Shown here: piece after piece, positions 1 to 64,000 of the stretch
How the letters are laid out: every line of letters starts with the position of its first letter
How positions within the stretch are numbered: the stretch's first letter is position 1
Origin: Paracidobacterium acidisoli
GTDB taxonomy: Bacteria > Acidobacteriota > Terriglobia > Terriglobales > Acidobacteriaceae
Assembly (NCBI RefSeq): GCF_003428625.2
Contig: NZ_QVQT02000003.1
Span: forward strand, 310,001 to 374,000
DNA length: 64,000 bases
Direction: 5' to 3'
Notes under the pieces: model-generated
The model's input: only the letters and a program-made list of their open reading frames with translations
Told to the model about the DNA's origin: nothing
Databases searched by the model: none
Position numbers and translations under genes: made by a program

Positions 1-1850
1 CGCTGAAGATCAACCAGGACCCGAGCCGCGGCTACTATGTCGGCCTGCGTCTCAAACCGGGGGTGACGCATGCGCAGGCATCGTCCGCGCTTACGCCGCT
101 GATCCGGCAGTTTGCCAAAGAGACGCCGTCGCACTTTCCTCCGCACTGGGCGCAGTTCTACGTGATCGGCCTGAACGAGGACTTTGTGAAGCAGCTCGGC
201 GGGACGCTGTACCTGCTCTTCAGCGCGGTGGCGCTGCTGCTGGCCATCGGCTGCGGCAATGTCTCCATTCTGCTGCTGGCGCGGGGCACCGCGCGGCAGC
301 ACGAGTTTGCCGTGAGGGCGGCCATCGGCGCTTCGCGGCGGCGCATTGTGCGCCAGCTTCTGACCGAGTCGCTGCTGCTTTCGCTGACCGGAACCGGGCT
401 GGGCGTCCTGCTTGCCTGGAAGCTGCTGGCGCTCATCGTCTCCATGCTTCCGCCATATTCCTTCCCGCATGAAGCGGCCATCCAGATCAATCTGCCGGTG
501 CTGTTGTTCAGCGTCGGCGTTGCGCTGCTGACCGGCATTCTCTTCGGACTGTGGCCGGCGCTCCAGTTCTCGCACCCGGAGGTCAGCCAGGTGATGCAGT
601 CCAGCACCCGCCGCATCGCCGGAGGGGTACGCGGCCGCCTGACCAACAACATGCTGATCGGCGGGCAGATTGCCCTGACGCTGCTGATGCTGGCCGGGGC
701 GGGCGCCGCCATGGAGGGCTTTCTGCAGCTGCTGCACACGCCTCTCGGCTACGATCCGCACAACGTCATGTCCGTGGGCATTCCGGTGCATGACGGCACC
801 TACAAGACCTGGCCCGAGCGCGCGGCCTATTTTGAGCTGCTGCGCAGCAAAGCCGCCACCGTTCCCGGAGTAAAGATGGCAGCCATCTCCAGCAACGCAA
901 CGCCGCCCTCGAATGGTGCGAACACGAGCATGGAGATCCTCGGCCAGGCGCCGAGCGACAACCAGCAGATCCGCCTGAACTTCGTCAGCCCGGGTTATTT
1001 CCCCATCCTCCACATTCCTCTCGAGCACGGCCGTGTCTGGACAGAAGCCGAGAGCCACAATTCCGCGCACGTGGCCGTCATCAATGAGACCCTGGCACGG
1101 CGTTATTTTCCCGGCGGAGATGCTCTCGGGCACTCTCTGCGCGTGCCTGAGCTCGCGATGCGGAGCGCGCCGCCGTATGCTCTTGCCGGACCGGGAGCCG
1201 ACGGATGGATGCAGATTGTCGGCGTCATCGCCGATAAGCGCAACGACGGCCTGCGCAAGCCGATCCTGCCTGAAGTCTTTGTTCCCTTCACGACCATGAT
1301 GGGGATGTACACGCAGATTCTGATCCGCTCGGATGTTCCGCCGCTCTCTCTGCTGCACGCTGTGGCCGCGGAGGTGAACTCCGTCGATCCCGATCAGCAG
1401 GTCACCAGCCAGGTCAACGACCTCGAGCACTGGATCAGCAATGAGCCGGAGTGGCAGCAGGAGCATCTGGTGGCGTGGCTCTTCGGAGCCTTTGCCGTGC
1501 TGGCTCTGGTGCTGGCCGCCGTCGGGCTGTACAGCGTCGTCTCTTACACCGTCGAGCAGCGGACGAACGAGTTCGGCATTCGCATGGCGCTCGGCGCACA
1601 GCGCGGCCACGTTCTGCGCATCGTCTTCCGTTCGATGCTGCCCAGCGTCGGCGGAGGGATGCTTGCGGGAATTGTGCTGGTGCTGGTGCTGAACAGAGTG
1701 CTGGCCCAGTGGGCCAGCGGAAGCTCGCGCGATCCGCGGGTTTTGCCGGGGGTGATCGCGCTGCTGCTTGTGGCCTCGGCCATCGCCTGCGCGCTGCCCG
1801 CGCGCCGCGCATCGGAGATGGATCCGATGACGGCGCTGCGCTGCGACTGA
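1..1850 (+). CDS. ADOP/MacB-type ABC transporter permease, C-terminal part
   Basis: The reading frame is open from base 3 without a start, so the N-terminus lies left of the window. What remains is two FtsX-like permease halves: a membrane block around LYLLFSAVALLLAIGCGN followed by more helices, a periplasmic MacB_PCD-like stretch in the middle, and a second block with VVSYTVEQRTNEFGIRMALG near the end. The RMALGA-type segment after the first helix of each half is typical of FtsX domains. This two-halved form without its own ATPase matches the acidobacterial duplicated orphan permease family. Substrate is unknown. A gene of the same family starts at the other end of the window (61809). Confidence 0.9.
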   Translation, partial: LKINQDPSRGYYVGLRLKPGVTHAQASSALTPLIRQFAKETPSHFPPHWAQFYVIGLNEDFVKQLGGTLYLLFSAVALLLAIGCGNVSILLLARGTARQHEFAVRAAIGASRRRIVRQLLTESLLLSLTGTGLGVLLAWKLLALIVSMLPPYSFPHEAAIQINLPVLLFSVGVALLTGILFGLWPALQFSHPEVSQVMQSSTRRIAGGVRGRLTNNMLIGGQIALTLLMLAGAGAAMEGFLQLLHTPLGYDPHNVMSVGIPVHDGTYKTWPERAAYFELLRSKAATVPGVKMAAISSNATPPSNGANTSMEILGQAPSDNQQIRLNFVSPGYFPILHIPLEHGRVWTEAESHNSAHVAVINETLARRYFPGGDALGHSLRVPELAMRSAPPYALAGPGADGWMQIVGVIADKRNDGLRKPILPEVFVPFTTMMGMYTQILIRSDVPPLSLLHAVAAEVNSVDPDQQVTSQVNDLEHWISNEPEWQQEHLVAWLFGAFAVLALVLAAVGLYSVVSYTVEQRTNEFGIRMALGAQRGHVLRIVFRSMLPSVGGGMLAGIVLVLVLNRVLAQWASGSSRDPRVLPGVIALLLVASAIACALPARRASEMDPMTALRCD

Positions 1851-1860
1851 GCGGGCCGGA

Positions 1861-2748
1861 TTACCCGCGCAGGCTCATCGGGGGCGGATTGACGGCGGCC
1901 AGCTCGGCATAGACATCGTCGGGGAGCCGGAGCGATGCGGCGGCAACGTTCTCCTCCAGATGCGCAACCGACGATGTGCCGGGGATGAGCAGGCTGGCGC
2001 GCGACCGCTTCAGCAGCCAGGCGAGCGCCACCTGCAGCGTGTTCGCGCCAAGCTGCTTCGCCGCTTTTTCGATCACCTCATGCGCCTTGCGGTTCTGGCC
2101 GAGCGGAGCCCACGGGATGAAGGCGATACCGTTCTTCTCGCAGTGATCGAGCAGATAATCCCATTCTCGGTCGGCGAAGCTGTAGCGGTTCTGCACGGAG
2201 ACGATGGGCACGATCTTCCGCGCGCGCTCCACATGCTCGAGCGTGACGTTCGAGAGCGCGACGTGACGGATTTTGCCCTCTTCCTGCAGCTTTGCCAGTG
2301 TTTCCATCGATGCGTCGAAGGAGACGGCGGGATCGGGAATGTGAAGCTGATAGACGTCGATGCGGTCGAGCTTCAGGCGCTTCAGGCTGCCGGCGACGGC
2401 GGCTTCAAGATGCTTCGGGCTGGCGTTGTGAGTCCACTGCGCAGGACCGACGCGCTCCCATCCGCCCTTGGTGGCGACGACCAGGTCCTTGGGGTAAGGC
2501 GACAGGGCTTCGGCGATCAGCTCTTCGGAGACGTTCGGACCGTAAGAGTCGGCGGTGTCGATGAAGTTCACGCCCAGCTCGACGGTGCGGCGAAGCGTGG
2601 CGAGGGCAGCGGCTTTGTCTGCGGGAGGTCCCCAGATGCCGTTGCCGGTGATGCGCATCGCGCCGTATCCCAGGCGGTTGACGGTGAGATCGCCGAGGGT
2701 GATGGTTCCGGCGGCTGCGGCGGAGACGGTGGAGGCGGTCTGGCTCAT
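1861..2748 (-). CDS. aldo/keto reductase
   Basis: NAD(P)H-dependent oxidoreductase of the AKR barrel fold, about 295 residues, the usual length. The catalytic tetrad is readable: Asp and Tyr in the DTADSYGPN segment, Lys in VVATKGGW and His in VYQLHIPD. The C-terminal LLIPGTSS segment is the usual cofactor-binding strand. I chose ATG 2748 because AGGAG lies nine bases upstream; an in-frame start 11 codons earlier has no better ribosome site. The gene converges on the permease end at 1850 with ten bases between them. The physiological carbonyl substrate cannot be read from sequence. Confidence 0.9.
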   Translation of the reverse strand: MSQTASTVSAAAAGTITLGDLTVNRLGYGAMRITGNGIWGPPADKAAALATLRRTVELGVNFIDTADSYGPNVSEELIAEALSPYPKDLVVATKGGWERVGPAQWTHNASPKHLEAAVAGSLKRLKLDRIDVYQLHIPDPAVSFDASMETLAKLQEEGKIRHVALSNVTLEHVERARKIVPIVSVQNRYSFADREWDYLLDHCEKNGIAFIPWAPLGQNRKAHEVIEKAAKQLGANTLQVALAWLLKRSRASLLIPGTSSVAHLEENVAAASLRLPDDVYAELAAVNPPPMSLRG

Positions 2749-2880
2749 GCGGGGATTCTCCTTGATTTGACCTTGTGTCATTAAGATGACGGATGAGGGC
2801 CGGAGACGGCAAATGCGCCGCGGCGGCGATTTGCGGAGTGCTCCGCGGAGTGTATCTCATATTGTCCGGAGGAACAGAGC

Positions 2881-3474
2881 GTGAGCCAGGCGAAAGCGAA
2901 GCTGCTGATGATTGTGGGCGACTATGCGGAGGATTACGAGACCATGGTGCCGTTTCAGGCGCTGCAGATGGTCGGGCATACCGTGGATGCCGTTTGTCCG
3001 GGAAAGAAGGCGGGGCAGTGGGTGCGTACGGCAATTCACGATTTCGAGGGCGACCAGACCTATTCGGAAAAACGCGGCCACAACTTCGTGCTGAATACGA
3101 CCTTCGCGGAAGTGCGCGCCGAAGACTACGACGGGCTGGTGCTGCCGGGCGGCCGCGCTCCGGAATATCTGCGGCTGGATGCGAAGGTGCTTGCGATGGT
3201 CCGGCACTTTGCCGGGGCGGGCAAGCCGATTGCGGCGATCTGCCATGCGGCGCAGATTCTGGCCGCCGCGAAGGTGATCGCAGGGCGAAAGGTCAGTGCA
3301 TATCCGGCATGCGCTCCGGAGGTGGAGCTGGCGGGCGGTACGTATGTCCCGGCCGAGATGACGGCCGGCTTTGCCGATGGCAATCTGGTCACCGGTCCTG
3401 CGTGGCCGGCGCATCCTGACTGGCTGGCAAAGTTTCTTGTCGTGCTGGAAGCGCATCTGGCGGCAAAAGGCTGA
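2881..3474 (+). CDS. DJ-1/PfpI family protein
   Basis: About 197 residues with the DJ-1/PfpI class I glutamine amidotransferase-like fold. The nucleophile elbow reads [10 protein letters not shown] (Cys followed by His), and [14 protein letters not shown] is the conserved strand before it. The family includes PfpI/YhbO-type glyoxalase III or protein and nucleotide repair enzymes; which activity applies here is not clear. The start is GTG with GGAGG a few bases upstream. It is divergent from the aldo/keto reductase, sharing 132 bases of intergenic DNA. That pairing would fit a carbonyl-stress role, but this is inference. Confidence 0.88.
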
Positions 3475-3640
3475 AGCGTCGCAGCAATGAAAGCTCTTCG
3501 ATGGCTGCCGCCCGTGAGCCGTGCAAAGCGCGTTCCGCTCTTCTCAAATCAGATTGCCGGGATGCGGGGGGACCGGCTAGACTAGTGCCGCCACGCGGCG
3601 CCTTCGTACGACTGCACTTCAGAAAGAAGAACCCCTCCGT

Positions 3641-5140
3641 ATGTCCATCAAAAACATTGCCATTATGGGCGGCGGTCCCATTGGTCTCTTCTCTGCAATC
3701 GAGGCCAAAACCCAGTTCAAAAAAGCGAAAGTCACCGTCATCGAAAAGCGGCTTGACTACTCGCGCCTGAACATTCCTTCGCTCGAAAATCCCATCCGCA
3801 GCCATCTGCAGAAGCTGAATCTTGTCGACAAGACCATCAAAGACAAGACCTCCGGCGTCGCGCCGCTATCCACCATGGAAAAGGCTCTTTATGAAAAGGC
3901 CGAGGACGTGGGCGTGAAGATGAAGCGCGGCTACGTCATTACCGGAATCACCGGCGACGGCAGGCTCGGCAACGGCCGCTACAAGAAGATGAGGCTCAAC
4001 ATCGCGCAGTGGGACAACGCGACGAAGAAGCTCCAGACCAAAGGGCGCTCCGAGATCGTGGACTGCGATCTTCTCGTCATCGCCATGGGCGGCGGCGCCG
4101 TCAATGAGCGCATCGTGCTCGAAACCCTGGGCTTCAGCTACGAAGTGCTGAAGGCCGAGAACTTCGGCGTCTTCGGAATCTACGAGGGCGACAGCAGCAA
4201 GCCGCAATACGATAACCGGCTGCGCCGGCAGTTCACCGATGAGATCAAAAAGATCGGCATCGCCACCGATCTTTCTTCCACGCAGCATAATTACCTGCTG
4301 CTCACCCTCAAGGGCTGTACCGCCAGGGATTTCGAGCAGATTCGCGGTGACAACACGGCCCTGCGCAACATGCTCGGAGCAGTGGGAGACGGCTACAAGC
4401 GCCAGGTGCTCAGCCAGCTTGCCGGCGTCGAATCGAATGTCGGCGCATTCAAAATCTCCATCCAGCGCGTGCGCCATCTGTACAGCCCGTACTTTCCCGC
4501 CGTCATCCTCGGCGACTCCGCCGTTACTCCGCATCCGGAAACCGGCACCGGTCTGCTCACCGGCTTCCGCGGCTTCGAGCAGCTGCAGAAGCTCTTCGAG
4601 GCGCTGCGGGGAACCAGCCGGTCGAGCAACGAAGCGCTCGAAGCTCTGATGAATTTCGAGGACCGCTTCGAGATCTTCGTCGCCGCCAAGGTCCTCGAAG
4701 GCAGCGTCGAAATCCTCATGCATCTGATGGGAACCGTCGAAGCGTATATCACGAAGGCCACGGCGCAGGAGAAGACCATTACCGATCGCGCCGGCAAGGC
4801 CATCATGGGCCTCAATATCCTTTTGGCGGAGATGCTGAATGACCAGATGGCGGCACAGCAGCGCCGCGCTGTGATCTTCGCCAGCATGCTCGGGCAGGAC
4901 AAGCGCACCGTCGACGCCGGCTACGACCTCCGCAAACTGTCGGGCAAGCTCGGCAGCATGGCGGAAAGCAAGCCGGTCACGAAGACCGATCTCTCCGGCC
5001 TCGATCCCCGCGACACGGTGCACAGGCTGTGGGCCGATATGGGGAAGACCTATGACGAGATTCAGGATCTGATGGGGCAGGAAAGGCTGCTGGGCGATCT
5101 GGTGGCAAAGGTCATCTCGCTCAAACCGGCCACCGTCTGA
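3641..5140 (+). CDS. FAD-dependent oxidoreductase, monooxygenase-like
   Basis: A 499-residue protein starting with a Rossmann dinucleotide motif (GGGPIG at residues 10-15) and an acidic residue at the end of strand 2 (Glu35 in VTVIEKR). A second FAD motif, GDSAVTPHPETGTGL, starts near residue 291 and matches the GD motif of PHBH-fold flavoprotein monooxygenases. There is no signal peptide, so it should be cytosolic. The stretch EKRLDYSRLN resembles the EKR-FSRNN pattern of MICAL-type monooxygenases, recalled from memory and not tested. The helical C-terminal third (about 350-499) is not one I recognise. It stands alone between unrelated genes. The substrate is unknown. Confidence 0.7.
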   Translation: MSIKNIAIMGGGPIGLFSAIEAKTQFKKAKVTVIEKRLDYSRLNIPSLENPIRSHLQKLNLVDKTIKDKTSGVAPLSTMEKALYEKAEDVGVKMKRGYVITGITGDGRLGNGRYKKMRLNIAQWDNATKKLQTKGRSEIVDCDLLVIAMGGGAVNERIVLETLGFSYEVLKAENFGVFGIYEGDSSKPQYDNRLRRQFTDEIKKIGIATDLSSTQHNYLLLTLKGCTARDFEQIRGDNTALRNMLGAVGDGYKRQVLSQLAGVESNVGAFKISIQRVRHLYSPYFPAVILGDSAVTPHPETGTGLLTGFRGFEQLQKLFEALRGTSRSSNEALEALMNFEDRFEIFVAAKVLEGSVEILMHLMGTVEAYITKATAQEKTITDRAGKAIMGLNILLAEMLNDQMAAQQRRAVIFASMLGQDKRTVDAGYDLRKLSGKLGSMAESKPVTKTDLSGLDPRDTVHRLWADMGKTYDEIQDLMGQERLLGDLVAKVISLKPATV

Positions 5141-5408
5141 CCGCATCTCGCGGCGGCATTTTTTCCATTGAATGCACAGAGGAACCACTTTGGCACCGCG
5201 TCGCTCGAATTTACAGATTGCCCATTGACGGCGGCGGGAAGCGGGGCTACTCTGGCCCCATTAACAGCAAGGATTTGGTGCCGACCGCCAATTCGAAGCT
5301 CAGGATGCCGCATCTAACGGATGTGGTGTCTCCCCGCACGCAACTCGTCTCCCGTACATCCTCATCCACTCTGCAATTGGCGTCCGCATTTGTTTCTGCG
5401 GGAGCGCC

Positions 5409-5426
5409 AGGAGGTGATATCTCCTT
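5409..5426 (+). promoter_or_regulatory. phoH ribosome-binding site inside a small inverted repeat
   Basis: AGGAGGTGAT (5409-5418) is a near-perfect anti-16S match. AGGAG (5409-5413) can pair with CTCCT (5421-5425), so the site sits in a potential hairpin just before the phoH start. Spacing is 12 bases to TTG 5427 and 15 to ATG 5430, longer than usual. Confidence 0.5.
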
Positions 5427-5429
5427 TTG

Positions 5430-6428
5430 ATGAAGAAAGCTCTGGAAATCACGCCCAGCCTTGAGCCCCTCTTCGGGACCCGCGATGAAAATCTGAGACT
5501 GATGGAAGACTCTCTCCATGTGCGCATCGATCTGGAATCGGATGCGGTGATGGTGGAGGGGGCACCGGAAGATGTGTCTCGCGTGGAGCGCATTTTTCAC
5601 GACTATGAAGCGCTGCGGCGTTCGGGCGTCACGCTCCAGAACGGAGAGCTGAACGGCATGCTGCGGCTGGTGGTGAGCGATCCCTCGATTACGCTGCGCA
5701 GCCTTGGGGAAAGCGGCCGCCAGCGCTCGGCGGGCGCCAAACGCATGGTGCAGCCGCGCTCGATCAATCAGCGCCGCTACGTCGAGGCCATCGAGCAGTC
5801 CGACATGGTCTTCGGCGTGGGTCCGGCGGGCACGGGCAAAACCTATCTGGCGGTGGCGATGGCGGCTTCGTGGCTGCTGGCCAAAAAGGTGAGCCGCATT
5901 GTGCTGGTGCGCCCGGCGGTCGAGGCCGGCGAGCGGCTCGGCTTTTTGCCGGGCACACTGCAGGAGAAGGTCGATCCGTACCTGCGCCCGCTCTACGACG
6001 CGCTGTACGACCTGATCGAGCCCGAGCGCGTGGACAAGATGCTGGAGCGCAATGTGATCGAGATTGCGCCGCTGGCCTTCATGCGCGGACGCACGCTGAA
6101 CGATGCCTTCATCATCATGGACGAGGCGCAGAACACGACCAGCGAGCAGATGAAGATGTTCCTGACGCGTCTGGGCAACAATGCGAAGGCCGTGATCACC
6201 GGAGACATCACGCAGATCGATCTGCCCAATCCGCGCAAGTCGGGTCTGATCGAGGCCATCGACATCCTTACCGGCGTCGACGGGATTCAGTTCATTCACT
6301 TTCAGGATGGCGACGTCGTGCGTCATCATCTGGTGCAGCGCATCATCCGCGCCTACGACAGCTTTGGCCGCAATCAGCAGGAGCTTCCGCTCGCCATGCC
6401 CGCGACCGGAGCGCACGCCGCCAGTTAA
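5430..6428 (+). CDS. phoH: PhoH family ATPase
   Basis: PhoH-like P-loop protein of about 332 residues. A KH-like or nucleic-acid-binding N-terminal part of about 100 residues precedes the ATPase core, as in PhoH/YbeZ. Walker A is GPAGTGKT (from residue 131) and Walker B is IIMDEAQN (about 229). An [11 protein letters not shown] sensor motif follows. YbeZ-type PhoH proteins work with YbeY in rRNA and RNA metabolism, and ybeY lies downstream here. TTG 5427 directly precedes ATG 5430 and is an alternative start. A FecR-like gene intervenes before ybeY, which is not the usual arrangement. Confidence 0.93.
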
Positions 6429-6631
6429 CTCTGCCTGCGCGGACTTTTGCATCTCCGCGAAGTCCGCGCGGCATGCTTACCTGCCTGATTCCGGGCTTGT
6501 CCTGGTCAACACGATTCGCTGCGATTTGTTGTTCCTCCACCGGCAATTGACCTGCATTCGGTCAAAGCGCGTTTGATCTCGGGCAGATACTTTTTACTTC
6601 GACCTCCATCTAAAAATCGAGGTTGATAAAA

Positions 6632-7582
6632 GTGATCTTTTCGAAGCCAAAAGGACTTCTCACTCTTTCTTTTGCGCTTCTTTTTGCGTCTGCCACGTTT
6701 GCGCAGGAAGCGAATCCGGCCGTGCCGGGAACGATTAACTATGTGGAAGGATCGGCTGCCATTGCCGGTCAGCCGCTTACCCAGCGCGCCGTTGGCAGCG
6801 CGCAGCTCGATCCCGGCCAGGTGCTCACCACCGGCAACGGCCGCGTCGAAATTCTTCTTACTCCGGGCATTTTTTTCCGTCTCGATGAAAACAGCGCTGT
6901 GCGCATGGTCGCGCCTGGCCTGACACATACAGAACTGGAGCTGGTCCATGGTCAGGCCGAGGTGGAGGCCGACAATCTTCTTCGTCAGAACAACGTTGAA
7001 GTCGCCGAAAACGGAACCACCACGCAGCTTCTGAAGAACGGCCTTTATGCCTTCAACGCAGCCCCCGGGAACCTTCGCGTCTTCGACGGCAAAGCGGCTG
7101 TCTTCGATGCTTCCGGCAAGCCTGAGGTGGTGAAGGGCGATCACATGCTTGCCCTCACCGGCGAGGCGGAAAAGTCCGTGAAATTCGACCCCGCCTCTTC
7201 CGAAGACGATTTCTACAACTGGAGCAGTCTGCGCTCGCAGTACCTCACGCAGGCCAATTCGCAGCTGGCCACCGAATATGCCGGATCGGCTTATGCTCCC
7301 GGCTGGATGTGGGACCCCTGGCTGCTCTCCTATACCTGGCTGCCGGGAGACGGCATGTTTCTGAACCCCTTCGGATGGGGCTTCTACTCCCCCTGGTGGA
7401 TATATGCCTATGGCCCAGTACGCGGCGGATACTACGGATACGGCTATCATGGCGTCTACCGCGGCCCCGCGCATGGCTTCCACGGCGCACCGGGCGCTTT
7501 TCATGGCGGAGCGGCCGGCGGCTTCCACGGCGGATCGGCTGGCGGTTTTCACGGTGGGGGAATGGGCGGAGGCCGCCGCTGA
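6632..7582 (+). CDS. secreted FecR-domain-like protein with Gly/His-rich tail
   Basis: About 316 residues. A signal peptide (LLTLSFALLFASATFAQ, cleavage after AQ) predicts export. Residues about 30-150 hold a FecR-like segment, best seen in VLTTGNGRVEILLTPGIFFRLDENS. An aromatic Trp/Tyr/Gly region follows (about 215-265). The last 50 residues are glycine and histidine rich with repeated FHGG units. I chose GTG 6632 because GAGG lies nine bases upstream; TTG 6623 touches that site directly. The protein is not a TonB-linked FecR anti-sigma factor, since no sigma factor gene is adjacent. A cell-surface or metal-binding role is possible but unproven. Confidence 0.8.
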   Translation: MIFSKPKGLLTLSFALLFASATFAQEANPAVPGTINYVEGSAAIAGQPLTQRAVGSAQLDPGQVLTTGNGRVEILLTPGIFFRLDENSAVRMVAPGLTHTELELVHGQAEVEADNLLRQNNVEVAENGTTTQLLKNGLYAFNAAPGNLRVFDGKAAVFDASGKPEVVKGDHMLALTGEAEKSVKFDPASSEDDFYNWSSLRSQYLTQANSQLATEYAGSAYAPGWMWDPWLLSYTWLPGDGMFLNPFGWGFYSPWWIYAYGPVRGGYYGYGYHGVYRGPAHGFHGAPGAFHGGAAGGFHGGSAGGFHGGGMGGGRR

Positions 7583-7640
7583 ACTCGGCTCTTCCGGTGA
7601 TGTGACCGGCCCGCGATTGCGATACCTGCGATACCATTGA

Positions 7641-7672
7641 CAGGGAGGGTAAAGCCCTCCCTGCTGTTTTTT
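7641..7672 (+). terminator. rho-independent terminator after the FecR-like gene
   Basis: CAGGGAGGG (7641-7649) pairs perfectly with CCCTCCCTG (7655-7663) across a five-base loop, followed by CTG and six T. It would end transcripts coming from phoH and the FecR-like gene before ybeY. Confidence 0.9.
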
Positions 7673-7712
7673 GTGCGCCTGGCGGTATACAGAGGCTGGA
7701 GCGCGCCTCACC

Positions 7713-8297
7713 ATGATCCTGATTGATCCTGCGATACAAACTACATTCGGCCGAACGTTGCGCAGACGCGAGCTGACCGCTTTTCTCGGGCAGGGGACGG
7801 AGCTGGCCGGGCTGCGCGGCAGCGTTTCGCTGCTGCTGACCGGCGATGCGCAGATTCGTCGGCTGAATCGCGACTTCCGCAATAAAGATAAAGCCACCGA
7901 TGTGCTCTCCTTTCCGGCGGCGGAGATGCCGAAGGGAAGGGCCGCGGCGCATGCGGGCGATCTCGCCATCTCGGTCGAGACGGCGGCACGGCAGGCAGAG
8001 GAGCAGCAGCATCCGCTGGCTGCCGAGCTGAAGATTCTTATCCTGCATGGGCTGCTGCATCTGGCCGGCTACGACCACGAGGCTGACAATGGGCAGATGG
8101 CGCGGCGCGAGGCGCTGCTGCGCCGCCGCCTGGGGCTTACGGCCGGGCTGATCGAGCGCGCGAAAAATGGCGCGCAGGGCACAGGGCCCGGAGCCTCCAT
8201 CGGCAAATCTTCGCCGGGGCGGAGAGCTCAGGCGAAATCCGGAACAGCCGCGAAAACCGCCGCAGTTAAAAAAGCTGTAAAGGGGAAGCGGCCATGA
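7713..8297 (+). CDS. ybeY: endoribonuclease YbeY
   Basis: Zinc-dependent RNase acting in 16S rRNA 3' maturation and ribosome quality control. The metal site HGLLHLAGYDH gives His112, His116 and His122, the UPF0054 signature; DKATDVLSFP is also family-typical. Length is about 194 residues; the family is usually about 155, and the extra 40 form a basic Ala/Lys-rich C-terminal tail. I took ATG 7713 (MILIDPAIQ); earlier in-frame codons overlap the terminator region. The stop overlaps the next start in ATGA, so translation is probably coupled to the CBS protein. Confidence 0.93.
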   Translation: MILIDPAIQTTFGRTLRRRELTAFLGQGTELAGLRGSVSLLLTGDAQIRRLNRDFRNKDKATDVLSFPAAEMPKGRAAAHAGDLAISVETAARQAEEQQHPLAAELKILILHGLLHLAGYDHEADNGQMARREALLRRRLGLTAGLIERAKNGAQGTGPGASIGKSSPGRRAQAKSGTAAKTAAVKKAVKGKRP

Positions 8298-9574
8298 CCC
8301 CGCTTGCCGCTGTTCTGATCGCGGTGCTGCTGGTGGTGCTTACCTTCTCGTCGTACATCGAGCGGTTGTACTCCGAGATGGGCCGGCTGCTGGCGCGCGA
8401 GTTCCAGGAAAATATCGACGTCTGGGAGCAGAATATTGAGCCGCACCTGGGTCTGAGCCGCGAGCGCATTGCGCTTTCGGCGGCGATTCTGGCGATGCTG
8501 GCGATGGCCGGTCTCACGTTTGTCTTCAGCATGCTGCTCTTTGACCGTCCTCCGCATGACCTGCCGGCTCCGGCCGAGATAGCGCAGGTGGCGCTGGGCG
8601 TGGTGCTGGTGATTGTGCTGTTCAACCAGCTGCTGCCCTTCATGTTCTTTACGCGCACGCAGGGACTGTGGGTGAAGCGCTGGACCTGGCTGCTGCGCGT
8701 GATGTTGTGGGCGGTGCTGCCGATAACGCTGTTTCTGCAGTTTCTGCTGTCGATTGCGGCGCTGGCGGAGAGCCGCGAGCATAACGATGAGGCGGACGAC
8801 TCCGGCGCAGTGGATGCGCTGCTCGAAGCGGGGGAGGAAGAAGGCATTATCGAAGAGAGCGCGCGCGATCTGGTGCGCTCCGCGGTCGAGTTCGGCGACA
8901 AGGTGGTGCGCGAGGTAATGACGCCGCGTCCGGAGATGATGGCCGTGCCCGGCTCGCTGACGCTTGAGCAGTTTCTTGAGATCATTCGTGAGCGGCCGCT
9001 ATCGCGCGTGCCGGTCTTCAGCGGGACGCTCGACAATATCATCGGCATCGCGTTCACGCACGATCTGCTGCAGGTCACCGATGAGGCGGCGCGCACGCGC
9101 ACGGTCACCAGTATTCAGAGGCCGGCGATGTTTGTTCCCGAGACCAAAAAAGTGAATGAGCTGCTGCGCGAGATGCAGCGCGACAAGCAGCATATGAGCA
9201 TTGTGATCGACGAGTATGGCGGCGTGGCCGGGCTGGTGACGATCGAGGACCTGATCGAGGAGCTGGTGGGCGCGATCCGCGATGAACATGAGGATGAAGA
9301 CGGCTCGGAGGTGACTCGCGAGCCGGGAGGAGCGTGGGTAGTGCCGGGTAGTCTGGAAATTACGCGTCTTGAAGAGCTGCTGGAAGACGATTTTGTTTCG
9401 CCGGAAGATATGGATGCGACGACGGTCGGCGGCCTGGTCAGTGAAACGGCGGGGCGGATTCCGCTCGCCGGCGAAGTGATCGAGAAGTATGGCCTGCGCT
9501 TCGAGGTGACGGCGTCAACCGATCGCCGGATCGTGCGGCTGCGCGTTTCGCGCGCGGCGGAGAGTGCCGCATGA
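8294..9574 (+). CDS. HlyC/CorC family CBS-domain membrane protein
   Basis: About 426 residues. N-terminal hydrophobic segments (residues 1-20, about 58-80, about 95-120 and about 135-155) form a DUF21-like membrane part. Two CBS domains span roughly 205-330 (MTPRPEMMAVPGS and VIDEYGGVAGLVTIEDLIEEL). A CorC_HlyC C-terminal domain (about 345-425) closes the protein. Family members are linked to magnesium or cobalt efflux or metal tolerance. It overlaps ybeY by ATGA (8294-8297) and era by ATGA (9571-9574), so the three form a coupled operon. Metal specificity is inferred only. Confidence 0.9.
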   Translation: MTPLAAVLIAVLLVVLTFSSYIERLYSEMGRLLAREFQENIDVWEQNIEPHLGLSRERIALSAAILAMLAMAGLTFVFSMLLFDRPPHDLPAPAEIAQVALGVVLVIVLFNQLLPFMFFTRTQGLWVKRWTWLLRVMLWAVLPITLFLQFLLSIAALAESREHNDEADDSGAVDALLEAGEEEGIIEESARDLVRSAVEFGDKVVREVMTPRPEMMAVPGSLTLEQFLEIIRERPLSRVPVFSGTLDNIIGIAFTHDLLQVTDEAARTRTVTSIQRPAMFVPETKKVNELLREMQRDKQHMSIVIDEYGGVAGLVTIEDLIEELVGAIRDEHEDEDGSEVTREPGGAWVVPGSLEITRLEELLEDDFVSPEDMDATTVGGLVSETAGRIPLAGEVIEKYGLRFEVTASTDRRIVRLRVSRAAESAA

Positions 9575-10683
9575 AGCTGCGCTCCGGATTTGTTTCGATC
9601 GTCGGCAGGCCGAACGCAGGCAAGTCGACACTGCTGAACCGCCTGGCCGGTGAAAAGATTGCCATCGTGACCAGCAAGCCGCAGACGACACGCAACCGCA
9701 TCCGCGGCATTGTGGAGGTCGAGGCCAAAAAAGGGAAGCACCCTGCGGCACAGATTGTCTTTGTCGATACACCCGGCGTGCATAAGCCCGGCTCACTGCT
9801 GGACCGGCGCATGATGCATGAAGTGCATGAAGCGCTTGAAACACGCGACGTCGTCATTCTGATGGTGGATGCCACACGCCGTCTGCTGGTGCCGGAGCCG
9901 GAGAACGAAGAGAAGCCGCAGGACGAAAAGAAGGACAGCACAAAGAAAGACAGCACAAAGAAAGACAGTGAAGATGCATTCGTCTTCGAGCTGATTCGCA
10001 AACTCGACTGCCCGGTCTTTCTGGTCATCAACAAGATCGATCTCATCGAGCGCGAAAAGCTGCTGCCGATGATCGCGCAGCTCAGCGCGCTGCACTCCTT
10101 TACAGAGGTGATTCCGATTTCGGCGAGGAAGGGCGACGGGCTCAACCGCCTTGTGGAGAAGCTGATCGCACATCTGCCGGAGGGGCAGCGCTATTTCCCG
10201 AAGGATCAGTTCACCGATCAGCCGGAGCGCTTTCTGGTGGCGGAGCTGATTCGCGAGCGCATTCTGATGGAGACGGGCGAGGAGGTGCCGTATGCCTCGG
10301 CCGTCGTCGTCGAGCAGTTCGAGGAGCCGCCTCCGCAGCCTCCGCAAAAGATCCGCAAGCCGCGCCCCATGAAAGCCGGAACCGTCGAGCCCGCAAGACC
10401 CGAGCCGCGGCTGCCGCTCACCCGCATCGCGGCGGCGATCTACTGCGAGCGCCAGGGGCAGAAGGCGATCCTGATCGGCAAGGGCGGCGGCAAGCTGAAA
10501 GAGATCGGCGCTGGCGCGCGCAAAGAGATCGAGTCGCTGCTCGGTACCCGCGTCTATCTGGAGCTGCGCGTGATCGTCGAAGAGAACTGGCGGGAGTCGC
10601 GCGGCTTTCTCGAGTCTCTCGACTGGCGCAGACAGCTTGAAGATCTTGCCTCGCGAAACGATAAGGACGAATCTTCGGAGTAG
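9571..10683 (+). CDS. era: GTPase Era, with two extra segments
   Basis: Essential GTPase for 30S assembly. G1 is GRPNAGKST near residue 12, G3 is DTPGVHKP, G4 is NKID and G5 is SARKG. The KH domain carries IGKGGGKLKEIG. Era is normally about 300 residues; this one is 370. The excess is in two places. A charged Lys/Asp/Glu insert of about 25-30 residues lies between G3 and G4 (about 108-133), encoded partly by a 15-base tandem repeat. A Pro-rich insert of about 27 residues (EEPPPQPPQ onward) lies in the KH domain before the RNA-binding loop. Core motifs are intact, so function is probably conserved. Confidence 0.95.
   Translation: MKLRSGFVSIVGRPNAGKSTLLNRLAGEKIAIVTSKPQTTRNRIRGIVEVEAKKGKHPAAQIVFVDTPGVHKPGSLLDRRMMHEVHEALETRDVVILMVDATRRLLVPEPENEEKPQDEKKDSTKKDSTKKDSEDAFVFELIRKLDCPVFLVINKIDLIEREKLLPMIAQLSALHSFTEVIPISARKGDGLNRLVEKLIAHLPEGQRYFPKDQFTDQPERFLVAELIRERILMETGEEVPYASAVVVEQFEEPPPQPPQKIRKPRPMKAGTVEPARPEPRLPLTRIAAAIYCERQGQKAILIGKGGGKLKEIGAGARKEIESLLGTRVYLELRVIVEENWRESRGFLESLDWRRQLEDLASRNDKDESSE
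9934..9969 (+). repeat. 15-base tandem repeat within era
   Basis: GACAGCACAAAGAAA occurs twice in a row (9934-9948, 9949-9963) and begins a third time (GACAGTGAA). It encodes repeated DSTKK units in the insert between the G3 and G4 motifs. Being a multiple of three, it can change copy number without breaking the frame. Confidence 0.85.
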
Positions 10684-10813
10684 CACTTTGCGGGAGTCGC
10701 GCGGGGATCGATGCCGATCTTCTCTCTGTCCGGGCCTGCGGTATCCCATCCTGTGGCGAAAATTCATCCTCTCTTAAAGCGAGCCGGATAGATAAGGCTG
10801 AACGAGGTGAACG

Positions 10814-11680
10814 ATGGCCTGCAGTATGGATGAACTCAAGCATGTTCCGCTCTTTTCCCTGCTCGATGAGGAGGAAGGCGCGGTTCTGGCTGCCCAGGTG
10901 GAGCGGAAGACATTTGCGCCGCGGCAGCGCATCTACAAAATCGGCGACCCGGGAAAGAACGCCTACATCCTGATCTCCGGCGCGGTACAGGTGACCACCG
11001 TCGATGAGGATCATCAGCAGGTGCTGGTCGACGAGCCGCAGCATGGCGAGCTCTTTGGGTTTGCCTCCATGCTGGAGCAGACGCCACATCAGACCAATGC
11101 GGTCGCTGTGGAAGCGACGGTCTGCATCGAGATCAGCCGCGATGACATTACTGCACTGCTGCAGCGGAAGCCGCAGGCGGGTATGGATCTGCTGACGATG
11201 GCGAGCCGTCAGTTTCATGCATCGCAGCAGCTGGTGCGCGGCCGGGCGAGCCGCAACGTGAACGAGGTGATCGAAGAGGAGTCGACCTTCGGAGAGCGCA
11301 TCGCCGACACGGTGGCAAAGTTCGGCGGCTCGTGGACATTCATCATTTCGTTCTGCGTGGTGCTGATGATTTACACCACGATCAACGTGGCGCTGAGGCA
11401 GAAGTCCTGGGACCCGTATCCGTTCATCCTGCTCAATCTGTTTCTGTCGATGCTCGCGGCCATTCAGGCGCCGGTGATCATGATGAGCCAGAACCGCCAG
11501 GATATGAAAGACCGGCTGCGCGGCGAGCTGGATTATGAGGTCAACCGGCGCGCGGAGGCCGAGATTCAGCGGCTTGCAGGCAGGCTGAACCTGCTGAGCG
11601 ACAAGCTGGGCGATGTGGACGATCTGCTGCGCGAGACGCTGACCGGACGTGCGGATGCGCCGCAGAGGTCTTCCCTGTAA
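10814..11680 (+). CDS. cyclic-nucleotide-binding domain fused to DUF1003 membrane domain
   Basis: About 288 residues. The N-terminal half (about 10-130) is a cNMP-binding beta-roll (PRQRIYKIGDPGKNAYILISG, then GELFGFASML), as in CRP-type proteins. There is no helix-turn-helix. The second half is DUF1003: two membrane helices (WTFIISFCVVLMIYTTI and ILLNLFLSMLAAIQAPVIMMSQNRQ) and a cytosolic coiled-coil-like tail. A role as a membrane protein gated by a nucleotide or by redox state is plausible but untested. ATG 10814 follows GAGGTGA. It is convergent with the response regulator, with only five bases between them. Confidence 0.85.
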   Translation: MACSMDELKHVPLFSLLDEEEGAVLAAQVERKTFAPRQRIYKIGDPGKNAYILISGAVQVTTVDEDHQQVLVDEPQHGELFGFASMLEQTPHQTNAVAVEATVCIEISRDDITALLQRKPQAGMDLLTMASRQFHASQQLVRGRASRNVNEVIEEESTFGERIADTVAKFGGSWTFIISFCVVLMIYTTINVALRQKSWDPYPFILLNLFLSMLAAIQAPVIMMSQNRQDMKDRLRGELDYEVNRRAEAEIQRLAGRLNLLSDKLGDVDDLLRETLTGRADAPQRSSL

Positions 11681-11685
11681 AGCCG

Positions 11686-13047
11686 TTATACCTGCTCGCG
11701 CACGGCGATCCCGAGAGCGCGCATCTTGCGGTAGAGATGGCTGCGCTCGAGGCCCAGCGCCTCGGCTGCGCGGCTCATATTGCCGTGGCAGTCGTCGATT
11801 TTGCGCAGAATGTATTCGCGCTCGTAGGCTTCGCGCGCGTTCTGCAGGGTCGAGAAATCGGTGCTTTGCCGCGTTGCGGTGCGATGCACCAGCATGGGCA
11901 GGTGTTTGCGCTCGATGCGCTGCGTCTGCGGATTGAGAATGACGACGCGCTCGACGATGTTCTTCAGCTCGCGCACATTGCCGGGCCAGTGATACTGCCG
12001 CAGCAGCTCCACGGCGTCATCGGCGATCTCGATGCGCGGCCGTCCATACTCACGTCCGAACGCGCGGAGAAACTCGCGCGTCAGCAGCGGAATGTCTTCG
12101 CGGCGCTCGCGCAGCGGCGGCACATAGAAGGGAATGACGTTGAGGCGGTAGAAGAGATCCTCGCGGAAATTGCCCTTGGCGATCTCCTCCTCGAGATTTT
12201 TATTGGTTGCCGCGATGACGCGCACGTCCACGCTGACGGGCTGCGTGGCGCCGACGGGTACGAAGCGCTGCTCATCGAGGGTGCGCAGAATCTTGGCCTG
12301 GGTTTTCAGGCTCATATCGCCGACCTCATCGAGAAAGAGAGTGCCGCTGTTGGCGCGCTCAAAGGCGCCGCGCTTCTCCGGAGCGTTGCCGGCGATGGCG
12401 CTGTTGCGGTAGCCGAAGAGCTCGCTTTCGATGTAGTCCTCAGGAATGGCGGCGCAGTTCAGCTCGACGAAGAGGCGCTCGCTGCGCAGGCTTTCGGCGT
12501 GGATGGCGCGCGCGATCAGCTCCTTGCCGGAACCGGATTCGCCGTAGATCAGTACGCGTCCGTTGGTGGGCGCCATCAGACGAATCTGCTGGCGGAGAGC
12601 TTTGGCCGAGACGCTTTCGCCGGTGATCTGCGATTCGAGCGAGAACTGCCGCCGCAGTTCGATGTTCTCCATGCGCAGGCGGCGGGCTTCAATCGCATTG
12701 CGCACCAGAACCAGTGTACGTTCGAGGCTCAGCGGCTTTTCGAGAAAGTCGAAGGCGCCGAGGCGGGTGGCCTTGACCGCGGTTTCGATGGTGGCATGCC
12801 CTGAGATGACGATGACCTCGGGGCGTCCGTCGGGGTTGATCGAAGCGAGCTCGGCAAGCACTTCGAGGCCGTCGCGGTCGGGCAGCCAGATGTCGAGCAG
12901 CAACAGATCCCAGGCGGAATCATGCAGCAGGGTCAGGGCTTCGGTCGCTGTGCCGGCTCCGGCGACGGAGTAGCCCTCTTCGCGCAGGATCTCCGCCAGC
13001 GATTCGCGAATCTCCGCTTCGTCGTCGCAGATGAGGATATGGTTCAT
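11686..13047 (-). CDS. NtrC/NtrX-like response regulator lacking the GAFTGA motif
   Basis: 453 residues. The receiver domain has Asp8/Asp9 and the phosphoacceptor Asp52 (LLLLDIWLPD). The AAA+ domain has Walker A GESGSGKE and Walker B GTLFLDEVGD. A Fis-type helix-turn-helix (GNMSRAAEALGLERSHLYRKM) ends the protein. This is the NtrX architecture. The sigma-54 contact loop that should read GAFTGA after ELFG reads SAIAGN (residues 216-221, bases 12385-12402), so sigma-54 activation by the standard mechanism is doubtful. The start overlaps the kinase stop by four bases, so the two are translated together. Confidence 0.93.
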   Translation of the reverse strand: MNHILICDDEAEIRESLAEILREEGYSVAGAGTATEALTLLHDSAWDLLLLDIWLPDRDGLEVLAELASINPDGRPEVIVISGHATIETAVKATRLGAFDFLEKPLSLERTLVLVRNAIEARRLRMENIELRRQFSLESQITGESVSAKALRQQIRLMAPTNGRVLIYGESGSGKELIARAIHAESLRSERLFVELNCAAIPEDYIESELFGYRNSAIAGNAPEKRGAFERANSGTLFLDEVGDMSLKTQAKILRTLDEQRFVPVGATQPVSVDVRVIAATNKNLEEEIAKGNFREDLFYRLNVIPFYVPPLRERREDIPLLTREFLRAFGREYGRPRIEIADDAVELLRQYHWPGNVRELKNIVERVVILNPQTQRIERKHLPMLVHRTATRQSTDFSTLQNAREAYEREYILRKIDDCHGNMSRAAEALGLERSHLYRKMRALGIAVREQV

Positions 13048-15347
13048 GACAGAATGGCGCCGGAGGAAGTGAGCGCGGCGGCGGTTTTTCCGCTGCCATG
13101 GCCGTTCCCGTTTCCGTTCGGGTTTTCCGCCAGCGGCAGTTCGATGATAAAGCGTGCCCCGGCGGGCGCGTTGCGCTCGGCGCGAATGGCCCCGCCGTGA
13201 TCCTGCACGATCTTGGCGGCGATGGCGAGGCCGAGGCCGGTGCCGCGCTGCCGGGTCGAAACCCAGGGGAGGAAGATGCGCTCGCGCATCTCGTCGGTAA
13301 GGCCGGGGCCGGTGTCGGCTACTACAATCTCGGCGATGCCGCGATGCTCGCTCAGGCAGGTCTCGATGGAGAGAACGCGCAGCAGGCTGTCCTGCATGGC
13401 CTCGGCGGCATTGTCGATGAGGTTGGCCAGGGCGCGCTTCAGCGCCTCGGGATCGGCCATGACGGGCGGAAGATCCGCGGTCAGGTGCTGCTCGATGCGA
13501 ATGTTTTCGATGCGTCCGTGAAAGAGGCTGACGGCACTTTCAACGATGGCGTTGAGAGCTGCGGGGCGCGGCTGCGCCGCGGGAAACTCGGCGAGCGCGG
13601 CGAACTGGTCGACGAGTGTGCGCATCGACTCGACCGAGCCGAGGATGACATCGCAGCATTTGCGGATGACGGCGGGCGATTCCGGAAGATTGCGGTCGAT
13701 GTGGCGGCGAATGCGCTCGGCGGAGAGGCCGATCGGCGTCAGCGGATTCCGGATCTCGTGCGCCACACGCTGCGCCACTTCCTTCCAGGCGACCTGGCGC
13801 TGCGCGCGCAGGAATTCGGTAACGTCTTCGATGACAAGAATCGAGCCGCGCCGGCTCTCGCCCAGATCGAGCGCGGCCATGGTGGCGGAGATGCTGAGAC
13901 GGCCGCGTGTGGTGCGCATCTCGAACTCCGACGCAGCAACGCCCATGCGGTGCGCGCGGCGGTCCAGCCTTTGCAGCTCCTCGGTCATTTCGAGGGGCAG
14001 CAGCGAATCGAGAGGCACGCCGGAGAGATCGCGCTGCAGGTCGAGACCGAGCAGATCGGCGAAGGTGCGGTTGGTGCCGAGGATGCGGCGTTCGCCATCG
14101 AGGGTGACGACGCCGGTAGGGATAGTCTCAAGGATCGTCTCCAGCTCGTTGCGCCGCGCCTGCAGGGCGAGGTTGGCCTGCGAGAGCTCGCGCGTCGAGG
14201 TGTCGGCGAGCCGGCGGCTCTGTTCGAGATCGGCCGCCATGTGGTTGAACGATACGGTCAGCTCAGCCATCTCTCCGGTAGCGGTGACTGTGATGCGCTG
14301 ATCGTAGTGGCCCTGAGCGATCTCGTTCATGGCGTCGGCCAGCGCTTCGACCGGCCGGGTGATCTGCTTGGAGAGATAGAGCGCCAGCCAGCTGCTGGCA
14401 AAGAAGACCAGAACGGTGAGCAGCAGCAGAAGCAGAAAGTAAGTGGTGCGAATGGTGCGGCGCTCGCGGTAGAGCATCCAGTACTCTGACGCGCCGACGC
14501 GCACCTGGCGGATGACCGAGCTGAGGCCGGAGGGCATGGGCAGGCCGACGATAATGGTGCCTCCGCCGGCGAGGCTGGCCGAGCCCAGCGCGAATTCGCG
14601 TCCGCCGACGGAGAGAACCGGCTCGTCCGTACGCTGCGAGGCGCTGAGTACGGTGGCGGTAAGCGGCCCGCCCGAGGGCTCCGGCTGCGCCTGTGCGTCG
14701 CTGTCGATCCAGGAGCTGACGACGACCGCTCCGGAGGCCGGAGGCAGCTCATACTGCGCGACGGCTGCGTTGTCGCGATAGAGTACGGTGAAGCCGCCCT
14801 GGAGAGTGATGCGATGCGCGCGAATGTCATCGAGCAGCGCCTGGGTGTTGCCGGTTTCATAGCTCTGCGTAAATTCGGGCGAGCGCGCGAAGGACTCGGC
14901 TTCGGCCCGCGCGTTGAGCGCGGCGTAGTGCGAAAGCTCCATGGCCAGCCGGGAGGTGTCTTCTCGCAGCTCGGCGACGGGCTGCGAGAACCAGCGGTCG
15001 ATGGAGCGGTTCATCAGCAGAAAGCTGAAGAGAAACATGAAAAATGCGGGAACGAAGGAGAGCAGCACGGCGCCCATGAACATGCGCGTGCGCAGACGCG
15101 AGCCCAGCACATGACTGCGCTGCTCGGCCAGCAGCCGCAGGGTATTCCGTGACAGCAGCACCATCACCGTGATGAGCAGCAGGAAGACAACCACCGAGAG
15201 CGAGGTGAAGATGAGGATCTGCCCGGTGCTGCGCGGATGTAGAAAACGCAGATTGAAGGCATTGAGCGCGGCGAGAACGAAGAGCAGCAGGAACATACCT
15301 GCAGCGAGAATGATCAGGGTTGTGCGCCGGTGTCTGGATTCCGCCAA
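13044..15347 (-). CDS. NtrY-like membrane sensor histidine kinase
   Basis: 767 residues. Two N-terminal membrane helices and a third near residue 95 are followed by an extracytoplasmic sensor stretch (about 115-310). Next come a membrane helix (YFLLLLLLTVLVFFASSWLA), a HAMP domain, a PAS-like region (about 415-510), and the H-box VAHEIRNPLTPIGLSAERI. The ATPase has N-box NLIDNAAEAM, G1 DTGPGL and G2 GTGLGL. Three early helices plus HAMP-PAS-HisKA is the NtrY plan. Its partner regulator follows directly with an ATGA overlap. NtrYX systems usually sense nitrogen status or redox and envelope signals; which applies here is unknown. Confidence 0.93.
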   Translation of the reverse strand: MAESRHRRTTLIILAAGMFLLLFVLAALNAFNLRFLHPRSTGQILIFTSLSVVVFLLLITVMVLLSRNTLRLLAEQRSHVLGSRLRTRMFMGAVLLSFVPAFFMFLFSFLLMNRSIDRWFSQPVAELREDTSRLAMELSHYAALNARAEAESFARSPEFTQSYETGNTQALLDDIRAHRITLQGGFTVLYRDNAAVAQYELPPASGAVVVSSWIDSDAQAQPEPSGGPLTATVLSASQRTDEPVLSVGGREFALGSASLAGGGTIIVGLPMPSGLSSVIRQVRVGASEYWMLYRERRTIRTTYFLLLLLLTVLVFFASSWLALYLSKQITRPVEALADAMNEIAQGHYDQRITVTATGEMAELTVSFNHMAADLEQSRRLADTSTRELSQANLALQARRNELETILETIPTGVVTLDGERRILGTNRTFADLLGLDLQRDLSGVPLDSLLPLEMTEELQRLDRRAHRMGVAASEFEMRTTRGRLSISATMAALDLGESRRGSILVIEDVTEFLRAQRQVAWKEVAQRVAHEIRNPLTPIGLSAERIRRHIDRNLPESPAVIRKCCDVILGSVESMRTLVDQFAALAEFPAAQPRPAALNAIVESAVSLFHGRIENIRIEQHLTADLPPVMADPEALKRALANLIDNAAEAMQDSLLRVLSIETCLSEHRGIAEIVVADTGPGLTDEMRERIFLPWVSTRQRGTGLGLAIAAKIVQDHGGAIRAERNAPAGARFIIELPLAENPNGNGNGHGSGKTAAALTSSGAILS

Positions 15348-15468
15348 GTCGGACTGCTCCCGTCGAGGAGATTATAGGCGCGTGAAAACCGCGTCCACAG
15401 AGATAGACGGGAATCGGAGTAGCGCAAACGCAACCGGAACATAGAAAATGGCATCACAAGGGGACGCT

Positions 15469-16254
15469 ATGACCTTCAGACGACAGACTTTTCCGATGGT
15501 TTCACTGATGCTGGCCGGCCTGCTGCTGGCCAGCGGCTGCAGCAAGAAGAGCGACCAGCAGACGGCTGCCACGAATCCTCAGGCGCAGCCTGCGGCCCAG
15601 AATCCTCCGGCTCCGCCGCAGGATCAGAGCGCACAGCCGGCTGCCGCGCCGGCGGCCCCTGCTGCGGCTCCGACGTCTTCGGCTGCTGTTCCGGCCGATA
15701 CAACTGCGGCACAGAGCGCGCCTGCCGCGCCTGCGCCTACGGTGCTGGTGATTCCTGTGCGGACCCACCTGCGGGTGCGGCTGGATCAGGATCTCGGCTC
15801 GAAGATCAGCCAGCCCGGTCAGGCCTTCGGCGCGACGGTTGCCGATCCGGTGATTGTCGACGGGCAGACGGTGATTCCGCGTGGCGCGCATGCGACCGGG
15901 ACGGTCGTCGACGCGAAGCCGCTCGGCCACTTCAAGGGCGGAGCGCTGCTGGCGCTGCGCATCGACCGGGTGCGCACAAACTGGGGCAGCTATCCGGTTG
16001 AAACCAGCACCATGGAGCGCGCCGAACAAGGAAAAGGCAAGCGCACGGCCGGGTTCATCGGTGGCGGCGCGGGACTGGGCGCGATTATCGGCGGCATCGC
16101 CGGAGGCGGCAAAGGCGCGCTGATCGGTGGTCTTGTTGGCGGTGGGGCAGGTACGGCAGGATCGGCGATGACCGGCAACAAGCAGATCTTTTTGCCGTCG
16201 GAGACGCTGCTGACCTTCCGTCTCGAACGGCCGGTTCACGTGACGGCACAGTAA
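15469..16254 (+). CDS. lipoprotein with Ala/Pro-rich linker and glycine-zipper region
   Basis: About 261 residues. The signal peptide ends in a lipobox (LLLASGCSKK), so the protein should be lipid-anchored. A low-complexity Ala/Pro/Gln linker follows to about residue 95. A beta-rich domain (PVRTHLRVRLDQDLGSKIS onward) then leads to a glycine-zipper segment (about 190-235) that resembles those in outer-membrane or envelope-integrity lipoproteins. ATG 15469 has AGGGG upstream; an in-frame ATG seven codons earlier is less well placed. It is divergent from the NtrY-like kinase, with about 120 bases between. Its function is unknown. Confidence 0.82.
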   Translation: MTFRRQTFPMVSLMLAGLLLASGCSKKSDQQTAATNPQAQPAAQNPPAPPQDQSAQPAAAPAAPAAAPTSSAAVPADTTAAQSAPAAPAPTVLVIPVRTHLRVRLDQDLGSKISQPGQAFGATVADPVIVDGQTVIPRGAHATGTVVDAKPLGHFKGGALLALRIDRVRTNWGSYPVETSTMERAEQGKGKRTAGFIGGGAGLGAIIGGIAGGGKGALIGGLVGGGAGTAGSAMTGNKQIFLPSETLLTFRLERPVHVTAQ

Positions 16255-16331
16255 ATCAGGGCTCAGGGCTCAGAATCGAACTAAAACTGCTGGGATGTTG
16301 CTCCTGGCAATGAAAAATTCTGCACAAAACA

Positions 16332-16366
16332 AAACGCCACTCAGATGAGGTGGCGTTTGTTTTTTC
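16332..16366. terminator. bidirectional terminator between lipoprotein and ald
   Basis: AAACGCCAC (16332-16340) pairs with GTGGCGTTT (16350-16358), followed by GTTTTTT on the plus strand. The minus strand also has a T-rich flank. It lies between two convergent genes, as expected. Confidence 0.8.
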
Positions 16367-16396
16367 TGAGCGCTGTGCTCTGAGCTTTGCACTCTT

Positions 16397-17512
16397 TCAG
16401 GAAAGCAGCTCGCGCACCGGCTTCCATGCTTTCTTCTGAGAGACGGCGACCGGCTCGCACGTAATCGTGCCGTCGTATGTATTTACGCCGTCGCGAATGC
16501 CGTCGTCTGCCAGAATCGCCGCCTTCGCGCCCTGATGCGCCAGCCGCATGACGTAAGGAAAGGTCGCGTTGGTCAGCGCCAGCGTGGAGGTGTTTGGTAC
16601 AGCGGCGGGCATATTCGTCACGCAGTAGTGGACCACGCCGTTTACTTCATAGGACGGGTCGCTGTGCGTCGTGGGATGCGCAGTCTCGATGCATCCGCCC
16701 TGATCGATGGCTACGTCGACGATGACCGCGCCCTTCTTCATCTTTGCAACCATCTCTTTCGTCACGATCTTCGGCGCTGCAGCGCCCGGAATAAGCACGC
16801 CGCCGATCACCAGATCGGCCTCCTGCACGGCGCGGGTGATGTTGTATGAGTTCGATGCGAGAGTGAAGACTCTGCCCCCGAAGATGTCGTCGAGCTCGCG
16901 CAGGCGATTAAGATTCAGATCGACGAGCGTAACCTTTGCGCCCATGCCGACAGCGATCTTCGCCGCATTGGTGCCCACGATGCCGCCGCCGATGACGCAC
17001 ACATTTGCGGGCGGCACGCCGGGCACACCGCCCAGCAGCAGCCCGCGTCCGCCGCGCTCTTTTTCAAGATAGGCCGCGCCAACCTGCACGGACATGCGTC
17101 CGGCGACCTCGGACATCGGCGTCAGCAGCGGAAGCGTCCCGGCGCGATCGCGGATGGTCTCATAGGCGATGCCGGTGACTTTCCTGGCCAGCATCTGCTC
17201 GGTGAGCTCGGGAAGCGGAGCAAGGTGCAGGTAGGTAAAGAGCACAAGACCTTCGCGAAAGAAGCGGTACTCTTTTTCGACAGGCTCCTTGACCTTGACG
17301 ACCATATCGGCGAGGCCCCAGACGTTGCCGGCCGCGCCGGTGATCTCAGCTCCGGCGGCCTGATATTCATCGTCTGTAAACGCGGAGAGGTCTCCGGCGC
17401 TGGTCTCCACCAGAACGGTATGGCCGGCTTCGGTCAGCGCTTTCACTCCGGCAGGCGTAATGCCCACGCGGCTTTCGTGATCCTTTACTTCCTTTGGGAC
17501 TCCGATGATCAT
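16397..17512 (-). CDS. ald: alanine dehydrogenase
   Basis: 371 residues, the normal length. Ald catalyses reversible NAD-dependent deamination of L-alanine to pyruvate and ammonia. The start [23 protein letters not shown] is the classic N-terminal substrate-binding segment (Arg15 and the neighbouring Lys). The NAD site is in [38 protein letters not shown] is a further signature. The protein is cytosolic and ends at the shared terminator at 16332. No linked regulator is visible. Confidence 0.96.
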
Positions 17513-17662
17513 GGCAGCTCCCTGAGAGAACTTTCCATCCTATCGCAGTTGTGAGAGCTGCTGAAGAACAGAACATCCGCAGGCCGGTCAGGAAAGCCTG
17601 GAAGAAGAAGACAGATGCGGGTGCAATAATAGGTTCATTATTCAGCAGTAGCCTTTTCTCTT

Positions 17663-18955
17663 ATGACTCTTCCGATCAATGCGCAGGCGGCTGAGGGACG
17701 TTTCTCCACCGGAAAGATATCGGGAAGCCCGTATATCCTGCCCGCATTTCTTTTGCTGGTTCTGCTGGCCGGTCTCGCTGGTGCGGTGGGTACGCACTTT
17801 TCCACGCCGATGCCTGTCTATTGGATCGACGCGCAGGAGTTTGCCCGCAACGCAAAAATCGCCGATACATTTACACCCGACTTTTACCCGGCGCTGCTGG
17901 GTGAGTCATTGCGCCTCTTCGGCGCGCACGGTCCGATCTTCCTGCAGTGGGTGATCTATGAGATATTCGCGATCACCGTGTACGGAGTTTTCCGGCTGCT
18001 GAACGTCTCCAGGCTGGCGGCCTCTGTCTTTGCTCTTGCCATTGCGCTTTGCCCGGATATGGTGACCGGCATCAGCAAGATATGGGACATGGACGCCAGT
18101 TGCGCGGCGCTCGCCGTCCTGGTGTTCTGCATGCTGCTGCTGTGGCGAGGCGTCAGCCTGCCGAAGGCCATTCTGACGGGCATCGTCTGGGGTGCGGGCA
18201 TTGCCGTTCGTCCCAACTTGCCGTTTCTCGGTATCCCACTGGCTCTTGTGTTGTGGACGGCGCTTCCGGCGGGCAGGCAGCGGTTCGGAAGATTTGCGCT
18301 GTATCTGCTGCTGATGTCGGCACTGGGCGTGGCTACGCTGGCGTCGCTCAGCAGCTTTGCCCACGGCGCTCCTTACTGGGCAAAAAACGGTCCCTATAAC
18401 TTCTTTGCCGGCGCAAACGAGTTTACGGGCAACTCACTCAGGCAGTATCTCAACGGTGAGCCTTCTATTGAGGAGGCGCTGCACAAAGCCGGAGTCGCCT
18501 ATACCACGGACCAGCACGCCGACCCCGCGATGCAGAAGCTGTACATGCAGTATGGTCTGCAGTTCGTCCACACGCATACGGCGACGTGGCTCTTCGACTA
18601 CGGCGCGCTGAAGTGTTTCACCATGCTCCGCCCGGATACGAAGGTGCACTCTCTTCGTTCGGCGGAGGGCCTGATCCGGCTGCTGATCAGCATCGCTCTT
18701 CCCCTGTGGCTGATCGTGCTTTTTCTGTCGCGGCGAATGGGCTGGAGAATCTTCGACACGTTCACGCTGGTGCTGGCTGTGTGCTATACCGTGCCGTTTC
18801 TGCTGACCAACTCCGATCCGCGATTCGGTTTTGCTCTGAACCTCTTTCTCTGGATGGCCGTGCTCGCCCGCCTCTATGCATGGCGAATGGAGGCGTCTTC
18901 GACCGGGAGCCGTCCGCCGCGCGAGCGAGTGCCCGAATCATCCCGGGCGGCATGA
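17663..18955 (+). CDS. multi-pass membrane protein, glycosyltransferase-39/87-like
   Basis: 430 residues with about nine to eleven hydrophobic segments spread along the length, beginning at about residue 23 (YILPAFLLLVLLAGLAGAVG). A loop after the first helix has VYWIDAQEFARNAK, where an acidic residue sits as in GT-C fold transferases. A large extracytoplasmic segment spans about 235-310 (PYWAKNGPYNFFAGANEF). This layout fits polyprenol-phosphate-sugar-dependent glycosyltransferases, but I see no decisive catalytic motif. No polysaccharide genes adjoin it. The start ATG 17663 lacks an obvious Shine-Dalgarno sequence. Confidence 0.65.
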   Translation: MTLPINAQAAEGRFSTGKISGSPYILPAFLLLVLLAGLAGAVGTHFSTPMPVYWIDAQEFARNAKIADTFTPDFYPALLGESLRLFGAHGPIFLQWVIYEIFAITVYGVFRLLNVSRLAASVFALAIALCPDMVTGISKIWDMDASCAALAVLVFCMLLLWRGVSLPKAILTGIVWGAGIAVRPNLPFLGIPLALVLWTALPAGRQRFGRFALYLLLMSALGVATLASLSSFAHGAPYWAKNGPYNFFAGANEFTGNSLRQYLNGEPSIEEALHKAGVAYTTDQHADPAMQKLYMQYGLQFVHTHTATWLFDYGALKCFTMLRPDTKVHSLRSAEGLIRLLISIALPLWLIVLFLSRRMGWRIFDTFTLVLAVCYTVPFLLTNSDPRFGFALNLFLWMAVLARLYAWRMEASSTGSRPPRERVPESSRAA

Positions 18956-18965
18956 TCTGCCGCTT

Positions 18966-19520
18966 TCAGGAGGGAAAGTCCTGCGGCGTCTCTGAGCGCC
19001 GACGCTCCTGGTTCTCTCCAAACCAGCGCAGCGTGGGTCCCCATTCCCCCATGGATGGCGCAGTGATGCCTTCGGCCGGCAGATAGAGGCCGGTGCACTG
19101 GTCGCTCCAGAGGTGCTCAGCCAGTACCATCAGAACCTTGTAGACAGCCATGCGAGCCTCTTTGGGCTTGCCCGTGGTCTGCGGCGCGTCAATGGAGAGC
19201 CAGGCGCGCTGTTCGGACCAGGCGCGGTCGTAAGCGCTCTGCGATGCCTCTTCGACGGGATGCGAAGGATGGATGTAAGGCGCGTCGGCGATGATGACGC
19301 TGATCAGAAGGCTGGAGATGCGCAGAATGCGTGTGTTGTCGAGTCTGCCGACGATTTCGACATTCTCGATGTTCCGGTAAGCGGCCCTGGCGGCGGCGAG
19401 CAGCGCCTCATCGCTGAGAGAAGGCGCCGTCTGCAGCAGCAGTACGACCGATGCCCATACCTCTTTGTCATTCCTTTTCCGGCCAAGGAATTGCCCGAGA
19501 CGCTGCAGCAGGGCGCGCAT
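18966..19520 (-). CDS. hypothetical protein, 184 residues
   Basis: A soluble-looking mixed protein with no signal peptide or membrane segment. A conserved-looking N-terminal half (VVLLLQTAPSLSDEALLAAA) leads to a Trp-rich C-terminal part (HLWSDQCTGLYLPAEG). The pattern is reminiscent of DUF4261-type proteins, but I cannot confirm that. It is convergent with the membrane protein ending at 18955 (ten bases between). It is divergent from the DUF3574-like gene and has a short palindrome upstream (19532-19549). Confidence 0.6.
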   Translation of the reverse strand: MRALLQRLGQFLGRKRNDKEVWASVVLLLQTAPSLSDEALLAAARAAYRNIENVEIVGRLDNTRILRISSLLISVIIADAPYIHPSHPVEEASQSAYDRAWSEQRAWLSIDAPQTTGKPKEARMAVYKVLMVLAEHLWSDQCTGLYLPAEGITAPSMGEWGPTLRWFGENQERRRSETPQDFPS

Positions 19521-19531
19521 CTGCTTATCTT

Positions 19532-19549
19532 ATTACGCGCAGGCGTAAT
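19532..19549. promoter_or_regulatory. short palindrome between divergent genes
   Basis: ATTACGC (19532-19538) and GCGTAAT (19543-19549) form a perfect 7-base inverted repeat with a four-base spacer. It lies 12 bases upstream of the leftward hypothetical gene and about 143 bases upstream of the DUF3574-like gene. It could be an operator; no regulator can be named. Confidence 0.3.
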
Positions 19550-19691
19550 GGCCGGCAGCGACGGACAGAAGCAGCTTTCCTGCCCGCTTTCTTCTTCGGC
19601 GTGCATAGACTTTTGAGGGACGCATAGACTTGAAACAGGCTAGGGGTTTTCCACGGCCGAAATACAACGCACAGGAAAGATCCGGAAAACG

Positions 19692-20150
19692 ATGAAGACT
19701 CGATTGCTTCTGCCCGCTGCTCTGTCGCTGGTTTTCGCTGTCACCGTCGTTCCCGCATCTGTCGCTTCGTTTGCGCAGACGGCGACGCTGCACGGCGATC
19801 GTGCGCATCCCGGCCACACGCAGGGATGGGTGGATACGCGCCTCTACTTCGGCCTCGGACTGGCGGACACGCCGCAGGCCGGCGTCAGTGAGGCAGACTG
19901 GCGCGCATTTCTGGATAAGGAAGTGACGCCGCGCTTTCCTGACGGCCTCAGCGTGCTGGATGTGTATGGCCAGTGGCTGAACAAAGGAAAGACCGAGCCC
20001 GAGCGGCTGCGGTCGAAGTGTCTGGTGATCGATTATCCAGATACGGCGGAGAACCGCGCAAACATCGAGGCCATTCGCAAAGCGTGGAAGCAGAAGACCG
20101 GCGATCAGTCGGTGCTGAAGGTGACCGAGCCGGCGGATGTTTCCTTCTGA
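19692..20150 (+). CDS. secreted DUF3574-like protein
   Basis: 152 residues with a clear signal peptide (LLLPAALSLVFAVTVVPASVASFAQ). The mature part matches the DUF3574 pattern: WVDTRLYFGLG at the beginning, WRAFLDKEVTPRFPDGLSVLD in the middle and GQW with a following charged helix. The fold is probably a small ferredoxin-like barrel acting in the periplasm. The function of the family is not established. It is followed after 70 bases by the DinB-like gene. Confidence 0.75.
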   Translation: MKTRLLLPAALSLVFAVTVVPASVASFAQTATLHGDRAHPGHTQGWVDTRLYFGLGLADTPQAGVSEADWRAFLDKEVTPRFPDGLSVLDVYGQWLNKGKTEPERLRSKCLVIDYPDTAENRANIEAIRKAWKQKTGDQSVLKVTEPADVSF

Positions 20151-20220
20151 GCTGCAATGCCGGTGATTCGGATTGCGCGCCAGGACAGGACGAAAGCTGC
20201 TTTTTGCATACGGAGGAAAG

Positions 20221-20724
20221 ATGAGTGAGCCATCGTTGTCGGCGACCGAGGTGCTGGCGTGGGTAGAGAAGACTTCAGAGAAGTGGAAGCGGCTGCTGAC
20301 AGACCATCCGGAGGTGCTGGCACTGCCCTGCGATGTGGCCGGCGTGTCTGTTGTCTCAGGGCTGCTGCAGCACATTGTCGCCGTGGAGCTGCGCTACGCG
20401 GAGCGGCTGAAGGGGCTGCCTGAAACGAGCTACGAGCAGATTCCTTCGGGCACCGTAGACGAGATTTACGCCACGCATGACCGCGCCATGGCGCTGGTGC
20501 GCGAAATGCTCGTCGATGAGGGATATAACTGGTCGCAGACGATGGTCTTTCAGACGCGCACGCTGGGGCCGATCGAGTCGACAGCGAAGACCATTGTGTT
20601 TCATATGCTGCTGCACAGCATCCGCCACTATGGCCAGCTTGCGACGCTGGTGCGCCAGCATGGCATCAACCCAGGCTGGCCGATGGATTATCTGATGATG
20701 GGGGCGAGAAGAGCTGCGGAATAG
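20221..20724 (+). CDS. DinB family protein
   Basis: About 167 residues forming a DinB/YfiT four-helix bundle. The metal-binding histidines are probably those in LLQHIVAVELRYAERL and in the C-terminal helix HMLLHSIRHYGQLATLVRQ. The family includes thiol-dependent transferases and proteins of unknown activity. I chose ATG 20221, preceded by GGAGG with good spacing; a start 16 codons upstream adds an unconserved basic stretch. It is monocistronic or weakly linked to the DUF3574-like gene before it. Confidence 0.82.
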   Translation: MSEPSLSATEVLAWVEKTSEKWKRLLTDHPEVLALPCDVAGVSVVSGLLQHIVAVELRYAERLKGLPETSYEQIPSGTVDEIYATHDRAMALVREMLVDEGYNWSQTMVFQTRTLGPIESTAKTIVFHMLLHSIRHYGQLATLVRQHGINPGWPMDYLMMGARRAAE

Positions 20725-20749
20725 ATGAGCGTGTATTCCACGCCGCGGC

Positions 20750-21205
20750 TTATTTACTTTCCGCGCTCTTCCTGGGCAGCGCTTTGGAGTGAGCCAGAAA
20801 GTCTGCAGGTGTCACAATTTTCATACCGCGCCATGGATGTAACACCAGCAGGTCGTCATCGCTGCTGACCAGAGCGTCAGCCTCAGCCGCTATTGCCAGT
20901 GCGAGAAACTTGTTGTCGCCTGGATCGCGGCATGGAGGGTTAACAGCCTCGAAGTCTGAGTCCTGCACAGTGAACAGATGGATATGGCGGCGAATCAGAG
21001 CGACAAATTCAAGGCATAAGGTTCGATTGAGATAGCGGTTGAATTTTTCAAGGCTCAGGATTCGTTCCAGTTCGGCAAGTGTCTCTGCGCTTGCGCATAC
21101 AGCACAGACGGCCAGCGCTTCCTGCAATGCCTGATGAGGTATCGATTCAGGGCGTAAAGCTGCGCTCACCAGCACACTGGTGTCGAGGATGACGCGCCGG
21201 CTCAC
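20750..21205 (-). CDS. PIN-domain toxin of a Phd/PIN toxin-antitoxin pair
   Basis: 151 residues. PIN-domain acidic residues are visible: Asp in VILDTSVLVSAAL, Glu in ETLAELERIL, and the late Asp cluster in DPGDNKFLALAIAAEADALVSSDDDL. This matches the PIN family listed as a putative toxin component and predicts a metal-dependent ribonuclease that cleaves an RNA target. The start overlaps the antitoxin stop by four bases (21202-21205), so the two are translated together. Activity and target are inferred. Confidence 0.88.
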   Translation of the reverse strand: MSRRVILDTSVLVSAALRPESIPHQALQEALAVCAVCASAETLAELERILSLEKFNRYLNRTLCLEFVALIRRHIHLFTVQDSDFEAVNPPCRDPGDNKFLALAIAAEADALVSSDDDLLVLHPWRGMKIVTPADFLAHSKALPRKSAESK

Positions 21206-21477
21206 CGGGATTCGTGCACCAGCCGAACGATATCCTCATCGGACAGTTTGGCGGCGGCTGGCTTCAGTCGTTTTTTTGCCTGCGCGCTCCACTTCTGCAG
21301 ATTGGATACAGCCTTGCTGCGCCGGCGCCGCGCGTCGAGAAGTTCACCCATTTCCCGCGGCGACACGATGAACGCTGCCGGACGGCCATGCCGCGTAATC
21401 GCGACGGTTTCGCGCTGCGCAGTATCGAGCAGCTGACCAAACTTGTTCTGTGCTTCCGCTGAGGTGACGGTGATCAT
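21202..21477 (-). CDS. Phd/YefM-type antitoxin
   Basis: 91 residues. The N-terminal half is a Phd/YefM DNA-binding fold (ITVTSAEAQNKFGQLLDTAQRE, then ITRHGRPAAFIVS). The basic, helical C-terminus probably binds the toxin. The start ATG 21477 follows AGGA. Immediately upstream lies a perfect 17-base inverted repeat (21489-21531), as expected for autoregulation by a Phd-type repressor alone or in complex with the toxin. Translation is coupled to the PIN gene. Confidence 0.9.
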   Translation of the reverse strand: MITVTSAEAQNKFGQLLDTAQRETVAITRHGRPAAFIVSPREMGELLDARRRRSKAVSNLQKWSAQAKKRLKPAAAKLSDEDIVRLVHESR

Positions 21478-21488
21478 GAATGATTCCT

Positions 21489-21531
21489 GAGTTTAGCTAA
21501 AATAGATGATATAGCTATTTTAGCTAAACTC
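21489..21531. promoter_or_regulatory. operator of the toxin-antitoxin operon, perfect 17-base inverted repeat
   Basis: GAGTTTAGCTAAAATAG (21489-21505) is repeated inverted at 21515-21531 after a nine-base spacer. Each arm contains TTTAGCTAAA, itself a palindrome, so two identical 10-base operators sit about 27 bases apart centre to centre. TAGCTA occurs three times (21494, 21512, 21521). It starts 12 bases before the antitoxin start and probably overlaps its promoter. Confidence 0.8.
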
Positions 21532-21559
21532 GATTTCTTTGCCGATTATTTGACAGGCC

Positions 21560-23053
21560 TTACTCCCCTGCATCGATCTGCGCGCGCTGCAGCTTGTCGG
21601 AATAATCCACGTATACAGATTTCCACGTGGTGTAGAAGTCCAGCGCGCCGGTGCCGCCTTCGCGGTGGCCGTTGCCTGTCTGCTTGACGCCGCCAAAGGG
21701 CAGATGCACTTCAGCGCCGATGGTTGGAGCGTTGATGTAGGTGATGCCGGCTTCGAGATCGCGCATGGCTTTAAAGGCGTGATTCACGTCGCGTGAGTAG
21801 AGCGCCGTCGAAAGGCCGTACTGAATGCCGTTGGCTATCTCGAGGGCCTCGTCGAAGCTGCGGCATTCGAGAACGCTGACCACCGGTCCGAAGACCTCCT
21901 CCTGCGCGATGCGCATCTGCGGCTTCACGCCGCCGAAGACGGTCGGCTCGAAGAAGGTTCCTCGGCCAAACGCGCCGCGGGCAGGCCGCCTGCCGCCGGT
22001 CAGCAGCTTCGCACCTTCTTTGCGGGCGATCTCACAGTAGCGGGCCGAGGTCTCGATCTGCTGTTCGTTCACCTGCGGGCCCATCTGGATGGACTCGTCG
22101 AGGCCATCGCCGATCTTCAGAGCCTTTGCCCGTTCCACCAGGCGCTTCGTGAACTCCTTCACCACGCCTTTCTGCACGATGATGCGGCTGGTCGCGGTGC
22201 AGCGCTGGCCGGTAGTGCCGAAGGCTCCCCAGACCGCGCCGTCGAGGGCGAGGTCGAGGTTGGCGTCATCGAGCACGATCATGGCGTTCTTGCCGCCCAT
22301 CTCGAGCGAGCAGGGCTTGAAGAGTCCTGCAGCGGTCTGGCCGATGATGCGGCCCACCTCGGACGATCCGGTGAAGGAGACGGCGCGCACGCCGGGGTGC
22401 TCGACAAGCGGTGCGCCCGCATCAGGGCCGAAGCCGGTGACGATGTTGACCACGCCCGGCGGCAGGCCCGCGTCGATGAGCGTCTGCACGAGGTTGAATG
22501 TGGAAAGCGGTGTGTCTTCCGCAGGTTTGATGACGCAGGTGTTGCCGCAGACCAGCGCCGGGAAGAGCTTCCACGAGGGGATGGCCATGGGGAAGTTCCA
22601 CGGCGCGATCATGCCGATAACGCCGACCGGCATGCGAACGGACATGGCGAACTTATTCTGCAGCTCCGACGGGGTGGTCTGACCGAAGAGGCGGCGGCCT
22701 TCGCCGGCCATGTAGTAAGCGGTATCGATGGCCTCCTGCACGTCGCCGCGCGTCTCGCTCAGCACCTTGCCCATCTCGCGGGTCATCTCGCGGGCATACT
22801 GCTCCTTGCGGCGGGTCAGCAGCTCGCCGGTGCGGTAGAGGATCTCGGCACGCTTCGGAGCGGGGACGAGCCGCCAGCTTTTGAAGGCCTCGGCAGCCGC
22901 GGTGACGGCCGCATCCACGTCCTTTGCGCCGGAGGCCTGGAAGATGCCGATGACGTCATCGTGATTCGCCGGGCTGAGGTTCTGAAAGGTGCTGCCGGTA
23001 CGAGCGGTGACCCACTCGCCGCCGATAAGGTTTTTGTACGTGGTTGCTGGCAC
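21560..23053 (-). CDS. NAD(P)-dependent aldehyde dehydrogenase
   Basis: About 497 residues, full length for the ALDH superfamily. The general base Glu is in [11 protein letters not shown] and the catalytic Cys in [12 protein letters not shown]; the motif [13 protein letters not shown] binds cofactor. The CTATSR pattern and overall sequence resemble YcbD-type alpha-ketoglutarate semialdehyde dehydrogenases. That would put it in uronate or sugar-acid breakdown, but no pathway partners are nearby. GTG 23053 is preceded by GGAGG; a start 14 codons earlier lacks a site. It is cytosolic. Confidence 0.92.
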
Positions 23054-23157
23054 GTGAAAATCCTCCCTGTGTCGCAGACGCCGATCCGAAAACACTTCAG
23101 CATAGTCGAAAAGGCGGAGAGCGTGGAAATCAGCCTGTTCTTTGCAGGCTCACCGTG

Positions 23158-24660
23158 TCAGTGCGCCGCAGTTTTGTCCAGACGATGATGTCCCATGGGT
23201 GCGATGAACTCTGTGCCTGTAACGTTCTGCTGCGGATCGAGAATGAAGGATAATTCCTGCGGTCCATCAAGCACGAAGAACCGCGTGGACGATTCCGGAT
23301 AGAGCTGGGCAGCGGGCGATCCGGCCGGAATCTCCGCAGTAAGATGGCCGCCCTCGAGAGCCACTTTGACGTAAGCATAGGTGCCGACGTAGCTACGCAG
23401 AACCGAGACCGGAACGTCTGCGACCGTGTGTTCAACCGACTTGAAATCGGGAAAGCCGTATACGGTTCCCGCGCTGCGAAGGACTTCGTCGGCGAGCGCT
23501 CCGCCTCCGCCGCCACTCGTCATCACGACAATGCCGTTGCCGCCGAGGTATTCCACCATGTCATCCTGGAAAAACGCGGAACCCTCGTGGCGGATATATG
23601 GATTTTCCGGGCTGCCACCCACCTCGAAGCCAAGTCCATAGCGTCTTGTCGGCGCGGGGCCCTTGCCGGGCGAAACCATCATGTGGATTGTTTGCCGGTG
23701 AAGGACTTTGTGCGATTTTCCTTCGTATTCGCGCTGAACTTCGAGGAGTAGTTTCGCCAGATCAGCAGGCGTGGACCAGAGCCCGCCAGCGGCCAGGTTC
23801 GGCTCAACAAATTTTGAAGGAGGCACCGCCCATTTTCCATCTGCTCCATAGGCTGTGGCCCCATTCTCCTGCCACTTGAGCGGCAGCGGCGCGTCGAAGG
23901 TGCTGTGCTTCATCCCGATCGGGTCGAGTACAGTTCGCTTCATGTAGGCGGCGAACGATTCTCCGGTCACATCCTCGATCAGCAGGGAGAGCACGAGATA
24001 ACCGCCATTGGAATAAGCAAATTTCGTGCCTGGAATCGCCTCGACCCGAACCGGGGGCGTCTTCGCAGGCTTTTCACCGTCCAGAAGCTGAAGCAGTGTG
24101 GGGATCGGCGTAGCTGGATCATAGATCTCGCCGTTATGTGTCCCGATACCCGAAGTGTGGTTCAGAAGTTCACGAACCGTGACCTTCTGTGTTGTGGTGA
24201 ATTGATTCTCCGGAATCTTCCAGCGTTTCAGGTACTGATTGACGTCTGCATCCAGGTCGATTTTGCCCTCTTCCACAAGCCTGAGCACTCCAAGTGCGGT
24301 AACGGGCTTTGAAATGGAAGCCGCGCCGAACAAAGTCTCCGTCGATGCCGGCGCACCCTGTAGGGACGAAACGCCATAAGCCTGCGTCCAGTCAATCGCT
24401 CCATTTCGAATGGCGGCGATACTCACTGCAGGAACACCGAGCGCCTTCATCTGCGAGGCCAGATTCATTTCGTCATTTGTGCTGTTTGTAATGACGACGT
24501 ATCGAGAGAGGTGACTCTGCACAGCCTCCATGCGCTGTTGGGCTGATTGAGCAGTTTGCCCGCAAACCGGAAGTATCGACACGGCGCAGAAACAGGCGGA
24601 CAAGCATGCATTAGCCAAAATTCTGCTCTCAGGGATGTTCATCGTAAGCTCAACCTTCAC
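23158..24660 (-). CDS. secreted serine hydrolase, class C beta-lactamase family
   Basis: 500 residues with a signal peptide (ILANACLSACFCAVSILPVCGQ). The active-site Ser and Lys are in FGAASISKPVTALG (SxxK), followed by the YSN motif in KFAYSNGGYLVLS. An HEG motif (IRHEGSAF) takes the place of KTG. The last 100 residues form an extra beta-rich domain, as in many such hydrolases. Substrates in this family include peptides, esters and beta-lactams. GTG 24660 has AGGGG five bases upstream; ATG 24642 is the alternative. It stands alone beside the TIR gene. Confidence 0.9.
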   Translation of the reverse strand: MKVELTMNIPESRILANACLSACFCAVSILPVCGQTAQSAQQRMEAVQSHLSRYVVITNSTNDEMNLASQMKALGVPAVSIAAIRNGAIDWTQAYGVSSLQGAPASTETLFGAASISKPVTALGVLRLVEEGKIDLDADVNQYLKRWKIPENQFTTTQKVTVRELLNHTSGIGTHNGEIYDPATPIPTLLQLLDGEKPAKTPPVRVEAIPGTKFAYSNGGYLVLSLLIEDVTGESFAAYMKRTVLDPIGMKHSTFDAPLPLKWQENGATAYGADGKWAVPPSKFVEPNLAAGGLWSTPADLAKLLLEVQREYEGKSHKVLHRQTIHMMVSPGKGPAPTRRYGLGFEVGGSPENPYIRHEGSAFFQDDMVEYLGGNGIVVMTSGGGGGALADEVLRSAGTVYGFPDFKSVEHTVADVPVSVLRSYVGTYAYVKVALEGGHLTAEIPAGSPAAQLYPESSTRFFVLDGPQELSFILDPQQNVTGTEFIAPMGHHRLDKTAAH

Positions 24661-24899
24661 TGGTCCCCTCAGGAAAGCAAAACGCTGGTTGCTTTCGCCG
24701 GATCATCATAATCAATCGGAACGAAATCGGCCGTCGTCCGCATCGCCAGTCAATCTATGCAAAGACATGGATCACTGACGAGAAGCCGACTAATCGTCCT
24801 TGATCCGTTCTCAATGAGTGAATCGGCTATGATCATGCATGTTGAGGTAGACCGTTGTGAATCACTGATTTTGTTTACCGGATGCCTGTGCGAATTGGG

Positions 24900-26567
24900 T
24901 TACAGCTGTAATTGTGCTAGGCTCCCAACCTCGATATTCCTCAAAATCGAATCGTCCCTCCAGCGAAGAAATACAGGACCCTTTGCTGTAATTTCGATGC
25001 TGAACTGGGTGCCTATTGGCGATTCGCTGAACTCCTTGAGACAAGCACAAGGTTCTTTCGGAACAAGCTCCACAACCCGAACCCAATTTCGAGTTGCAAT
25101 TTGTTGCCCGAACAATGGAAAGTATCCCGGATAATTCGATGGCACGTCTGTGTACGTCGCAGACAATTCGCCTCTGATGAAAGCCAGTTGACCGGCACCC
25201 ACCTCTCCATCAGCTTTCGTTAATCGCAGTTGCGTATCGTTTACCTGTTGGTATGGGTGATCATTCAGCAAGCAATCTAGGTGCAACAATGATTCACCAT
25301 CTTCTTCCGAGACAACTTCGGGCATTCGCAAGGACACGGAGAATTCTTTTTCGATCTGAGATGCCAGAAGAACGGTCCGTCGCAAAGTTCCTGCAAATGG
25401 ATCGGTACGACTAGCCACGCGCGCTTTTGATTCAAAAATAGGCTTATCGAGACGTATATCAATCAAGCGCAGAACATTTCCGCGCCGTAACGCATCAATA
25501 GCTTCAATCAAGTTTTTGCACTCGGATATTTTCTTTCCCGTGGTCTCCCAGGACAGTGTGAAGTCTATCTCCCGAGACGCATTGGAAAGTGAATTAGAGC
25601 CGACAGAAAACACGAGACTGATGCTTAGGGGTGTTTCCTTATCCGAAAGAATAGCTTCCACCTCATCCGTGCCAAGACGAACAGGTTTCATCTCCATTAT
25701 TGGAAATACAATAGGCGGGCGAGACCTAACCTCGACGCGCATATATTTCGGCGGAATATTGAGCAGGTTATTGTCTATTCCGACTTCCAGCGTGCTTCCT
25801 TCCACGTGCGTGGGCATAAGAGGCACATTCCAATCCAACAACCGGAACTCTCCAGATTCCCACTTTTGTGGTTTGCCCGTACGTACAAATTCAATCGCTT
25901 TTCTTGCGCCTTCTCCAAAAAACTCAATACGTCCACCGGGAGATGTTCCAATGATTGCAGGATCAGAAACACTGATTTGAATTCGTTGCTTTGCGTTCGC
26001 TATCGCAGATGGCGCGCCAGTTAGTTTGGGGGCGGAGAATGAGCCGGATTGAATTGCGAAATCGTAACCGGGATGTTTCCTCCGCGCCTCCGCCATGAAA
26101 GTATCCGCAGCTTCAAAGGCAGACGCTTTTTTATTATCCAGTTCAAGAAGTTCAGGCCGAATGACCTCGACCAGCGATCGTGCGACAGCTTCGATGCCAT
26201 CTGAGCTTCTTAGAGCAACTTTGTCCGCCAGCATCGGCAGAGCATCTTTCATGCGGGCGGAAGATATATTGTGCCAAATCGGCAAAATGACTTTGTGTCC
26301 ATCCATCTCCCTTGCAAAAAGCCCATCCAATTCCGCTTGGGGCCAATTTTTTGTAAGGAATTTTGGACTAAAGACCACGACGCCATAGCGCGAACGGGCA
26401 AGTCCCTTCTCGATAGAACGATGTAAACTATCGCCTACCTTCAGCGTGAACTTGTCAAACCACACTTTCAGTCCATGTTTTCGTAGCTCATTTGAGAGTG
26501 ACGTGACGAAACCAGCCTTATCCTCGGAGGCATGTGAAATGAACACATCGAAGTCAAAGTTTGTCAT
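24900..26567 (-). CDS. TIR-domain protein, putative antiviral effector
   Basis: 555 residues from ATG 26567 (a TTG four codons earlier is also open). The N-terminal 130 residues are a TIR domain: DVFISHASEDK, a VWFDKFTLKVGDSL loop and WPQAELDGLF, whose Glu79 is the expected NAD-cleaving residue. The remaining 420 residues are beta-rich and unrecognised; none of the domains I know from bacterial TIR proteins (STING, SAVED, Sir2, NB-ARC) is evident. Base composition is visibly AT-richer than in all neighbours, suggesting transfer. Bacterial TIR proteins often deplete NAD during phage infection, but no partner gene is adjacent, so the role is inferred. Confidence 0.85.
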   Translation of the reverse strand: MTNFDFDVFISHASEDKAGFVTSLSNELRKHGLKVWFDKFTLKVGDSLHRSIEKGLARSRYGVVVFSPKFLTKNWPQAELDGLFAREMDGHKVILPIWHNISSARMKDALPMLADKVALRSSDGIEAVARSLVEVIRPELLELDNKKASAFEAADTFMAEARRKHPGYDFAIQSGSFSAPKLTGAPSAIANAKQRIQISVSDPAIIGTSPGGRIEFFGEGARKAIEFVRTGKPQKWESGEFRLLDWNVPLMPTHVEGSTLEVGIDNNLLNIPPKYMRVEVRSRPPIVFPIMEMKPVRLGTDEVEAILSDKETPLSISLVFSVGSNSLSNASREIDFTLSWETTGKKISECKNLIEAIDALRRGNVLRLIDIRLDKPIFESKARVASRTDPFAGTLRRTVLLASQIEKEFSVSLRMPEVVSEEDGESLLHLDCLLNDHPYQQVNDTQLRLTKADGEVGAGQLAFIRGELSATYTDVPSNYPGYFPLFGQQIATRNWVRVVELVPKEPCACLKEFSESPIGTQFSIEITAKGPVFLRWRDDSILRNIEVGSLAQLQL

Positions 26568-26622
26568 TGGAGACCCCAAAAGATAACTTCCAATTACATC
26601 TTCCGCCCTAGGAGTATGTACG

Positions 26623-26646
26623 GAGAATCTCCTATTTTAGATTCTC
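26623..26646. promoter_or_regulatory. inverted repeat upstream of the TIR gene
   Basis: GAGAATC (26623-26629) and GATTCTC (26640-26646) form a perfect 7-base inverted repeat in AT-rich DNA, 56 bases before the TIR start. It may mark an operator or promoter; nothing identifies a regulator. Confidence 0.3.
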
Positions 26647-26708
26647 AGGTTCCAAAGCTGATTCCATAGAATTCTCGAGGATTGCCGCTGAAGGTGCGCA
26701 TATCCCCG

Positions 26709-26745
26709 AAAAAGTCAGGCCCCTCCTCAGGAAAGAGGAGAGGCC
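26709..26745 (-). terminator. terminator of the SMP-30 gene
   Basis: On the minus strand GGCCTCTCCTC pairs with GAGGAGGGGCC (one mismatch) across a six-base loop, followed by TGA and five T. It lies 40 bases past the stop of the leftward SMP-30-like gene. Confidence 0.7.
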
Positions 26746-26785
26746 GCGTTGCTGCTGCATATCAGGGCTCTGCTGAGCGGGCCGG

Positions 26786-27676
26786 CTATCTGGGCATCGG
26801 GACCGACTCGGCCTTGCCGATGGCGCGTTCGGTGAACCAGAGCGTATCGCCCGCGGGCTCGATGCCGGTCGGCGTTTTGAGTCCGTCTTTAATGACCATC
26901 ACGCTCGCCTTATCGCCATGAACGGTGATGGAGGCGATTGTGCCGTTGCCATTTTCGGCAACATAGAGCTTGCCGTTCGCGGCGCGCATGCCGTCAGGCC
27001 CGCTGACCGGCTGGTCCATCCAGATATCGACCGGTTTTCCCGGTTTGCCGGAGGCATCGACGGGAATGCGGTAGAGCTTGTTGAAGATCACATTGTTCAC
27101 ATAGAGCGTGCCGTCCAGGAAGGTGATGCCGTCGATGCCCTCAAGCACCTTGGCCTCGAGGTACAGCTCCGCGCTGGAAGCGCCTGCCGGAAGCCTGTAG
27201 ATTCTGCCGGTGGCGGTGTCGCTGATATAGAGCGCTTTATCCGGTCCGATCGTAAAGTCGTTGCACACGGTATTGTCCCCGGGCAGGTCCCAGCGGAGCT
27301 TCGGCGCGCCGGTGTTGAGATCGAAGCCTCTCAGCGCGGTGTGCCGCCGTGCCGGAGTGGTGTTCGGCACCGGAGTCAGCTGGCAGGTCCACAGCGTATT
27401 GGTGGAAGCATCCGCCAGCATGCCGAAGAAAAACGTTCCAGGGCCTTCGGCGCTGGCATCGACAAACTTCTCGGCGGTGGAAGAGCCTGGACGCACCTTA
27501 TAGACAAACGGCGAGCTGGCGCTGCCCACGATCAGCACGCCGCCCGGCGCCACAGTCAGGCTTTCCGGCTGGGACTTCGCATCGGCGATCAGGATTTCAG
27601 CGGCGAAAGCGGCCTGCGCAAAGCTCATTGCCAGAGCGATGCAGACAGCAAGACGACGAGCGTTCGAAAGACACAT
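26786..27676 (-). CDS. secreted SMP-30/gluconolactonase-like protein
   Basis: 296 residues with a signal peptide (LAVCIALAMSFAQAAFAAE). The mature part is a six-bladed propeller of the SMP-30/gluconolaconase/LRE type, seen in repeated blades such as FTIGPDKALYISDTATGRIYRLP, LDGTLYVNNVIFNKLYRIP and AANGKLYVAENGNGTIASI. The family binds a divalent metal and often hydrolyses sugar lactones. ATG 27676 follows GAGGAG. It is divergent from a secreted PQQ-type sugar dehydrogenase, whose lactone product would be a logical substrate; that link is inference. Confidence 0.82.
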   Translation of the reverse strand: MCLSNARRLAVCIALAMSFAQAAFAAEILIADAKSQPESLTVAPGGVLIVGSASSPFVYKVRPGSSTAEKFVDASAEGPGTFFFGMLADASTNTLWTCQLTPVPNTTPARRHTALRGFDLNTGAPKLRWDLPGDNTVCNDFTIGPDKALYISDTATGRIYRLPAGASSAELYLEAKVLEGIDGITFLDGTLYVNNVIFNKLYRIPVDASGKPGKPVDIWMDQPVSGPDGMRAANGKLYVAENGNGTIASITVHGDKASVMVIKDGLKTPTGIEPAGDTLWFTERAIGKAESVPMPR

Positions 27677-28073
27677 CGTAAAGTCTCCTCAAAGGGGCTT
27701 ATGTACGACTGCCCGATGGTTTATCCGGATTTCAATTTGCAGAAGGAGCGGAAGCCGTGCTGGATTCGCTGGTCCAGTATGCGTGATAAGCAGAGTTATG
27801 GGAAGAGATTATAAGCAGAGAGGAGCAGCTTCCTGCGGCCGCGGGCGAACCCCGATCCGGCCTTCCTGCGCCGCCCTCCGTGCCTGAAAGCATCGCGCGG
27901 TTCCGGAGTTTCACGCCGGGACTGCGAACGAGGTCAGACCAAACCTGTATAAATGCTCATAGGCGCAAGTCAGCGATAAGGTGCGTGAAACGCGGGAAAC
28001 ACCGCGCCGAAGATGCCGGGAACGGGTTTTACGACGGGCTCATGAAGGACGAATTCATACAGACAGAGGGAAA
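27677..28073. other. intergenic region between divergent SMP-30 and sugar dehydrogenase genes
   Basis: 397 bases without a supportable gene. It should hold both promoters. GGTCAGACC at 27932-27940 fits the GTNNNAC half-site pattern of FadR-type GntR operators, but so short a match may be chance. No clear terminator or RNA structure was seen. Confidence 0.4.
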
Positions 28074-29318
28074 ATGAGGATTAAAAAAGCAGTGATCCTG
28101 GGGGTATTTGCGGGGCTGTTCGCGGCTCTGCCGGCCACCCACGCCTTTGCGCAGATCAATGCAGGCGAACAGAAGCCCGAGGCCAGCCTGCCCTTCAATA
28201 TGGTTCAGGTAACGACCCTCAATCTGCCCTGGCGGATTGCGTTTCTGCCCGACGGCCGCATGCTGATTACCGAAAAAGTCGGCGCTCTGTGGCTGGTCAC
28301 GCAGCAGGGAGACAAGACGCCTGTGAAGAATGTGCCGGCTGTTCTCTGGAAGGGACAGGGCGGCATGCTGGGTGTCTTTCTGTCGCCCCACTATGCCAAA
28401 GACCACTACATTTATCTCACCTATTCTGAGCCGGGCGACGGCGGTTCGAGCCTGGCGCTGGCGCGCGCTAAGCTGGTGATCGGCCAGGATTCGGCAAGCC
28501 TTGAAGAGCTTGCGGTGATCTGGCGCGATGGCGAGCGGGGCAATGGCGGCCAGTTCGGCGCGCAGGTTGCTTTTTCGCCGGATGGCAAATACCTGTTCCT
28601 CACCGTTGGCGAACGGCAGCGCTTCACGCCGGCCCAGGACCCCAATCAGCCGTTGGGCAAGATTCTGCGTCTGACGCTGGATGGCAAGCCGGCCAAAGGC
28701 AATCCGATGGCAGGAAAGAAAGGCGCTGCCAGCGTGCCTGTAATTGATCCGCCGGCGGATACCGTAGCTGCCCAAACGGCTCCGGTGGTAAGAACGTATA
28801 CCTTCCCCGGTCCGAATCTGACACCGTCCGAGACCTGGACTACCGGCCACCGCACGCCTTATGGTCTGGCCTTTGCGCCCGACGGCCGGCTGTGGGAACT
28901 CGAGCATGGTCCGCGGGGCGGCGACGAGCTGAACCTGATCGAGCCCGGCAAAAATTATGGCTGGCCGCTGGTCTCCTACGGGATGAATTACGATGGCGTG
29001 CCGATCCCCAGTCCGGACACGCGCCCGGATCTGGCGAAGCCCGTCATCTACTGGAAGCCGGTCATCGCGCCGGGCAACCTTGCCTTCTACAACGGCTCAA
29101 TGTTTCCGGAGTGGAAGGGCTCGGCTCTGATCGGCGGTATGGCAACGGAATCGCTTAACCGCATTACTTTCGACGGTCAGGGTGGCGCCAGGCCCGCTGA
29201 GCGCTGGGATGTCGGGCATCGCATTCGCGACGTGGAGGTCGCTCCCGACGGCGCAATATGGCTGCTTGAGGATGCGAAGCCTGGCGGCGTCTTCCGTCTG
29301 ACGCCGAAGGAGCACTAA
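28074..29318 (+). CDS. secreted PQQ-type soluble aldose sugar dehydrogenase
   Basis: About 414 residues with a signal peptide (GVFAGLFAALPATHAFAQ). The glucose/sorbosone dehydrogenase propeller is recognisable: PWRIAFLPDGRMLITEKVG at the start, GHRTPYGLAFAPDGRLWELEHGPRGGDELN and GKNYGWPLVSYG in the core. These are the hallmarks of YliI/Asd-type enzymes that oxidise aldoses to lactones with PQQ in the periplasm. PQQ synthesis genes are not in the window. ATG 28074 follows AGAGGG; open codons upstream give an unconserved basic extension. Confidence 0.92.
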   Translation: MRIKKAVILGVFAGLFAALPATHAFAQINAGEQKPEASLPFNMVQVTTLNLPWRIAFLPDGRMLITEKVGALWLVTQQGDKTPVKNVPAVLWKGQGGMLGVFLSPHYAKDHYIYLTYSEPGDGGSSLALARAKLVIGQDSASLEELAVIWRDGERGNGGQFGAQVAFSPDGKYLFLTVGERQRFTPAQDPNQPLGKILRLTLDGKPAKGNPMAGKKGAASVPVIDPPADTVAAQTAPVVRTYTFPGPNLTPSETWTTGHRTPYGLAFAPDGRLWELEHGPRGGDELNLIEPGKNYGWPLVSYGMNYDGVPIPSPDTRPDLAKPVIYWKPVIAPGNLAFYNGSMFPEWKGSALIGGMATESLNRITFDGQGGARPAERWDVGHRIRDVEVAPDGAIWLLEDAKPGGVFRLTPKEH

Positions 29319-29448
29319 GGCAAAACCGGAGCTGAATCCCTGCCTCTCAGGCCCGCCATCGTATTCCGGTGGCGGGCCTTTCTCGTGCTGCGTCACGCAG
29401 AGAAGCCAGGTGAGGAGCCTGAAACAGGCCCCTGTATGATGGCGATCT

Positions 29449-30159
29449 ATGCAGCACGCGCTGGCTGTCTTTCTGATCGTGATCGTTCCCATCTGGGACG
29501 CCTGGTATACGCGCCGTCTGAGACGCTCGACCGATCCCAACATGAAGGCCCGCGTGTATCTGGTCACGATGGGGTGGGTGTGGGTGGCCTCGGCGCTGGT
29601 CTGGTGGATGGACCGGCCCGGATTTTTCTTCCCGCTGGTCATCCTGAAGCCCAAATGGCTGCCGCAGCAGGATGCACTGGGCGGTCTGCTGGCCGGTATG
29701 TGCGTCGGCTTTACCATCGCGCTGCTGATGCCGGTCATTCTGGCCTGGCGCTCGGAAAAGGCGCGCCGCAGCCTGCGCAGGGCGCTGGAGAATCTCAGCT
29801 TTTTTCTGCCCGTCACGGCAAAGGAGCGCTGGCTCTTCGCCGCCGTCTCGATCACCGCCGGCATCTGCGAGGAGACGCTCTACCGCGGCTTTCTGATCCG
29901 CTACTTCAGCGGTCAGTGGCACCTGGCGCTTGTGGCGTCGGTCATCCTGTCGTCCTGTGTCTTCGGTATCGCGCATGGATATCAGGGAGTGAAGGGCATT
30001 GTTTTGACGGCTATCCTCGGCGGCGTTTTTGCCGTGCTGTATGTGGTGACCGGCGGGCTGCTGTGGCCGATGATCCTGCATGCGCTCGTCGATCTGCGCA
30101 TTCTGATGTTCCCGCCGGCGGTGATGGTGCCTGAAGCTGGCGCCGCCGCAGCACAGTGA
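29449..30159 (+). CDS. CPBP-family intramembrane metalloprotease
   Basis: 236 residues with about seven to eight membrane segments. The three CPBP (CAAX protease/bacteriocin-processing) motifs are present: EETLYRG (EExxxR), FGIAHGYQG (FxxxH) and MILHALVDL (HxxxD-like). The catalytic Glu and His lie in the membrane. Such proteins process peptides or serve as self-immunity factors; the substrate here is unknown. The gene follows the sugar dehydrogenase by 130 bases and precedes mreB. A weak GCCGCCG/CGGCGGC hairpin lies at 30211-30238, without a T tract. Confidence 0.88.
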   Translation: MQHALAVFLIVIVPIWDAWYTRRLRRSTDPNMKARVYLVTMGWVWVASALVWWMDRPGFFFPLVILKPKWLPQQDALGGLLAGMCVGFTIALLMPVILAWRSEKARRSLRRALENLSFFLPVTAKERWLFAAVSITAGICEETLYRGFLIRYFSGQWHLALVASVILSSCVFGIAHGYQGVKGIVLTAILGGVFAVLYVVTGGLLWPMILHALVDLRILMFPPAVMVPEAGAAAAQ

Positions 30160-30276
30160 CTTTAGTGCTGATTTTCTGCAGGAAATTCCACTTTTTGCAC
30201 AGCATCGCCTGCCGCCGAAGCCCGTAATTTCCGGCGGCTTTGCCCTGTTCCTGCCGTTCGCAGGGCTTACAATGAG

Positions 30277-31371
<1,095 letters not shown>

Positions 31372-31434
31372 AGGGAAGGCCTGCCGCTGCGGCAGCGGGC
31401 CGGGAGAGACACACGGAACGTCGCGAGCAGTGCC

Positions 31435-33018
31435 ATGGAATCCTTCCTTAGCCGCTATAAGAACGCCCTGGTGCTGGTGACTGTTCTGCTGGTGCAGGTT
31501 CTGGGCCTGGCAGTACAGGTGCGGCGTCCTGCGTCGGAGGGCCCCGAAGGTAAAGGCGTGCGCCTGATCCGCTACTGGGTGATGAGCCTGATCGCTCCTC
31601 CGGAGCACCTGCTGCACATGACGGGCGGCGGCATTCGCGGCCTGTGGTCGAATTATGTGGATCTGATCCACGTACGCAGAACAAACGCAAAGCTGCAGGA
31701 ACAGATCGACCATCTTCGCATCGAAGAGGCCAGCCTTGCCGAGGATGCACGGCAGGGCCAGCGCCTGCAGGGAATGCTGGGCTTTCGCGAGCGCTACATC
31801 TATCAGACCGTTCCGGCGCAGGTGATCGGTGTCTCGGGCACCGAAGACTCGCACGTGCTGATCATCGACAAGGGATCGAAGGACGGGCTCAAAATCGATA
31901 TGCCGGTGATTACGCCGGATGGCATCGTCGGCAAGACGCGCGAGGTTCTTGCGCACTCCAGCCAGGTGCTTGAGATCTCGGACGCGACCAGCGGCGCGGG
32001 CGTGATTCTGGAGACGACGCGCATTCGCGGAGTGCTGCGGGGCAGCTCATGGGGGCAGCCGCAGATTGTGAACGTCTCGCCCGACGACCGGATCAAAGCA
32101 GGGGAAAAGGTGATTACCAGTGGCGGCGACGCGATCTTTCCGCGCGGCCTTCCCGTGGGCACGGTGGACCGCACGGTCCCCGATCCGGACGGGACGCTGA
32201 TGGATATTCTGATTCATCCCGCAGCCAATCTGTCGCGCCTCGAAGAGGTGCTGGTGGTCACCAGCATGGGCGACCTGGTCCCTGGGCAGACGCAGATCGA
32301 TATCGCGGAGAGCGAGGCGCAGAAGGCCTCCGATATTCTTGCCGAGCGTCTGCCGAGCCGCGCGGACCCCAATGCGCCGCAGGTGCAGGGAGACGATCTG
32401 GCGGATGCCACGGCGGAGGGCGACGTGGCGCGTCCGATCCGTCCGCCGGCAACGCTGCATCCGGACGTCTTTACGCCCGGAAGCACGCCTTCGGCTGCCG
32501 ACATGACACCGGGCGCGAGATTGGGGCACGTTCTCTCCGGCGAAGGACAGCCCGTTCCGGTCAGGAAGACCACTCCCGCAGCGCCGGCATCTGCCTCGTC
32601 TGCGGTGCCCGCAGCGGTGAAGAAGAGCGCTCCGGCTATGCCAGGAGCTGTTTCCGCGGCGCCTCAGCCGGTCCGGCCGGCAGAGAAGGCTCCTCAGCTG
32701 GTGCATGATTACAGCGGTGCGACACCGCCGCAGTACAGCCATCCGGCTGTGCGAACTCCATCGACGGTTGCCGGGCCGGGAACTTCACGTCAGGCGACTC
32801 CACATCCTCCGGGCCAGACCGCTTCCCATCTGAATCCGGCAGCGCCACGAAGCGCCACGTCTGCACCGGCCGCCGGGGAGCATGCGCTTCCGCGCACCAC
32901 GGTGATTGTCGACGGGCCGGACCGCAGCACGCAGAAGCGTAAGCCTGCGCCGCCCGCTCACGCTGCACCGTCAGCGCCGCCGCGACCTGCAGGCGCCGGA
33001 CCGCAGGGGAGGAACTGA
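31435..33018 (+). CDS. mreC: cell-shape protein MreC with long Pro/Ala-rich C-terminal tail
   Basis: 527 residues. A membrane anchor (NALVLVTVLLVQVLGLAVQV) is followed by a coiled coil (about 70-105) and the two beta-barrel MreC core (about 115-285, with VIGVSGTEDSHVLIIDKGSKDGL and VITSGGDAIFPRGLPVGTV). MreC is usually 280-370 residues; here about 235 residues of Pro/Ala/Ser-rich, probably disordered sequence follow in the periplasm. MreC binds PBP2, and two PBP2 genes lie downstream. It is 63 bases after mreB and two bases before mreD. Confidence 0.94.
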   Translation: MESFLSRYKNALVLVTVLLVQVLGLAVQVRRPASEGPEGKGVRLIRYWVMSLIAPPEHLLHMTGGGIRGLWSNYVDLIHVRRTNAKLQEQIDHLRIEEASLAEDARQGQRLQGMLGFRERYIYQTVPAQVIGVSGTEDSHVLIIDKGSKDGLKIDMPVITPDGIVGKTREVLAHSSQVLEISDATSGAGVILETTRIRGVLRGSSWGQPQIVNVSPDDRIKAGEKVITSGGDAIFPRGLPVGTVDRTVPDPDGTLMDILIHPAANLSRLEEVLVVTSMGDLVPGQTQIDIAESEAQKASDILAERLPSRADPNAPQVQGDDLADATAEGDVARPIRPPATLHPDVFTPGSTPSAADMTPGARLGHVLSGEGQPVPVRKTTPAAPASASSAVPAAVKKSAPAMPGAVSAAPQPVRPAEKAPQLVHDYSGATPPQYSHPAVRTPSTVAGPGTSRQATPHPPGQTASHLNPAAPRSATSAPAAGEHALPRTTVIVDGPDRSTQKRKPAPPAHAAPSAPPRPAGAGPQGRN

Positions 33019-33020
33019 TT

Positions 33021-33539
33021 TTGGTCCTCCTTGCTTCCACACGGCGTGAGGCCGATCAGCAGTCGCTTCCTCTGCCCGTAATGCTGCTGGTGCCGCTGGT
33101 GGCGCTGGGGCTGCAGTCGCTCATCACGCTGCATTTTCCGCTCTTCGATGTGGTGGACCTGCCTCTGCTGGTGACGGTTTATTTCGCGATGACGTGGCGG
33201 AATCCGATCAGCGCCACGGTGGCAGGCGCGCTGATCGGCGTGGCGCAGGATGTGCTGACCCAGCATCCGCTGGGTGTCTTCGGCATCGGCAAATCGGTCG
33301 TGGGGTATCTGGCTGCATCGCTCGGCGTGCGCATCGATACGGAGAACCACGGCACGCGGCTGCTGGTCGTGTTTATCTCCACGCTGCTGCACAGCGGCAT
33401 CTTCTGGCTGCTGCAGCATCGCATGCTGGCCCAGCCGCTGGTGTGGAACTGGCTGCGTGAGGTGATTCGCGCGGTGGTGAACGCGCTGGTGGCGCTGATT
33501 CTCTTTGCGCTGCTCGATAAAACGAAGCGGAGGGACTAG
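33021..33539 (+). CDS. mreD: rod-shape membrane protein MreD
   Basis: 172 residues with about five membrane helices (VMLLVPLVALGLQSLITL, LPLLVTVYFAMTW, GALIGVAQDVLT, LLVVFISTLLHSGIFWLL, VVNALVALILFALL). The AGALIGVAQDVLTQHPLGVFGIGKSVVGYLA segment is typical of MreD. It starts at TTG with GGAGG eight bases upstream and two bases after the mreC stop. It is part of the elongasome and links MreBC to PBP2 and RodA. Confidence 0.92.
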   Translation: MVLLASTRREADQQSLPLPVMLLVPLVALGLQSLITLHFPLFDVVDLPLLVTVYFAMTWRNPISATVAGALIGVAQDVLTQHPLGVFGIGKSVVGYLAASLGVRIDTENHGTRLLVVFISTLLHSGIFWLLQHRMLAQPLVWNWLREVIRAVVNALVALILFALLDKTKRRD

Positions 33540-33545
33540 CCGGAC

Positions 33546-35576
33546 GTGCGTATCATCCTCAAAGGTATCCGGCGCCGCCGGCCGGAGCGTTCCGCAGCGG
33601 TGAACCGGGAGGAGAAGGTTCCTCCCGCGAAGCTTATGGTCTTTCAGTATGTGATCGCGGCGGTGATGCTGGTGCTGATCTCGGGGCTGTGGCGGCTGCA
33701 GGTGGTGGGCGCACAGAACTACCGCGAGATGGCGGAGGCGAACCGCATCCGCAAGGTACCGATCCTTGCGCCGCGCGGGAAGATCCTCGACCGCGAAGGA
33801 CGTCTGATCGTCGATAACTATCCGTCGGTCTCCTGTTTTCTGGTGCGCGATCAGGGGCACGATATCGCCGCCGATCTGCCGCTGATTGCACGCGGCCTGC
33901 ACATGACCGTCGATCAGATTCAGGAGATTCTGAAGCGCTACCGCACCGCTCCCAAATTTCAGCCCGTGCCGCTGAAACAGGACATCACGCCCGACGAGCA
34001 GGGATTCATCGAGGCGCATCTCGACGAGCTGCCGGAGCTGGAGACCATCGACGAAGAGCGGCGGCTCTATCCGAACGATGGCTTCGCCGCGCACCTGATC
34101 GGCTATGTCGGCGAGGTCAGCGAAGAGATGCTCGACGATCCGCAGTACGCGGCCTATGAGCCGGGCGATGTGGTGGGCCGCTCCGGCGTCGAGGAATCCT
34201 ACGACGCGATGCTGCGTGGCGTGGACGGGTCCAGAGATGTAATTGTGGACAGCCACGGACGCGAAGTCGGCGTGCTGGGAACGGAGCCGGCGAAGCCCGG
34301 AAAGGACCTGCGGCTGACCATCGATCTCGATATCCAGCGTGCGGCGGAGAACGCGCTTGGTGACCGCAACGGTGCGGTGGTCGCGCTCGATCCGCATACC
34401 GGCGAGATTCTGGCCCTGGTCAGCCGGCCGGTCTTTGATCCGAACAAATTTTCGGTGAAGATCGGACGCGAGGACTGGAACCGTCTCGTCACCGATCCCA
34501 ACCATCCGCTGCTCGACAAGGCCATCCAGGCGCAGCTGGCTCCGGGCTCGACCTTCAAGATCATCATGTCGGTGGCCGGGCTGCAGGAGGGCATTGCGGA
34601 GAACCTGCGAGTCGACTGCCAGGGCGGCGCCACCTTTTACGGGCACTTCTTTGCCTGCGACCGGCGCCACGGCATGGTGGACATTCACAACGCCATCCCG
34701 CTCTCCTGCGACACGTATTACTACACGCTGGCGCAGAAGCTCGGCATCGAGACCATCGCGAAGTATGCGCATGAGCTGGGGATCGGGGAAAAGACAGGCG
34801 TGGACCTGCCGGGCGAGGTCTCCGGCACCATGCCGTCGGAAGAGTGGAAGCTCAGGAACTTTCATGAGAAGTGGTATGCCGGGGAGACGATCTCGGTCGG
34901 CATCGGACAGGGAGCGGTGGCGGCGACACCGATTCAGCTCGCGCGCGCCCTGGGAGGCATCGCATCGGGCGGCGTGCTGAAGCGTCCCCATGTTGTATTT
35001 CCGGGCGAGCTGCCTGCGTATTACCGGCAGGCCGTCCAGGATTCCTATCCCGGCTCGGGCGATGTGACGGTGCCGATCGACGCATCGAACTGGGAGATCA
35101 TTACCGAGGGCATGGCCAGCACCACTGAGGCCGGGGGCACGGCCTTTGCCGCGCATCTCGACGGGATCGATTTCGCCGGAAAGACGGGAACGGCGCAGGT
35201 GGTGAGCCACAGCGCGGGCATGGATAAAATCTCCAGCAGTGTGGCGCAGCGGCCGAATGCATGGTTCGTGGGCATGGCTCCGCGGCGCAATCCCGACATC
35301 GTGGTTGCGGTCCTGTGGCAGCACGGCGGCTGGGGAAATGTCTCCGCGCCCATCGCTGCGAGTGTGATCGAAGCGTATGTGGACAAACAGCGGAGACTGC
35401 ATCACAATCTGGTAGCCGATACCTCAAAGCCGGTAAAAGACGTTATGACGAAACCTGTAGAGATTGGTGCGGTATGGTCGAAGCCGCCCGCGTCTGAGGC
35501 GCCGCGCGGCAGTCCGGTTCCGGCGCTGGCCGCGATCGATGCGGGACACTTCCGGCTGAAGCCTGAAGGGGAGTAG
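33546..35576 (+). CDS. mrdA: penicillin-binding protein 2, first tandem copy
   Basis: 676 residues; class B transpeptidase of the elongasome. One N-terminal membrane helix (VFQYVIAAVMLVLISGLW) is followed by the PBP dimer domain (about 60-240) and the transpeptidase domain. Catalytic Ser335 is in the STFK motif, SCD stands at the SxN position (IPLSCDTYYY) and KTGT starts at Lys546. The start is GTG, six bases after mreD. It is followed five bases on by a close paralogue (33546 and 35582), so the operon encodes two PBP2 proteins. The C-terminal 60 residues are Lys/Pro-rich. Confidence 0.95.
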   Translation: MRIILKGIRRRRPERSAAVNREEKVPPAKLMVFQYVIAAVMLVLISGLWRLQVVGAQNYREMAEANRIRKVPILAPRGKILDREGRLIVDNYPSVSCFLVRDQGHDIAADLPLIARGLHMTVDQIQEILKRYRTAPKFQPVPLKQDITPDEQGFIEAHLDELPELETIDEERRLYPNDGFAAHLIGYVGEVSEEMLDDPQYAAYEPGDVVGRSGVEESYDAMLRGVDGSRDVIVDSHGREVGVLGTEPAKPGKDLRLTIDLDIQRAAENALGDRNGAVVALDPHTGEILALVSRPVFDPNKFSVKIGREDWNRLVTDPNHPLLDKAIQAQLAPGSTFKIIMSVAGLQEGIAENLRVDCQGGATFYGHFFACDRRHGMVDIHNAIPLSCDTYYYTLAQKLGIETIAKYAHELGIGEKTGVDLPGEVSGTMPSEEWKLRNFHEKWYAGETISVGIGQGAVAATPIQLARALGGIASGGVLKRPHVVFPGELPAYYRQAVQDSYPGSGDVTVPIDASNWEIITEGMASTTEAGGTAFAAHLDGIDFAGKTGTAQVVSHSAGMDKISSSVAQRPNAWFVGMAPRRNPDIVVAVLWQHGGWGNVSAPIAASVIEAYVDKQRRLHHNLVADTSKPVKDVMTKPVEIGAVWSKPPASEAPRGSPVPALAAIDAGHFRLKPEGE

Positions 35577-35581
35577 CAAAG

Positions 35582-37600
35582 GTGCGCATCCGACTGAAGC
35601 TGAGCATGCCACGGCGCTGGGCGGTCCGGCGCAGCGAGGTGGCCGGGCGCGGCGAAAAGGTTCCGGCGCTGAAGCTGACGGTCTTTCAGTATGTGATCGC
35701 CGGGGTGATGCTGGTGCTGGTCTCCGGGTTATGGAGACTGCAGGTGGTGGGCGCACAGAACTACCGGGCGCTGGCGCAGGCGAACCGCATTCGCAAGGTG
35801 CCGATCCTTGCGCCGCGCGGAAAGATTCTGGATCGCGAAGGGCGTCTGATCGTCGATAACTACCCGTCGGTCTCCTGTTTTCTGGTGCGCGATCAGGGGC
35901 ACGATATCGCTCCCGACCTGCCGCTGATTGCGCGCGGCCTGCACATGACCGTCGATCAGATCGACGCGGTGCTGAAGAAATACCGTCTCGCCCCGAAGTA
36001 TCAGCCGCTGCCGCTCAGGCAGGACATCACGCCGGACGAGCAGGAGTTCATCGAGGCGCATCGCGACGAGATGCCGGAGCTGGAGACGATCCAGGAGCAG
36101 CGCCGTCTGTATCCGAAAGACGGTTTTGCGGCGCATCTGATCGGCTATGTGGGTGAGGTCAGCGAAGAGATGCTGAACGACCCGCAGTATGCCGCCTATG
36201 AGCCGGGTGATGTAGTGGGCCGCTCGGGCGTCGAGGCCTCCTACGATCAGATACTGCGCGGCACCGACGGCTCCGAGGATGTGGTCGTCGACAGCCATGG
36301 CCGCGAGATGGGTAAGCTGGGCATGGAGCCGGCAAAGCCCGGGCACAGCCTGCGGCTGACGATGGATATCGATATTCAGCGCGCGGCGGAGAATGCGCTT
36401 GGCGACCGCAACGGCGCGGTCATTGCCATGGACCCGCATACGGGGGAGATCCTGGCGCTGGTCAGCCGTCCGACCTTCGATCCGAATGATTTTGCAGTGC
36501 GCATCTCGCGGGATGAGTGGAGCAAGCTGATCAGCGATCCGGAGCATCCGCTGCTGAACAAGGCGATTCAGGCGCAGCTTGCGCCGGGATCGACCTTCAA
36601 GATCATCATGTCGGCCGCGGGACTCGAAGAAGGCGTGGCGCAGACGCTGAACGTGCATTGCTCGGGTGGCGTGAGTTTTTACGGCCATTATCAGCGGTGC
36701 TGGGTGCACGGTGGTCATGGCGAGGTCAACATCACGAAGGGGATTTACCAGTCCTGCGACGTGTTTTTCTACACGCTGGCGGTGCGCCTGGGAATTGAAA
36801 AGATCGCCAAATGGGCGAATGCCTTCGGCATCGGCGTGAAGACCGGCATCGATCTGCCGAATGAGGTCGCCGGCACCATGCCTTCCGAAGAGTGGAAGAT
36901 GAAGAACTTCCATCAGAAGTGGTATCCGGGCGAGGTGACATCGGTCGGCATCGGCCAGGGAGCGGTGACGGCTACTCCGGTGCAGATGATGCGGGCGATT
37001 GCCGGCATCACCTCGGGAGGCGCGCTGAAGCGGCCGCATGTCGTGAACCTGAACGATCCGGAGAACGGGATACCGCAGGATTTCCGGACGGCGCTTGAGG
37101 AGTCGTACTCCGGCAGCGGCGACCGGACCGTTCCGTTTGAGCGCGAGGACTGGGAGACGATCACCGATGCGATGGCCGATGTGACGATGCCCATCGGCAC
37201 CGACCCGAGCGCGCATCTGGAGGGGATCGACTTCGCGGGCAAGACGGGCAGCGCGCAGACCATGAGCAATGCGCTCGCCGCGCGTCTCGGCCATGCACAT
37301 TCGATGCATGACAATGCGTGGTTCGTGGGCGTGGCTCCGCGGAGAAACCCGGATATCGCGGTGTGCGTGCTGTTTGAGGCCGGCGAGCACGGCAAGCTGG
37401 CGGGCCGTCTGGCGGCGCGTGTGATCGAGGCGTATGTGAACAAGCAGCGGCGGCTCCAGCACAACCTGGTGGCTGAGGCTCCGAAGAAGATTGAGGTCAG
37501 CGCCATCTGGTCCATCCCCGGCCTTCCGAACGACGGAAAGCAGAAGCCGGTGATGACGGCGATATATGCAGGTCACTTCATGACAAATGGGAATGAGTGA
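35582..37600 (+). CDS. mrdA: penicillin-binding protein 2, second tandem copy
   Basis: 672 residues, strongly similar to the preceding gene over its whole length, including long identical runs in the N-terminal half (for example VDNYPSVSCFLVRDQGHDIA). Catalytic Ser337 lies in STFK, SCD stands at the SxN position and KTGS starts at Lys554, so it looks active. The copies differ most around the HYQRCWVHGGHGEVN and VVNLNDPENGIPQDF segments and at the C-terminus. GTG 35582 follows GGGGAG, and the spacing to copy one is five bases, so they should be co-translated. It could be a specialised PBP2 for another growth phase or RodA partner. Confidence 0.95.
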   Translation: MRIRLKLSMPRRWAVRRSEVAGRGEKVPALKLTVFQYVIAGVMLVLVSGLWRLQVVGAQNYRALAQANRIRKVPILAPRGKILDREGRLIVDNYPSVSCFLVRDQGHDIAPDLPLIARGLHMTVDQIDAVLKKYRLAPKYQPLPLRQDITPDEQEFIEAHRDEMPELETIQEQRRLYPKDGFAAHLIGYVGEVSEEMLNDPQYAAYEPGDVVGRSGVEASYDQILRGTDGSEDVVVDSHGREMGKLGMEPAKPGHSLRLTMDIDIQRAAENALGDRNGAVIAMDPHTGEILALVSRPTFDPNDFAVRISRDEWSKLISDPEHPLLNKAIQAQLAPGSTFKIIMSAAGLEEGVAQTLNVHCSGGVSFYGHYQRCWVHGGHGEVNITKGIYQSCDVFFYTLAVRLGIEKIAKWANAFGIGVKTGIDLPNEVAGTMPSEEWKMKNFHQKWYPGEVTSVGIGQGAVTATPVQMMRAIAGITSGGALKRPHVVNLNDPENGIPQDFRTALEESYSGSGDRTVPFEREDWETITDAMADVTMPIGTDPSAHLEGIDFAGKTGSAQTMSNALAARLGHAHSMHDNAWFVGVAPRRNPDIAVCVLFEAGEHGKLAGRLAARVIEAYVNKQRRLQHNLVAEAPKKIEVSAIWSIPGLPNDGKQKPVMTAIYAGHFMTNGNE

Positions 37601-37707
37601 CGGGGAAATCGCAGGCTGACCGGCAATCACCGGTAATGATGACGATGATCCGGCCGCGATATACGCTTCATTCGCCACTGGTCTTTGTATTCGCCATATC
37701 GTTTTAT

Positions 37708-37752
37708 TTGTCATCCCGACCGCAGCGCAGCGAAGTGGAGGGATCTGCATTT
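37708..37752 (+). repeat. left REP-like element flanking the GIY-YIG gene
   Basis: Contains TTGTCATCCCGACCG (37708-37722) and GTGGAGGGATCTGCATTT (37735-37752). Both blocks recur perfectly, inverted, in the right element at 38087-38176. The element ends 25 bases before the nuclease start. Confidence 0.85.
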
Positions 37753-37777
37753 ACAAACCTCAATCGTTGCAGGATTC

Positions 37778-38077
37778 ATGAAAGATCGCGAGCACAACTA
37801 TTACGTGTATCTGATGGCAAGCAGGATGCTGGTGCTCTATTGTGGCGTGACCAGCAACATCGGATGCCGAGTGGGCCAGCACAAAGATCATGAAACTCCC
37901 GGTTTCTGTGCGACATACAACTGTGATCGGCTTGTATGGTTTGAGCGTTATCAGTACATCGGGAATGCCATTGCAAGAGAAAAGCAGATCAAAAACTGGC
38001 GCCGGGAGAAGAAGCTTGCGCTGGTGAATGCTGCCAATTCATCGTGGGTTGATCTCAGTGAAGGGTGGTTCGACTGA
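37778..38077 (+). CDS. short GIY-YIG nuclease-domain protein
   Basis: About 99 residues. The GIY-YIG core is YYVYLMASR followed by LYCGVTSN, then Arg in GCRVGQHKD and the AREKQIKNWRREKK helix. The second motif reads YCG instead of YIG, a variant of the small UPF0213/UvrC-N-like group. It ends in SSWVDLSEGWFD. ATG 37778 follows AGGA. The gene is bracketed by inverted REP-like elements and sits between mrdA and rodA in the cell-shape operon. It is presumably a DNA nuclease; a role in spreading the flanking repeats is a hypothesis. Confidence 0.88.
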   Translation: MKDREHNYYVYLMASRMLVLYCGVTSNIGCRVGQHKDHETPGFCATYNCDRLVWFERYQYIGNAIAREKQIKNWRREKKLALVNAANSSWVDLSEGWFD

Positions 38078-38086
38078 AAAAAGAGA

Positions 38087-38176
38087 AAATGCAGATCCCT
38101 CCACTGCGCTTCTCCACCCCATCGCACGAACAACGTGTGCGCCGGGGACCCCGGTTCGCTCCGGTCGGGATGACAA
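38087..38176 (-). repeat. right REP-like element flanking the GIY-YIG gene
   Basis: Inverted counterpart of the left element: AAATGCAGATCCCTCCAC (38087-38104) and CGGTCGGGATGACAA (38162-38176) match its two blocks perfectly. Between them it has about 57 bases, 45 more than the left copy, including the palindrome CCGGGGACCCCGG. It starts ten bases after the nuclease stop. Confidence 0.85.
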
Positions 38177-38276
38177 TTCAGGCGTATTGAAATGTACTTC
38201 TCATGGATGGACAAATAAACGGAAATAAGCCTTTGAGAGAAGGGCTAAAGGTTAAGATGGACCTGTAAAGCACACG

Positions 38277-39374
38277 ATGCGCCGTTTCCTCTCTCTCCGC
38301 GATTTTGACTGGACGCTGCTGGGCTTCGTGCTGATCCTTTCGGTGGTCAGCGTCTTTGAGATTTACAGCGCCACGCTGCACACCAAGTTTGTCGGCTTTT
38401 ACCGCTTCCAGATCCTCTGGCTGTGCGGCGGCATGGCCATGATGTTCCTGATGTCGGTGATCGACTATCATCTGCTGCTCGACATCGTGCACTGGATCTA
38501 CGGCTTTTTCATGCTGGCTCTGGTCGGAGTGCTGGCGACCCCGAAGGTCATGGGCGCCAGGCGCTGGATTAAGCTGCCCGGGGGCATTCACTTTCAGCCC
38601 TCGGAGTGGGTCAAGCTGGTGCTGATCGTCATTATGGCCCGGTACTTTGCCGGCCTGGTGGGGCGCGAGCTGACCTGGAAGGATATCTTCAAGGCGATCG
38701 CCCTGGTGGCCATCCCCATGCTGCTGGTGCTGAAGCAGCCCGACCTGGGCACGTCGCTGACCTACTCGCCGGTGCTGCTGGTGGGGCTGTTTCTGGGCGG
38801 AATCGACTGGAAGAAGGGGGCGATACTGATTCTGGCAGTGATTCTGGGCGCGGGCGGCATCTGGATGAGCGGCAAGGTGCTGAAGCCGTATCAGAAGGCC
38901 CGGCTGACCAGCTTTATCAACCCCGATGCCGATCCCAAAGGGACGGGCTACCAGATCATCCAGTCAAAGATCGCCGTCGGCGACGGAGGGGTCTTTGGAC
39001 GGGGCGCCACCAGGGGCACCCAGACCCAGGGCGACTTTCTGCCCATCCCGTATACCGACTTCATCTTTGCCGCCTTCTGCGAAGAGCACGGGTTCATCGG
39101 CGCGGTCATCGTGTTGCTGATATACTTCCTCGTATTGATGCGTTTGATTCAAAACGCTCAAACAGCCGCAGACCTCCCGGGAACGTTCCTGGTGATGGGC
39201 GTGGTGGCCGTCCTGATTTTTCAGATCGCGGTCAATGTCGGAATGGTCGTTGGGCTGATGCCGGTTACCGGAATTCCTCTTCCGCTGATGAGCTACGGAG
39301 GGTCCTCGGTACTGTTTACGTTTCTGGCTTTGGGCATGGTGATGAACGTCCGCATGAGCCGCTTCGTGAACTGA
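38277..39374 (+). CDS. rodA: peptidoglycan glycosyltransferase RodA
   Basis: 365 residues, SEDS family, about ten membrane helices. Signature segments are GARRWIKLPGGIHFQPSEWVKL, the KPYQKARLTSFINPDADPKGTGYQIIQSKIAVG loop region and GIPLPLMSYGGSSVLFTFLALGM. RodA polymerises glycan strands with PBP2. It normally follows mrdA directly; here 676 bases with the GIY-YIG cassette separate them, so rodA may depend on readthrough or on its own promoter at 38177-38276. Confidence 0.96.
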   Translation: MRRFLSLRDFDWTLLGFVLILSVVSVFEIYSATLHTKFVGFYRFQILWLCGGMAMMFLMSVIDYHLLLDIVHWIYGFFMLALVGVLATPKVMGARRWIKLPGGIHFQPSEWVKLVLIVIMARYFAGLVGRELTWKDIFKAIALVAIPMLLVLKQPDLGTSLTYSPVLLVGLFLGGIDWKKGAILILAVILGAGGIWMSGKVLKPYQKARLTSFINPDADPKGTGYQIIQSKIAVGDGGVFGRGATRGTQTQGDFLPIPYTDFIFAAFCEEHGFIGAVIVLLIYFLVLMRLIQNAQTAADLPGTFLVMGVVAVLIFQIAVNVGMVVGLMPVTGIPLPLMSYGGSSVLFTFLALGMVMNVRMSRFVN

Positions 39375-39780
39375 ATCCCCGGCGACAACAGGATTGGTAA
39401 ACAGTACGCGCCTGGTCTCCGCTGAATGCGAAGCGATGGGCGCCGGGAAGTACAGGTCCAGGTTTTTAACAATTTCAACCGGCCAGGTGGATCACCGGGG
39501 CCGGGCAGGATCGGGAATGAGAGCAAAGAGACGGGTAACGGCCCCGCCTTCCATGAAGGCTGAAGTGGTCACCGGATCTTCGTACATGGATGGCCCGCCT
39601 TTGACCGGAAGCGCGTTTCGCGCTCTTTGGTCGGTGAACAGGCGGGAGAGAGCGTCGTTTCTCACGCAGGGCGTTGAGCACAAAGCGGACATCTTTTTCT
39701 CACTTCCGGTCTTTTCCGGCAATCCGGTCTGATCTGTCTCGGCTGATACTCCGCCGATAACGCGGGGCGAAAGAGGCAGA
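39375..39780 (+). promoter_or_regulatory. long leader before the RNase E/G gene, with a structured hairpin
   Basis: 406 bases without a convincing gene. At 39594-39646 a stacked hairpin can form: CCCGCCT with AGGCGGG, GACC with GGTC, and AGCGCG with CGCGCT around a TTT loop. RNase E genes of other bacteria are autoregulated through structured 5' leaders, so a similar role is possible. A 112-codon open frame here lacks coding signs. Confidence 0.45.
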
Positions 39781-42700
39781 ATGGCAAAGGAAATATGCAT
39801 CTCCAGCACGCCGCACGAGACACGGCTGGCTATTCTCGAAGACGATCAGCTCGCGGAAATCTACTACGAGCGCGAAAATGAATACACCCTCGCAGGGTCC
39901 ATCTACAAAGGACGCGTAACCCGCGTTCTTCCCGGTATGCAGTCCGCATTTGTGGACCTTGGCCTTGAACGGGACGCCTTCCTTTACGTCACGGATTTTC
40001 TCGAAGAGCAGGAAGACTCCGCCGACTTTGAAACAGCTGCTCCGGCAGCGCCGCCGCGCCGCGACGGCGGACATGGACGCGAATCGCGCCCGCCACGCCA
40101 GGAAGAAGCCCCGCGCGAGGCAGCTCAGGGCGAAGCCGACAGCGGGGAAGGAACGGATTCCGACTCGCCCTCAGGCACCCGGCGCTGGAGAGGACGCCGC
40201 AGCCGCCGCAGAGGCTTCCGCGGCCGCGGTCCACAGGACCAGCAGCAGGATCAGCAGGAATCGCAGTCCGAAGACACGCAGACACTGGAGTCGTTCGAGG
40301 TCGTCGAAGAGGCGATCGCCGATGAGCCGGTAGCGCGGCCCGAGCGCGGCGCACCGGGCGGAATCCCCGCACAGCATCTTCCGGTGGTGCTTCCCGGCGA
40401 GTCGCTCTCGAAGTATGGAGCCGCCCCTGCTGCCGCAACACCCAAAGCGGAAAGCAAACCCCCCGCTGCTTCCGCGGCGCCCGCGGTGAACTACACGGCG
40501 CCGAAGCCTTCCACGCAGATTGAAGTCCCTCTCGGCTGGGACGGCGGAGCACTGCTGCCGGGCGAGTCGCTCTCGAGATATCGCCGCAGCGAGCGTGCTC
40601 ATGCAGAGCCTGCTGCTGAAACAAAGCCGGCGACCGAAGCGGTCGAGCCGGAAGCGCCTCAGGCGATCGTCGCAGACGCGCCCGCTGAGGAACATGCGCC
40701 CTTTACGGAAGCGGCAACGGTACCCGCGCCCGTGGAAGAGGCCGTAATCGAGCCGGCCACAATCGAGTCGGCCCCTGTGGAATCGCCGGTTTCCACGGAA
40801 TCAACGGTTGAGGAAAAGCAGGAAGAGAGTGTTCCTGTTGCCGCAGCGCAGCCGGAGGCACCCGCGCCTGCGGAGGTTGTTGCCGAGACTCCGGAGGAGT
40901 TCCACGAAGAGGTGCAGGAGTTCGAGCCGGAGAGCGCTTCGGCGTCATACCGGATCGATCCGTCGGCTCCGAGTGAATTCCGTGTAAGCGGGGTGACGGA
41001 GGAGATCGAAACTCCGGCAGAAGAGGAAGCGGAAAGCGAAGAGCATCCGCCGCTCGGCGCAGCGGAAGCTGCTGAAGCTGCGGCAGGCGAAAGCGAGGCC
41101 GGTGAAGCGGCTTCGGCTGCCGAGGCGCATGCGCATCCGGCCGCGACGCCCGAGGCTGAGGCTGTCGACCATCTGTACGGTTTTGCGCCTGGCATGGGCG
41201 TGCTCGAAGAAGAGGTGATCGACGAGGAAGAGTATGACTTCGAGCCGATTCACGGGCATGCGGATGAGCAGGAGGTCGAGGAGCTGGAAGAAGAGACGCT
41301 CGACCACGCCGGAGAAATCGGCGAAGCGGTGCGCGACGCGCATCTCGATCAGCGTCTGGGCCTGAGAGAGGCGGAACAGGACGAGCAGGAAGAGGCTGAG
41401 GAAGAGGACGACGAAGAGTCCGAAGGCGGCTACGATCCTGGGTTCGTCGAAACGGTGGACGAAGAGGAGTTTGAGGATCACGAAGGCGATGAGCCGGCTG
41501 AAGAGACAGCGGCTGCCGAAGCCGTTGCGCCGCATCCGCGTGAAGGCCGCAGAGAGGATCGCCGTGGCGACCGCCGCGGTGGAGGCCGCCGTCAGGGTGG
41601 TGGTGGCCGCCGGCGTCCGGGCGGAGGCGGTGGTGGTGGCGGACGCAGGCCGAGCGCGCAGACGATGGATCTTCCCGTTATCAGCGAGCTGCTGAAGCAG
41701 GGGCAGGAGATTCTGGTTCAGATTGCGAAGGAGCCGATCGCCAGAAAAGGCGCGCGGATCACGAGCCACATTGCGCTGCCTGGACGCTTCCTCGTGTTCA
41801 TGCCGACGGTGAATCATGTCGGCGTCTCGCGCAAGATCTCGTCCGATGAAGAGCGCCAGCGCCTGAAGCGGATTTTGATCAGCGAAAAGGGCACGGAGAG
41901 CGGCGGCTTCATTGTGCGCACCGCGGCCGACGGGGCGAGCGAGGACGATCTGCGCGCCGATATCCGTTTCCTGCTGAGTCTCTGGAAAGAGATCCGGCAG
42001 CGCTCGGAAGAGGCGAAGGCTCCGGCGCTGATTTATCACGATCTGAACCTGGTGGAGCGCATTCTGCGCGATCAGGTGAACGACAACTTCTCGACGATCT
42101 GGGTCGACAGCGAAGTCGATTACGAGCGCATCGTCCGCTTCCTGAACCGCTTCCAGCCTTCGCTGGTGCGGCGCGTCAAGCTCTACACCAAAGAGACGCC
42201 GCTCTTCGAGCAGTTCGGCATTCAGGACGAGATCAGCAAGGCGCTCAAGTCCAAGGTCTGGCTCAAGTCCGGCGGCTCGATCGTCATCAACCAGACGGAA
42301 GCGCTGGTTGCGATCGACATCAACACCGGCAAGTATGTCGGCAAGACGGCGCGGCTTGAAGACACGATCCTCAAGACGAATCTCGATGCCATTCCGGAGA
42401 TCGTCCGGCAGATTCGCCTGCGCGATCTGGGCGGCATCATCGTGATCGACTTTATCGACATGGACGAACGCCGCAATCGCCACAAAGTCATGCAGGCGCT
42501 TGAAGAGGAGCTGAAGTCCGACCGCGCGCCGTCGAAGGTGCTGCAGTTTAACGATTTCGGTCTCGTGGCGATTACGCGCAAGCGCGTGAAGCAGTCGCTC
42601 GAGCGTACGCTGAGCATTCCCTGCCCGACGTGCGTGGCGACCGGCATGGTCAAGAGCCCGGTGACGGTGGCCAACGAGATTTACACGGAAATGCGCAAGA

Positions 42701-42873
42701 TGCAGCGCCATCTGGAGCGGAACGACGTGCTGCTCCGCGTCAATCCTGAAGTGGTGAAGACGCTGAAGGCCAACAATGCGCGCTGGCTGAACGAACTCGA
42801 GGAGATGACCGGCAAAACGATCATCGTCAAGAGCGATCCGGCACTGCATCCGGAGCAGTTCGATATCCACTAA
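39781..42873 (+). CDS. rne: RNase E/G family endoribonuclease with large insertion in the S1 domain
   Basis: 1030 residues; main endonuclease for mRNA decay and rRNA processing. The S1 domain begins normally (GSIYKGRVTRVLPGMQSAFVDLG, about 39-61) and is interrupted near residue 78. It resumes near 629 (PVISELLKQGQEILVQIAKEP). The 550-residue insert is Ala/Pro/Glu-rich with an Arg-rich patch at about 135-155, a strongly acidic stretch and a basic RGG-type segment at the end. The catalytic core is intact: Asp846 and Asp893 (IDFIDMD) and the zinc link CPTC (948-951). E. coli RNase E carries its disordered scaffold at the C-terminus instead. Whether to call it rne or rng is a matter of convention. 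Confidence 0.94.
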   Translation: MAKEICISSTPHETRLAILEDDQLAEIYYERENEYTLAGSIYKGRVTRVLPGMQSAFVDLGLERDAFLYVTDFLEEQEDSADFETAAPAAPPRRDGGHGRESRPPRQEEAPREAAQGEADSGEGTDSDSPSGTRRWRGRRSRRRGFRGRGPQDQQQDQQESQSEDTQTLESFEVVEEAIADEPVARPERGAPGGIPAQHLPVVLPGESLSKYGAAPAAATPKAESKPPAASAAPAVNYTAPKPSTQIEVPLGWDGGALLPGESLSRYRRSERAHAEPAAETKPATEAVEPEAPQAIVADAPAEEHAPFTEAATVPAPVEEAVIEPATIESAPVESPVSTESTVEEKQEESVPVAAAQPEAPAPAEVVAETPEEFHEEVQEFEPESASASYRIDPSAPSEFRVSGVTEEIETPAEEEAESEEHPPLGAAEAAEAAAGESEAGEAASAAEAHAHPAATPEAEAVDHLYGFAPGMGVLEEEVIDEEEYDFEPIHGHADEQEVEELEEETLDHAGEIGEAVRDAHLDQRLGLREAEQDEQEEAEEEDDEESEGGYDPGFVETVDEEEFEDHEGDEPAEETAAAEAVAPHPREGRREDRRGDRRGGGRRQGGGGRRRPGGGGGGGGRRPSAQTMDLPVISELLKQGQEILVQIAKEPIARKGARITSHIALPGRFLVFMPTVNHVGVSRKISSDEERQRLKRILISEKGTESGGFIVRTAADGASEDDLRADIRFLLSLWKEIRQRSEEAKAPALIYHDLNLVERILRDQVNDNFSTIWVDSEVDYERIVRFLNRFQPSLVRRVKLYTKETPLFEQFGIQDEISKALKSKVWLKSGGSIVINQTEALVAIDINTGKYVGKTARLEDTILKTNLDAIPEIVRQIRLRDLGGIIVIDFIDMDERRNRHKVMQALEEELKSDRAPSKVLQFNDFGLVAITRKRVKQSLERTLSIPCPTCVATGMVKSPVTVANEIYTEMRKMQRHLERNDVLLRVNPEVVKTLKANNARWLNELEEMTGKTIIVKSDPALHPEQFDIH

Positions 42874-42887
42874 GCGGAATGATCTGG

Positions 42888-42918
42888 CTGTGCCGGTTGT
42901 ACTTTGCAGCCGGCACAG
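42888..42918 (+). terminator. hairpin after the RNase E/G gene, possible terminator
   Basis: CTGTGCCGGTTG (42888-42899) pairs with CAGCCGGCACAG (42907-42918), 12 pairs with one wobble and a seven-base loop. There is no good T tract, so it may be a weak terminator or a 3' end stabiliser. Confidence 0.5.
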
Positions 42919-43023
42919 TTAACAAAAATGTCATTCGCCGCGTCTAAACCATCCAGATAGTGTTCGATAAACGGGGGAGTATCCCACGAAGTCCCCCAAT
43001 CTCTTCGACCTGAGGGATTCTCC

Positions 43024-43917
43024 ATGTTTTCAACCTGCAGTATTTCGCACAGGCTGTGGCGGCATGTAATCGTAGCCGCGGGTGTGGCTGCTCTGACTTC
43101 GTTTGCCGTTTCGGCGATGGCTCAGACGCAGGCAGACGCCGGTAATAGTTCCAGTTCAACGGATTACAGGACATATATCAGCACGGACGCCCTGCTGGGC
43201 TCCTCCGCGCTTCCTGCTGCTCCCGCTGCCGGCGCGAACGCTTCGCCGCAGTATGGCGGGCAGCGCAATTATCCGCGCTATCCGCAGTATCAGAACCGCT
43301 GGAGCCACCTGGCATTTGATGCCGGCGGCGGTTTTACAATCCCCATCGGCAATACGGCCCACGGGAACGAAACATGGGGATACAACATCGGATTCGGCGG
43401 TGGATGGAATTTTACGAAGCGGATCGGGGTGTTGCTGCAGTATCGGTTCAACAAGGATAAGATTCCGGGATCGACGCTGACGGCTCTCTACAACCAGGCC
43501 CAGTCGGAGGGTGCGGGGCTTTCAGGGCCTCTCGGCGGCAATGTCAACACCTGGTCGTTAACGCTTGAGCCGATCTTCTATCAGCCTTTCACAAAAAAGT
43601 CCGGAGCGTATGTCACCGGCGGTGGTGGCTTCTACCGCAAGGTGACCAACTTCACGGAGCTGCAGGAAGAGGAGCAGTGCTATTACTACTGCTATGTCGG
43701 TTATGCGCCTTCGACGGTAGCTCATTCCTCCAGTAATCAGGGTGGTCTCAACATCGGCGCCGGCTTTTACTGGAAAGCCTTCGGCGAGGACAGCAACGCG
43801 AAGTTCTTCACTGAAGCGCGCTATGTATGGGTCGATTCTCCGGTGGCAAGCAACTCCGATCCGTTCGGATCAGGGACTCAGAGTTTGATTCCGGTGACCT
43901 TCGGTCTCCGTTTCTAA
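43024..43917 (+). CDS. outer-membrane beta-barrel protein
   Basis: 297 residues with a signal peptide ending in AMAQ. After a Ser/Ala-rich linker the mature protein alternates in a beta-barrel pattern (LAFDAGGGFTIPIGN, GYNIGFGGGWNFTKRIGVLLQYRF, VWVDSPVASNSD). It ends in VTFGLRF, a terminal aromatic as expected for BAM-dependent insertion. A CYYYCYVG loop may hold a disulphide. No specific function can be assigned. It ends at a strong terminator (43941). Confidence 0.78.
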   Translation: MFSTCSISHRLWRHVIVAAGVAALTSFAVSAMAQTQADAGNSSSSTDYRTYISTDALLGSSALPAAPAAGANASPQYGGQRNYPRYPQYQNRWSHLAFDAGGGFTIPIGNTAHGNETWGYNIGFGGGWNFTKRIGVLLQYRFNKDKIPGSTLTALYNQAQSEGAGLSGPLGGNVNTWSLTLEPIFYQPFTKKSGAYVTGGGGFYRKVTNFTELQEEEQCYYYCYVGYAPSTVAHSSSNQGGLNIGAGFYWKAFGEDSNAKFFTEARYVWVDSPVASNSDPFGSGTQSLIPVTFGLRF

Positions 43918-43940
43918 GGCAAGTCATCAGGGCTCATCTC

Positions 43941-43970
43941 AGGGCAAACCCTTCGGGGTTTGCCCTTTTT
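43941..43970 (+). terminator. rho-independent terminator
   Basis: AGGGCAAACCC (43941-43951) and GGGTTTGCCCT (43956-43966) form a perfect 11-base stem with a TTCG tetraloop, followed by a T run. It ends the beta-barrel gene. Confidence 0.95.
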
Positions 43971-43973
43971 GCT

Positions 43974-44375
43974 TCAGTACGGCAGAGACATCGCCGTGAT
44001 GTAGCAGATGGCCAGCGCCAGCAGGCAGGAGAAGAGCACAAGCCAGCGCACACGCCGATAAGCGAAGAAGCTCAGAATCACCCCGAGCAGCGATGCTGCC
44101 ATGCCGATGAGCACCGACCAGCTCTGAGATATGTCGAGATGCTTCGCGGGTGTGGCTGCCGGCTTATGGAAGGCAATCAGCAGCAGCACGAAGGGCGCGG
44201 CCACCGTGCCGATGCTGCCGGAAAGCAGCGCTGCGAAGGCCATCCACCGGCGCCACCCCTTTGGCGCGGGAATCCGCCTCCAGCTCTTCCATGCAAAGAA
44301 CATGCCGCAGACCGGCAGTGCGATCAGCACGAAGAGAACGGTCAGCGAGAGAACAGTCGAGAACTGGGATAGCAT
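43974..44375 (-). CDS. hypothetical four-helix membrane protein
   Basis: 133 residues with four hydrophobic segments (VLSLTVLFVLIALPVCGMFFAW, WMAFAALLSGSIGTVAAPFVLLLIAF, WSVLIGMAASLLGVILSFFAY, WLVLFSCLLALAICYITA). No family recognised. It is downstream of, and co-directional with, the GT2 glycosyltransferase (11 bases between), so it may be an accessory of that enzyme. Confidence 0.65.
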   Translation of the reverse strand: MLSQFSTVLSLTVLFVLIALPVCGMFFAWKSWRRIPAPKGWRRWMAFAALLSGSIGTVAAPFVLLLIAFHKPAATPAKHLDISQSWSVLIGMAASLLGVILSFFAYRRVRWLVLFSCLLALAICYITAMSLPY

Positions 44376-44386
44376 GGCCTGCGCCG

Positions 44387-46012
44387 CTACACGCCCACGG
44401 GAAACGGCTTCGGCGAAGACTCTTCGAGGTTCGCTCCGGAGCGCCAGCGCTCGAAGCGGCCCTGGAAGAGCGAGAGCAGCCCCGTGTACCAGTAGCCGAT
44501 CACGAAGAGCAGCAGGAAGGGCACGGTGAAGTAATTCTCATTGACGATGGCATACCAGACGCAGAGCGCGAAGTAGCCTCCGATGAGCAATTCGAAGAAG
44601 GGAATGAGACCGAGCCGTTTGCGATACTTTGAGGCCTTCGATTTTTCGCCGCGCTTCTCCACGCGGTACTTCGGCGTGCGCTTGAAGGCGCTCTGAATGC
44701 CGAAGAGCGCTTCCATCACCGCGATAGTGTTGGTGAGCGTAAGCCCGATGCCGAGCGACATAAGAAACGGCAGGTAGAGAAAGGTGCGATACCAGCGGCC
44801 GGGAAAGAGCTCTTTCTGCGAGACGAGATAAAACGACGAAATAGAGAAGGTCGATGCGAGAAAGAGCGGGAAGTCGATGAACAGCATCTGGAACCATCCC
44901 TGATAAAAGCGGATGATCATCGCGGGCATCAGCAGCACGGAGAGCACGACCATCAGCGGATAGCTGATATTCGCGGTCAGGTGGTACCAGGCTTCGATCT
45001 TGGTGTGAAAGGGCGCGTCGCTTTTGAAGACGTAAGGGAGAATCTTTTTCGATGTCTGAATGAGTCCCTTGGCCCAGCGCTGCTGCTGCGTCTTGAAGGC
45101 CGTCATCTCGATGGGCACTTCGGCGGGGCACTCGACGTCCTGCAGATATTTGAACTTCCAACCCTTGAGCTGTGCGCGATAGCTCAGGTCGGTGTCTTCG
45201 GTGAGGGTATCGTGCTGCCAGCCTCCGGCCTCGTCGATGGCGCAGCGCCGCCACATGCCCGCGGTGCCGTTGAAGTTGAAGAAGACGCCGGAGCGGGAGC
45301 GGCCGCCGTGCTCCAGCACGAAGTGGCCGTCGAGCAGAATGGCTTCCACCTGGGTGAGAAAGCTGTAATCGCGATTGAGGTGCGTCCAGCGGGTCTGCAC
45401 CATGCCGATCTCCGGCTCGGCAAAGTGATGCACCACCTGCATCAGCCACTCGCGCGGCGGCACGAAATCAGCATCGAAGATCGCAACGAACTCGCCCTTC
45501 GCGACCTTCAGGCCTTCATCGAGCGCGCCGGCCTTGAAGCCCCGGCGGTTGGTGCGGTGGAGATAGACGATGGGGTTTCCGGCGGCATGGTAGCGCTCGA
45601 CGATGGCGGCGGCGGCCTCTTTGGTCTCATCGGTCGAGTCGTCGAGCAGCTGAATCTCCAGCAGGTCGCGGGGATAATCGAGGTTGCAGCAGGCCTCGAT
45701 AAGGCGGTCGATGACGAACTGCTCGTTGAAGATGGGAAGCTGAACAGTGATGCGGGGAAGCTGCTCGAAGTGGTGCGCGGGCTCTTTGGTGGCGTTCTTC
45801 CGGTGCCGGTAGTAGAGCCACACGAGCTGATAGCGGTGCAGCCCGTAGAAGGCCAGAATGATCATGACCACAAAGTAGGGGATGAGCAGGGACGCGTCGA
45901 AGAGGTTCCAGCGATAGAGGTGCTCGAAGGTGTGGTCGCCGTAGTGAGAGCGGAGATAGTGGCGCCAGTCGCTCTTCATCAGCAGCATGGCGAAGGCGCG
46001 GGAGGCATGCAC
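44387..46012 (-). CDS. processive family 2 glycosyltransferase, cellulose-synthase-like
   Basis: 541 residues. An N-terminal membrane helix ([19 protein letters not shown]) precedes a cytosolic GT2 domain with the DDS, DAD, TED and QQQRW motifs of membrane-embedded processive beta-glycosyltransferases. Four or more C-terminal helices form the export channel. No PilZ domain and no bcsB or bcsZ gene is present, so the polymer may not be cellulose; glucomannan or a related polymer is possible. GTG 46012 is the longest open start; ATG 45988 or 45979 are plausible alternatives and none has a good ribosome site. Confidence 0.88.
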
Positions 46013-46201
46013 GAATCCGGCAGCCAGCGATGCGGCAGGTTGTTGAAGCAGGGGCTGGCCTCCATTGGTATTTCTTCCAAAGCTATTGTAAGGGAAGCGG
46101 TTTGCCGCCAGCAGATGGGTGCCTGAACGGGAGCGTCCGCGAAAAATTTTGTGCCGGCCGGCCGCGGAAACCGTAGAATGGCGGCCACGGAGAGACGATC
46201 G

Positions 46202-46648
46202 ATGCCGGGAATCAGAGAGATTGTGCCGATGAGTTTTGTGCCGAAGCGGTCAGAGGCCGGGTTGAGCCTGCTGCGTGTATGGGCCGGCGTCACGCTGTTT
46301 CTGCGGCACGGATGGGAAAAGCGCCCCGCGCACTGGACGATGTTCATGGCGCATTTTCCGAATCCTCTTCATATCGGAGGCTCCGCTTCGTTCCTCGTCG
46401 CCTTCTTCAGCGATTTTGTATGCGGAATCCTGCTGATCATCGGGCTGGGAACGCGCTGGGCGGCGCTCTACTGCCTGTGCAATATCTTCGTCGCGTGGGC
46501 GTTCATCCATCACTTCGCCTTTACGGGGCGAGGTCCGCAGACCGATCACGGTGAGCTGATCGTGCTGTATCTCGGCATGCTGCTGACGCTGCTGATCGCC
46601 GGCGGTGGCCGGTACAGCCTGGACGCGAAGATCACGTCGAAGCGCTAG
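46202..46648 (+). CDS. DoxX family membrane protein
   Basis: About 148 residues with four membrane helices of the DoxX type (EAGLSLLRVWAGVTLFLRHGWEK, ASFLVAFFSDFVCGILLIIGLGTR, ALYCLCNIFVAWAFI, GELIVLYLGMLLTLLIAGGGRYSLD). DoxX proteins are linked to oxidative-stress or quinone and thiosulfate metabolism. ATG 46202 is preceded by GGAGAG; a further ATG is at 46229. The stop lies in the first copy of a 24-base triplicate repeat. Confidence 0.85.
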   Translation: MPGIREIVPMSFVPKRSEAGLSLLRVWAGVTLFLRHGWEKRPAHWTMFMAHFPNPLHIGGSASFLVAFFSDFVCGILLIIGLGTRWAALYCLCNIFVAWAFIHHFAFTGRGPQTDHGELIVLYLGMLLTLLIAGGGRYSLDAKITSKR

Positions 46649-46711
46649 TTGAGGGGCATCGCAAAGCGTCAGTTAATAAACATCGCGAAGCGCTAGTTGA
46701 GAAACATCGTC
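46641..46711. repeat. 24-base imperfect triplicate spanning two stop codons
   Basis: Three units start at 46641, 46665 and 46689. The first and third share AAGCGCTAGTTGAG and CATCG; the middle one has diverged (AAGCGTCAGTTAATAAACATCGCG). The first holds the DoxX stop and the third the mqnC stop, read from the other strand. Confidence 0.7.
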
Positions 46712-47739
46712 CGGTAGAGCGTATCGCGCTGCACCGGTTTGAAGCCCGCATCGCGGATCACGCGGCGCAGCTCCTCTTCGGTGGTGCAGTTGGCGGTTCC
46801 GGCGGCGCGGACGACGTTTTCCTCGAGCATCACCGATCCCACATCGTTGCCTCCGAAGCGCAGGCCGAGCTGCAGCACCTTCAGCCCCTGGGTGACCCAG
46901 CTCGACTGCACATTCTCGATGTTGTCGAGATAGAGGCGCGAGATGGCGAGCACCTTCAGATATTCGACCGAGGTCGCCTCGTCCCATCCCCGGCCGCCGA
47001 GCGCCGTGTGTCCCGGCTGGAAGCTCCAGGGAATAAACGCCGTGAAGCCGCCGGTCTCTTCCTGCAGGCGGCGAACCTCTTCAAAGTGATTCACCCGGTG
47101 CTCGAAGGTCTCGCCCACGCCGAACATCATGGTTGCGGTGGTGCGCATGCCCAGCTGATGAGCGGTGCGATGAACGAGCAGCCAGTCTTCGGTGCGGCAC
47201 TTCAGGCGGGCGATGCGGCTGCGCACTTCGTCATCCAGAATCTCGGCGCCGCCGCCGGGGATGGAGTCGAGTCCGGCATCGCGCAGGCGGGCGATGGTGT
47301 CGCGCACGGAGAGCTCGCTGTACTCGGCGATGGCCAGAATCTCTGAGGCGGAAAAGCAGTGCAGCCAGATCTGCGGAAAGCGTTGTTTGATGCCCTTCAG
47401 CAGGCGCTCGAACCAGTCGATTTTCAGGTCCGGATGCAGGCCGCCCTGCATCAGCACGCCGGTGCCGCCCATCTCTGCCGTTTCGGCGATCTTCTGATAG
47501 ATCGTCTCAAAGTCGAGGATGTAGCCTTCGCTGGCCAGTTTACCTTTGAGCGGGCGGTAAAAAGCGCAGAAGGTGCAGTATTCCGTGCAGAAATTGGTGT
47601 AATTTATGTTGCGGTCGATGATGTAGGTCACCACGCCCTCAGGGTGCAGTCTGCGACGCACGGCATCGGCTTCCATGCCGAGGCCGATGAGATCGTCGGA
47701 GCGGAAATGGTCGAGGGCCTGCTGGCGGGTCAGTGACAT
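46693..47739 (-). CDS. mqnC: cyclic dehypoxanthinyl futalosine synthase
   Basis: 348 residues, a radical SAM enzyme of the futalosine menaquinone pathway. It converts dehypoxanthinyl futalosine to its cyclic product. The cluster-binding motif is Cys51, Cys55 and Cys58 (CTEYCTFC), preceded by IIDRNINYTNF. QGGLHPDLKIDWFE and WSFQPGHTALGG are typical of MqnC rather than MqnE or CofH. No other mqn gene is in the window. It points to menaquinone-based respiration made by the futalosine route. Confidence 0.93.
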   Translation of the reverse strand: MSLTRQQALDHFRSDDLIGLGMEADAVRRRLHPEGVVTYIIDRNINYTNFCTEYCTFCAFYRPLKGKLASEGYILDFETIYQKIAETAEMGGTGVLMQGGLHPDLKIDWFERLLKGIKQRFPQIWLHCFSASEILAIAEYSELSVRDTIARLRDAGLDSIPGGGAEILDDEVRSRIARLKCRTEDWLLVHRTAHQLGMRTTATMMFGVGETFEHRVNHFEEVRRLQEETGGFTAFIPWSFQPGHTALGGRGWDEATSVEYLKVLAISRLYLDNIENVQSSWVTQGLKVLQLGLRFGGNDVGSVMLEENVVRAAGTANCTTEEELRRVIRDAGFKPVQRDTLYRTMFLN

Positions 47740-48046
47740 GTCTCCATTTTAATGCCGCCTGACCGTATCGGCTATCGGGGTTACAGCGTATCGTGTGAAG
47801 AGGCGCCTGGGCACTGCCTGAGATCCCGATCCGGCGCCGGATGGAGCAGGAGGAGTTTCATGCTGCATCGCTTTTCAACGGGGTTGCATCCTAACCAGTT
47901 TCAGATACGAATCCCATTTGTGTTTCTGCGTTCCTCTGACATGGTGAAACGCTCTCTGGCTCAGGCGGCGAAGTTCGGACAGGCTTACGGCCTGCCGGCG
48001 CACAGCCGCAAACCATATCGCAGTGCAACATCAGGAGCAGCTTTTT
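47740..48046. other. intergenic region between mqnC and the DUF481-like pair
   Basis: 307 bases. It should hold the promoters of mqnC (leftward) and of the DUF481-like gene (rightward). I see no convincing gene, strong hairpin or repeat. Confidence 0.4.
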
Positions 48047-49237
48047 ATGTCCCGGTTTTTTTCGCAGATGCACCGCCTCATTCCTTTCAGTGCTCTGGCT
48101 TTGCTGGTGCTGGTCTATCCGGCACTGCTGCATGCGCAGGCTAAGAAGGACGCTACTCCCGACGTCATGGTGTTTACCAACGGCGATCAGCTGAGCGGCA
48201 AGTTCGTGCGCGTAGTCGGGGGCACCGTCACGTTTCACAGCGACATTGTCGGCGACGTAAACGTGAGCTGGGACAAGATCAAAGAGCTGCGCACCTCACA
48301 GGCGGTCGCGGTGCTGCGCAAGGGAGTGAATGTAACGCGGAAGACCCCGATGTCGCAGATTCCCTCCGGCACGATGGAGGTCACCAATCAGCAGATCACT
48401 CTGCAGGCCGAGCCGACGGCTGTGGCTGCGGCGCCGATTCCGGTGAAGGACGCGGATTATGTGATCGATCAGGCCTCGCTGAACAAGGAGCTGCGCGGAC
48501 ACCCCGGCCTGACCCAGGCATGGAACGGCACCGCCACGGCGGGCGCGACCATCGTTGCCGCCACGCAGAACCAGTACACCTTCAATGGCGCGGTGGGACT
48601 GATTCGTGTGGTGCCGACGGTAAGCTGGCTGGCTCCGCGCAACCGCACGGCCCTCGACTTCACGGGCTCCTACGGCAAGATCACGCAGAAGGATGTGCCA
48701 TCCATCAAGAGCGCGATCTACCATGCGGACGCCGAGCGGGATGAATACTTCTCGCCGCGTTTCTATGCTCTCGGCCAGGTGGCCTTCGATCATAACTTCA
48801 GCCAGAGTCTCGATCTGCAGCAGATCTACGGCGGAGGCATCGGCTGGACGGCGATCAAGCGGCCGAATCAGGAGCTGGATCTGAAGGGAACCGTACAGTA
48901 CGAGAGGCAGTCGTTTGAAAATGTCGTCGCCGGCTCCGGACAGAATCCGAATCAGGATCTGATCGGCTCGACGATCGCAGCCGCATACAATCTGCACTTC
49001 TTTAAGGGAATGATCTTCGCGCAGGGATTGAACTACATCCCCGCCTTCAATAACTCGCGTGCGTGGTCGGTGTCGGAGGCCGACACGCTCACCTTTCCCG
49101 CCTACAAAAATTTTGGCTTCACGGTGGGAACGCTCGACAGTTATCTGAACGATGTGGCCATCACCGAGCCGCCGACAAAGCGCAACTCGCTTCAGTTCAC
49201 TATGGGACTGACCTACACGATCAAGTCGTCCTATTGA
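48047..49237 (+). CDS. DUF481-like outer-membrane protein, first tandem copy
   Basis: About 396 residues with a signal peptide (FSALALLVLVYPALLHAQ). A short beta domain (VFTNGDQLSGKFVRVVGGTVTFHSDIVGDVNVSWDKIKEL, about 40-80) precedes a DUF481-type beta-barrel of about 230 residues ending in TMGLTYTIKSSY, with an aromatic last residue. ATG 48047 has AGGAG nine bases upstream. It is followed by a paralogue at 49391. The role is unknown; DUF481 proteins are outer-membrane proteins often induced by salt or alkaline stress. Confidence 0.85.
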   Translation: MSRFFSQMHRLIPFSALALLVLVYPALLHAQAKKDATPDVMVFTNGDQLSGKFVRVVGGTVTFHSDIVGDVNVSWDKIKELRTSQAVAVLRKGVNVTRKTPMSQIPSGTMEVTNQQITLQAEPTAVAAAPIPVKDADYVIDQASLNKELRGHPGLTQAWNGTATAGATIVAATQNQYTFNGAVGLIRVVPTVSWLAPRNRTALDFTGSYGKITQKDVPSIKSAIYHADAERDEYFSPRFYALGQVAFDHNFSQSLDLQQIYGGGIGWTAIKRPNQELDLKGTVQYERQSFENVVAGSGQNPNQDLIGSTIAAAYNLHFFKGMIFAQGLNYIPAFNNSRAWSVSEADTLTFPAYKNFGFTVGTLDSYLNDVAITEPPTKRNSLQFTMGLTYTIKSSY

Positions 49238-49257
49238 ACTCTTTCCGATACATCAGG

Positions 49258-49281
49258 CGCGGGAATCGTCCGGTTCCCGCG
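49258..49281 (+). terminator. hairpin after the first DUF481-like gene
   Basis: CGCGGGAA (49258-49265) and TTCCCGCG (49274-49281) form a perfect 8-base stem with an eight-base loop. No T tract follows, so termination is uncertain. Confidence 0.4.
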
Positions 49282-49390
49282 TCCATCTGGCTCCCTGTGG
49301 CATTACGATAGACAGAGGGAGAGTTGCGCAGAACGCCGGCCCCCTGCCGGGTGCGCTCTTCAAAATCTGTCAGGAGCCTGTATTTCTCCA

Positions 49391-50614
49391 ATGACATGTG
49401 TGCGTACTTTTTTTGCCGCGCGTTTTATCGCGCCGTCTCTGATGTTTCTTGCCTTCCTGCTGGTTCTTCCGTCTGCCTTCGGCGCAGACCCGCCGGCTGC
49501 GAAGACTGCCGACAAGACTCCGCCCGACACAATTCTCTTCACCAACGGAGATAAAATTTCGGGCAAGTTTATCCGCGAAGTGGGCGGGCATGTGATGTTT
49601 CACAGCGATGTTCTGGGCGATGTGACGGTCACGTGGGACAAGATTCAGGAGCTGCATACGCAGTCGCGTCTGGTGGTGCTGCAGGAGGGTATTCCAACGC
49701 GCGGCATCCATTCGCTGACAGTGCCGCAGAGCGGAACGCTGGCGGTCGCCAATCAGCAGATCACCGTGCACCCCAAAGACAGTGCAGCGCTCGCTCCCAT
49801 CCCGGTGAAGAAGGCGCAGTACATCCTCGATGAGACGACGCTGCAGAAGCAGATCGGCGGCCATCCTGGATTTCTGGGCGGCTGGAACGGCAATCTGACG
49901 GCGGGCGCCACGATCGTGCAGGCAACACAGGAGCAGTACACGTTTTCAGGCGGCGTATCGCTGGCCCGTGTCGTGCCGACGGTGAGCTGGCTGAATCCCC
50001 ACAACCGCACGACGGCAGACTTCAACGGATCATTCGGCAAGATCATTCAGCCAGCGTATGTTGCCGATGGCGTGGTGACGCCATCGAGCAGCTCGAAGAG
50101 CTCGATCTACCATGCGGATGCGGAGCGGGACGAGTATTTCTCCGCGCGCTTTTTTGCCTTGGGCCAGGTGGCCTTCGATCACAACTTCGGCCAGAACCTC
50201 GATCTGCAGCAGATTTACGGTGGAGGAATCGGACTGACGGCTCTGAAGCGCCCTCAGCAGGAGCTGGACCTGAAGACCACACTGCAATATGAGAAGCAGA
50301 CATTTATCGATGCCGCCCCAGGCGAAGACCAGAACCTGATCGGCTCGACGGTGAACGGAACCTACGCGCTGAAGCTGCCGAGGAGCGTGATCTTCAAGCA
50401 GGAGATCTCCTACATCCCCGCCTACAACAACCCCTACGCGTATTCGGCCAACGAAGCGAATACGCTGACCATGCCCTTCTTCAAAAATCTCAGCTTCTCG
50501 GTGGGCACCAACGACAGCTATCTGAACGATCCTCCGGAGGCCACGCCGCCCACAAAGCGGAATTCACTCCAGTTCACGACGGGAATCGTGTATCTGCTCA
50601 AGTCGAAGTACTGA
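49391..50614 (+). CDS. DUF481-like outer-membrane protein, second tandem copy
   Basis: 407 residues, clearly paralogous to the gene at 48047: both share the ILFTNGDKISGKFIREVGG-type N-terminal domain, the SIYHADAERDEYFS segment, LGQVAFDHNF, LDLQQIYGGGIG and the PPTKRNSLQFT C-terminus. The signal peptide is LMFLAFLLVLPSAFGAD. An added Ser-rich loop (TPSSSSKSS) lies in the middle. It ends in YLLKSKY. Together the two look like a recent tandem duplication. Confidence 0.87.
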   Translation: MTCVRTFFAARFIAPSLMFLAFLLVLPSAFGADPPAAKTADKTPPDTILFTNGDKISGKFIREVGGHVMFHSDVLGDVTVTWDKIQELHTQSRLVVLQEGIPTRGIHSLTVPQSGTLAVANQQITVHPKDSAALAPIPVKKAQYILDETTLQKQIGGHPGFLGGWNGNLTAGATIVQATQEQYTFSGGVSLARVVPTVSWLNPHNRTTADFNGSFGKIIQPAYVADGVVTPSSSSKSSIYHADAERDEYFSARFFALGQVAFDHNFGQNLDLQQIYGGGIGLTALKRPQQELDLKTTLQYEKQTFIDAAPGEDQNLIGSTVNGTYALKLPRSVIFKQEISYIPAYNNPYAYSANEANTLTMPFFKNLSFSVGTNDSYLNDPPEATPPTKRNSLQFTTGIVYLLKSKY

Positions 50615-50627
50615 CGCCATCCGCCCG

Positions 50628-51257
50628 TTACTTCGCGTCGGGCGGAACGGGCGACGGCATCGCGTTGATCTGCTGGCTGGTGATGGTCTGCGGCGGCCCT
50701 TCCGGCACCGGAGGCAGATTCGGCGGATCGAGATCGAGCGGCTGTTTGAGCAGGCTCAGCACGTCGACCGGCAGCGGCTTGTCGGCGTTCGCGAGCAGGA
50801 CCGAGACCTGCCACATCTGTGTCTCATTCAGAACCTTGCTGAACGAGGGCATGCCGGTCAGCCGGATACCGTTCGAGACCTTCCAGTACGTCTCGCCCGG
50901 AGGATCGTCGCTGACGCCGACGATGCCGTTGCGATGAGGCGCCCAGAGCTGCGGCGCATGCGGATACATATGCGCGCCGAAATCCGCCGGGCGGCCATAT
51001 AAACCGTGGCAAGAGGCGCACTGCTGGCGGTAAATATGCGCTCCGGCTTCGAGATTCGTCTGGCTCGGCTCGAGCGGGGCGGTCTTCGGCAGCTCGCGGT
51101 CGATGCGCGCATGCAGCGGCATACGGACGATATCGCGCTCGAACGGGAAGGAAGAATCGGTTACGGCGACCGGAGGATGGCCAAAGTGCAGCCAGAGGTA
51201 ACCAGCGGCGGGGAGGGCGATCAGCCCAAGCAGCAGTCCGGCAAGAAATGATTTCAC
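50628..51257 (-). CDS. membrane-anchored c-type cytochrome
   Basis: 209 residues. An uncleaved or signal-like N-terminal helix (FLAGLLLGLIALPAAGYLWLHFG) places it in the periplasm. One haem site is present: CASCHG (CxxCH) with Met in TGMPSF as the probable axial ligand. The Pro-rich C-terminal 40 residues look disordered. It faces the DUF481-like pair (13 bases between stops). Electron partners cannot be identified from neighbours. Confidence 0.9.
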   Translation of the reverse strand: MKSFLAGLLLGLIALPAAGYLWLHFGHPPVAVTDSSFPFERDIVRMPLHARIDRELPKTAPLEPSQTNLEAGAHIYRQQCASCHGLYGRPADFGAHMYPHAPQLWAPHRNGIVGVSDDPPGETYWKVSNGIRLTGMPSFSKVLNETQMWQVSVLLANADKPLPVDVLSLLKQPLDLDPPNLPPVPEGPPQTITSQQINAMPSPVPPDAK

Positions 51258-51531
51258 CTGGTCATGAACCTCGCTACGAGCCTTTTCAGCATAGTAACGG
51301 CAAACCCGGAGGCTCTCAATCGCTTGTTTACGGTGCAGGAATCGGCGGAGGGCTCGGCGCAGAATGGCCCGCGGATGCTTTAATACAAAGGGAGAGACAT
51401 TTTCGTCATTTCCCGCCCGCGGAATTCACGCAAAGCGCCGTTCTCCCGGAAGACGACTTCCCGGAAAGTACGGGGAGCGATGCGGGTGAAAGCGGCGGCC
51501 GGCAGCACAGGCAGTGGAGGTTTCGAGGTTC

Positions 51532-52290
51532 ATGCATTCAGGCAAGCGTGTGGGATGGTGGTTGAGTCCCGTTTTGGCTTTTCTTCTTTTCGCGCCCGCT
51601 CCCATGCGCGCGCAGGATTCGTCGAGTCAGCAGCCGCAGCAGGATCAGAGCGCCCAGCAGAATAATCCGAACCGGGTGAGTGTGCTTCGCCAGGCGCAGG
51701 AGCGCGTCCGCGCGCGGCGTCAGCAGCGCATTCAGCAGATCATCCAGGACACCTACAGCCATAAATATGAGGTGTACTTCGGCGGCGGCTATCAGCGGTT
51801 CCGTCCCGGCAATACGCTGCAGCATGTGAATGAGTCCGGCTGGAACGTGGGCATCACCGACTACATCCACGGCAATCTGGGGGTTGCGGCGGACTTCCGC
51901 GGCTACTACGGAACCACCTACACGGGCACGAATCCAGGCGCGCAGGAGTTTCACATCTTTGCGCCGAGCATCAGCCAGTACACCTTTATGGCCGGACCGC
52001 AGTACCGGTTTTACCGCGGCCTGCACTGGGGCTGGACCGGACAGGTACTGGCCGGCGTGGGGCACGGAAACTTCGGCACGGGAACGGGTGGTCTTCCACC
52101 AACGCTGATCGGCCTGTATCCGGACGGAAACGTGGTGAATGTGACCGCAGGCGCTTCGGTGGATTACAACCTCGGACCCGGTCTGGCGATTCGCCTGACG
52201 CCGAATTATCTGTTGACCGACTACGGCAGCACGCTGCAGCACAACGCGGGCTTTGAGATGGGTGTGGTCTACCGCTTCGGCCGCAGGTAA
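51532..52290 (+). CDS. outer-membrane beta-barrel protein
   Basis: About 252 residues with a signal peptide (LSPVLAFLLFAPAPMRAQ), a Gln-rich linker (SSQQPQQDQSAQQ) and a basic helix. A beta-barrel follows from about residue 75 (YEVYFGGGYQRFRPGN, VAADFRGYYGTTY, MAGPQYRFYRGL). It ends in GVVYRFGRR, close to the expected aromatic terminus. ATG 51532 is chosen; GTG 51514 upstream is also possible. Function unknown. Confidence 0.8.
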   Translation: MHSGKRVGWWLSPVLAFLLFAPAPMRAQDSSSQQPQQDQSAQQNNPNRVSVLRQAQERVRARRQQRIQQIIQDTYSHKYEVYFGGGYQRFRPGNTLQHVNESGWNVGITDYIHGNLGVAADFRGYYGTTYTGTNPGAQEFHIFAPSISQYTFMAGPQYRFYRGLHWGWTGQVLAGVGHGNFGTGTGGLPPTLIGLYPDGNVVNVTAGASVDYNLGPGLAIRLTPNYLLTDYGSTLQHNAGFEMGVVYRFGRR

Positions 52291-52307
52291 ACACAGATCG
52301 CAGCAAT

Positions 52308-52340
52308 AAAAAGAGCCCGGCATCATGCCGGGCTCTTTTT
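52308..52340. terminator. strong bidirectional terminator
   Basis: AAAAAGAGCCCGGCA (52308-52322) and its exact complement (52326-52340) form a 15-base stem with a TCA loop. Runs of A and T on both sides make it work in both directions between converging genes. Confidence 0.95.
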
Positions 52341-52412
52341 ATGGAGGTGAAAGTTTCTGCCACCGGAAGGCTCCCGCATTTCCGGCAGGCGGATTCGAGC
52401 CTGGTGCGGTGC

Positions 52413-53483
52413 CTACTGCGCGGAGGCGGCCGGGCTGTGCGCGGCCAGCTCTTCGCCGGCGTGGCCGCTCTCTTCCGCGACCTTCTTGAGCGAAACCTGC
52501 TCGAAGCGCGCCCAGATCAGGCCGACCGGAATGATGCTGAGGAAGGTTACGCCCAGCAGCAGTGCGCCGCAGCCGAGGGCCGGCTCAGGAGCGACGTGGT
52601 AGAAGCCCTGCAGGGCCGCGGTCAGCAGGCCGATCTGCGTGAACCAGCCGATCACCGGCAGCTGCACGATCGAGCCGCCCATGCTGACGACCATCAGCAG
52701 CATGCAGCGGGAAAGGGTCATGCCGGAGAGCTCGGGTGAGGCGGTAAAGGCGCGTGTGGTCTCGAGGTAAGCGAAGGTGATCATGCCCCACATGACCAGG
52801 GAGAAGAGCGCAGCCAGCAGAAAGTCGCTCATGGAGGCGATAGTGTTCAGGCCATCGCGGAAGTGCAGGATCTTCTCGCTCACCGACTCACCCAGCTTCG
52901 GCGAAATCGCTCCCAGTGATTTCCGCGCCCCCGCCGCAAAAGCGCCGCCGGAGACGCGCGCGAAGCCGGCAAAGAGCGCCAGGGCGACGGTCGCCAGCAG
53001 ACCGCCGAGGGCGGCCTTGTTCATCATTTCGGGGTGCGGCAGGGAGTGGCGGTCGGGAGCGAAGAGCAGGACGGTAGAGAAGATGAGCGCCATGGCTCCG
53101 GCGTCGAACATGCGCTCGACGACATAGACGGCGACCTGAGAGCTGAGGGGGAGCTGCACGCGCTTCGCGACCAGGTAAGGCCGGACCAGGTCGGCGGGGC
53201 GGCCGAGGAGCGCGACGCCGGTAAAGCCGATCACCTGGCTGCCCAGGACGCTGAATGCCGAAACCTTCTTGGTCGGCTTGAGGAAGAGCGCCCAGCGCAG
53301 CGCCCGGATCACGTAGGCCAGCCAGATCATGGCGACGGCGATGCCGATCTTCTTCCAGTCGGCCAGCCTGAGCTGCTGCGTGAAGACGCTCCAGTTGAAG
53401 TGGATGCGATGGCGCGCGACGACGACAAGGATGACGAGCGCAAGAAGGACGACGAGTCCGAGAATCCAGTTCTTTTTCTTCAC
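52413..53483 (-). CDS. lysylphosphatidylglycerol synthase TM / UPF0104 membrane protein
   Basis: 356 residues with about eight membrane helices. The family core is visible in YVIRALRWALFLKP, GFTGVALLGRPADLVRPYLVAKR and VYVVERMFDAGAMAL. The domain is the flippase-like part of MprF but stands alone here, without the synthase domain, so lipid transport is the likely role. It is the last gene of the leftward run from 58796, 48 bases after the lytic transglycosylase, and ends near the terminator at 52308. Confidence 0.88.
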   Translation of the reverse strand: MKKKNWILGLVVLLALVILVVVARHRIHFNWSVFTQQLRLADWKKIGIAVAMIWLAYVIRALRWALFLKPTKKVSAFSVLGSQVIGFTGVALLGRPADLVRPYLVAKRVQLPLSSQVAVYVVERMFDAGAMALIFSTVLLFAPDRHSLPHPEMMNKAALGGLLATVALALFAGFARVSGGAFAAGARKSLGAISPKLGESVSEKILHFRDGLNTIASMSDFLLAALFSLVMWGMITFAYLETTRAFTASPELSGMTLSRCMLLMVVSMGGSIVQLPVIGWFTQIGLLTAALQGFYHVAPEPALGCGALLLGVTFLSIIPVGLIWARFEQVSLKKVAEESGHAGEELAAHSPAASAQ

Positions 53484-53531
53484 GGAGGCGTCAGTTTCCT
53501 TTCAGGGTTGGCAAACGGGGTACAGCCGGAA

Positions 53532-54299
53532 CTACTCGGCGGATGCGGCGAGCGGAGCCGCGGAAAGACTGGCCTGGCGCTGCGCCGAAGAGCGGAGCCG
53601 CAGAGCATAGCGGCGGTTGTACTCGTGAATGACGCGGGCAACATAGCTGCGCGTCTCGCGGTAAGGCGGAATGCCGTGCCAGCGGTCGACCGCCTCCGGC
53701 CCGGCATTGTAGGCAGCCAGCGCCAGCGGCAGATTGTCGTGATAACGGTGGAGCAGCGCATCGAGGTATGCGCTGCCGCCTTCGATGTTCTGGTCGGGCG
53801 CGAAGCTGTCGGAGACGCCGAGATGCGCCGCCGTCTTCGGCATCAGCTGCATCAGCCCCTGCGCTCCGGCGCGGCTGACGGCGCGGGCGTTGCCGCCGCT
53901 CTCCTGACGCACGACGCTGGCCAGAAGGTCTTCATCCAGATCGTACTCGGCTCCCGCATGGGTCAGCATGGCATGCAGACGGACCGGAGTCAGCGCAGCA
54001 GAAGCGGGCTTCGTTACCGGAGCGGCCGCAGGAGTCTTCGGCAGCAGGTCGACATGCTGCTCGGACACGATATCCTCGGCGGCGACTTCGACGAAGTTCT
54101 GTCCCGAGGCATCCGTGTACAGGCGCACCCGGTCTCCATCGGCTGCGCGATGATCGCAGACGATGTCGAAACCATTTTTAAGGGTAACGCGGTCGGCGGC
54201 AAAGGCCGCAGAGACGCAGCAGGAGACAAGCGCCAGAGCGTACCACCGCCGTTTCCGGGGAAGTCCGAGCATGTAGAGAAACTCTATCACTCCGGCCAT
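53532..54299 (-). CDS. lytic transglycosylase, SLT domain
   Basis: About 255 residues with an N-terminal export signal (ALALVSCCVSAAFAAD). A short N-terminal beta segment (RVTLKNGFDIVCDH) precedes the SLT goose-lysozyme-like domain: catalytic Glu in VVRQESGGNARAVS, then GAQGLMQLMPKTAAHLG and LALAAYNAGPEAVDRW. It cleaves peptidoglycan to 1,6-anhydro ends in the periplasm. ATG 54299 lies five bases after the phosphatase stop; ATG 54272 is possible. Confidence 0.9.
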   Translation of the reverse strand: MAGVIEFLYMLGLPRKRRWYALALVSCCVSAAFAADRVTLKNGFDIVCDHRAADGDRVRLYTDASGQNFVEVAAEDIVSEQHVDLLPKTPAAAPVTKPASAALTPVRLHAMLTHAGAEYDLDEDLLASVVRQESGGNARAVSRAGAQGLMQLMPKTAAHLGVSDSFAPDQNIEGGSAYLDALLHRYHDNLPLALAAYNAGPEAVDRWHGIPPYRETRSYVARVIHEYNRRYALRLRSSAQRQASLSAAPLAASAE

Positions 54300-54304
54300 G
54301 AATC

Positions 54305-55195
54305 TCAGACGCTTACTCCGGCGCAAACGCTCTCGATCATTTGGGCTACGCCATCGGCATCATTTGAGGGGGCAAGGGTCCATCCGCGATTCTGAGCGAG
54401 CTCGACAAGGTCCGGAGCGCCGTTGGCCATCACCACCGGGCGGCCTGCATATTCCAGCATCTCCAGGTCGTTCCAGTTGTCGCCAATGGCCATAATCTCT
54501 TCCCGGGCGATGCCGCGCGCGGTGGCCAGATCGTGCAGAGAGACGCCCTTCGAGCAGCCGGGCGGCAGAATGTCGAGGATGGTCAGATCGCGGTGCGGAT
54601 ATTCGGTGCGGTGCAGCTCGATCTGTTCGGCAAAGGCGCTTTCCGTGAGCCGCTGCTCAGCGTCGCGCATCTCCTGCGGAGTGCCGCAGATCATACTCTG
54701 AACGGGCGCCTCGCCGGAGTCGAAGACCCGCTCGATGGGGCGTACCTCGATCAGCGAGGCGCGATTGGCCTCGACCCAGAGCGAGATGCGGGCATGCAGC
54801 TGCTCGAACGACTCGATCACCAGCTCTCCTGCGCCGTCGCGGTCAAAGGTAAAGACCGTGGTTTCACCGAACTCGCGCAGCAGCGGGCATATTCCCCGGG
54901 CGGTTTCGACGGGGAGCAGGCGGCGATCGATACGCATTCCATCCAGAGCGCGGGTGACGGTGCCGTTCGAGGTAATGAGAACGGTCTGCGAACGAAGGCC
55001 AATGGGCTCGATGATCGGCGTGGTGTACGTGTGTCTGCGGCCGGTGGCGATGACGATCTCAATGCCGGCTGCTTCGGCCTCGCGGAGCGCCTGGCGATTG
55101 CGCTCGCTGACAGCCGTCCCGCGCGAAGGCAGCAGGGTTCCGTCGATATCGATCGCAATGAGCCTGGGGGCTGGCAGCCTGAAAGGGGAAAGCAT
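54305..55195 (-). CDS. Cof-type HAD-family phosphatase
   Basis: 296 residues. HAD motif I is IDIDGTLL (nucleophile Asp near residue 16), motif II TSNG, a conserved Lys in CSKGVSL and motif IV GDNWNDLEML. The inserted alpha/beta cap between motifs II and III (about 85-205) marks the Cof (IIB) type. These act on phosphorylated sugars or cofactors; the substrate is unknown. It sits 93 bases after tadA. Confidence 0.92.
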   Translation of the reverse strand: MLSPFRLPAPRLIAIDIDGTLLPSRGTAVSERNRQALREAEAAGIEIVIATGRRHTYTTPIIEPIGLRSQTVLITSNGTVTRALDGMRIDRRLLPVETARGICPLLREFGETTVFTFDRDGAGELVIESFEQLHARISLWVEANRASLIEVRPIERVFDSGEAPVQSMICGTPQEMRDAEQRLTESAFAEQIELHRTEYPHRDLTILDILPPGCSKGVSLHDLATARGIAREEIMAIGDNWNDLEMLEYAGRPVVMANGAPDLVELAQNRGWTLAPSNDADGVAQMIESVCAGVSV

Positions 55196-55288
55196 CCACT
55201 TCCAGTCTACGGGATGGGAGGTGAATGGCGGTTAAACTCTGGCCGGGCGATTCCTGGCTGGTGCTGATTACAGTTTAAATCATTGAAT

Positions 55289-55768
55289 CTAAATCCGTTT
55301 GGCGCGAAAAAACTCCCGGAGCAATTCTCCGCACTCTTCCGCCAGAAGGCCTCCGGTGACCGGAAGGGTGTGGTTCAGGCGCGGATGGTTCAGGACTTCC
55401 AGCACAGACCCCGCCGCTCCGGCCTTGGGGTCGGCAGCTCCGTAAACGAGCCGTTTGAGGCGGGCGTGGATAATGGCCCCGGCGCACATGGCGCAGGGCT
55501 CGAGGGTGGCATACAACGCGCAGTCGAGCAGGCGATAGTTGCCGATGACCTTCGCCGCGGCACGAAGAGCGACCATCTCGGCATGCGCTGTGGGGTCCTG
55601 GTCGCGCAGAACGCGGTTCTGCCCGCGAGCGATCACGATGCCGCTGATCACAGCGACGGCGCCGATCGGGACCTCCCCGGCAAGCGCGGCCGCACGGGCC
55701 TCGGCGAGGGCTTCACGCATGAAGAGAAGATCGGAATCGCTGCCGGAAGAGGAGAGGGAATCGGCCAC
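55289..55768 (-). CDS. tadA: tRNA adenosine deaminase TadA
   Basis: About 159 residues from GTG 55768. Zinc site: His and catalytic Glu in TAHAEMVAL and the cysteines of EPCAMCAGA. It deaminates A34 to inosine in tRNA-Arg(ACG). The C-terminal helix (EECGELLREFFRAKRI) is TadA-like rather than that of cytosine deaminases. GTG 55768 lies four bases after the Imm53 stop; ATG 55720 is the alternative start. The open frame runs further upstream but overlaps Imm53. Confidence 0.92.
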   Translation of the reverse strand: MADSLSSSGSDSDLLFMREALAEARAAALAGEVPIGAVAVISGIVIARGQNRVLRDQDPTAHAEMVALRAAAKVIGNYRLLDCALYATLEPCAMCAGAIIHARLKRLVYGAADPKAGAAGSVLEVLNHPRLNHTLPVTGGLLAEECGELLREFFRAKRI

Positions 55769-55772
55769 GCAG

Positions 55773-56108
55773 CTATGGTATCCGGCGGCGCGAGGCGACA
55801 GACAGAGCGGGCGATGGTGCTTCCACCCATTTGCGAAAGACGCCGATGATCTGTTCGAGCTTGCGCGGGTCTCCCGAGCCTTCAAAGCGATGGGCGGCGA
55901 TCGAGCAGGCGATCCAGTCACCGGCAGGGGTGTTCAGACTGATTTTCCGGGGGAGGGAGTTCTCAGCAGAAGTGCCGGCGAGATTGATCGTCAGATGCCA
56001 GCCCGGGTTGTCGAGCTGGCGGAGCTGTACGCCCTGCCGGTGCTCCCAGGTACCGTTACACTGGCGCTGATACCACTCATCCAGCCATTCAAGATTATCT
56101 TTCGACAT
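55773..56108 (-). CDS. Imm53-family immunity-like protein
   Basis: 111 residues. The family pattern is clear: WLDEWYQRQCNGTWEHRQG, LDNPGWHLTINLAGT, DWIACSIAAHRFEG and PRKLEQIIGVFRKWV. Imm53 proteins are predicted to neutralise polymorphic toxins. No toxin is nearby. The gene lies ten bases after aguA and four before tadA, so it is embedded in a metabolic operon. A role other than toxin immunity is therefore worth considering. Confidence 0.85.
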   Translation of the reverse strand: MSKDNLEWLDEWYQRQCNGTWEHRQGVQLRQLDNPGWHLTINLAGTSAENSLPRKISLNTPAGDWIACSIAAHRFEGSGDPRKLEQIIGVFRKWVEAPSPALSVASRRRIP

Positions 56109-56118
56109 CGGTACTCCG

Positions 56119-57213
56119 TCAGAGCGGCTGTTGCTGCGTCATGCAGTGCAGCGCGCCCAGCCCCCAGATAAAATCCCTGCAGTGAATGCCGGCGACGACG
56201 TGTCCGGGGAAGACCTCTGCCAGTATCTGTAACGCTGCACGGTCGTTAGAGTCATTAAAGGTTGGCACGAGCACGAGATTGTTGGCAATGTAAAAATTGC
56301 CGTAGCTGGCCGGCAGCCGCTGTCCCTCGAAAATGACCGGGGCCGGCATAGGCAGCTCGACGATCTCAAAGGGCTTGCCCTCGGGATTGCGCGCCGACCG
56401 CAGCCGGTCAAGGTTCTCGGCGAGCAGCAGGTGGTTCTCGTCGTGCACGTTTGATTCGGTTACCGTGACGATCGTGTTTTTGCCGGCGAAGCGGGTGATG
56501 TCATCGACGTGGCCATGCGTGTCGTCGCCGGCGATGCCGCGATGCAGCCACAGCACCTGGTCGATGCCAAGGTAGTCGTGAAAGACCTGCTCGAGCTGCT
56601 CGCGGGAGATGCCAGGGTTGCGCTGCTGGACCTCGCTGAGCAGGCACTCCTCGGTAGTGATGAGCGTGCCCGCCCCGTTCACGTCGATCGATCCGCCTTC
56701 GAGAACGACGCGGTGCTCACCCTCCGGCGTTTGGATGACGGGCATCCACTCGGGCACATCGAGATACCCGGCGACGCGGTCTGGGTTCTGGTCGTCGAGC
56801 TGCCAGTCGTCGTACTTCGCCCAGGCGTTGAACTTCCAGTTGGTAACGGCGAGCGAGTCCGCGTTCTTCACGAAGATGGGGCCGGAGTCGCGCGTCCAGA
56901 CGCGATTGGTAGGCCAGTGGTGAAAATGCACGCGGACCGTGTCCGCACCGGCTCGCTTGAGCACGCCGCGCGCGCGCTTCTCTGCCGCTGCATCGTTGAC
57001 GAGAATATGCACGTCTTCGACCTGGGCGAGATGGCGGACGATATCGGCATAGACCCACGGAATCGGCTGAAACCTGCCCGGCCAGTCACTGGGATTATGT
57101 GGCCACGCGATCCAGGTGGCCGCGTGCCGCTCCCACTCGGCGGGCATGCGGTAGCCGTGCTCGCGGGGCGTGCCCGTGCGCGGTGTTCTGTGCTCCGTAT
57201 CCTGTGCCGTCAC
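56119..57213 (-). CDS. aguA: agmatine deiminase
   Basis: 364 residues. Hydrolyses agmatine to N-carbamoylputrescine and ammonia. Signature segments: PAEWERHAATWIAWPHN, VWTRDSGPIFV, GGSIDVNG, DDTHGHVDDITRF and the catalytic Cys357 in GALHCMTQQ. The GTG start overlaps the aguB stop by GTGA (57210-57213), so translation is coupled. A 20-residue Thr/Arg-rich N-terminus precedes the conserved part. Confidence 0.96.
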   Translation of the reverse strand: MTAQDTEHRTPRTGTPREHGYRMPAEWERHAATWIAWPHNPSDWPGRFQPIPWVYADIVRHLAQVEDVHILVNDAAAEKRARGVLKRAGADTVRVHFHHWPTNRVWTRDSGPIFVKNADSLAVTNWKFNAWAKYDDWQLDDQNPDRVAGYLDVPEWMPVIQTPEGEHRVVLEGGSIDVNGAGTLITTEECLLSEVQQRNPGISREQLEQVFHDYLGIDQVLWLHRGIAGDDTHGHVDDITRFAGKNTIVTVTESNVHDENHLLLAENLDRLRSARNPEGKPFEIVELPMPAPVIFEGQRLPASYGNFYIANNLVLVPTFNDSNDRAALQILAEVFPGHVVAGIHCRDFIWGLGALHCMTQQQPL

Positions 57214-58136
57214 TGCGCGCCGCCTGTGCTGTCGTCGAGAAAGCGCTGCGTGATGGGCGGGTAGGCGTCGATGCGGCGGTCGCGGAGAAAGGGCCAGTTG
57301 CGGCGGGTGTCTTCGAGCAGCTTCAGATCGATCTCGCCGATGAGGATTTCTTCGCGGTCGTGCGCGGCCTTTGCGACGATGCGGCCAAAGGGATCGGCCA
57401 GGAACGAGCCGCCCCAGAATTCGAGCCCCGGACCCTCGACGCGGTTGCCGCGTATGTCGCCGTGCTCGAGGCCCACGCGGTTCACTCCGGCAACGTAGAC
57501 GCCGTTGGCGATGGCATGCGCGCGCTGAATGGTCTGCCAGGCATCATACTGCGCCTCGCCGTACTCGGCCTTTTCTGCCGGGTGCCAGCCGATGGCGGTG
57601 GGATAAAACAGGACGTTCGCCCCTTTGAGCGCCGTGATGCGCGCACCTTCGGGATACCACTGGTCCCAGCAGACCAGGGTGCCGATGGAGCCGGCCGTGG
57701 TGTCAAAGGCGCGGAAGCCGAGATCGCCCGGCGTGAAGTAGAACTTCTCGTAGTAGAGCGGATCGTCGGGGATGTGCATCTTGCGGTAGATGCCCGCAAT
57801 GCTGCCGTCGCGCTCGAGGATCGCCGCGGTGTTGTGATAAAGGCCGGGCGCGCGGCGCTCAAAGAGAGACGCCACCACAACCACCTTCTCTTCCCGGGCG
57901 ATGGCGGTGAGCCGGTCGGTCGAGGGGCCGGGGATGGACTCGGCGAGATCGAAGAGGGCAATGTCTTCGCGCTGGCAGAAGTACTGCGCGCGGAAGAGCT
58001 CGGGCAGGCAGACAACGTTGGCGCCTTCGCGGGCAGCCTCGCGGACGCGATCCGCGGCCCGGTCGAGGTTGGCGTCGGGATCGGGGCCGCAGCTCATCTG
58101 CACGAGGCCCACACGGAAGTTTTTATTCGATGGCAT
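57210..58136 (-). CDS. aguB: N-carbamoylputrescine amidase
   Basis: 308 residues, nitrilase superfamily. The Glu-Lys-Cys triad is in CLPELFRAQYFC, YRKMHIPDDP and LVCWDQWYPEG. The sequence around IPDDPLYYEKFYFTPGD is characteristic of AguB. It converts N-carbamoylputrescine to putrescine, CO2 and ammonia. Together with pdaD upstream and aguA downstream it completes arginine to putrescine. Confidence 0.96.
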   Translation of the reverse strand: MPSNKNFRVGLVQMSCGPDPDANLDRAADRVREAAREGANVVCLPELFRAQYFCQREDIALFDLAESIPGPSTDRLTAIAREEKVVVVASLFERRAPGLYHNTAAILERDGSIAGIYRKMHIPDDPLYYEKFYFTPGDLGFRAFDTTAGSIGTLVCWDQWYPEGARITALKGANVLFYPTAIGWHPAEKAEYGEAQYDAWQTIQRAHAIANGVYVAGVNRVGLEHGDIRGNRVEGPGLEFWGGSFLADPFGRIVAKAAHDREEILIGEIDLKLLEDTRRNWPFLRDRRIDAYPPITQRFLDDSTGGAQ

Positions 58137-58238
58137 AGTGTTCCCTGACAGCTGAAAGCAGACAGCTAAAAACCGGATAGCTGAACTCCGGGGTAGTGAA
58201 AAGCGGTTAGCGAACCATGGTTGTTGTTCGCCGGAGAA

Positions 58239-58796
58239 TCATTCGAAGATCAGGATGGCGGCGGCGATGGTGGTCGTCCAAAGGCCGCGCTTGTCGCCGA
58301 TGGCCGACTGCGTGACGTTGGCGGTGCGGACGATTTTATTGGAGATGCGGTAGATCTCCTTTTTCTCGTCCCAGCTTTTGTCCGGATCGAAGTCGACATC
58401 GAGCGTCGTGGCGAGCATCTCCGCGGCAAGCTCTTCGGCGTATTCGCCGGCCTGCTCCTCGGTTTCGCCGAAGCTGTGGTGCTCGCTCAGATAGCCGTAC
58501 ATGGCACGATCGGTGGGAATCGCCACCCCGATGCTGGAGGCGACGAGGCGGTGCGGCTCGCGCGTGGAGTTCTCGGCAACCACGGCAAAGACGACCTCGC
58601 CGGGCGAAAGATACTTCAGCCCTTCCTTGCGGGGAATGAGTTTGGCATTGGGCGGAAAGATGGACGAGACGCGCACCAGGTTCTGCGCGGCGATGCCCGC
58701 ATCGCGCAGCGCCAGCTCAAACGACGTCAGCCGCTCTTTATGCTTCCCGACGCCCCGGGTAAAAAAAAGGCGTTTCGGAACCATACCTGTTCCCAA
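58239..58796 (-). CDS. pdaD: pyruvoyl-dependent arginine decarboxylase
   Basis: 185 residues. The self-cleaving Ser44-Ser45 bond is in [10 protein letters not shown]; cleavage creates the pyruvoyl group and the alpha and beta subunits. It makes agmatine from arginine, the first step of the pathway completed by aguA and aguB. The start is TTG 58796, with GGAGGAG seven bases upstream; ATG 58784 is internal and less well placed. It heads the leftward operon, 103 bases before aguB. Confidence 0.95.
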
Positions 58797-58952
58797 TTTT
58801 CAGCTCCTCCGCGAGAGAATGCTCCGCCGCGCACGGCACATCATTCCCCGCTGAAACGTACCACATTGAAGATGCAAACGGAGCGGCCTGCGCGGCATAT
58901 TTTATGGTGTTTTTACTATGATACGGCAGCGTCCCCGGCGCGAGGCTGCAGG

Positions 58953-59840
58953 CTACTTCGATTTGCCCGCCTGCGAGGCAATCTCCAGAAAGGCCTGGCC
59001 GGCGCGGGAGATCTGCTTGTCCTTGCGGTAGACCAGAGCCAGATCGCGCGCGAGGCGAACGCCTTCGAGCGGAATGGCTTTCAGCGTGCCGATGCGCTCC
59101 TCTTCGGTAATGTTGGTGCGCGGCAGCAGGCCGACGCCGAGACCGGCGAGGATGTATCGCTTGAGCAGCTCGCTCGATTCGACCTCCATCGCGACGCGGG
59201 GCGAAAGCTCATGCGTGCGGAAGAGCTCGTTGAGCTGCTCGCGGCGACGCCCGTGGCTGGGCAGCAGCAGCGGCGTGCGTGCCATATCCTGCAGGCGCAC
59301 GGTGGTTCGCGATGCGAAGGGGTGCCCGGGCGGAACGACCAGCGCGAGGTCGTCGCGATGAATCGGCTCGACGGCCAGGCGGGAGTCGCGCACAGGCAGT
59401 GAGACCACCCCGAAATCGACTTCGCGGTTCAGCACCGCCTCGAGCGTACGCAGACGCTCCGAGCGCACGATGCTCAGGATGACCCGCGAATACTGCATCT
59501 TGAACTGGGCGAAGACCGGAGGCAGCACGTAAAGGTGCGTGGCCTCGTTGGCGCTGATGGACAGCTCGCCGCGAGGCGAGCGCTCGAGCTCGGCGATGGC
59601 CAGATGAATATGGCTCTGGCACTCGAGGCAGTGCTCGGCGAAGGGCTCGAAGAGGCGTCCGGCGGCGGTGAAGGTGACTTTTCCGCCTTCGCGGTCGAAG
59701 AGGCGCGCGCCGATCTCCTGCTCGAGCGAGCGAATTTGCGCCGAGATCGCCGGCTGTGTGCGCAGCAGTTTCTGCGCGGCGCGTGAGAAGCTCTTGAGCC
59801 GGCTGACTTCGAGAAAGGTTCTGAGCTGTTCGAAATCCAT
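58953..59840 (-). CDS. LysR-type transcriptional regulator
   Basis: About 295 residues. The winged helix-turn-helix is MDFEQLRTFLEVSRLKSFSRAAQ with TQPAISAQIRSLEQEIGARLFDR. The effector domain follows (about 90-295). I set the start at ATG 59840; ATG 59861 is also possible. A further open stretch upstream has no coding look. It lies 115 bases after the DHA2 transporter and 156 before pdaD, all leftward. It may control the exporter, the polyamine genes or neither. Confidence 0.9.
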   Translation of the reverse strand: MDFEQLRTFLEVSRLKSFSRAAQKLLRTQPAISAQIRSLEQEIGARLFDREGGKVTFTAAGRLFEPFAEHCLECQSHIHLAIAELERSPRGELSISANEATHLYVLPPVFAQFKMQYSRVILSIVRSERLRTLEAVLNREVDFGVVSLPVRDSRLAVEPIHRDDLALVVPPGHPFASRTTVRLQDMARTPLLLPSHGRRREQLNELFRTHELSPRVAMEVESSELLKRYILAGLGVGLLPRTNITEEERIGTLKAIPLEGVRLARDLALVYRKDKQISRAGQAFLEIASQAGKSK

Positions 59841-59955
59841 AGGCAGGTGAGTCTCCAGCATAGAACAGGGGGCGCGATAAGGCGCTCCCAAACCTCGAAA
59901 AGAACCGCGAAAAGGCAGGAAAGAAGACCGAACGCGGGCGCGCCGCGCTCGGGGA

Positions 59956-61593
59956 TCAGTGCCCGGCGGCCTCGTCCGGTGCCGGGCCGCCGTGTGGCGG
60001 CGGTCTGCGCATGATGAAGGGCAGCGGCACAAGCAGCGCCACGATCACGCTGAGCGCCCAGAAGGCATTCTGATAGCTGAGCATGGAGGCCTGCCGGCCC
60101 AGGGTCTGCCAGGCGCTGCCCATGGCGAGTTGCGCCGCGTGGTCCGAGTCCTGGCCGAGGCGCATCAGCGCCGCCTTCGTTATCTCGATGAAGCTCTCAT
60201 ACTGCGGGCTGCCGGCCAGCACATGCGAGCCAAGGGCCTGGCGGTGCGTCTGCTCGGTGCGCTGCAGAAAGGTCGTCAGCAGCGCGGTTCCGGCCGAGCC
60301 GCCGATGTTGCGCGCGAAGTTGGAGAAGCTGGAGATCTGGTTGTTTTTGTCGCGCGGCACGCCCACATAGTTCAGCGTGCTGATGGGGATGAAGATGAAG
60401 GACAGCCCGATGACCTGGAAGGCGCGCATGAGCGTGATCTCCCCGTAGGAGATGCCCAGGTTAAGCCGCGTGAGGTTGTACAGGCCGATGGCAGTTGCGG
60501 CATAGCCCAGCGCGACCATCAGGCGCGGATCGAGCTTGTGCGAGCTGACGAGGCGCCCGGCGATGGGCATGGTACAGAGCAGAACCACGGCTCCCGGCGA
60601 GAGGACCAGACCGGCGCGCTCTGCGGTATAGCCGAGCAGCACCTGCACGAACTGCGGAATGAGCACGGTTGAGCCGAAGAGCACCATGCCGAGCACAAAC
60701 TGCAGAAAGACGGCGGTGCCGAAGTTTCGGTTTTTGAGCAGCCGTATATCGACGATGGGATCTTCATGCTGCCACTCCCACCAGACGAAGGCGATCAGCG
60801 TGAAGGCCGCGATCAGAGTGAAGGTGACGATCATGCGATCGCCGAACCAGTCCTTCTCCTGCCCCTTGTCGAGCACAAATTCGAGACAGCCGACTCCGAT
60901 GGCGATAAGGCCAAGACCCAGCGTGTCGACTTTGCCTTTGCGGTTCATGCCGGCCTTGAGGTACGGCGGATCTTCGACCATGCGCTGCGTGAGAAAGAGC
61001 GACAGAATGCCGACGGGCACGTTGATGAAGAAGATCCAGTGCCAGGTGAAGTTGTCGGTGATCCACCCGCCGAGGGTGGGACCCACGGCCGGCGCGACGA
61101 CGACCGCCATTCCGTAGAGCGCGAAGGCCTGGCCGCGCTTGCTGATGGGGAAGGCGTCGGCAAGGATGGCCTGCTCGCTGGGGGCGAGTCCGCCGCCGCC
61201 GGCGCCCTGCAGTATGCGAAAGAAAATCAGCATGGGCAGCGAAGCGGCGAGTCCGCACATCACAGAGCTGATGGTGAAGAGCACGACGCAGCTCATGTAG
61301 AAGCGCTTGCGCCCGAAGCGCTGCATCAGCCATCCGGAGATGGGCAGCACGATGGCGCTCGCGACCAGATAGCTGGTGAGCACCCAGGTAGCCTCTTCCG
61401 TGCTGGCGCCGAGCGTCCCGGCCATGTGCGGCAGAGCAACGTTGGCAATGGAGGTATCGAGCACCTCCATAAATGTGGCGAGCGTGACGGTGATCGCCAC
61501 CAGCCAGGGGTTGTGGCGCGGCTTCCAGTTGGGAGCGTCGTAGTGCGGTTCCGGCAAGCGTATCCCCGAGCGCGACCCTCGAGGTCGAGCCAT
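59956..61593 (-). CDS. DHA2-family MFS drug efflux transporter
   Basis: 545 residues with about 14 membrane helices. The DHA2 signatures are LDTSIANVALPHMAGTLG in helix 1, RFGRKRFYMS (motif A), LQGAGGGGLAPSEQAIL and APAVGPTLGGWI (motif C). EmrB/QacA-type exporters are proton antiporters for drugs or bile-like compounds. No EmrA-type adaptor is adjacent. A LysR gene follows on the same strand. Confidence 0.93.
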   Translation of the reverse strand: MARPRGSRSGIRLPEPHYDAPNWKPRHNPWLVAITVTLATFMEVLDTSIANVALPHMAGTLGASTEEATWVLTSYLVASAIVLPISGWLMQRFGRKRFYMSCVVLFTISSVMCGLAASLPMLIFFRILQGAGGGGLAPSEQAILADAFPISKRGQAFALYGMAVVVAPAVGPTLGGWITDNFTWHWIFFINVPVGILSLFLTQRMVEDPPYLKAGMNRKGKVDTLGLGLIAIGVGCLEFVLDKGQEKDWFGDRMIVTFTLIAAFTLIAFVWWEWQHEDPIVDIRLLKNRNFGTAVFLQFVLGMVLFGSTVLIPQFVQVLLGYTAERAGLVLSPGAVVLLCTMPIAGRLVSSHKLDPRLMVALGYAATAIGLYNLTRLNLGISYGEITLMRAFQVIGLSFIFIPISTLNYVGVPRDKNNQISSFSNFARNIGGSAGTALLTTFLQRTEQTHRQALGSHVLAGSPQYESFIEITKAALMRLGQDSDHAAQLAMGSAWQTLGRQASMLSYQNAFWALSVIVALLVPLPFIMRRPPPHGGPAPDEAAGH

Positions 61594-61808
61594 GGCTGAA
61601 ATTGTGTTTCTGGTTAGCCGTTAGATTACCCGTTGCGGCAAAAGTCGCAGAGAAAATATCAGCGGAAGAGTTGTTCGATTCTGAACACCTGACGGTGGAA
61701 GCGAACGATGGGGAAGAGGGCCTGCTCCTGCCGCGGACTGAAAGGCAAAGAGTTCCGGAAGACTCGTTTGGTCCTCGGCATGCTAAAAGAACTATTCGGG
61801 GTTAAGGA

Positions 61809-64000
61809 ATGGCAGGTTTTCTTCACGATCTGAGACATGCCCTGCGGCAGATGCGGAAGGCTCCCGCCTTTACGCTGACGGTGGTGATCACTCTTGCGCT
61901 GGGAATCGGCGCCAATACCGCGATCTTCACGCTGGTAAACGCGGTGATGCTGAGCAATCTTCCTTCGGTCGACCCGCAGAACCTGTACCAGATCGGCGAT
62001 AACGACAAGTGCTGCCAGTGGGGCGGCTTCCAGGACGACTGGGCGGAGTACTCCTACGATTTTTACCGGCAGATGCGCGACAACACTCCCGGCGTGGAGT
62101 CGATGGCCGCCTTCAGCGCCAACACCATGCCGATTGCCGTGCGGCGCGGCGGAACGACAGTGCCGGCCGCGCCCATGGGCGGCGAGTTCGTTTCCGGAAA
62201 TTATTTTTCCACCCTGGGAGTGCGCGCATTTACGGGCCGCATGATGAGCCCCGGTGATGACACGGACAGCGCCGCGCCGGTCGCGGTGCTCAGTTATCGC
62301 GCATGGCAGCAGAAGTATGGGATGGATGCCTCGATCCTCGGCGGAACGCTGCTGATCGATGGCAGGCCCTTCACCGTGATCGGCGTGACGCCGCCTGCGT
62401 TTTACGGCGACCGTCTGCGCAGCGATCCGCCGGATCTGTACCTGCCGATTCACCAGGAATCGGTCATGAGTGCGACCACCCCGCTGATTCATCTGCCTGA
62501 TGAATCATGGCTCTACGCGATCGGGCGTCTGAAGCCGGGCGCGTCGCCGGAGGTGGTGAGCCAGCAGCTGACGGCTGAGCTGCAGCACTGGCTGCCCACA
62601 CATGTGCCGATGATAGGCAACCGGCAGCATGATCTGCCGAAGCAGCACATCATTCTCGGTCCTGGTGGCGCGGGCATCACGCACATGCGCAGAAGCTTCC
62701 GCTCGGGGCTGATGCTGCTGGTCGGGGCCTCGGCACTGGTGCTGCTGATTGCCTGCGCCAATCTTGCCAATCTGCTGCTGGCGCGAAGCACGGCGCGGAG
62801 GCAGCAGGCGGCGCTGCAGCTGGCTCTGGGGGCGTCGCGGAAGCGTCTGGTGCGCGGCACGCTCGCGGAAAGCATTCTGCTTTCGCTGATCGGCGGTGCT
62901 GCAGGGCTCGTGCTGGCGTATGTGGGAACGAAGGCGATTCTGCTGGTGATCTTCCGCGGTGCGACGACTGTTCCCATCGATCCTTCACCTTCGCTGGCGG
63001 TCCTCGCGTTTGCCTTTCTGCTTTCGCTGATCACCGGGGTGCTCTTCGGCGTTGCTCCGGCGCTGATCAGCTCGCGCACCAATCCGGCCGATGCGCTGCG
63101 CGGCGCGAGCCGCAGCATCCGGGATGCATCTTCGCTGCCGCAGAAATCGCTGGTCGTCTTTCAGGCCGCATTCTCGCTGGTTCTGCTGGCTGTAGCCGGA
63201 CTAGTGACGCAGAGCCTGAGCCATATGCAGGGCGGCGGCTTCGGCTTCGAGCCTGAAGGCCGCCTTGTTGTTGCCGTCGATCCCGAGAGCGCCGGATATA
63301 AAGTCGATCAGCTGCCGCAGCTCTATCGCGAGATGGAAGACAGGCTCAACGCCGTTCCCGGAGTCCGCAGCGCGGCGCTGTCTCTGTATTCGCCGCTCGA
63401 CGGCGATAACTGGAACGACGAAGTTGCGATCGAAGGCCATCCGGTACCGGCCGGCGTGCACCAGGATGTGACATGGGTGCGGGTCAGTCCGAAATACTTC
63501 GATACCATCGGCACCGCGCTGATGCGGGGGCGTGTGATTACGGATGCGGATACGGCAACCTCCGAACGCGTTGCGGTGATCGATGAGGCCTTTGCAAGGA
63601 AATATCTCCCGGGCCGGAATCCGATCGGGGAGCGTTTTGGCTGGGGCTATCTCGCCGGACACGAGGGCGACTTCACGATTGTGGGTGTGGTGAAGACCAC
63701 CCGCTATCTGCATCCGCTGCAGACGCAGCCTCCGATGTTCTTTCTGCCGCTTACGCAGTCGGTCACGTATCAGCAGTCGCTGATGCAGTGGGTGGAGAAC
63801 GATTCGCACTATATCCATCGCATCGAGCTTCTGGTCAACGGATCTCCGCTGAGCTATGTGCCGGTGGTGCGCAGCACGCTCGCGTCGATCAATCCCGATC
63901 TGACCGTGATCAGCACGCAGACGATGGACGAGCAGATTGCGCAGCAGTTCAATCAGCAGCGGCTCACGGCGCGGCTGACGGGGCTCTTCGGCATTCTGGC
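61809..64000 (+). CDS. ADOP/MacB-type ABC transporter permease, N-terminal part
   Basis: The frame opens at ATG 61809 (AAGG upstream) and runs beyond the window, at least 730 codons. It begins FLHDLRHALRQMRKAPAFTL, then helix 1 (VVITLALGIGANTAIFTLVNAVML), a MacB_PCD periplasmic domain (about 55-295) and the first FtsX helices (LMLLVGASALVLLIACANLANLLLA). The second periplasmic domain is reached by about residue 480. This is the acidobacterial duplicated orphan permease plan, the same family as the gene at position 1. No ATPase gene is in view. Confidence 0.9.
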   Translation, partial: MAGFLHDLRHALRQMRKAPAFTLTVVITLALGIGANTAIFTLVNAVMLSNLPSVDPQNLYQIGDNDKCCQWGGFQDDWAEYSYDFYRQMRDNTPGVESMAAFSANTMPIAVRRGGTTVPAAPMGGEFVSGNYFSTLGVRAFTGRMMSPGDDTDSAAPVAVLSYRAWQQKYGMDASILGGTLLIDGRPFTVIGVTPPAFYGDRLRSDPPDLYLPIHQESVMSATTPLIHLPDESWLYAIGRLKPGASPEVVSQQLTAELQHWLPTHVPMIGNRQHDLPKQHIILGPGGAGITHMRRSFRSGLMLLVGASALVLLIACANLANLLLARSTARRQQAALQLALGASRKRLVRGTLAESILLSLIGGAAGLVLAYVGTKAILLVIFRGATTVPIDPSPSLAVLAFAFLLSLITGVLFGVAPALISSRTNPADALRGASRSIRDASSLPQKSLVVFQAAFSLVLLAVAGLVTQSLSHMQGGGFGFEPEGRLVVAVDPESAGYKVDQLPQLYREMEDRLNAVPGVRSAALSLYSPLDGDNWNDEVAIEGHPVPAGVHQDVTWVRVSPKYFDTIGTALMRGRVITDADTATSERVAVIDEAFARKYLPGRNPIGERFGWGYLAGHEGDFTIVGVVKTTRYLHPLQTQPPMFFLPLTQSVTYQQSLMQWVENDSHYIHRIELLVNGSPLSYVPVVRSTLASINPDLTVISTQTMDEQIAQQFNQQRLTARLTGLFGIL

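Follow-up and report, generated by a model that had tools for sequence, protein, structure and literature searches.

A GIY-YIG nuclease gene between inverted repeat arms in the cell-shape operon of Paracidobacterium acidisoli, a candidate minimal mobile element

The arm-gene-arm unit between mrdA and rodA

The window, that is, the whole stretch of 64,000 nucleotides analysed here (Paracidobacterium acidisoli, contig NZ_QVQT02000003.1, positions 310,001 to 374,000), carries a cell-shape operon in which a small nuclease gene and two inverted repeats, hereafter called arms, lie between mrdA and rodA. The features are listed below with their positions in the window.

35582..37600, + strand: mrdA (PBP2), second of two tandem copies, the upstream neighbour (ORF and domain match)
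37708..38176, + strand: whole putative mobile unit, arm - GIY-YIG gene - arm, 469 bp (inverted repeats; in genome G065 the units are homologous only up to the outer arm ends)
37708..37752, + strand: left arm, predicted class I hairpin, TTGTCATCCC-GA-C...G-GA-GGGATCTGCATTT (feet the same as in 20 other strict copies in the genome)
37778..38077, + strand: GIY-YIG nuclease, 99 aa, single domain, UPF0213/Slx1-like (PF01541, E 1.4e-11; model pLDDT 94; fold nearest to 1zg2, then Slx1)
38087..38176, - strand: right arm, inverted, with about 45 extra bases inside (sequence and inverted-repeat comparison)
38141..38154, + strand: core of a second dispersed repeat family, GCCGGGGACCCCGG, inside the right arm (genome-wide match count)
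38277..39374, + strand: rodA, the downstream neighbour (ORF and domain match)

The tandem mrdA (PBP2) genes, at 33546-35576 and 35582-37600, both belong to the one cell-shape operon.

A first-pass annotation of this DNA had described a 99-residue GIY-YIG gene between inverted elements, and the elements lie where it placed them; the protein matches PF01541. The gene starts with the ATG at 37778 and stops at 38075-38077, at distances of 25 nt and 9 nt from the arms; of the two spacings given earlier, 25 bases stands and 10 has to be replaced by 9. The outer arm blocks contain the 15 perfectly matching nt that had been reported, within a 25-nt pair (37708-37732 versus 38152-38176) that is 88% complementary. 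The inner blocks form a 24-nt pair with one mismatch (37729-37752 versus 38087-38110), in which 19 nt, and not the 18 reported, match perfectly. Between the two 300-nt flanks the best inverted repeat reaches a score of 43, and in shifted controls (1985 windows pooled over 110 loci) the 99th percentile is 28 and the 99.9th is 42.2. One control window scored 127, so other repeats are present among the controls. No long T run follows the window arms, and no Rfam family reached its gathering score in the window.

The roughly 45 extra bases of the right arm, which had been noted together with their palindrome, are real, and their core is a second dispersed repeat. When one mismatch is allowed, GCCGGGGACCCCGG matches the own genome 34 times on the forward and 29 times on the reverse strand, 40 of the matches being exact, and the reversed control has 0. 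Since this sequence is near-palindromic, one place may be counted on both strands. Besides 38141-38154 it occurs exactly at 39 other places in the genome, several times in pairs 43-45 bp apart. It was also seen near GTCAT arms with GGTGGGGCACCC and CCCATGTCCG..CGGACATGGG stretches, like a composite repeat.

The genome of P. acidisoli (5.0 Mb, 97% complete, the only genome of its genus) contains one homologue of the window protein at E 0.01. A strict search found 21 arm copies in it, including the left arm of the unit, versus 0 in the reversed control, so the first-pass proposal to look for solitary copies of the repeat had a positive outcome. The feet GTCATCCCGACCG and GGAGGGATCT are common to these copies by construction of the search; most inspected contexts have TT before and GC after the arm, and the middle varies. 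A PF01797 (RAYT) match is absent from this genome at E 1e-5.

The AlphaFold model of the window protein, made with 38 homologues as input, is confident (mean pLDDT 94.2). The only solved structure that it matches below E 0.001 is the UPF0213 protein BH0048 (1zg2, E 6.5e-4), and Slx1 chains come next in the fold search, weakly (E 0.02 and up, Foldseek probability 0.97-1.00). The sequence profile of the nuclease matches 1zg2 and 1ywl. In the nuclease alignment Y21, E68 and N87 are conserved in 137/137 sequences, R31 in 136/137 and Y11 in 133/135. These conserved Tyr, Tyr, Arg, Glu and Asn are the catalytic residues of GIY-YIG enzymes, and their conservation suggests that cutting matters. Together with the fold, the five residues satisfy membership of the GIY-YIG superfamily, and GIY-YIG is the sole domain found in the unit, with no DDE, HUH, Ser or Tyr transposase. 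No family for the window protein was found in PHROGs or NCBIfam, and no homologue in phage records. Among 38 nuclease members, one touches a single PADLOC model, weakly, and four match the NCBIfam model for group I intron endonucleases, also weakly (best E 1.6e-4). An internal stop is present in 7 of 137 nuclease copies. Within the own family (Acidobacteriaceae) the nuclease is found in 127 of 200 genomes, with no more than nine copies per genome.

Bracketing, dispersal and sites without the unit

Peptide patterns of the window protein had found 156 relatives, of which the best 80, from many phyla, served as a wide set of loci to examine bracketing by arms; this choice favours near relatives. 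The best inverted repeat of the flanks exceeded the 99th percentile of the controls at 49 of the 80 wide loci and at 20 of 29 own-family loci. A relaxed arm motif (GTC, A[CT]NNN, up to ~60 nt, complement, C) was present on both sides of the gene at 53 of 79 wide loci, on one side at 23 and on neither at 3. Its density was 4.96 per kb within 300 nt of the gene, 0.222 beyond 600 nt and 0.02 in shuffled DNA; outside ORFs only, it was 6.01 near versus 0.55 far (110 loci). The arm foot, GTC before A[CT], was required by the scans, but it is also present in free inverted-repeat alignments.

In the own family the relaxed motif, with its 5-nt stem, was found on both sides at 9 of 29 loci, on one side at 5 and on neither at 15; these few matches are probably due for the most part to GGACC variants that break the basal pair. 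A short relaxed tag, which is a fairer test of bracketing in this family, lay on both sides at 25 of the 29 loci and on one side at the other 4. Among 20 further own-family copies it lay on both sides of 18, on one side of 1 and on neither side of 1. At rodA control loci the short tag was on both sides in 0 of 26 cases, on one side in 2 (L167 and L181) and on neither in 24, three loci with short flanks having been left out. One own-family locus (L046) and one of the wide set (L089) had been dropped for the same reason. The strictest motif (7-nt stem) lay on both sides at 35 of 108 loci and on one side at 21, with 0 near the gene in the own family. Among ten plasmid loci, L132 (Rhizobium) has no arm, L140 an inverted hairpin pair with a variant foot and L141 a one-sided arm. 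The idea of a mobile unit would have been refuted if most GIY-YIG homologues lacked flanking repeats; most loci of the wide set and, by the relaxed tag, of the own family are bracketed.

Dispersed copies were seen within single genomes. Genome G065 has three copies of the unit in unrelated surroundings, 69-78% identical, whose homology starts and stops within a few bases of CTCTGTCAT and ATGACAGAG (over the full length in two of the three pairs). These copies are bounded by the element ends, as is asked of an insertion sequence. In genome G176 two copies have an identical right outer end, and one of them is without a recognisable left arm. Judged by such sequence comparisons, arm-gene-arm appears to be a unit that moves as one piece.

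The unit is absent at orthologous sites. At the G065 site, 35 nt separate the two flanks in congener G116, where stop and start codon are 25 nt from each other. In all four congeners with both flanks on one stretch (G116, G158, G200 and G201) the nuclease and the tag are absent, and three of these four hold other DNA there. The mrdA-rodA locus was fetched from 29 relatives, 23 of which have mrdA just upstream of rodA, as the earlier remark that these genes are normally adjacent and are split here by the unit had implied. The nuclease is present in none of the 29, hence in 0 of the 23 comparable loci, and the gap between the two genes is at most 76 nt in 19 of the 23 versus 676 in the window. 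In L159-L162, four of the closest relatives, mrdA was not found beside rodA, which makes them unusable as empty sites, and the stretches of L165 and L183 start too near rodA to judge the position of mrdA. L167 bears an inverted arm pair without a gene, and L181 a decayed single arm.

Among Sphingobium plasmids, three aligned alleles have the unit and four do not. The unit-less allele L144 bears a perfect symmetric palindrome exactly at the unit site, built like two outer arm halves; L142 has an imperfect palindrome, L145 another hairpin and L143 nothing recognisable. Comparison of Sinorhizobium L136 with the unit-less L146 gave the palindrome case again, with one foot mismatch. An uninterrupted putative target is present at two of the four unit-less Sphingobium alleles (one imperfect) and in Sinorhizobium, and not in G116. 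The 110 loci contain few symmetric palindromes (4 distant from the genes and 1 close by, compared with 77 distant asymmetric ones), and those at the unit-less alleles are compatible with a homing target as well as with a collapsed unit. One base is deleted from the nuclease of allele L147, and L136 contains what is left of a second copy, the kind of decay that a mobile gene would be expected to show. Inspection by eye revealed no target-site duplication at the plasmid alleles or at the G065 and G176 copies, where the sequences have diverged.

Arm classes, arm density and the nuclease

The arms fall into two classes as defined here. Class I arms have five basal pairs, facing GA and GA, and then a variable pair, and class II arms have seven or more pairs. 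Covariation was measured on pairs that were not selected for by the motif scan. Of 68 distinct class I arms, 66 have a Watson-Crick pair inside the tandem GA, with four types, against a shuffled expectation of 27.7 (maximum 41 over 500 shuffles). Class II arms are Watson-Crick at pair 7 in 56/56 cases versus 26.9 shuffled (maximum 38) and at pair 8 in 52/56 versus 36.4 (maximum 44); pair 6 (50/56) is no better than shuffled, as it hardly varies. Folded as single strands, the window arms have energies no better than those of shuffled sequences (z -0.18 and -0.81), and of two short arms folded separately the class II one is better than shuffled (z -3.83). The prediction that the arms form hairpins rests on covariation, not on folding energy.

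Arm class is coupled to the nuclease. On a tree of 137 nucleases, 93 of which were classed (44 class I, 49 class II), 4 changes account for arm class, whereas shuffled labels need about 31 and 0 of 500 shuffles were as low as 4; the 44 nucleases without an arm class were left out. A phylum name (17 different ones, counting candidate phyla) is available for 60 of the classed rows. Over these rows 3 changes suffice for class and 20 for phylum, which indicates that arm class follows the nuclease and not the host. These two counts are not strictly comparable, phylum being many-state. The tree rests on only 95 columns and leaves many forks unresolved, and the near-copies in it favour clustering of any label.

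The number of arms is also associated with the nuclease. Arm tags were counted in the 200 own-family (Acidobacteriaceae) genomes with one arm spelling, which is not the commonest of the own genome, and at most one mismatch. The counts ranged from 6 to 341 per genome, with a handful in the reversed control. The median was 18.2 tags per Mb in genomes with the nuclease (n=127) versus 7.9 in those without (n=73; p 8e-9), and 15.2 with a RAYT domain (n=171) versus 9.8 without (n=29; p 0.13). Divided by both genes, it was 31.8 with the nuclease and no RAYT (n=12), 17.5 with both (n=115), 9.5 with RAYT only (n=56) and 5.5 with neither (n=17). Tag density correlated with nuclease density (rho 0.47) and with RAYT density (rho 0.27). 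When only genomes at least 90% complete were considered (n=149), RAYT carriers had 15.5 versus 5.5 tags per Mb (p 0.02). Within mixed genera, nuclease carriers were richer in arms in 21 of 26 cases (p 0.0025), with the opposite in 5, and RAYT carriers in 10 of 18. These results showed that arm density follows nuclease presence more than RAYT presence.

Although a RAYT domain is present in 171 of the 200 own-family genomes, the GTCAT tag was beside none of 19 own-family RAYT loci, 17 of which have a different strong inverted repeat, in most cases with a TAGCCC foot. The stray stretch L204 was left out of this set. At most of the RAYT loci (L188-L203 and L205-L207) the gene is flanked by long inverted composites of AGTCCCGNAGGGACG-like and TAGCCCAGCGC..GCGCTGGG-like sequence, which make up a separate REP set.

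Arms also occur where the gene is missing: genome G032, on one contig, has 198 tags and no nuclease match. A profile search matched none in ten of the eleven most arm-rich nuclease-less genomes, nor in six arm-poor nuclease-less ones, with no positive control genome in either case. For six of the ten arm-rich genomes a congener carries the gene, which may therefore have been lost after it had spread.

Interpretation and relation to known systems

Taken together, these features suggest that the unit is probably a minimal mobile element, a Slx1-like GIY-YIG nuclease between matched hairpin arms, for which cutting and repair-copying are inferred. Each arm would fold into a hairpin with a conserved GTC foot. 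The nuclease would recognise the arm as a hairpin or cruciform, which its likeness to Slx1 proposes as the natural substrate, and each nuclease lineage would be matched to its own arm class. It would then cut its own arms as well as solitary ones at other places. Host repair, with the help of arm homology, might fill the break with a copy of the unit or of one arm alone, which is a guess; gene-less pairs and solitary arms would be by-products of this copying. Arm binding, arm cutting and repair-driven, homing-like copying are inferred only, without biochemical evidence. We know of no GIY-YIG nuclease that joins DNA, so movement would need host help, which has not been shown. The nuclease would play for GTCAT-type repeats the part that RAYT plays for REPs, as an unrelated enzyme. 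This analogy is a good one, and the interpretation of the first-pass annotation, which drew it, is supported by all three checks made (solitary copies, flanked homologues and loci without the unit), and binding or nicking and the copying route remain unproven.

The repeats might instead be made by something else, the nuclease being a homing parasite that inserts into existing repeats. We regard this as unlikely, though it remains the alternative with most in its favour. In its favour, unit-less alleles at two orthologous sites have one symmetric palindrome in the place of the unit (in Sphingobium L144 and, imperfectly, L142; in Sinorhizobium L146, where one base of a foot is mismatched), arms persist in genomes without the gene, and the weak matches of 4/38 members to the group I intron endonuclease model point the same way. 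However, both arm class and arm density follow the nuclease, the G116 site and most mrdA-rodA sites are without any repeat, and the rare symmetric palindromes may be collapsed units. A host enzyme that polices or processes the repeats, with gene and repeats kept together by selection and not by mobility, is improbable. Patchy presence (127/200) with as many as nine copies in a genome, the dispersal of units that end at their arms, absence at orthologous sites and decayed copies (7/137 with an internal stop) all speak against it, even if the fold is Slx1-like, Slx1-like enzymes may cut cruciforms and the distant E. coli relative YhbQ is annotated as a DNA damage response nuclease; no arm motif was found in 10 kb of sequence around E. 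coli yhbQ itself.

It is very unlikely that RAYT moves the GTCAT repeats in trans with the nuclease as a passenger. The repeat lies beside 0 of 19 RAYT loci, 17 of which have another inverted repeat, the own genome has no RAYT match, the genomes richest in tags have the nuclease and no RAYT, and the within-genus RAYT effect is absent (10/18). These points outweigh the presence of the domain in 171/200 own-family genomes and its correlation with tags (rho 0.27; p 0.02 in near-complete genomes). Least tenable of all, and rejected, is the idea that the arms do no more than terminate transcription or act as regulatory hairpins for a small gene. Their ability to form hairpins and their position on either side of the gene agree with it, but other copies lie through the genome, L167 has an inverted pair without a gene, no long T run follows the window arms and the arm classes are clade-specific.

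If the unit is a mobile element, REP/RAYT systems are an obvious comparison. According to the accessible part of Nunvar 2010 (PMC2817692), RAYT genes are flanked by two inverted imperfect palindromes (REPs) with a conserved short foot, REP copies occur through the genome with their palindromes kept by complementary change, and many REPs in its table have a GTAG foot. The present unit is similar in that its gene lies between two inverted palindromes also found elsewhere in the genome and in that nuclease lineage and arm class go together (4 changes versus ~31). It differs in its enzyme, a GIY-YIG protein with PF01541 only in place of the Y1 HUH domain PF01797, in its foot, GTC before A and not GTAG, and in that GTCAT arms lie beside none of the 19 RAYTs. 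It also differs from insertion sequences, as there is no DDE, HUH, Ser or Tyr transposase between its inverted ends. The unit thus fails the enzyme test of REP-RAYT and of the known insertion sequence classes, yet works like them, by a mechanism that is unproven. The gene-less inverted pair of L167, in the same intergenic region, is like a MITE or REPIN, except that the presumed autonomous partner of the arms is a GIY-YIG nuclease.

GIY-YIG homing endonucleases of the I-TevI type share the selfish nuclease gene, the catalytic domain and, at two sites, a unit-less allele with an uninterrupted palindrome. Unlike them, the unit has no intron, its 99-aa protein has no second domain, target-like copies are many per genome and the arms are carried by the unit itself. 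The Slx1-like/UPF0213/COG2827 proteins (YhbQ, BH0048) resemble the nuclease in their single GIY-YIG domain, in being nearest in fold and in the profile match to 1zg2 and 1ywl, whereas E. coli yhbQ, the only outsider examined, is not bracketed and aligns over the first third only. In N. gonorrhoeae the nuclease copy L134 lies among GTCATTCCCGCG...CGGGAATC hairpins, which resemble the neisserial dRS3 repeats; no link between dRS3 and a mobile nuclease was found in the open-access literature.

Slx1 with Slx4 processes branched DNA, as stated in the title of entry 6seh and in the accessible part of PMC7017083, where YhbQ and YazA are also assigned to the Slx1 family. In the portions available, the survey of GIY-YIG nucleases by Dunin-Horkawicz 2006 (PMC1564403) does not mention such repeats, PMC1839093 reports three small COG2827 genes in Caulobacter, the Moraxella gene table of PMC9465073 has a GIY-YIG endonuclease and RayT as separate entries, and PMC7593972 contains the Neisseria arm spelling only inside a construct sequence. 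Among the matches listed, judged by their titles and the openings of their abstracts, no description of a GIY-YIG and arm unit was found in the open-access literature (subscription papers and preprints were outside the scope), which agrees with the earlier statement that none was known.

A wider claim, about as likely as not, is that there is a bacteria-wide class of minimal elements in which a 90-100-aa Slx1-like GIY-YIG nuclease cuts hairpins, spreads by repair copying and makes the GTCA(T/C)N...N(A/G)TC intergenic repeats of many phyla, including GTCATTCCCGCG in Neisseria. To our knowledge no maker of GTCAT-type intergenic repeats has been described, and a nuclease that is bracketed by the repeats, tracks their number and matches their class is a concrete, testable candidate. 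A gene-plus-hairpin unit in many phyla may explain the origin of a common short genome repeat family. If this holds, the strategy of REP-RAYT evolved twice, on the second occasion with an enzyme that is not known to join DNA; the joining step must then come from the host, and there is a small nuclease family with natural class I and class II hairpin specificities.

Some further loci deserve mention. In L124 and L126 the arms form regular direct arrays beside the gene, with a period of 45 bp in L124 and ~76 bp in L126, possibly a growth mode of the repeats. On Planktothrix plasmid p1 (L135), the nuclease lies with several GTCATTCTGAG repeats between a MmeI-type restriction gene and the DISARM gene drmA. 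The nuclease homologue of N. gonorrhoeae NZ_CP119140 (L134) is absent from the PLSDB gene table; this record and NZ_CP119142, at ~2.17 Mb each, are chromosome-sized and are filed as plasmids.
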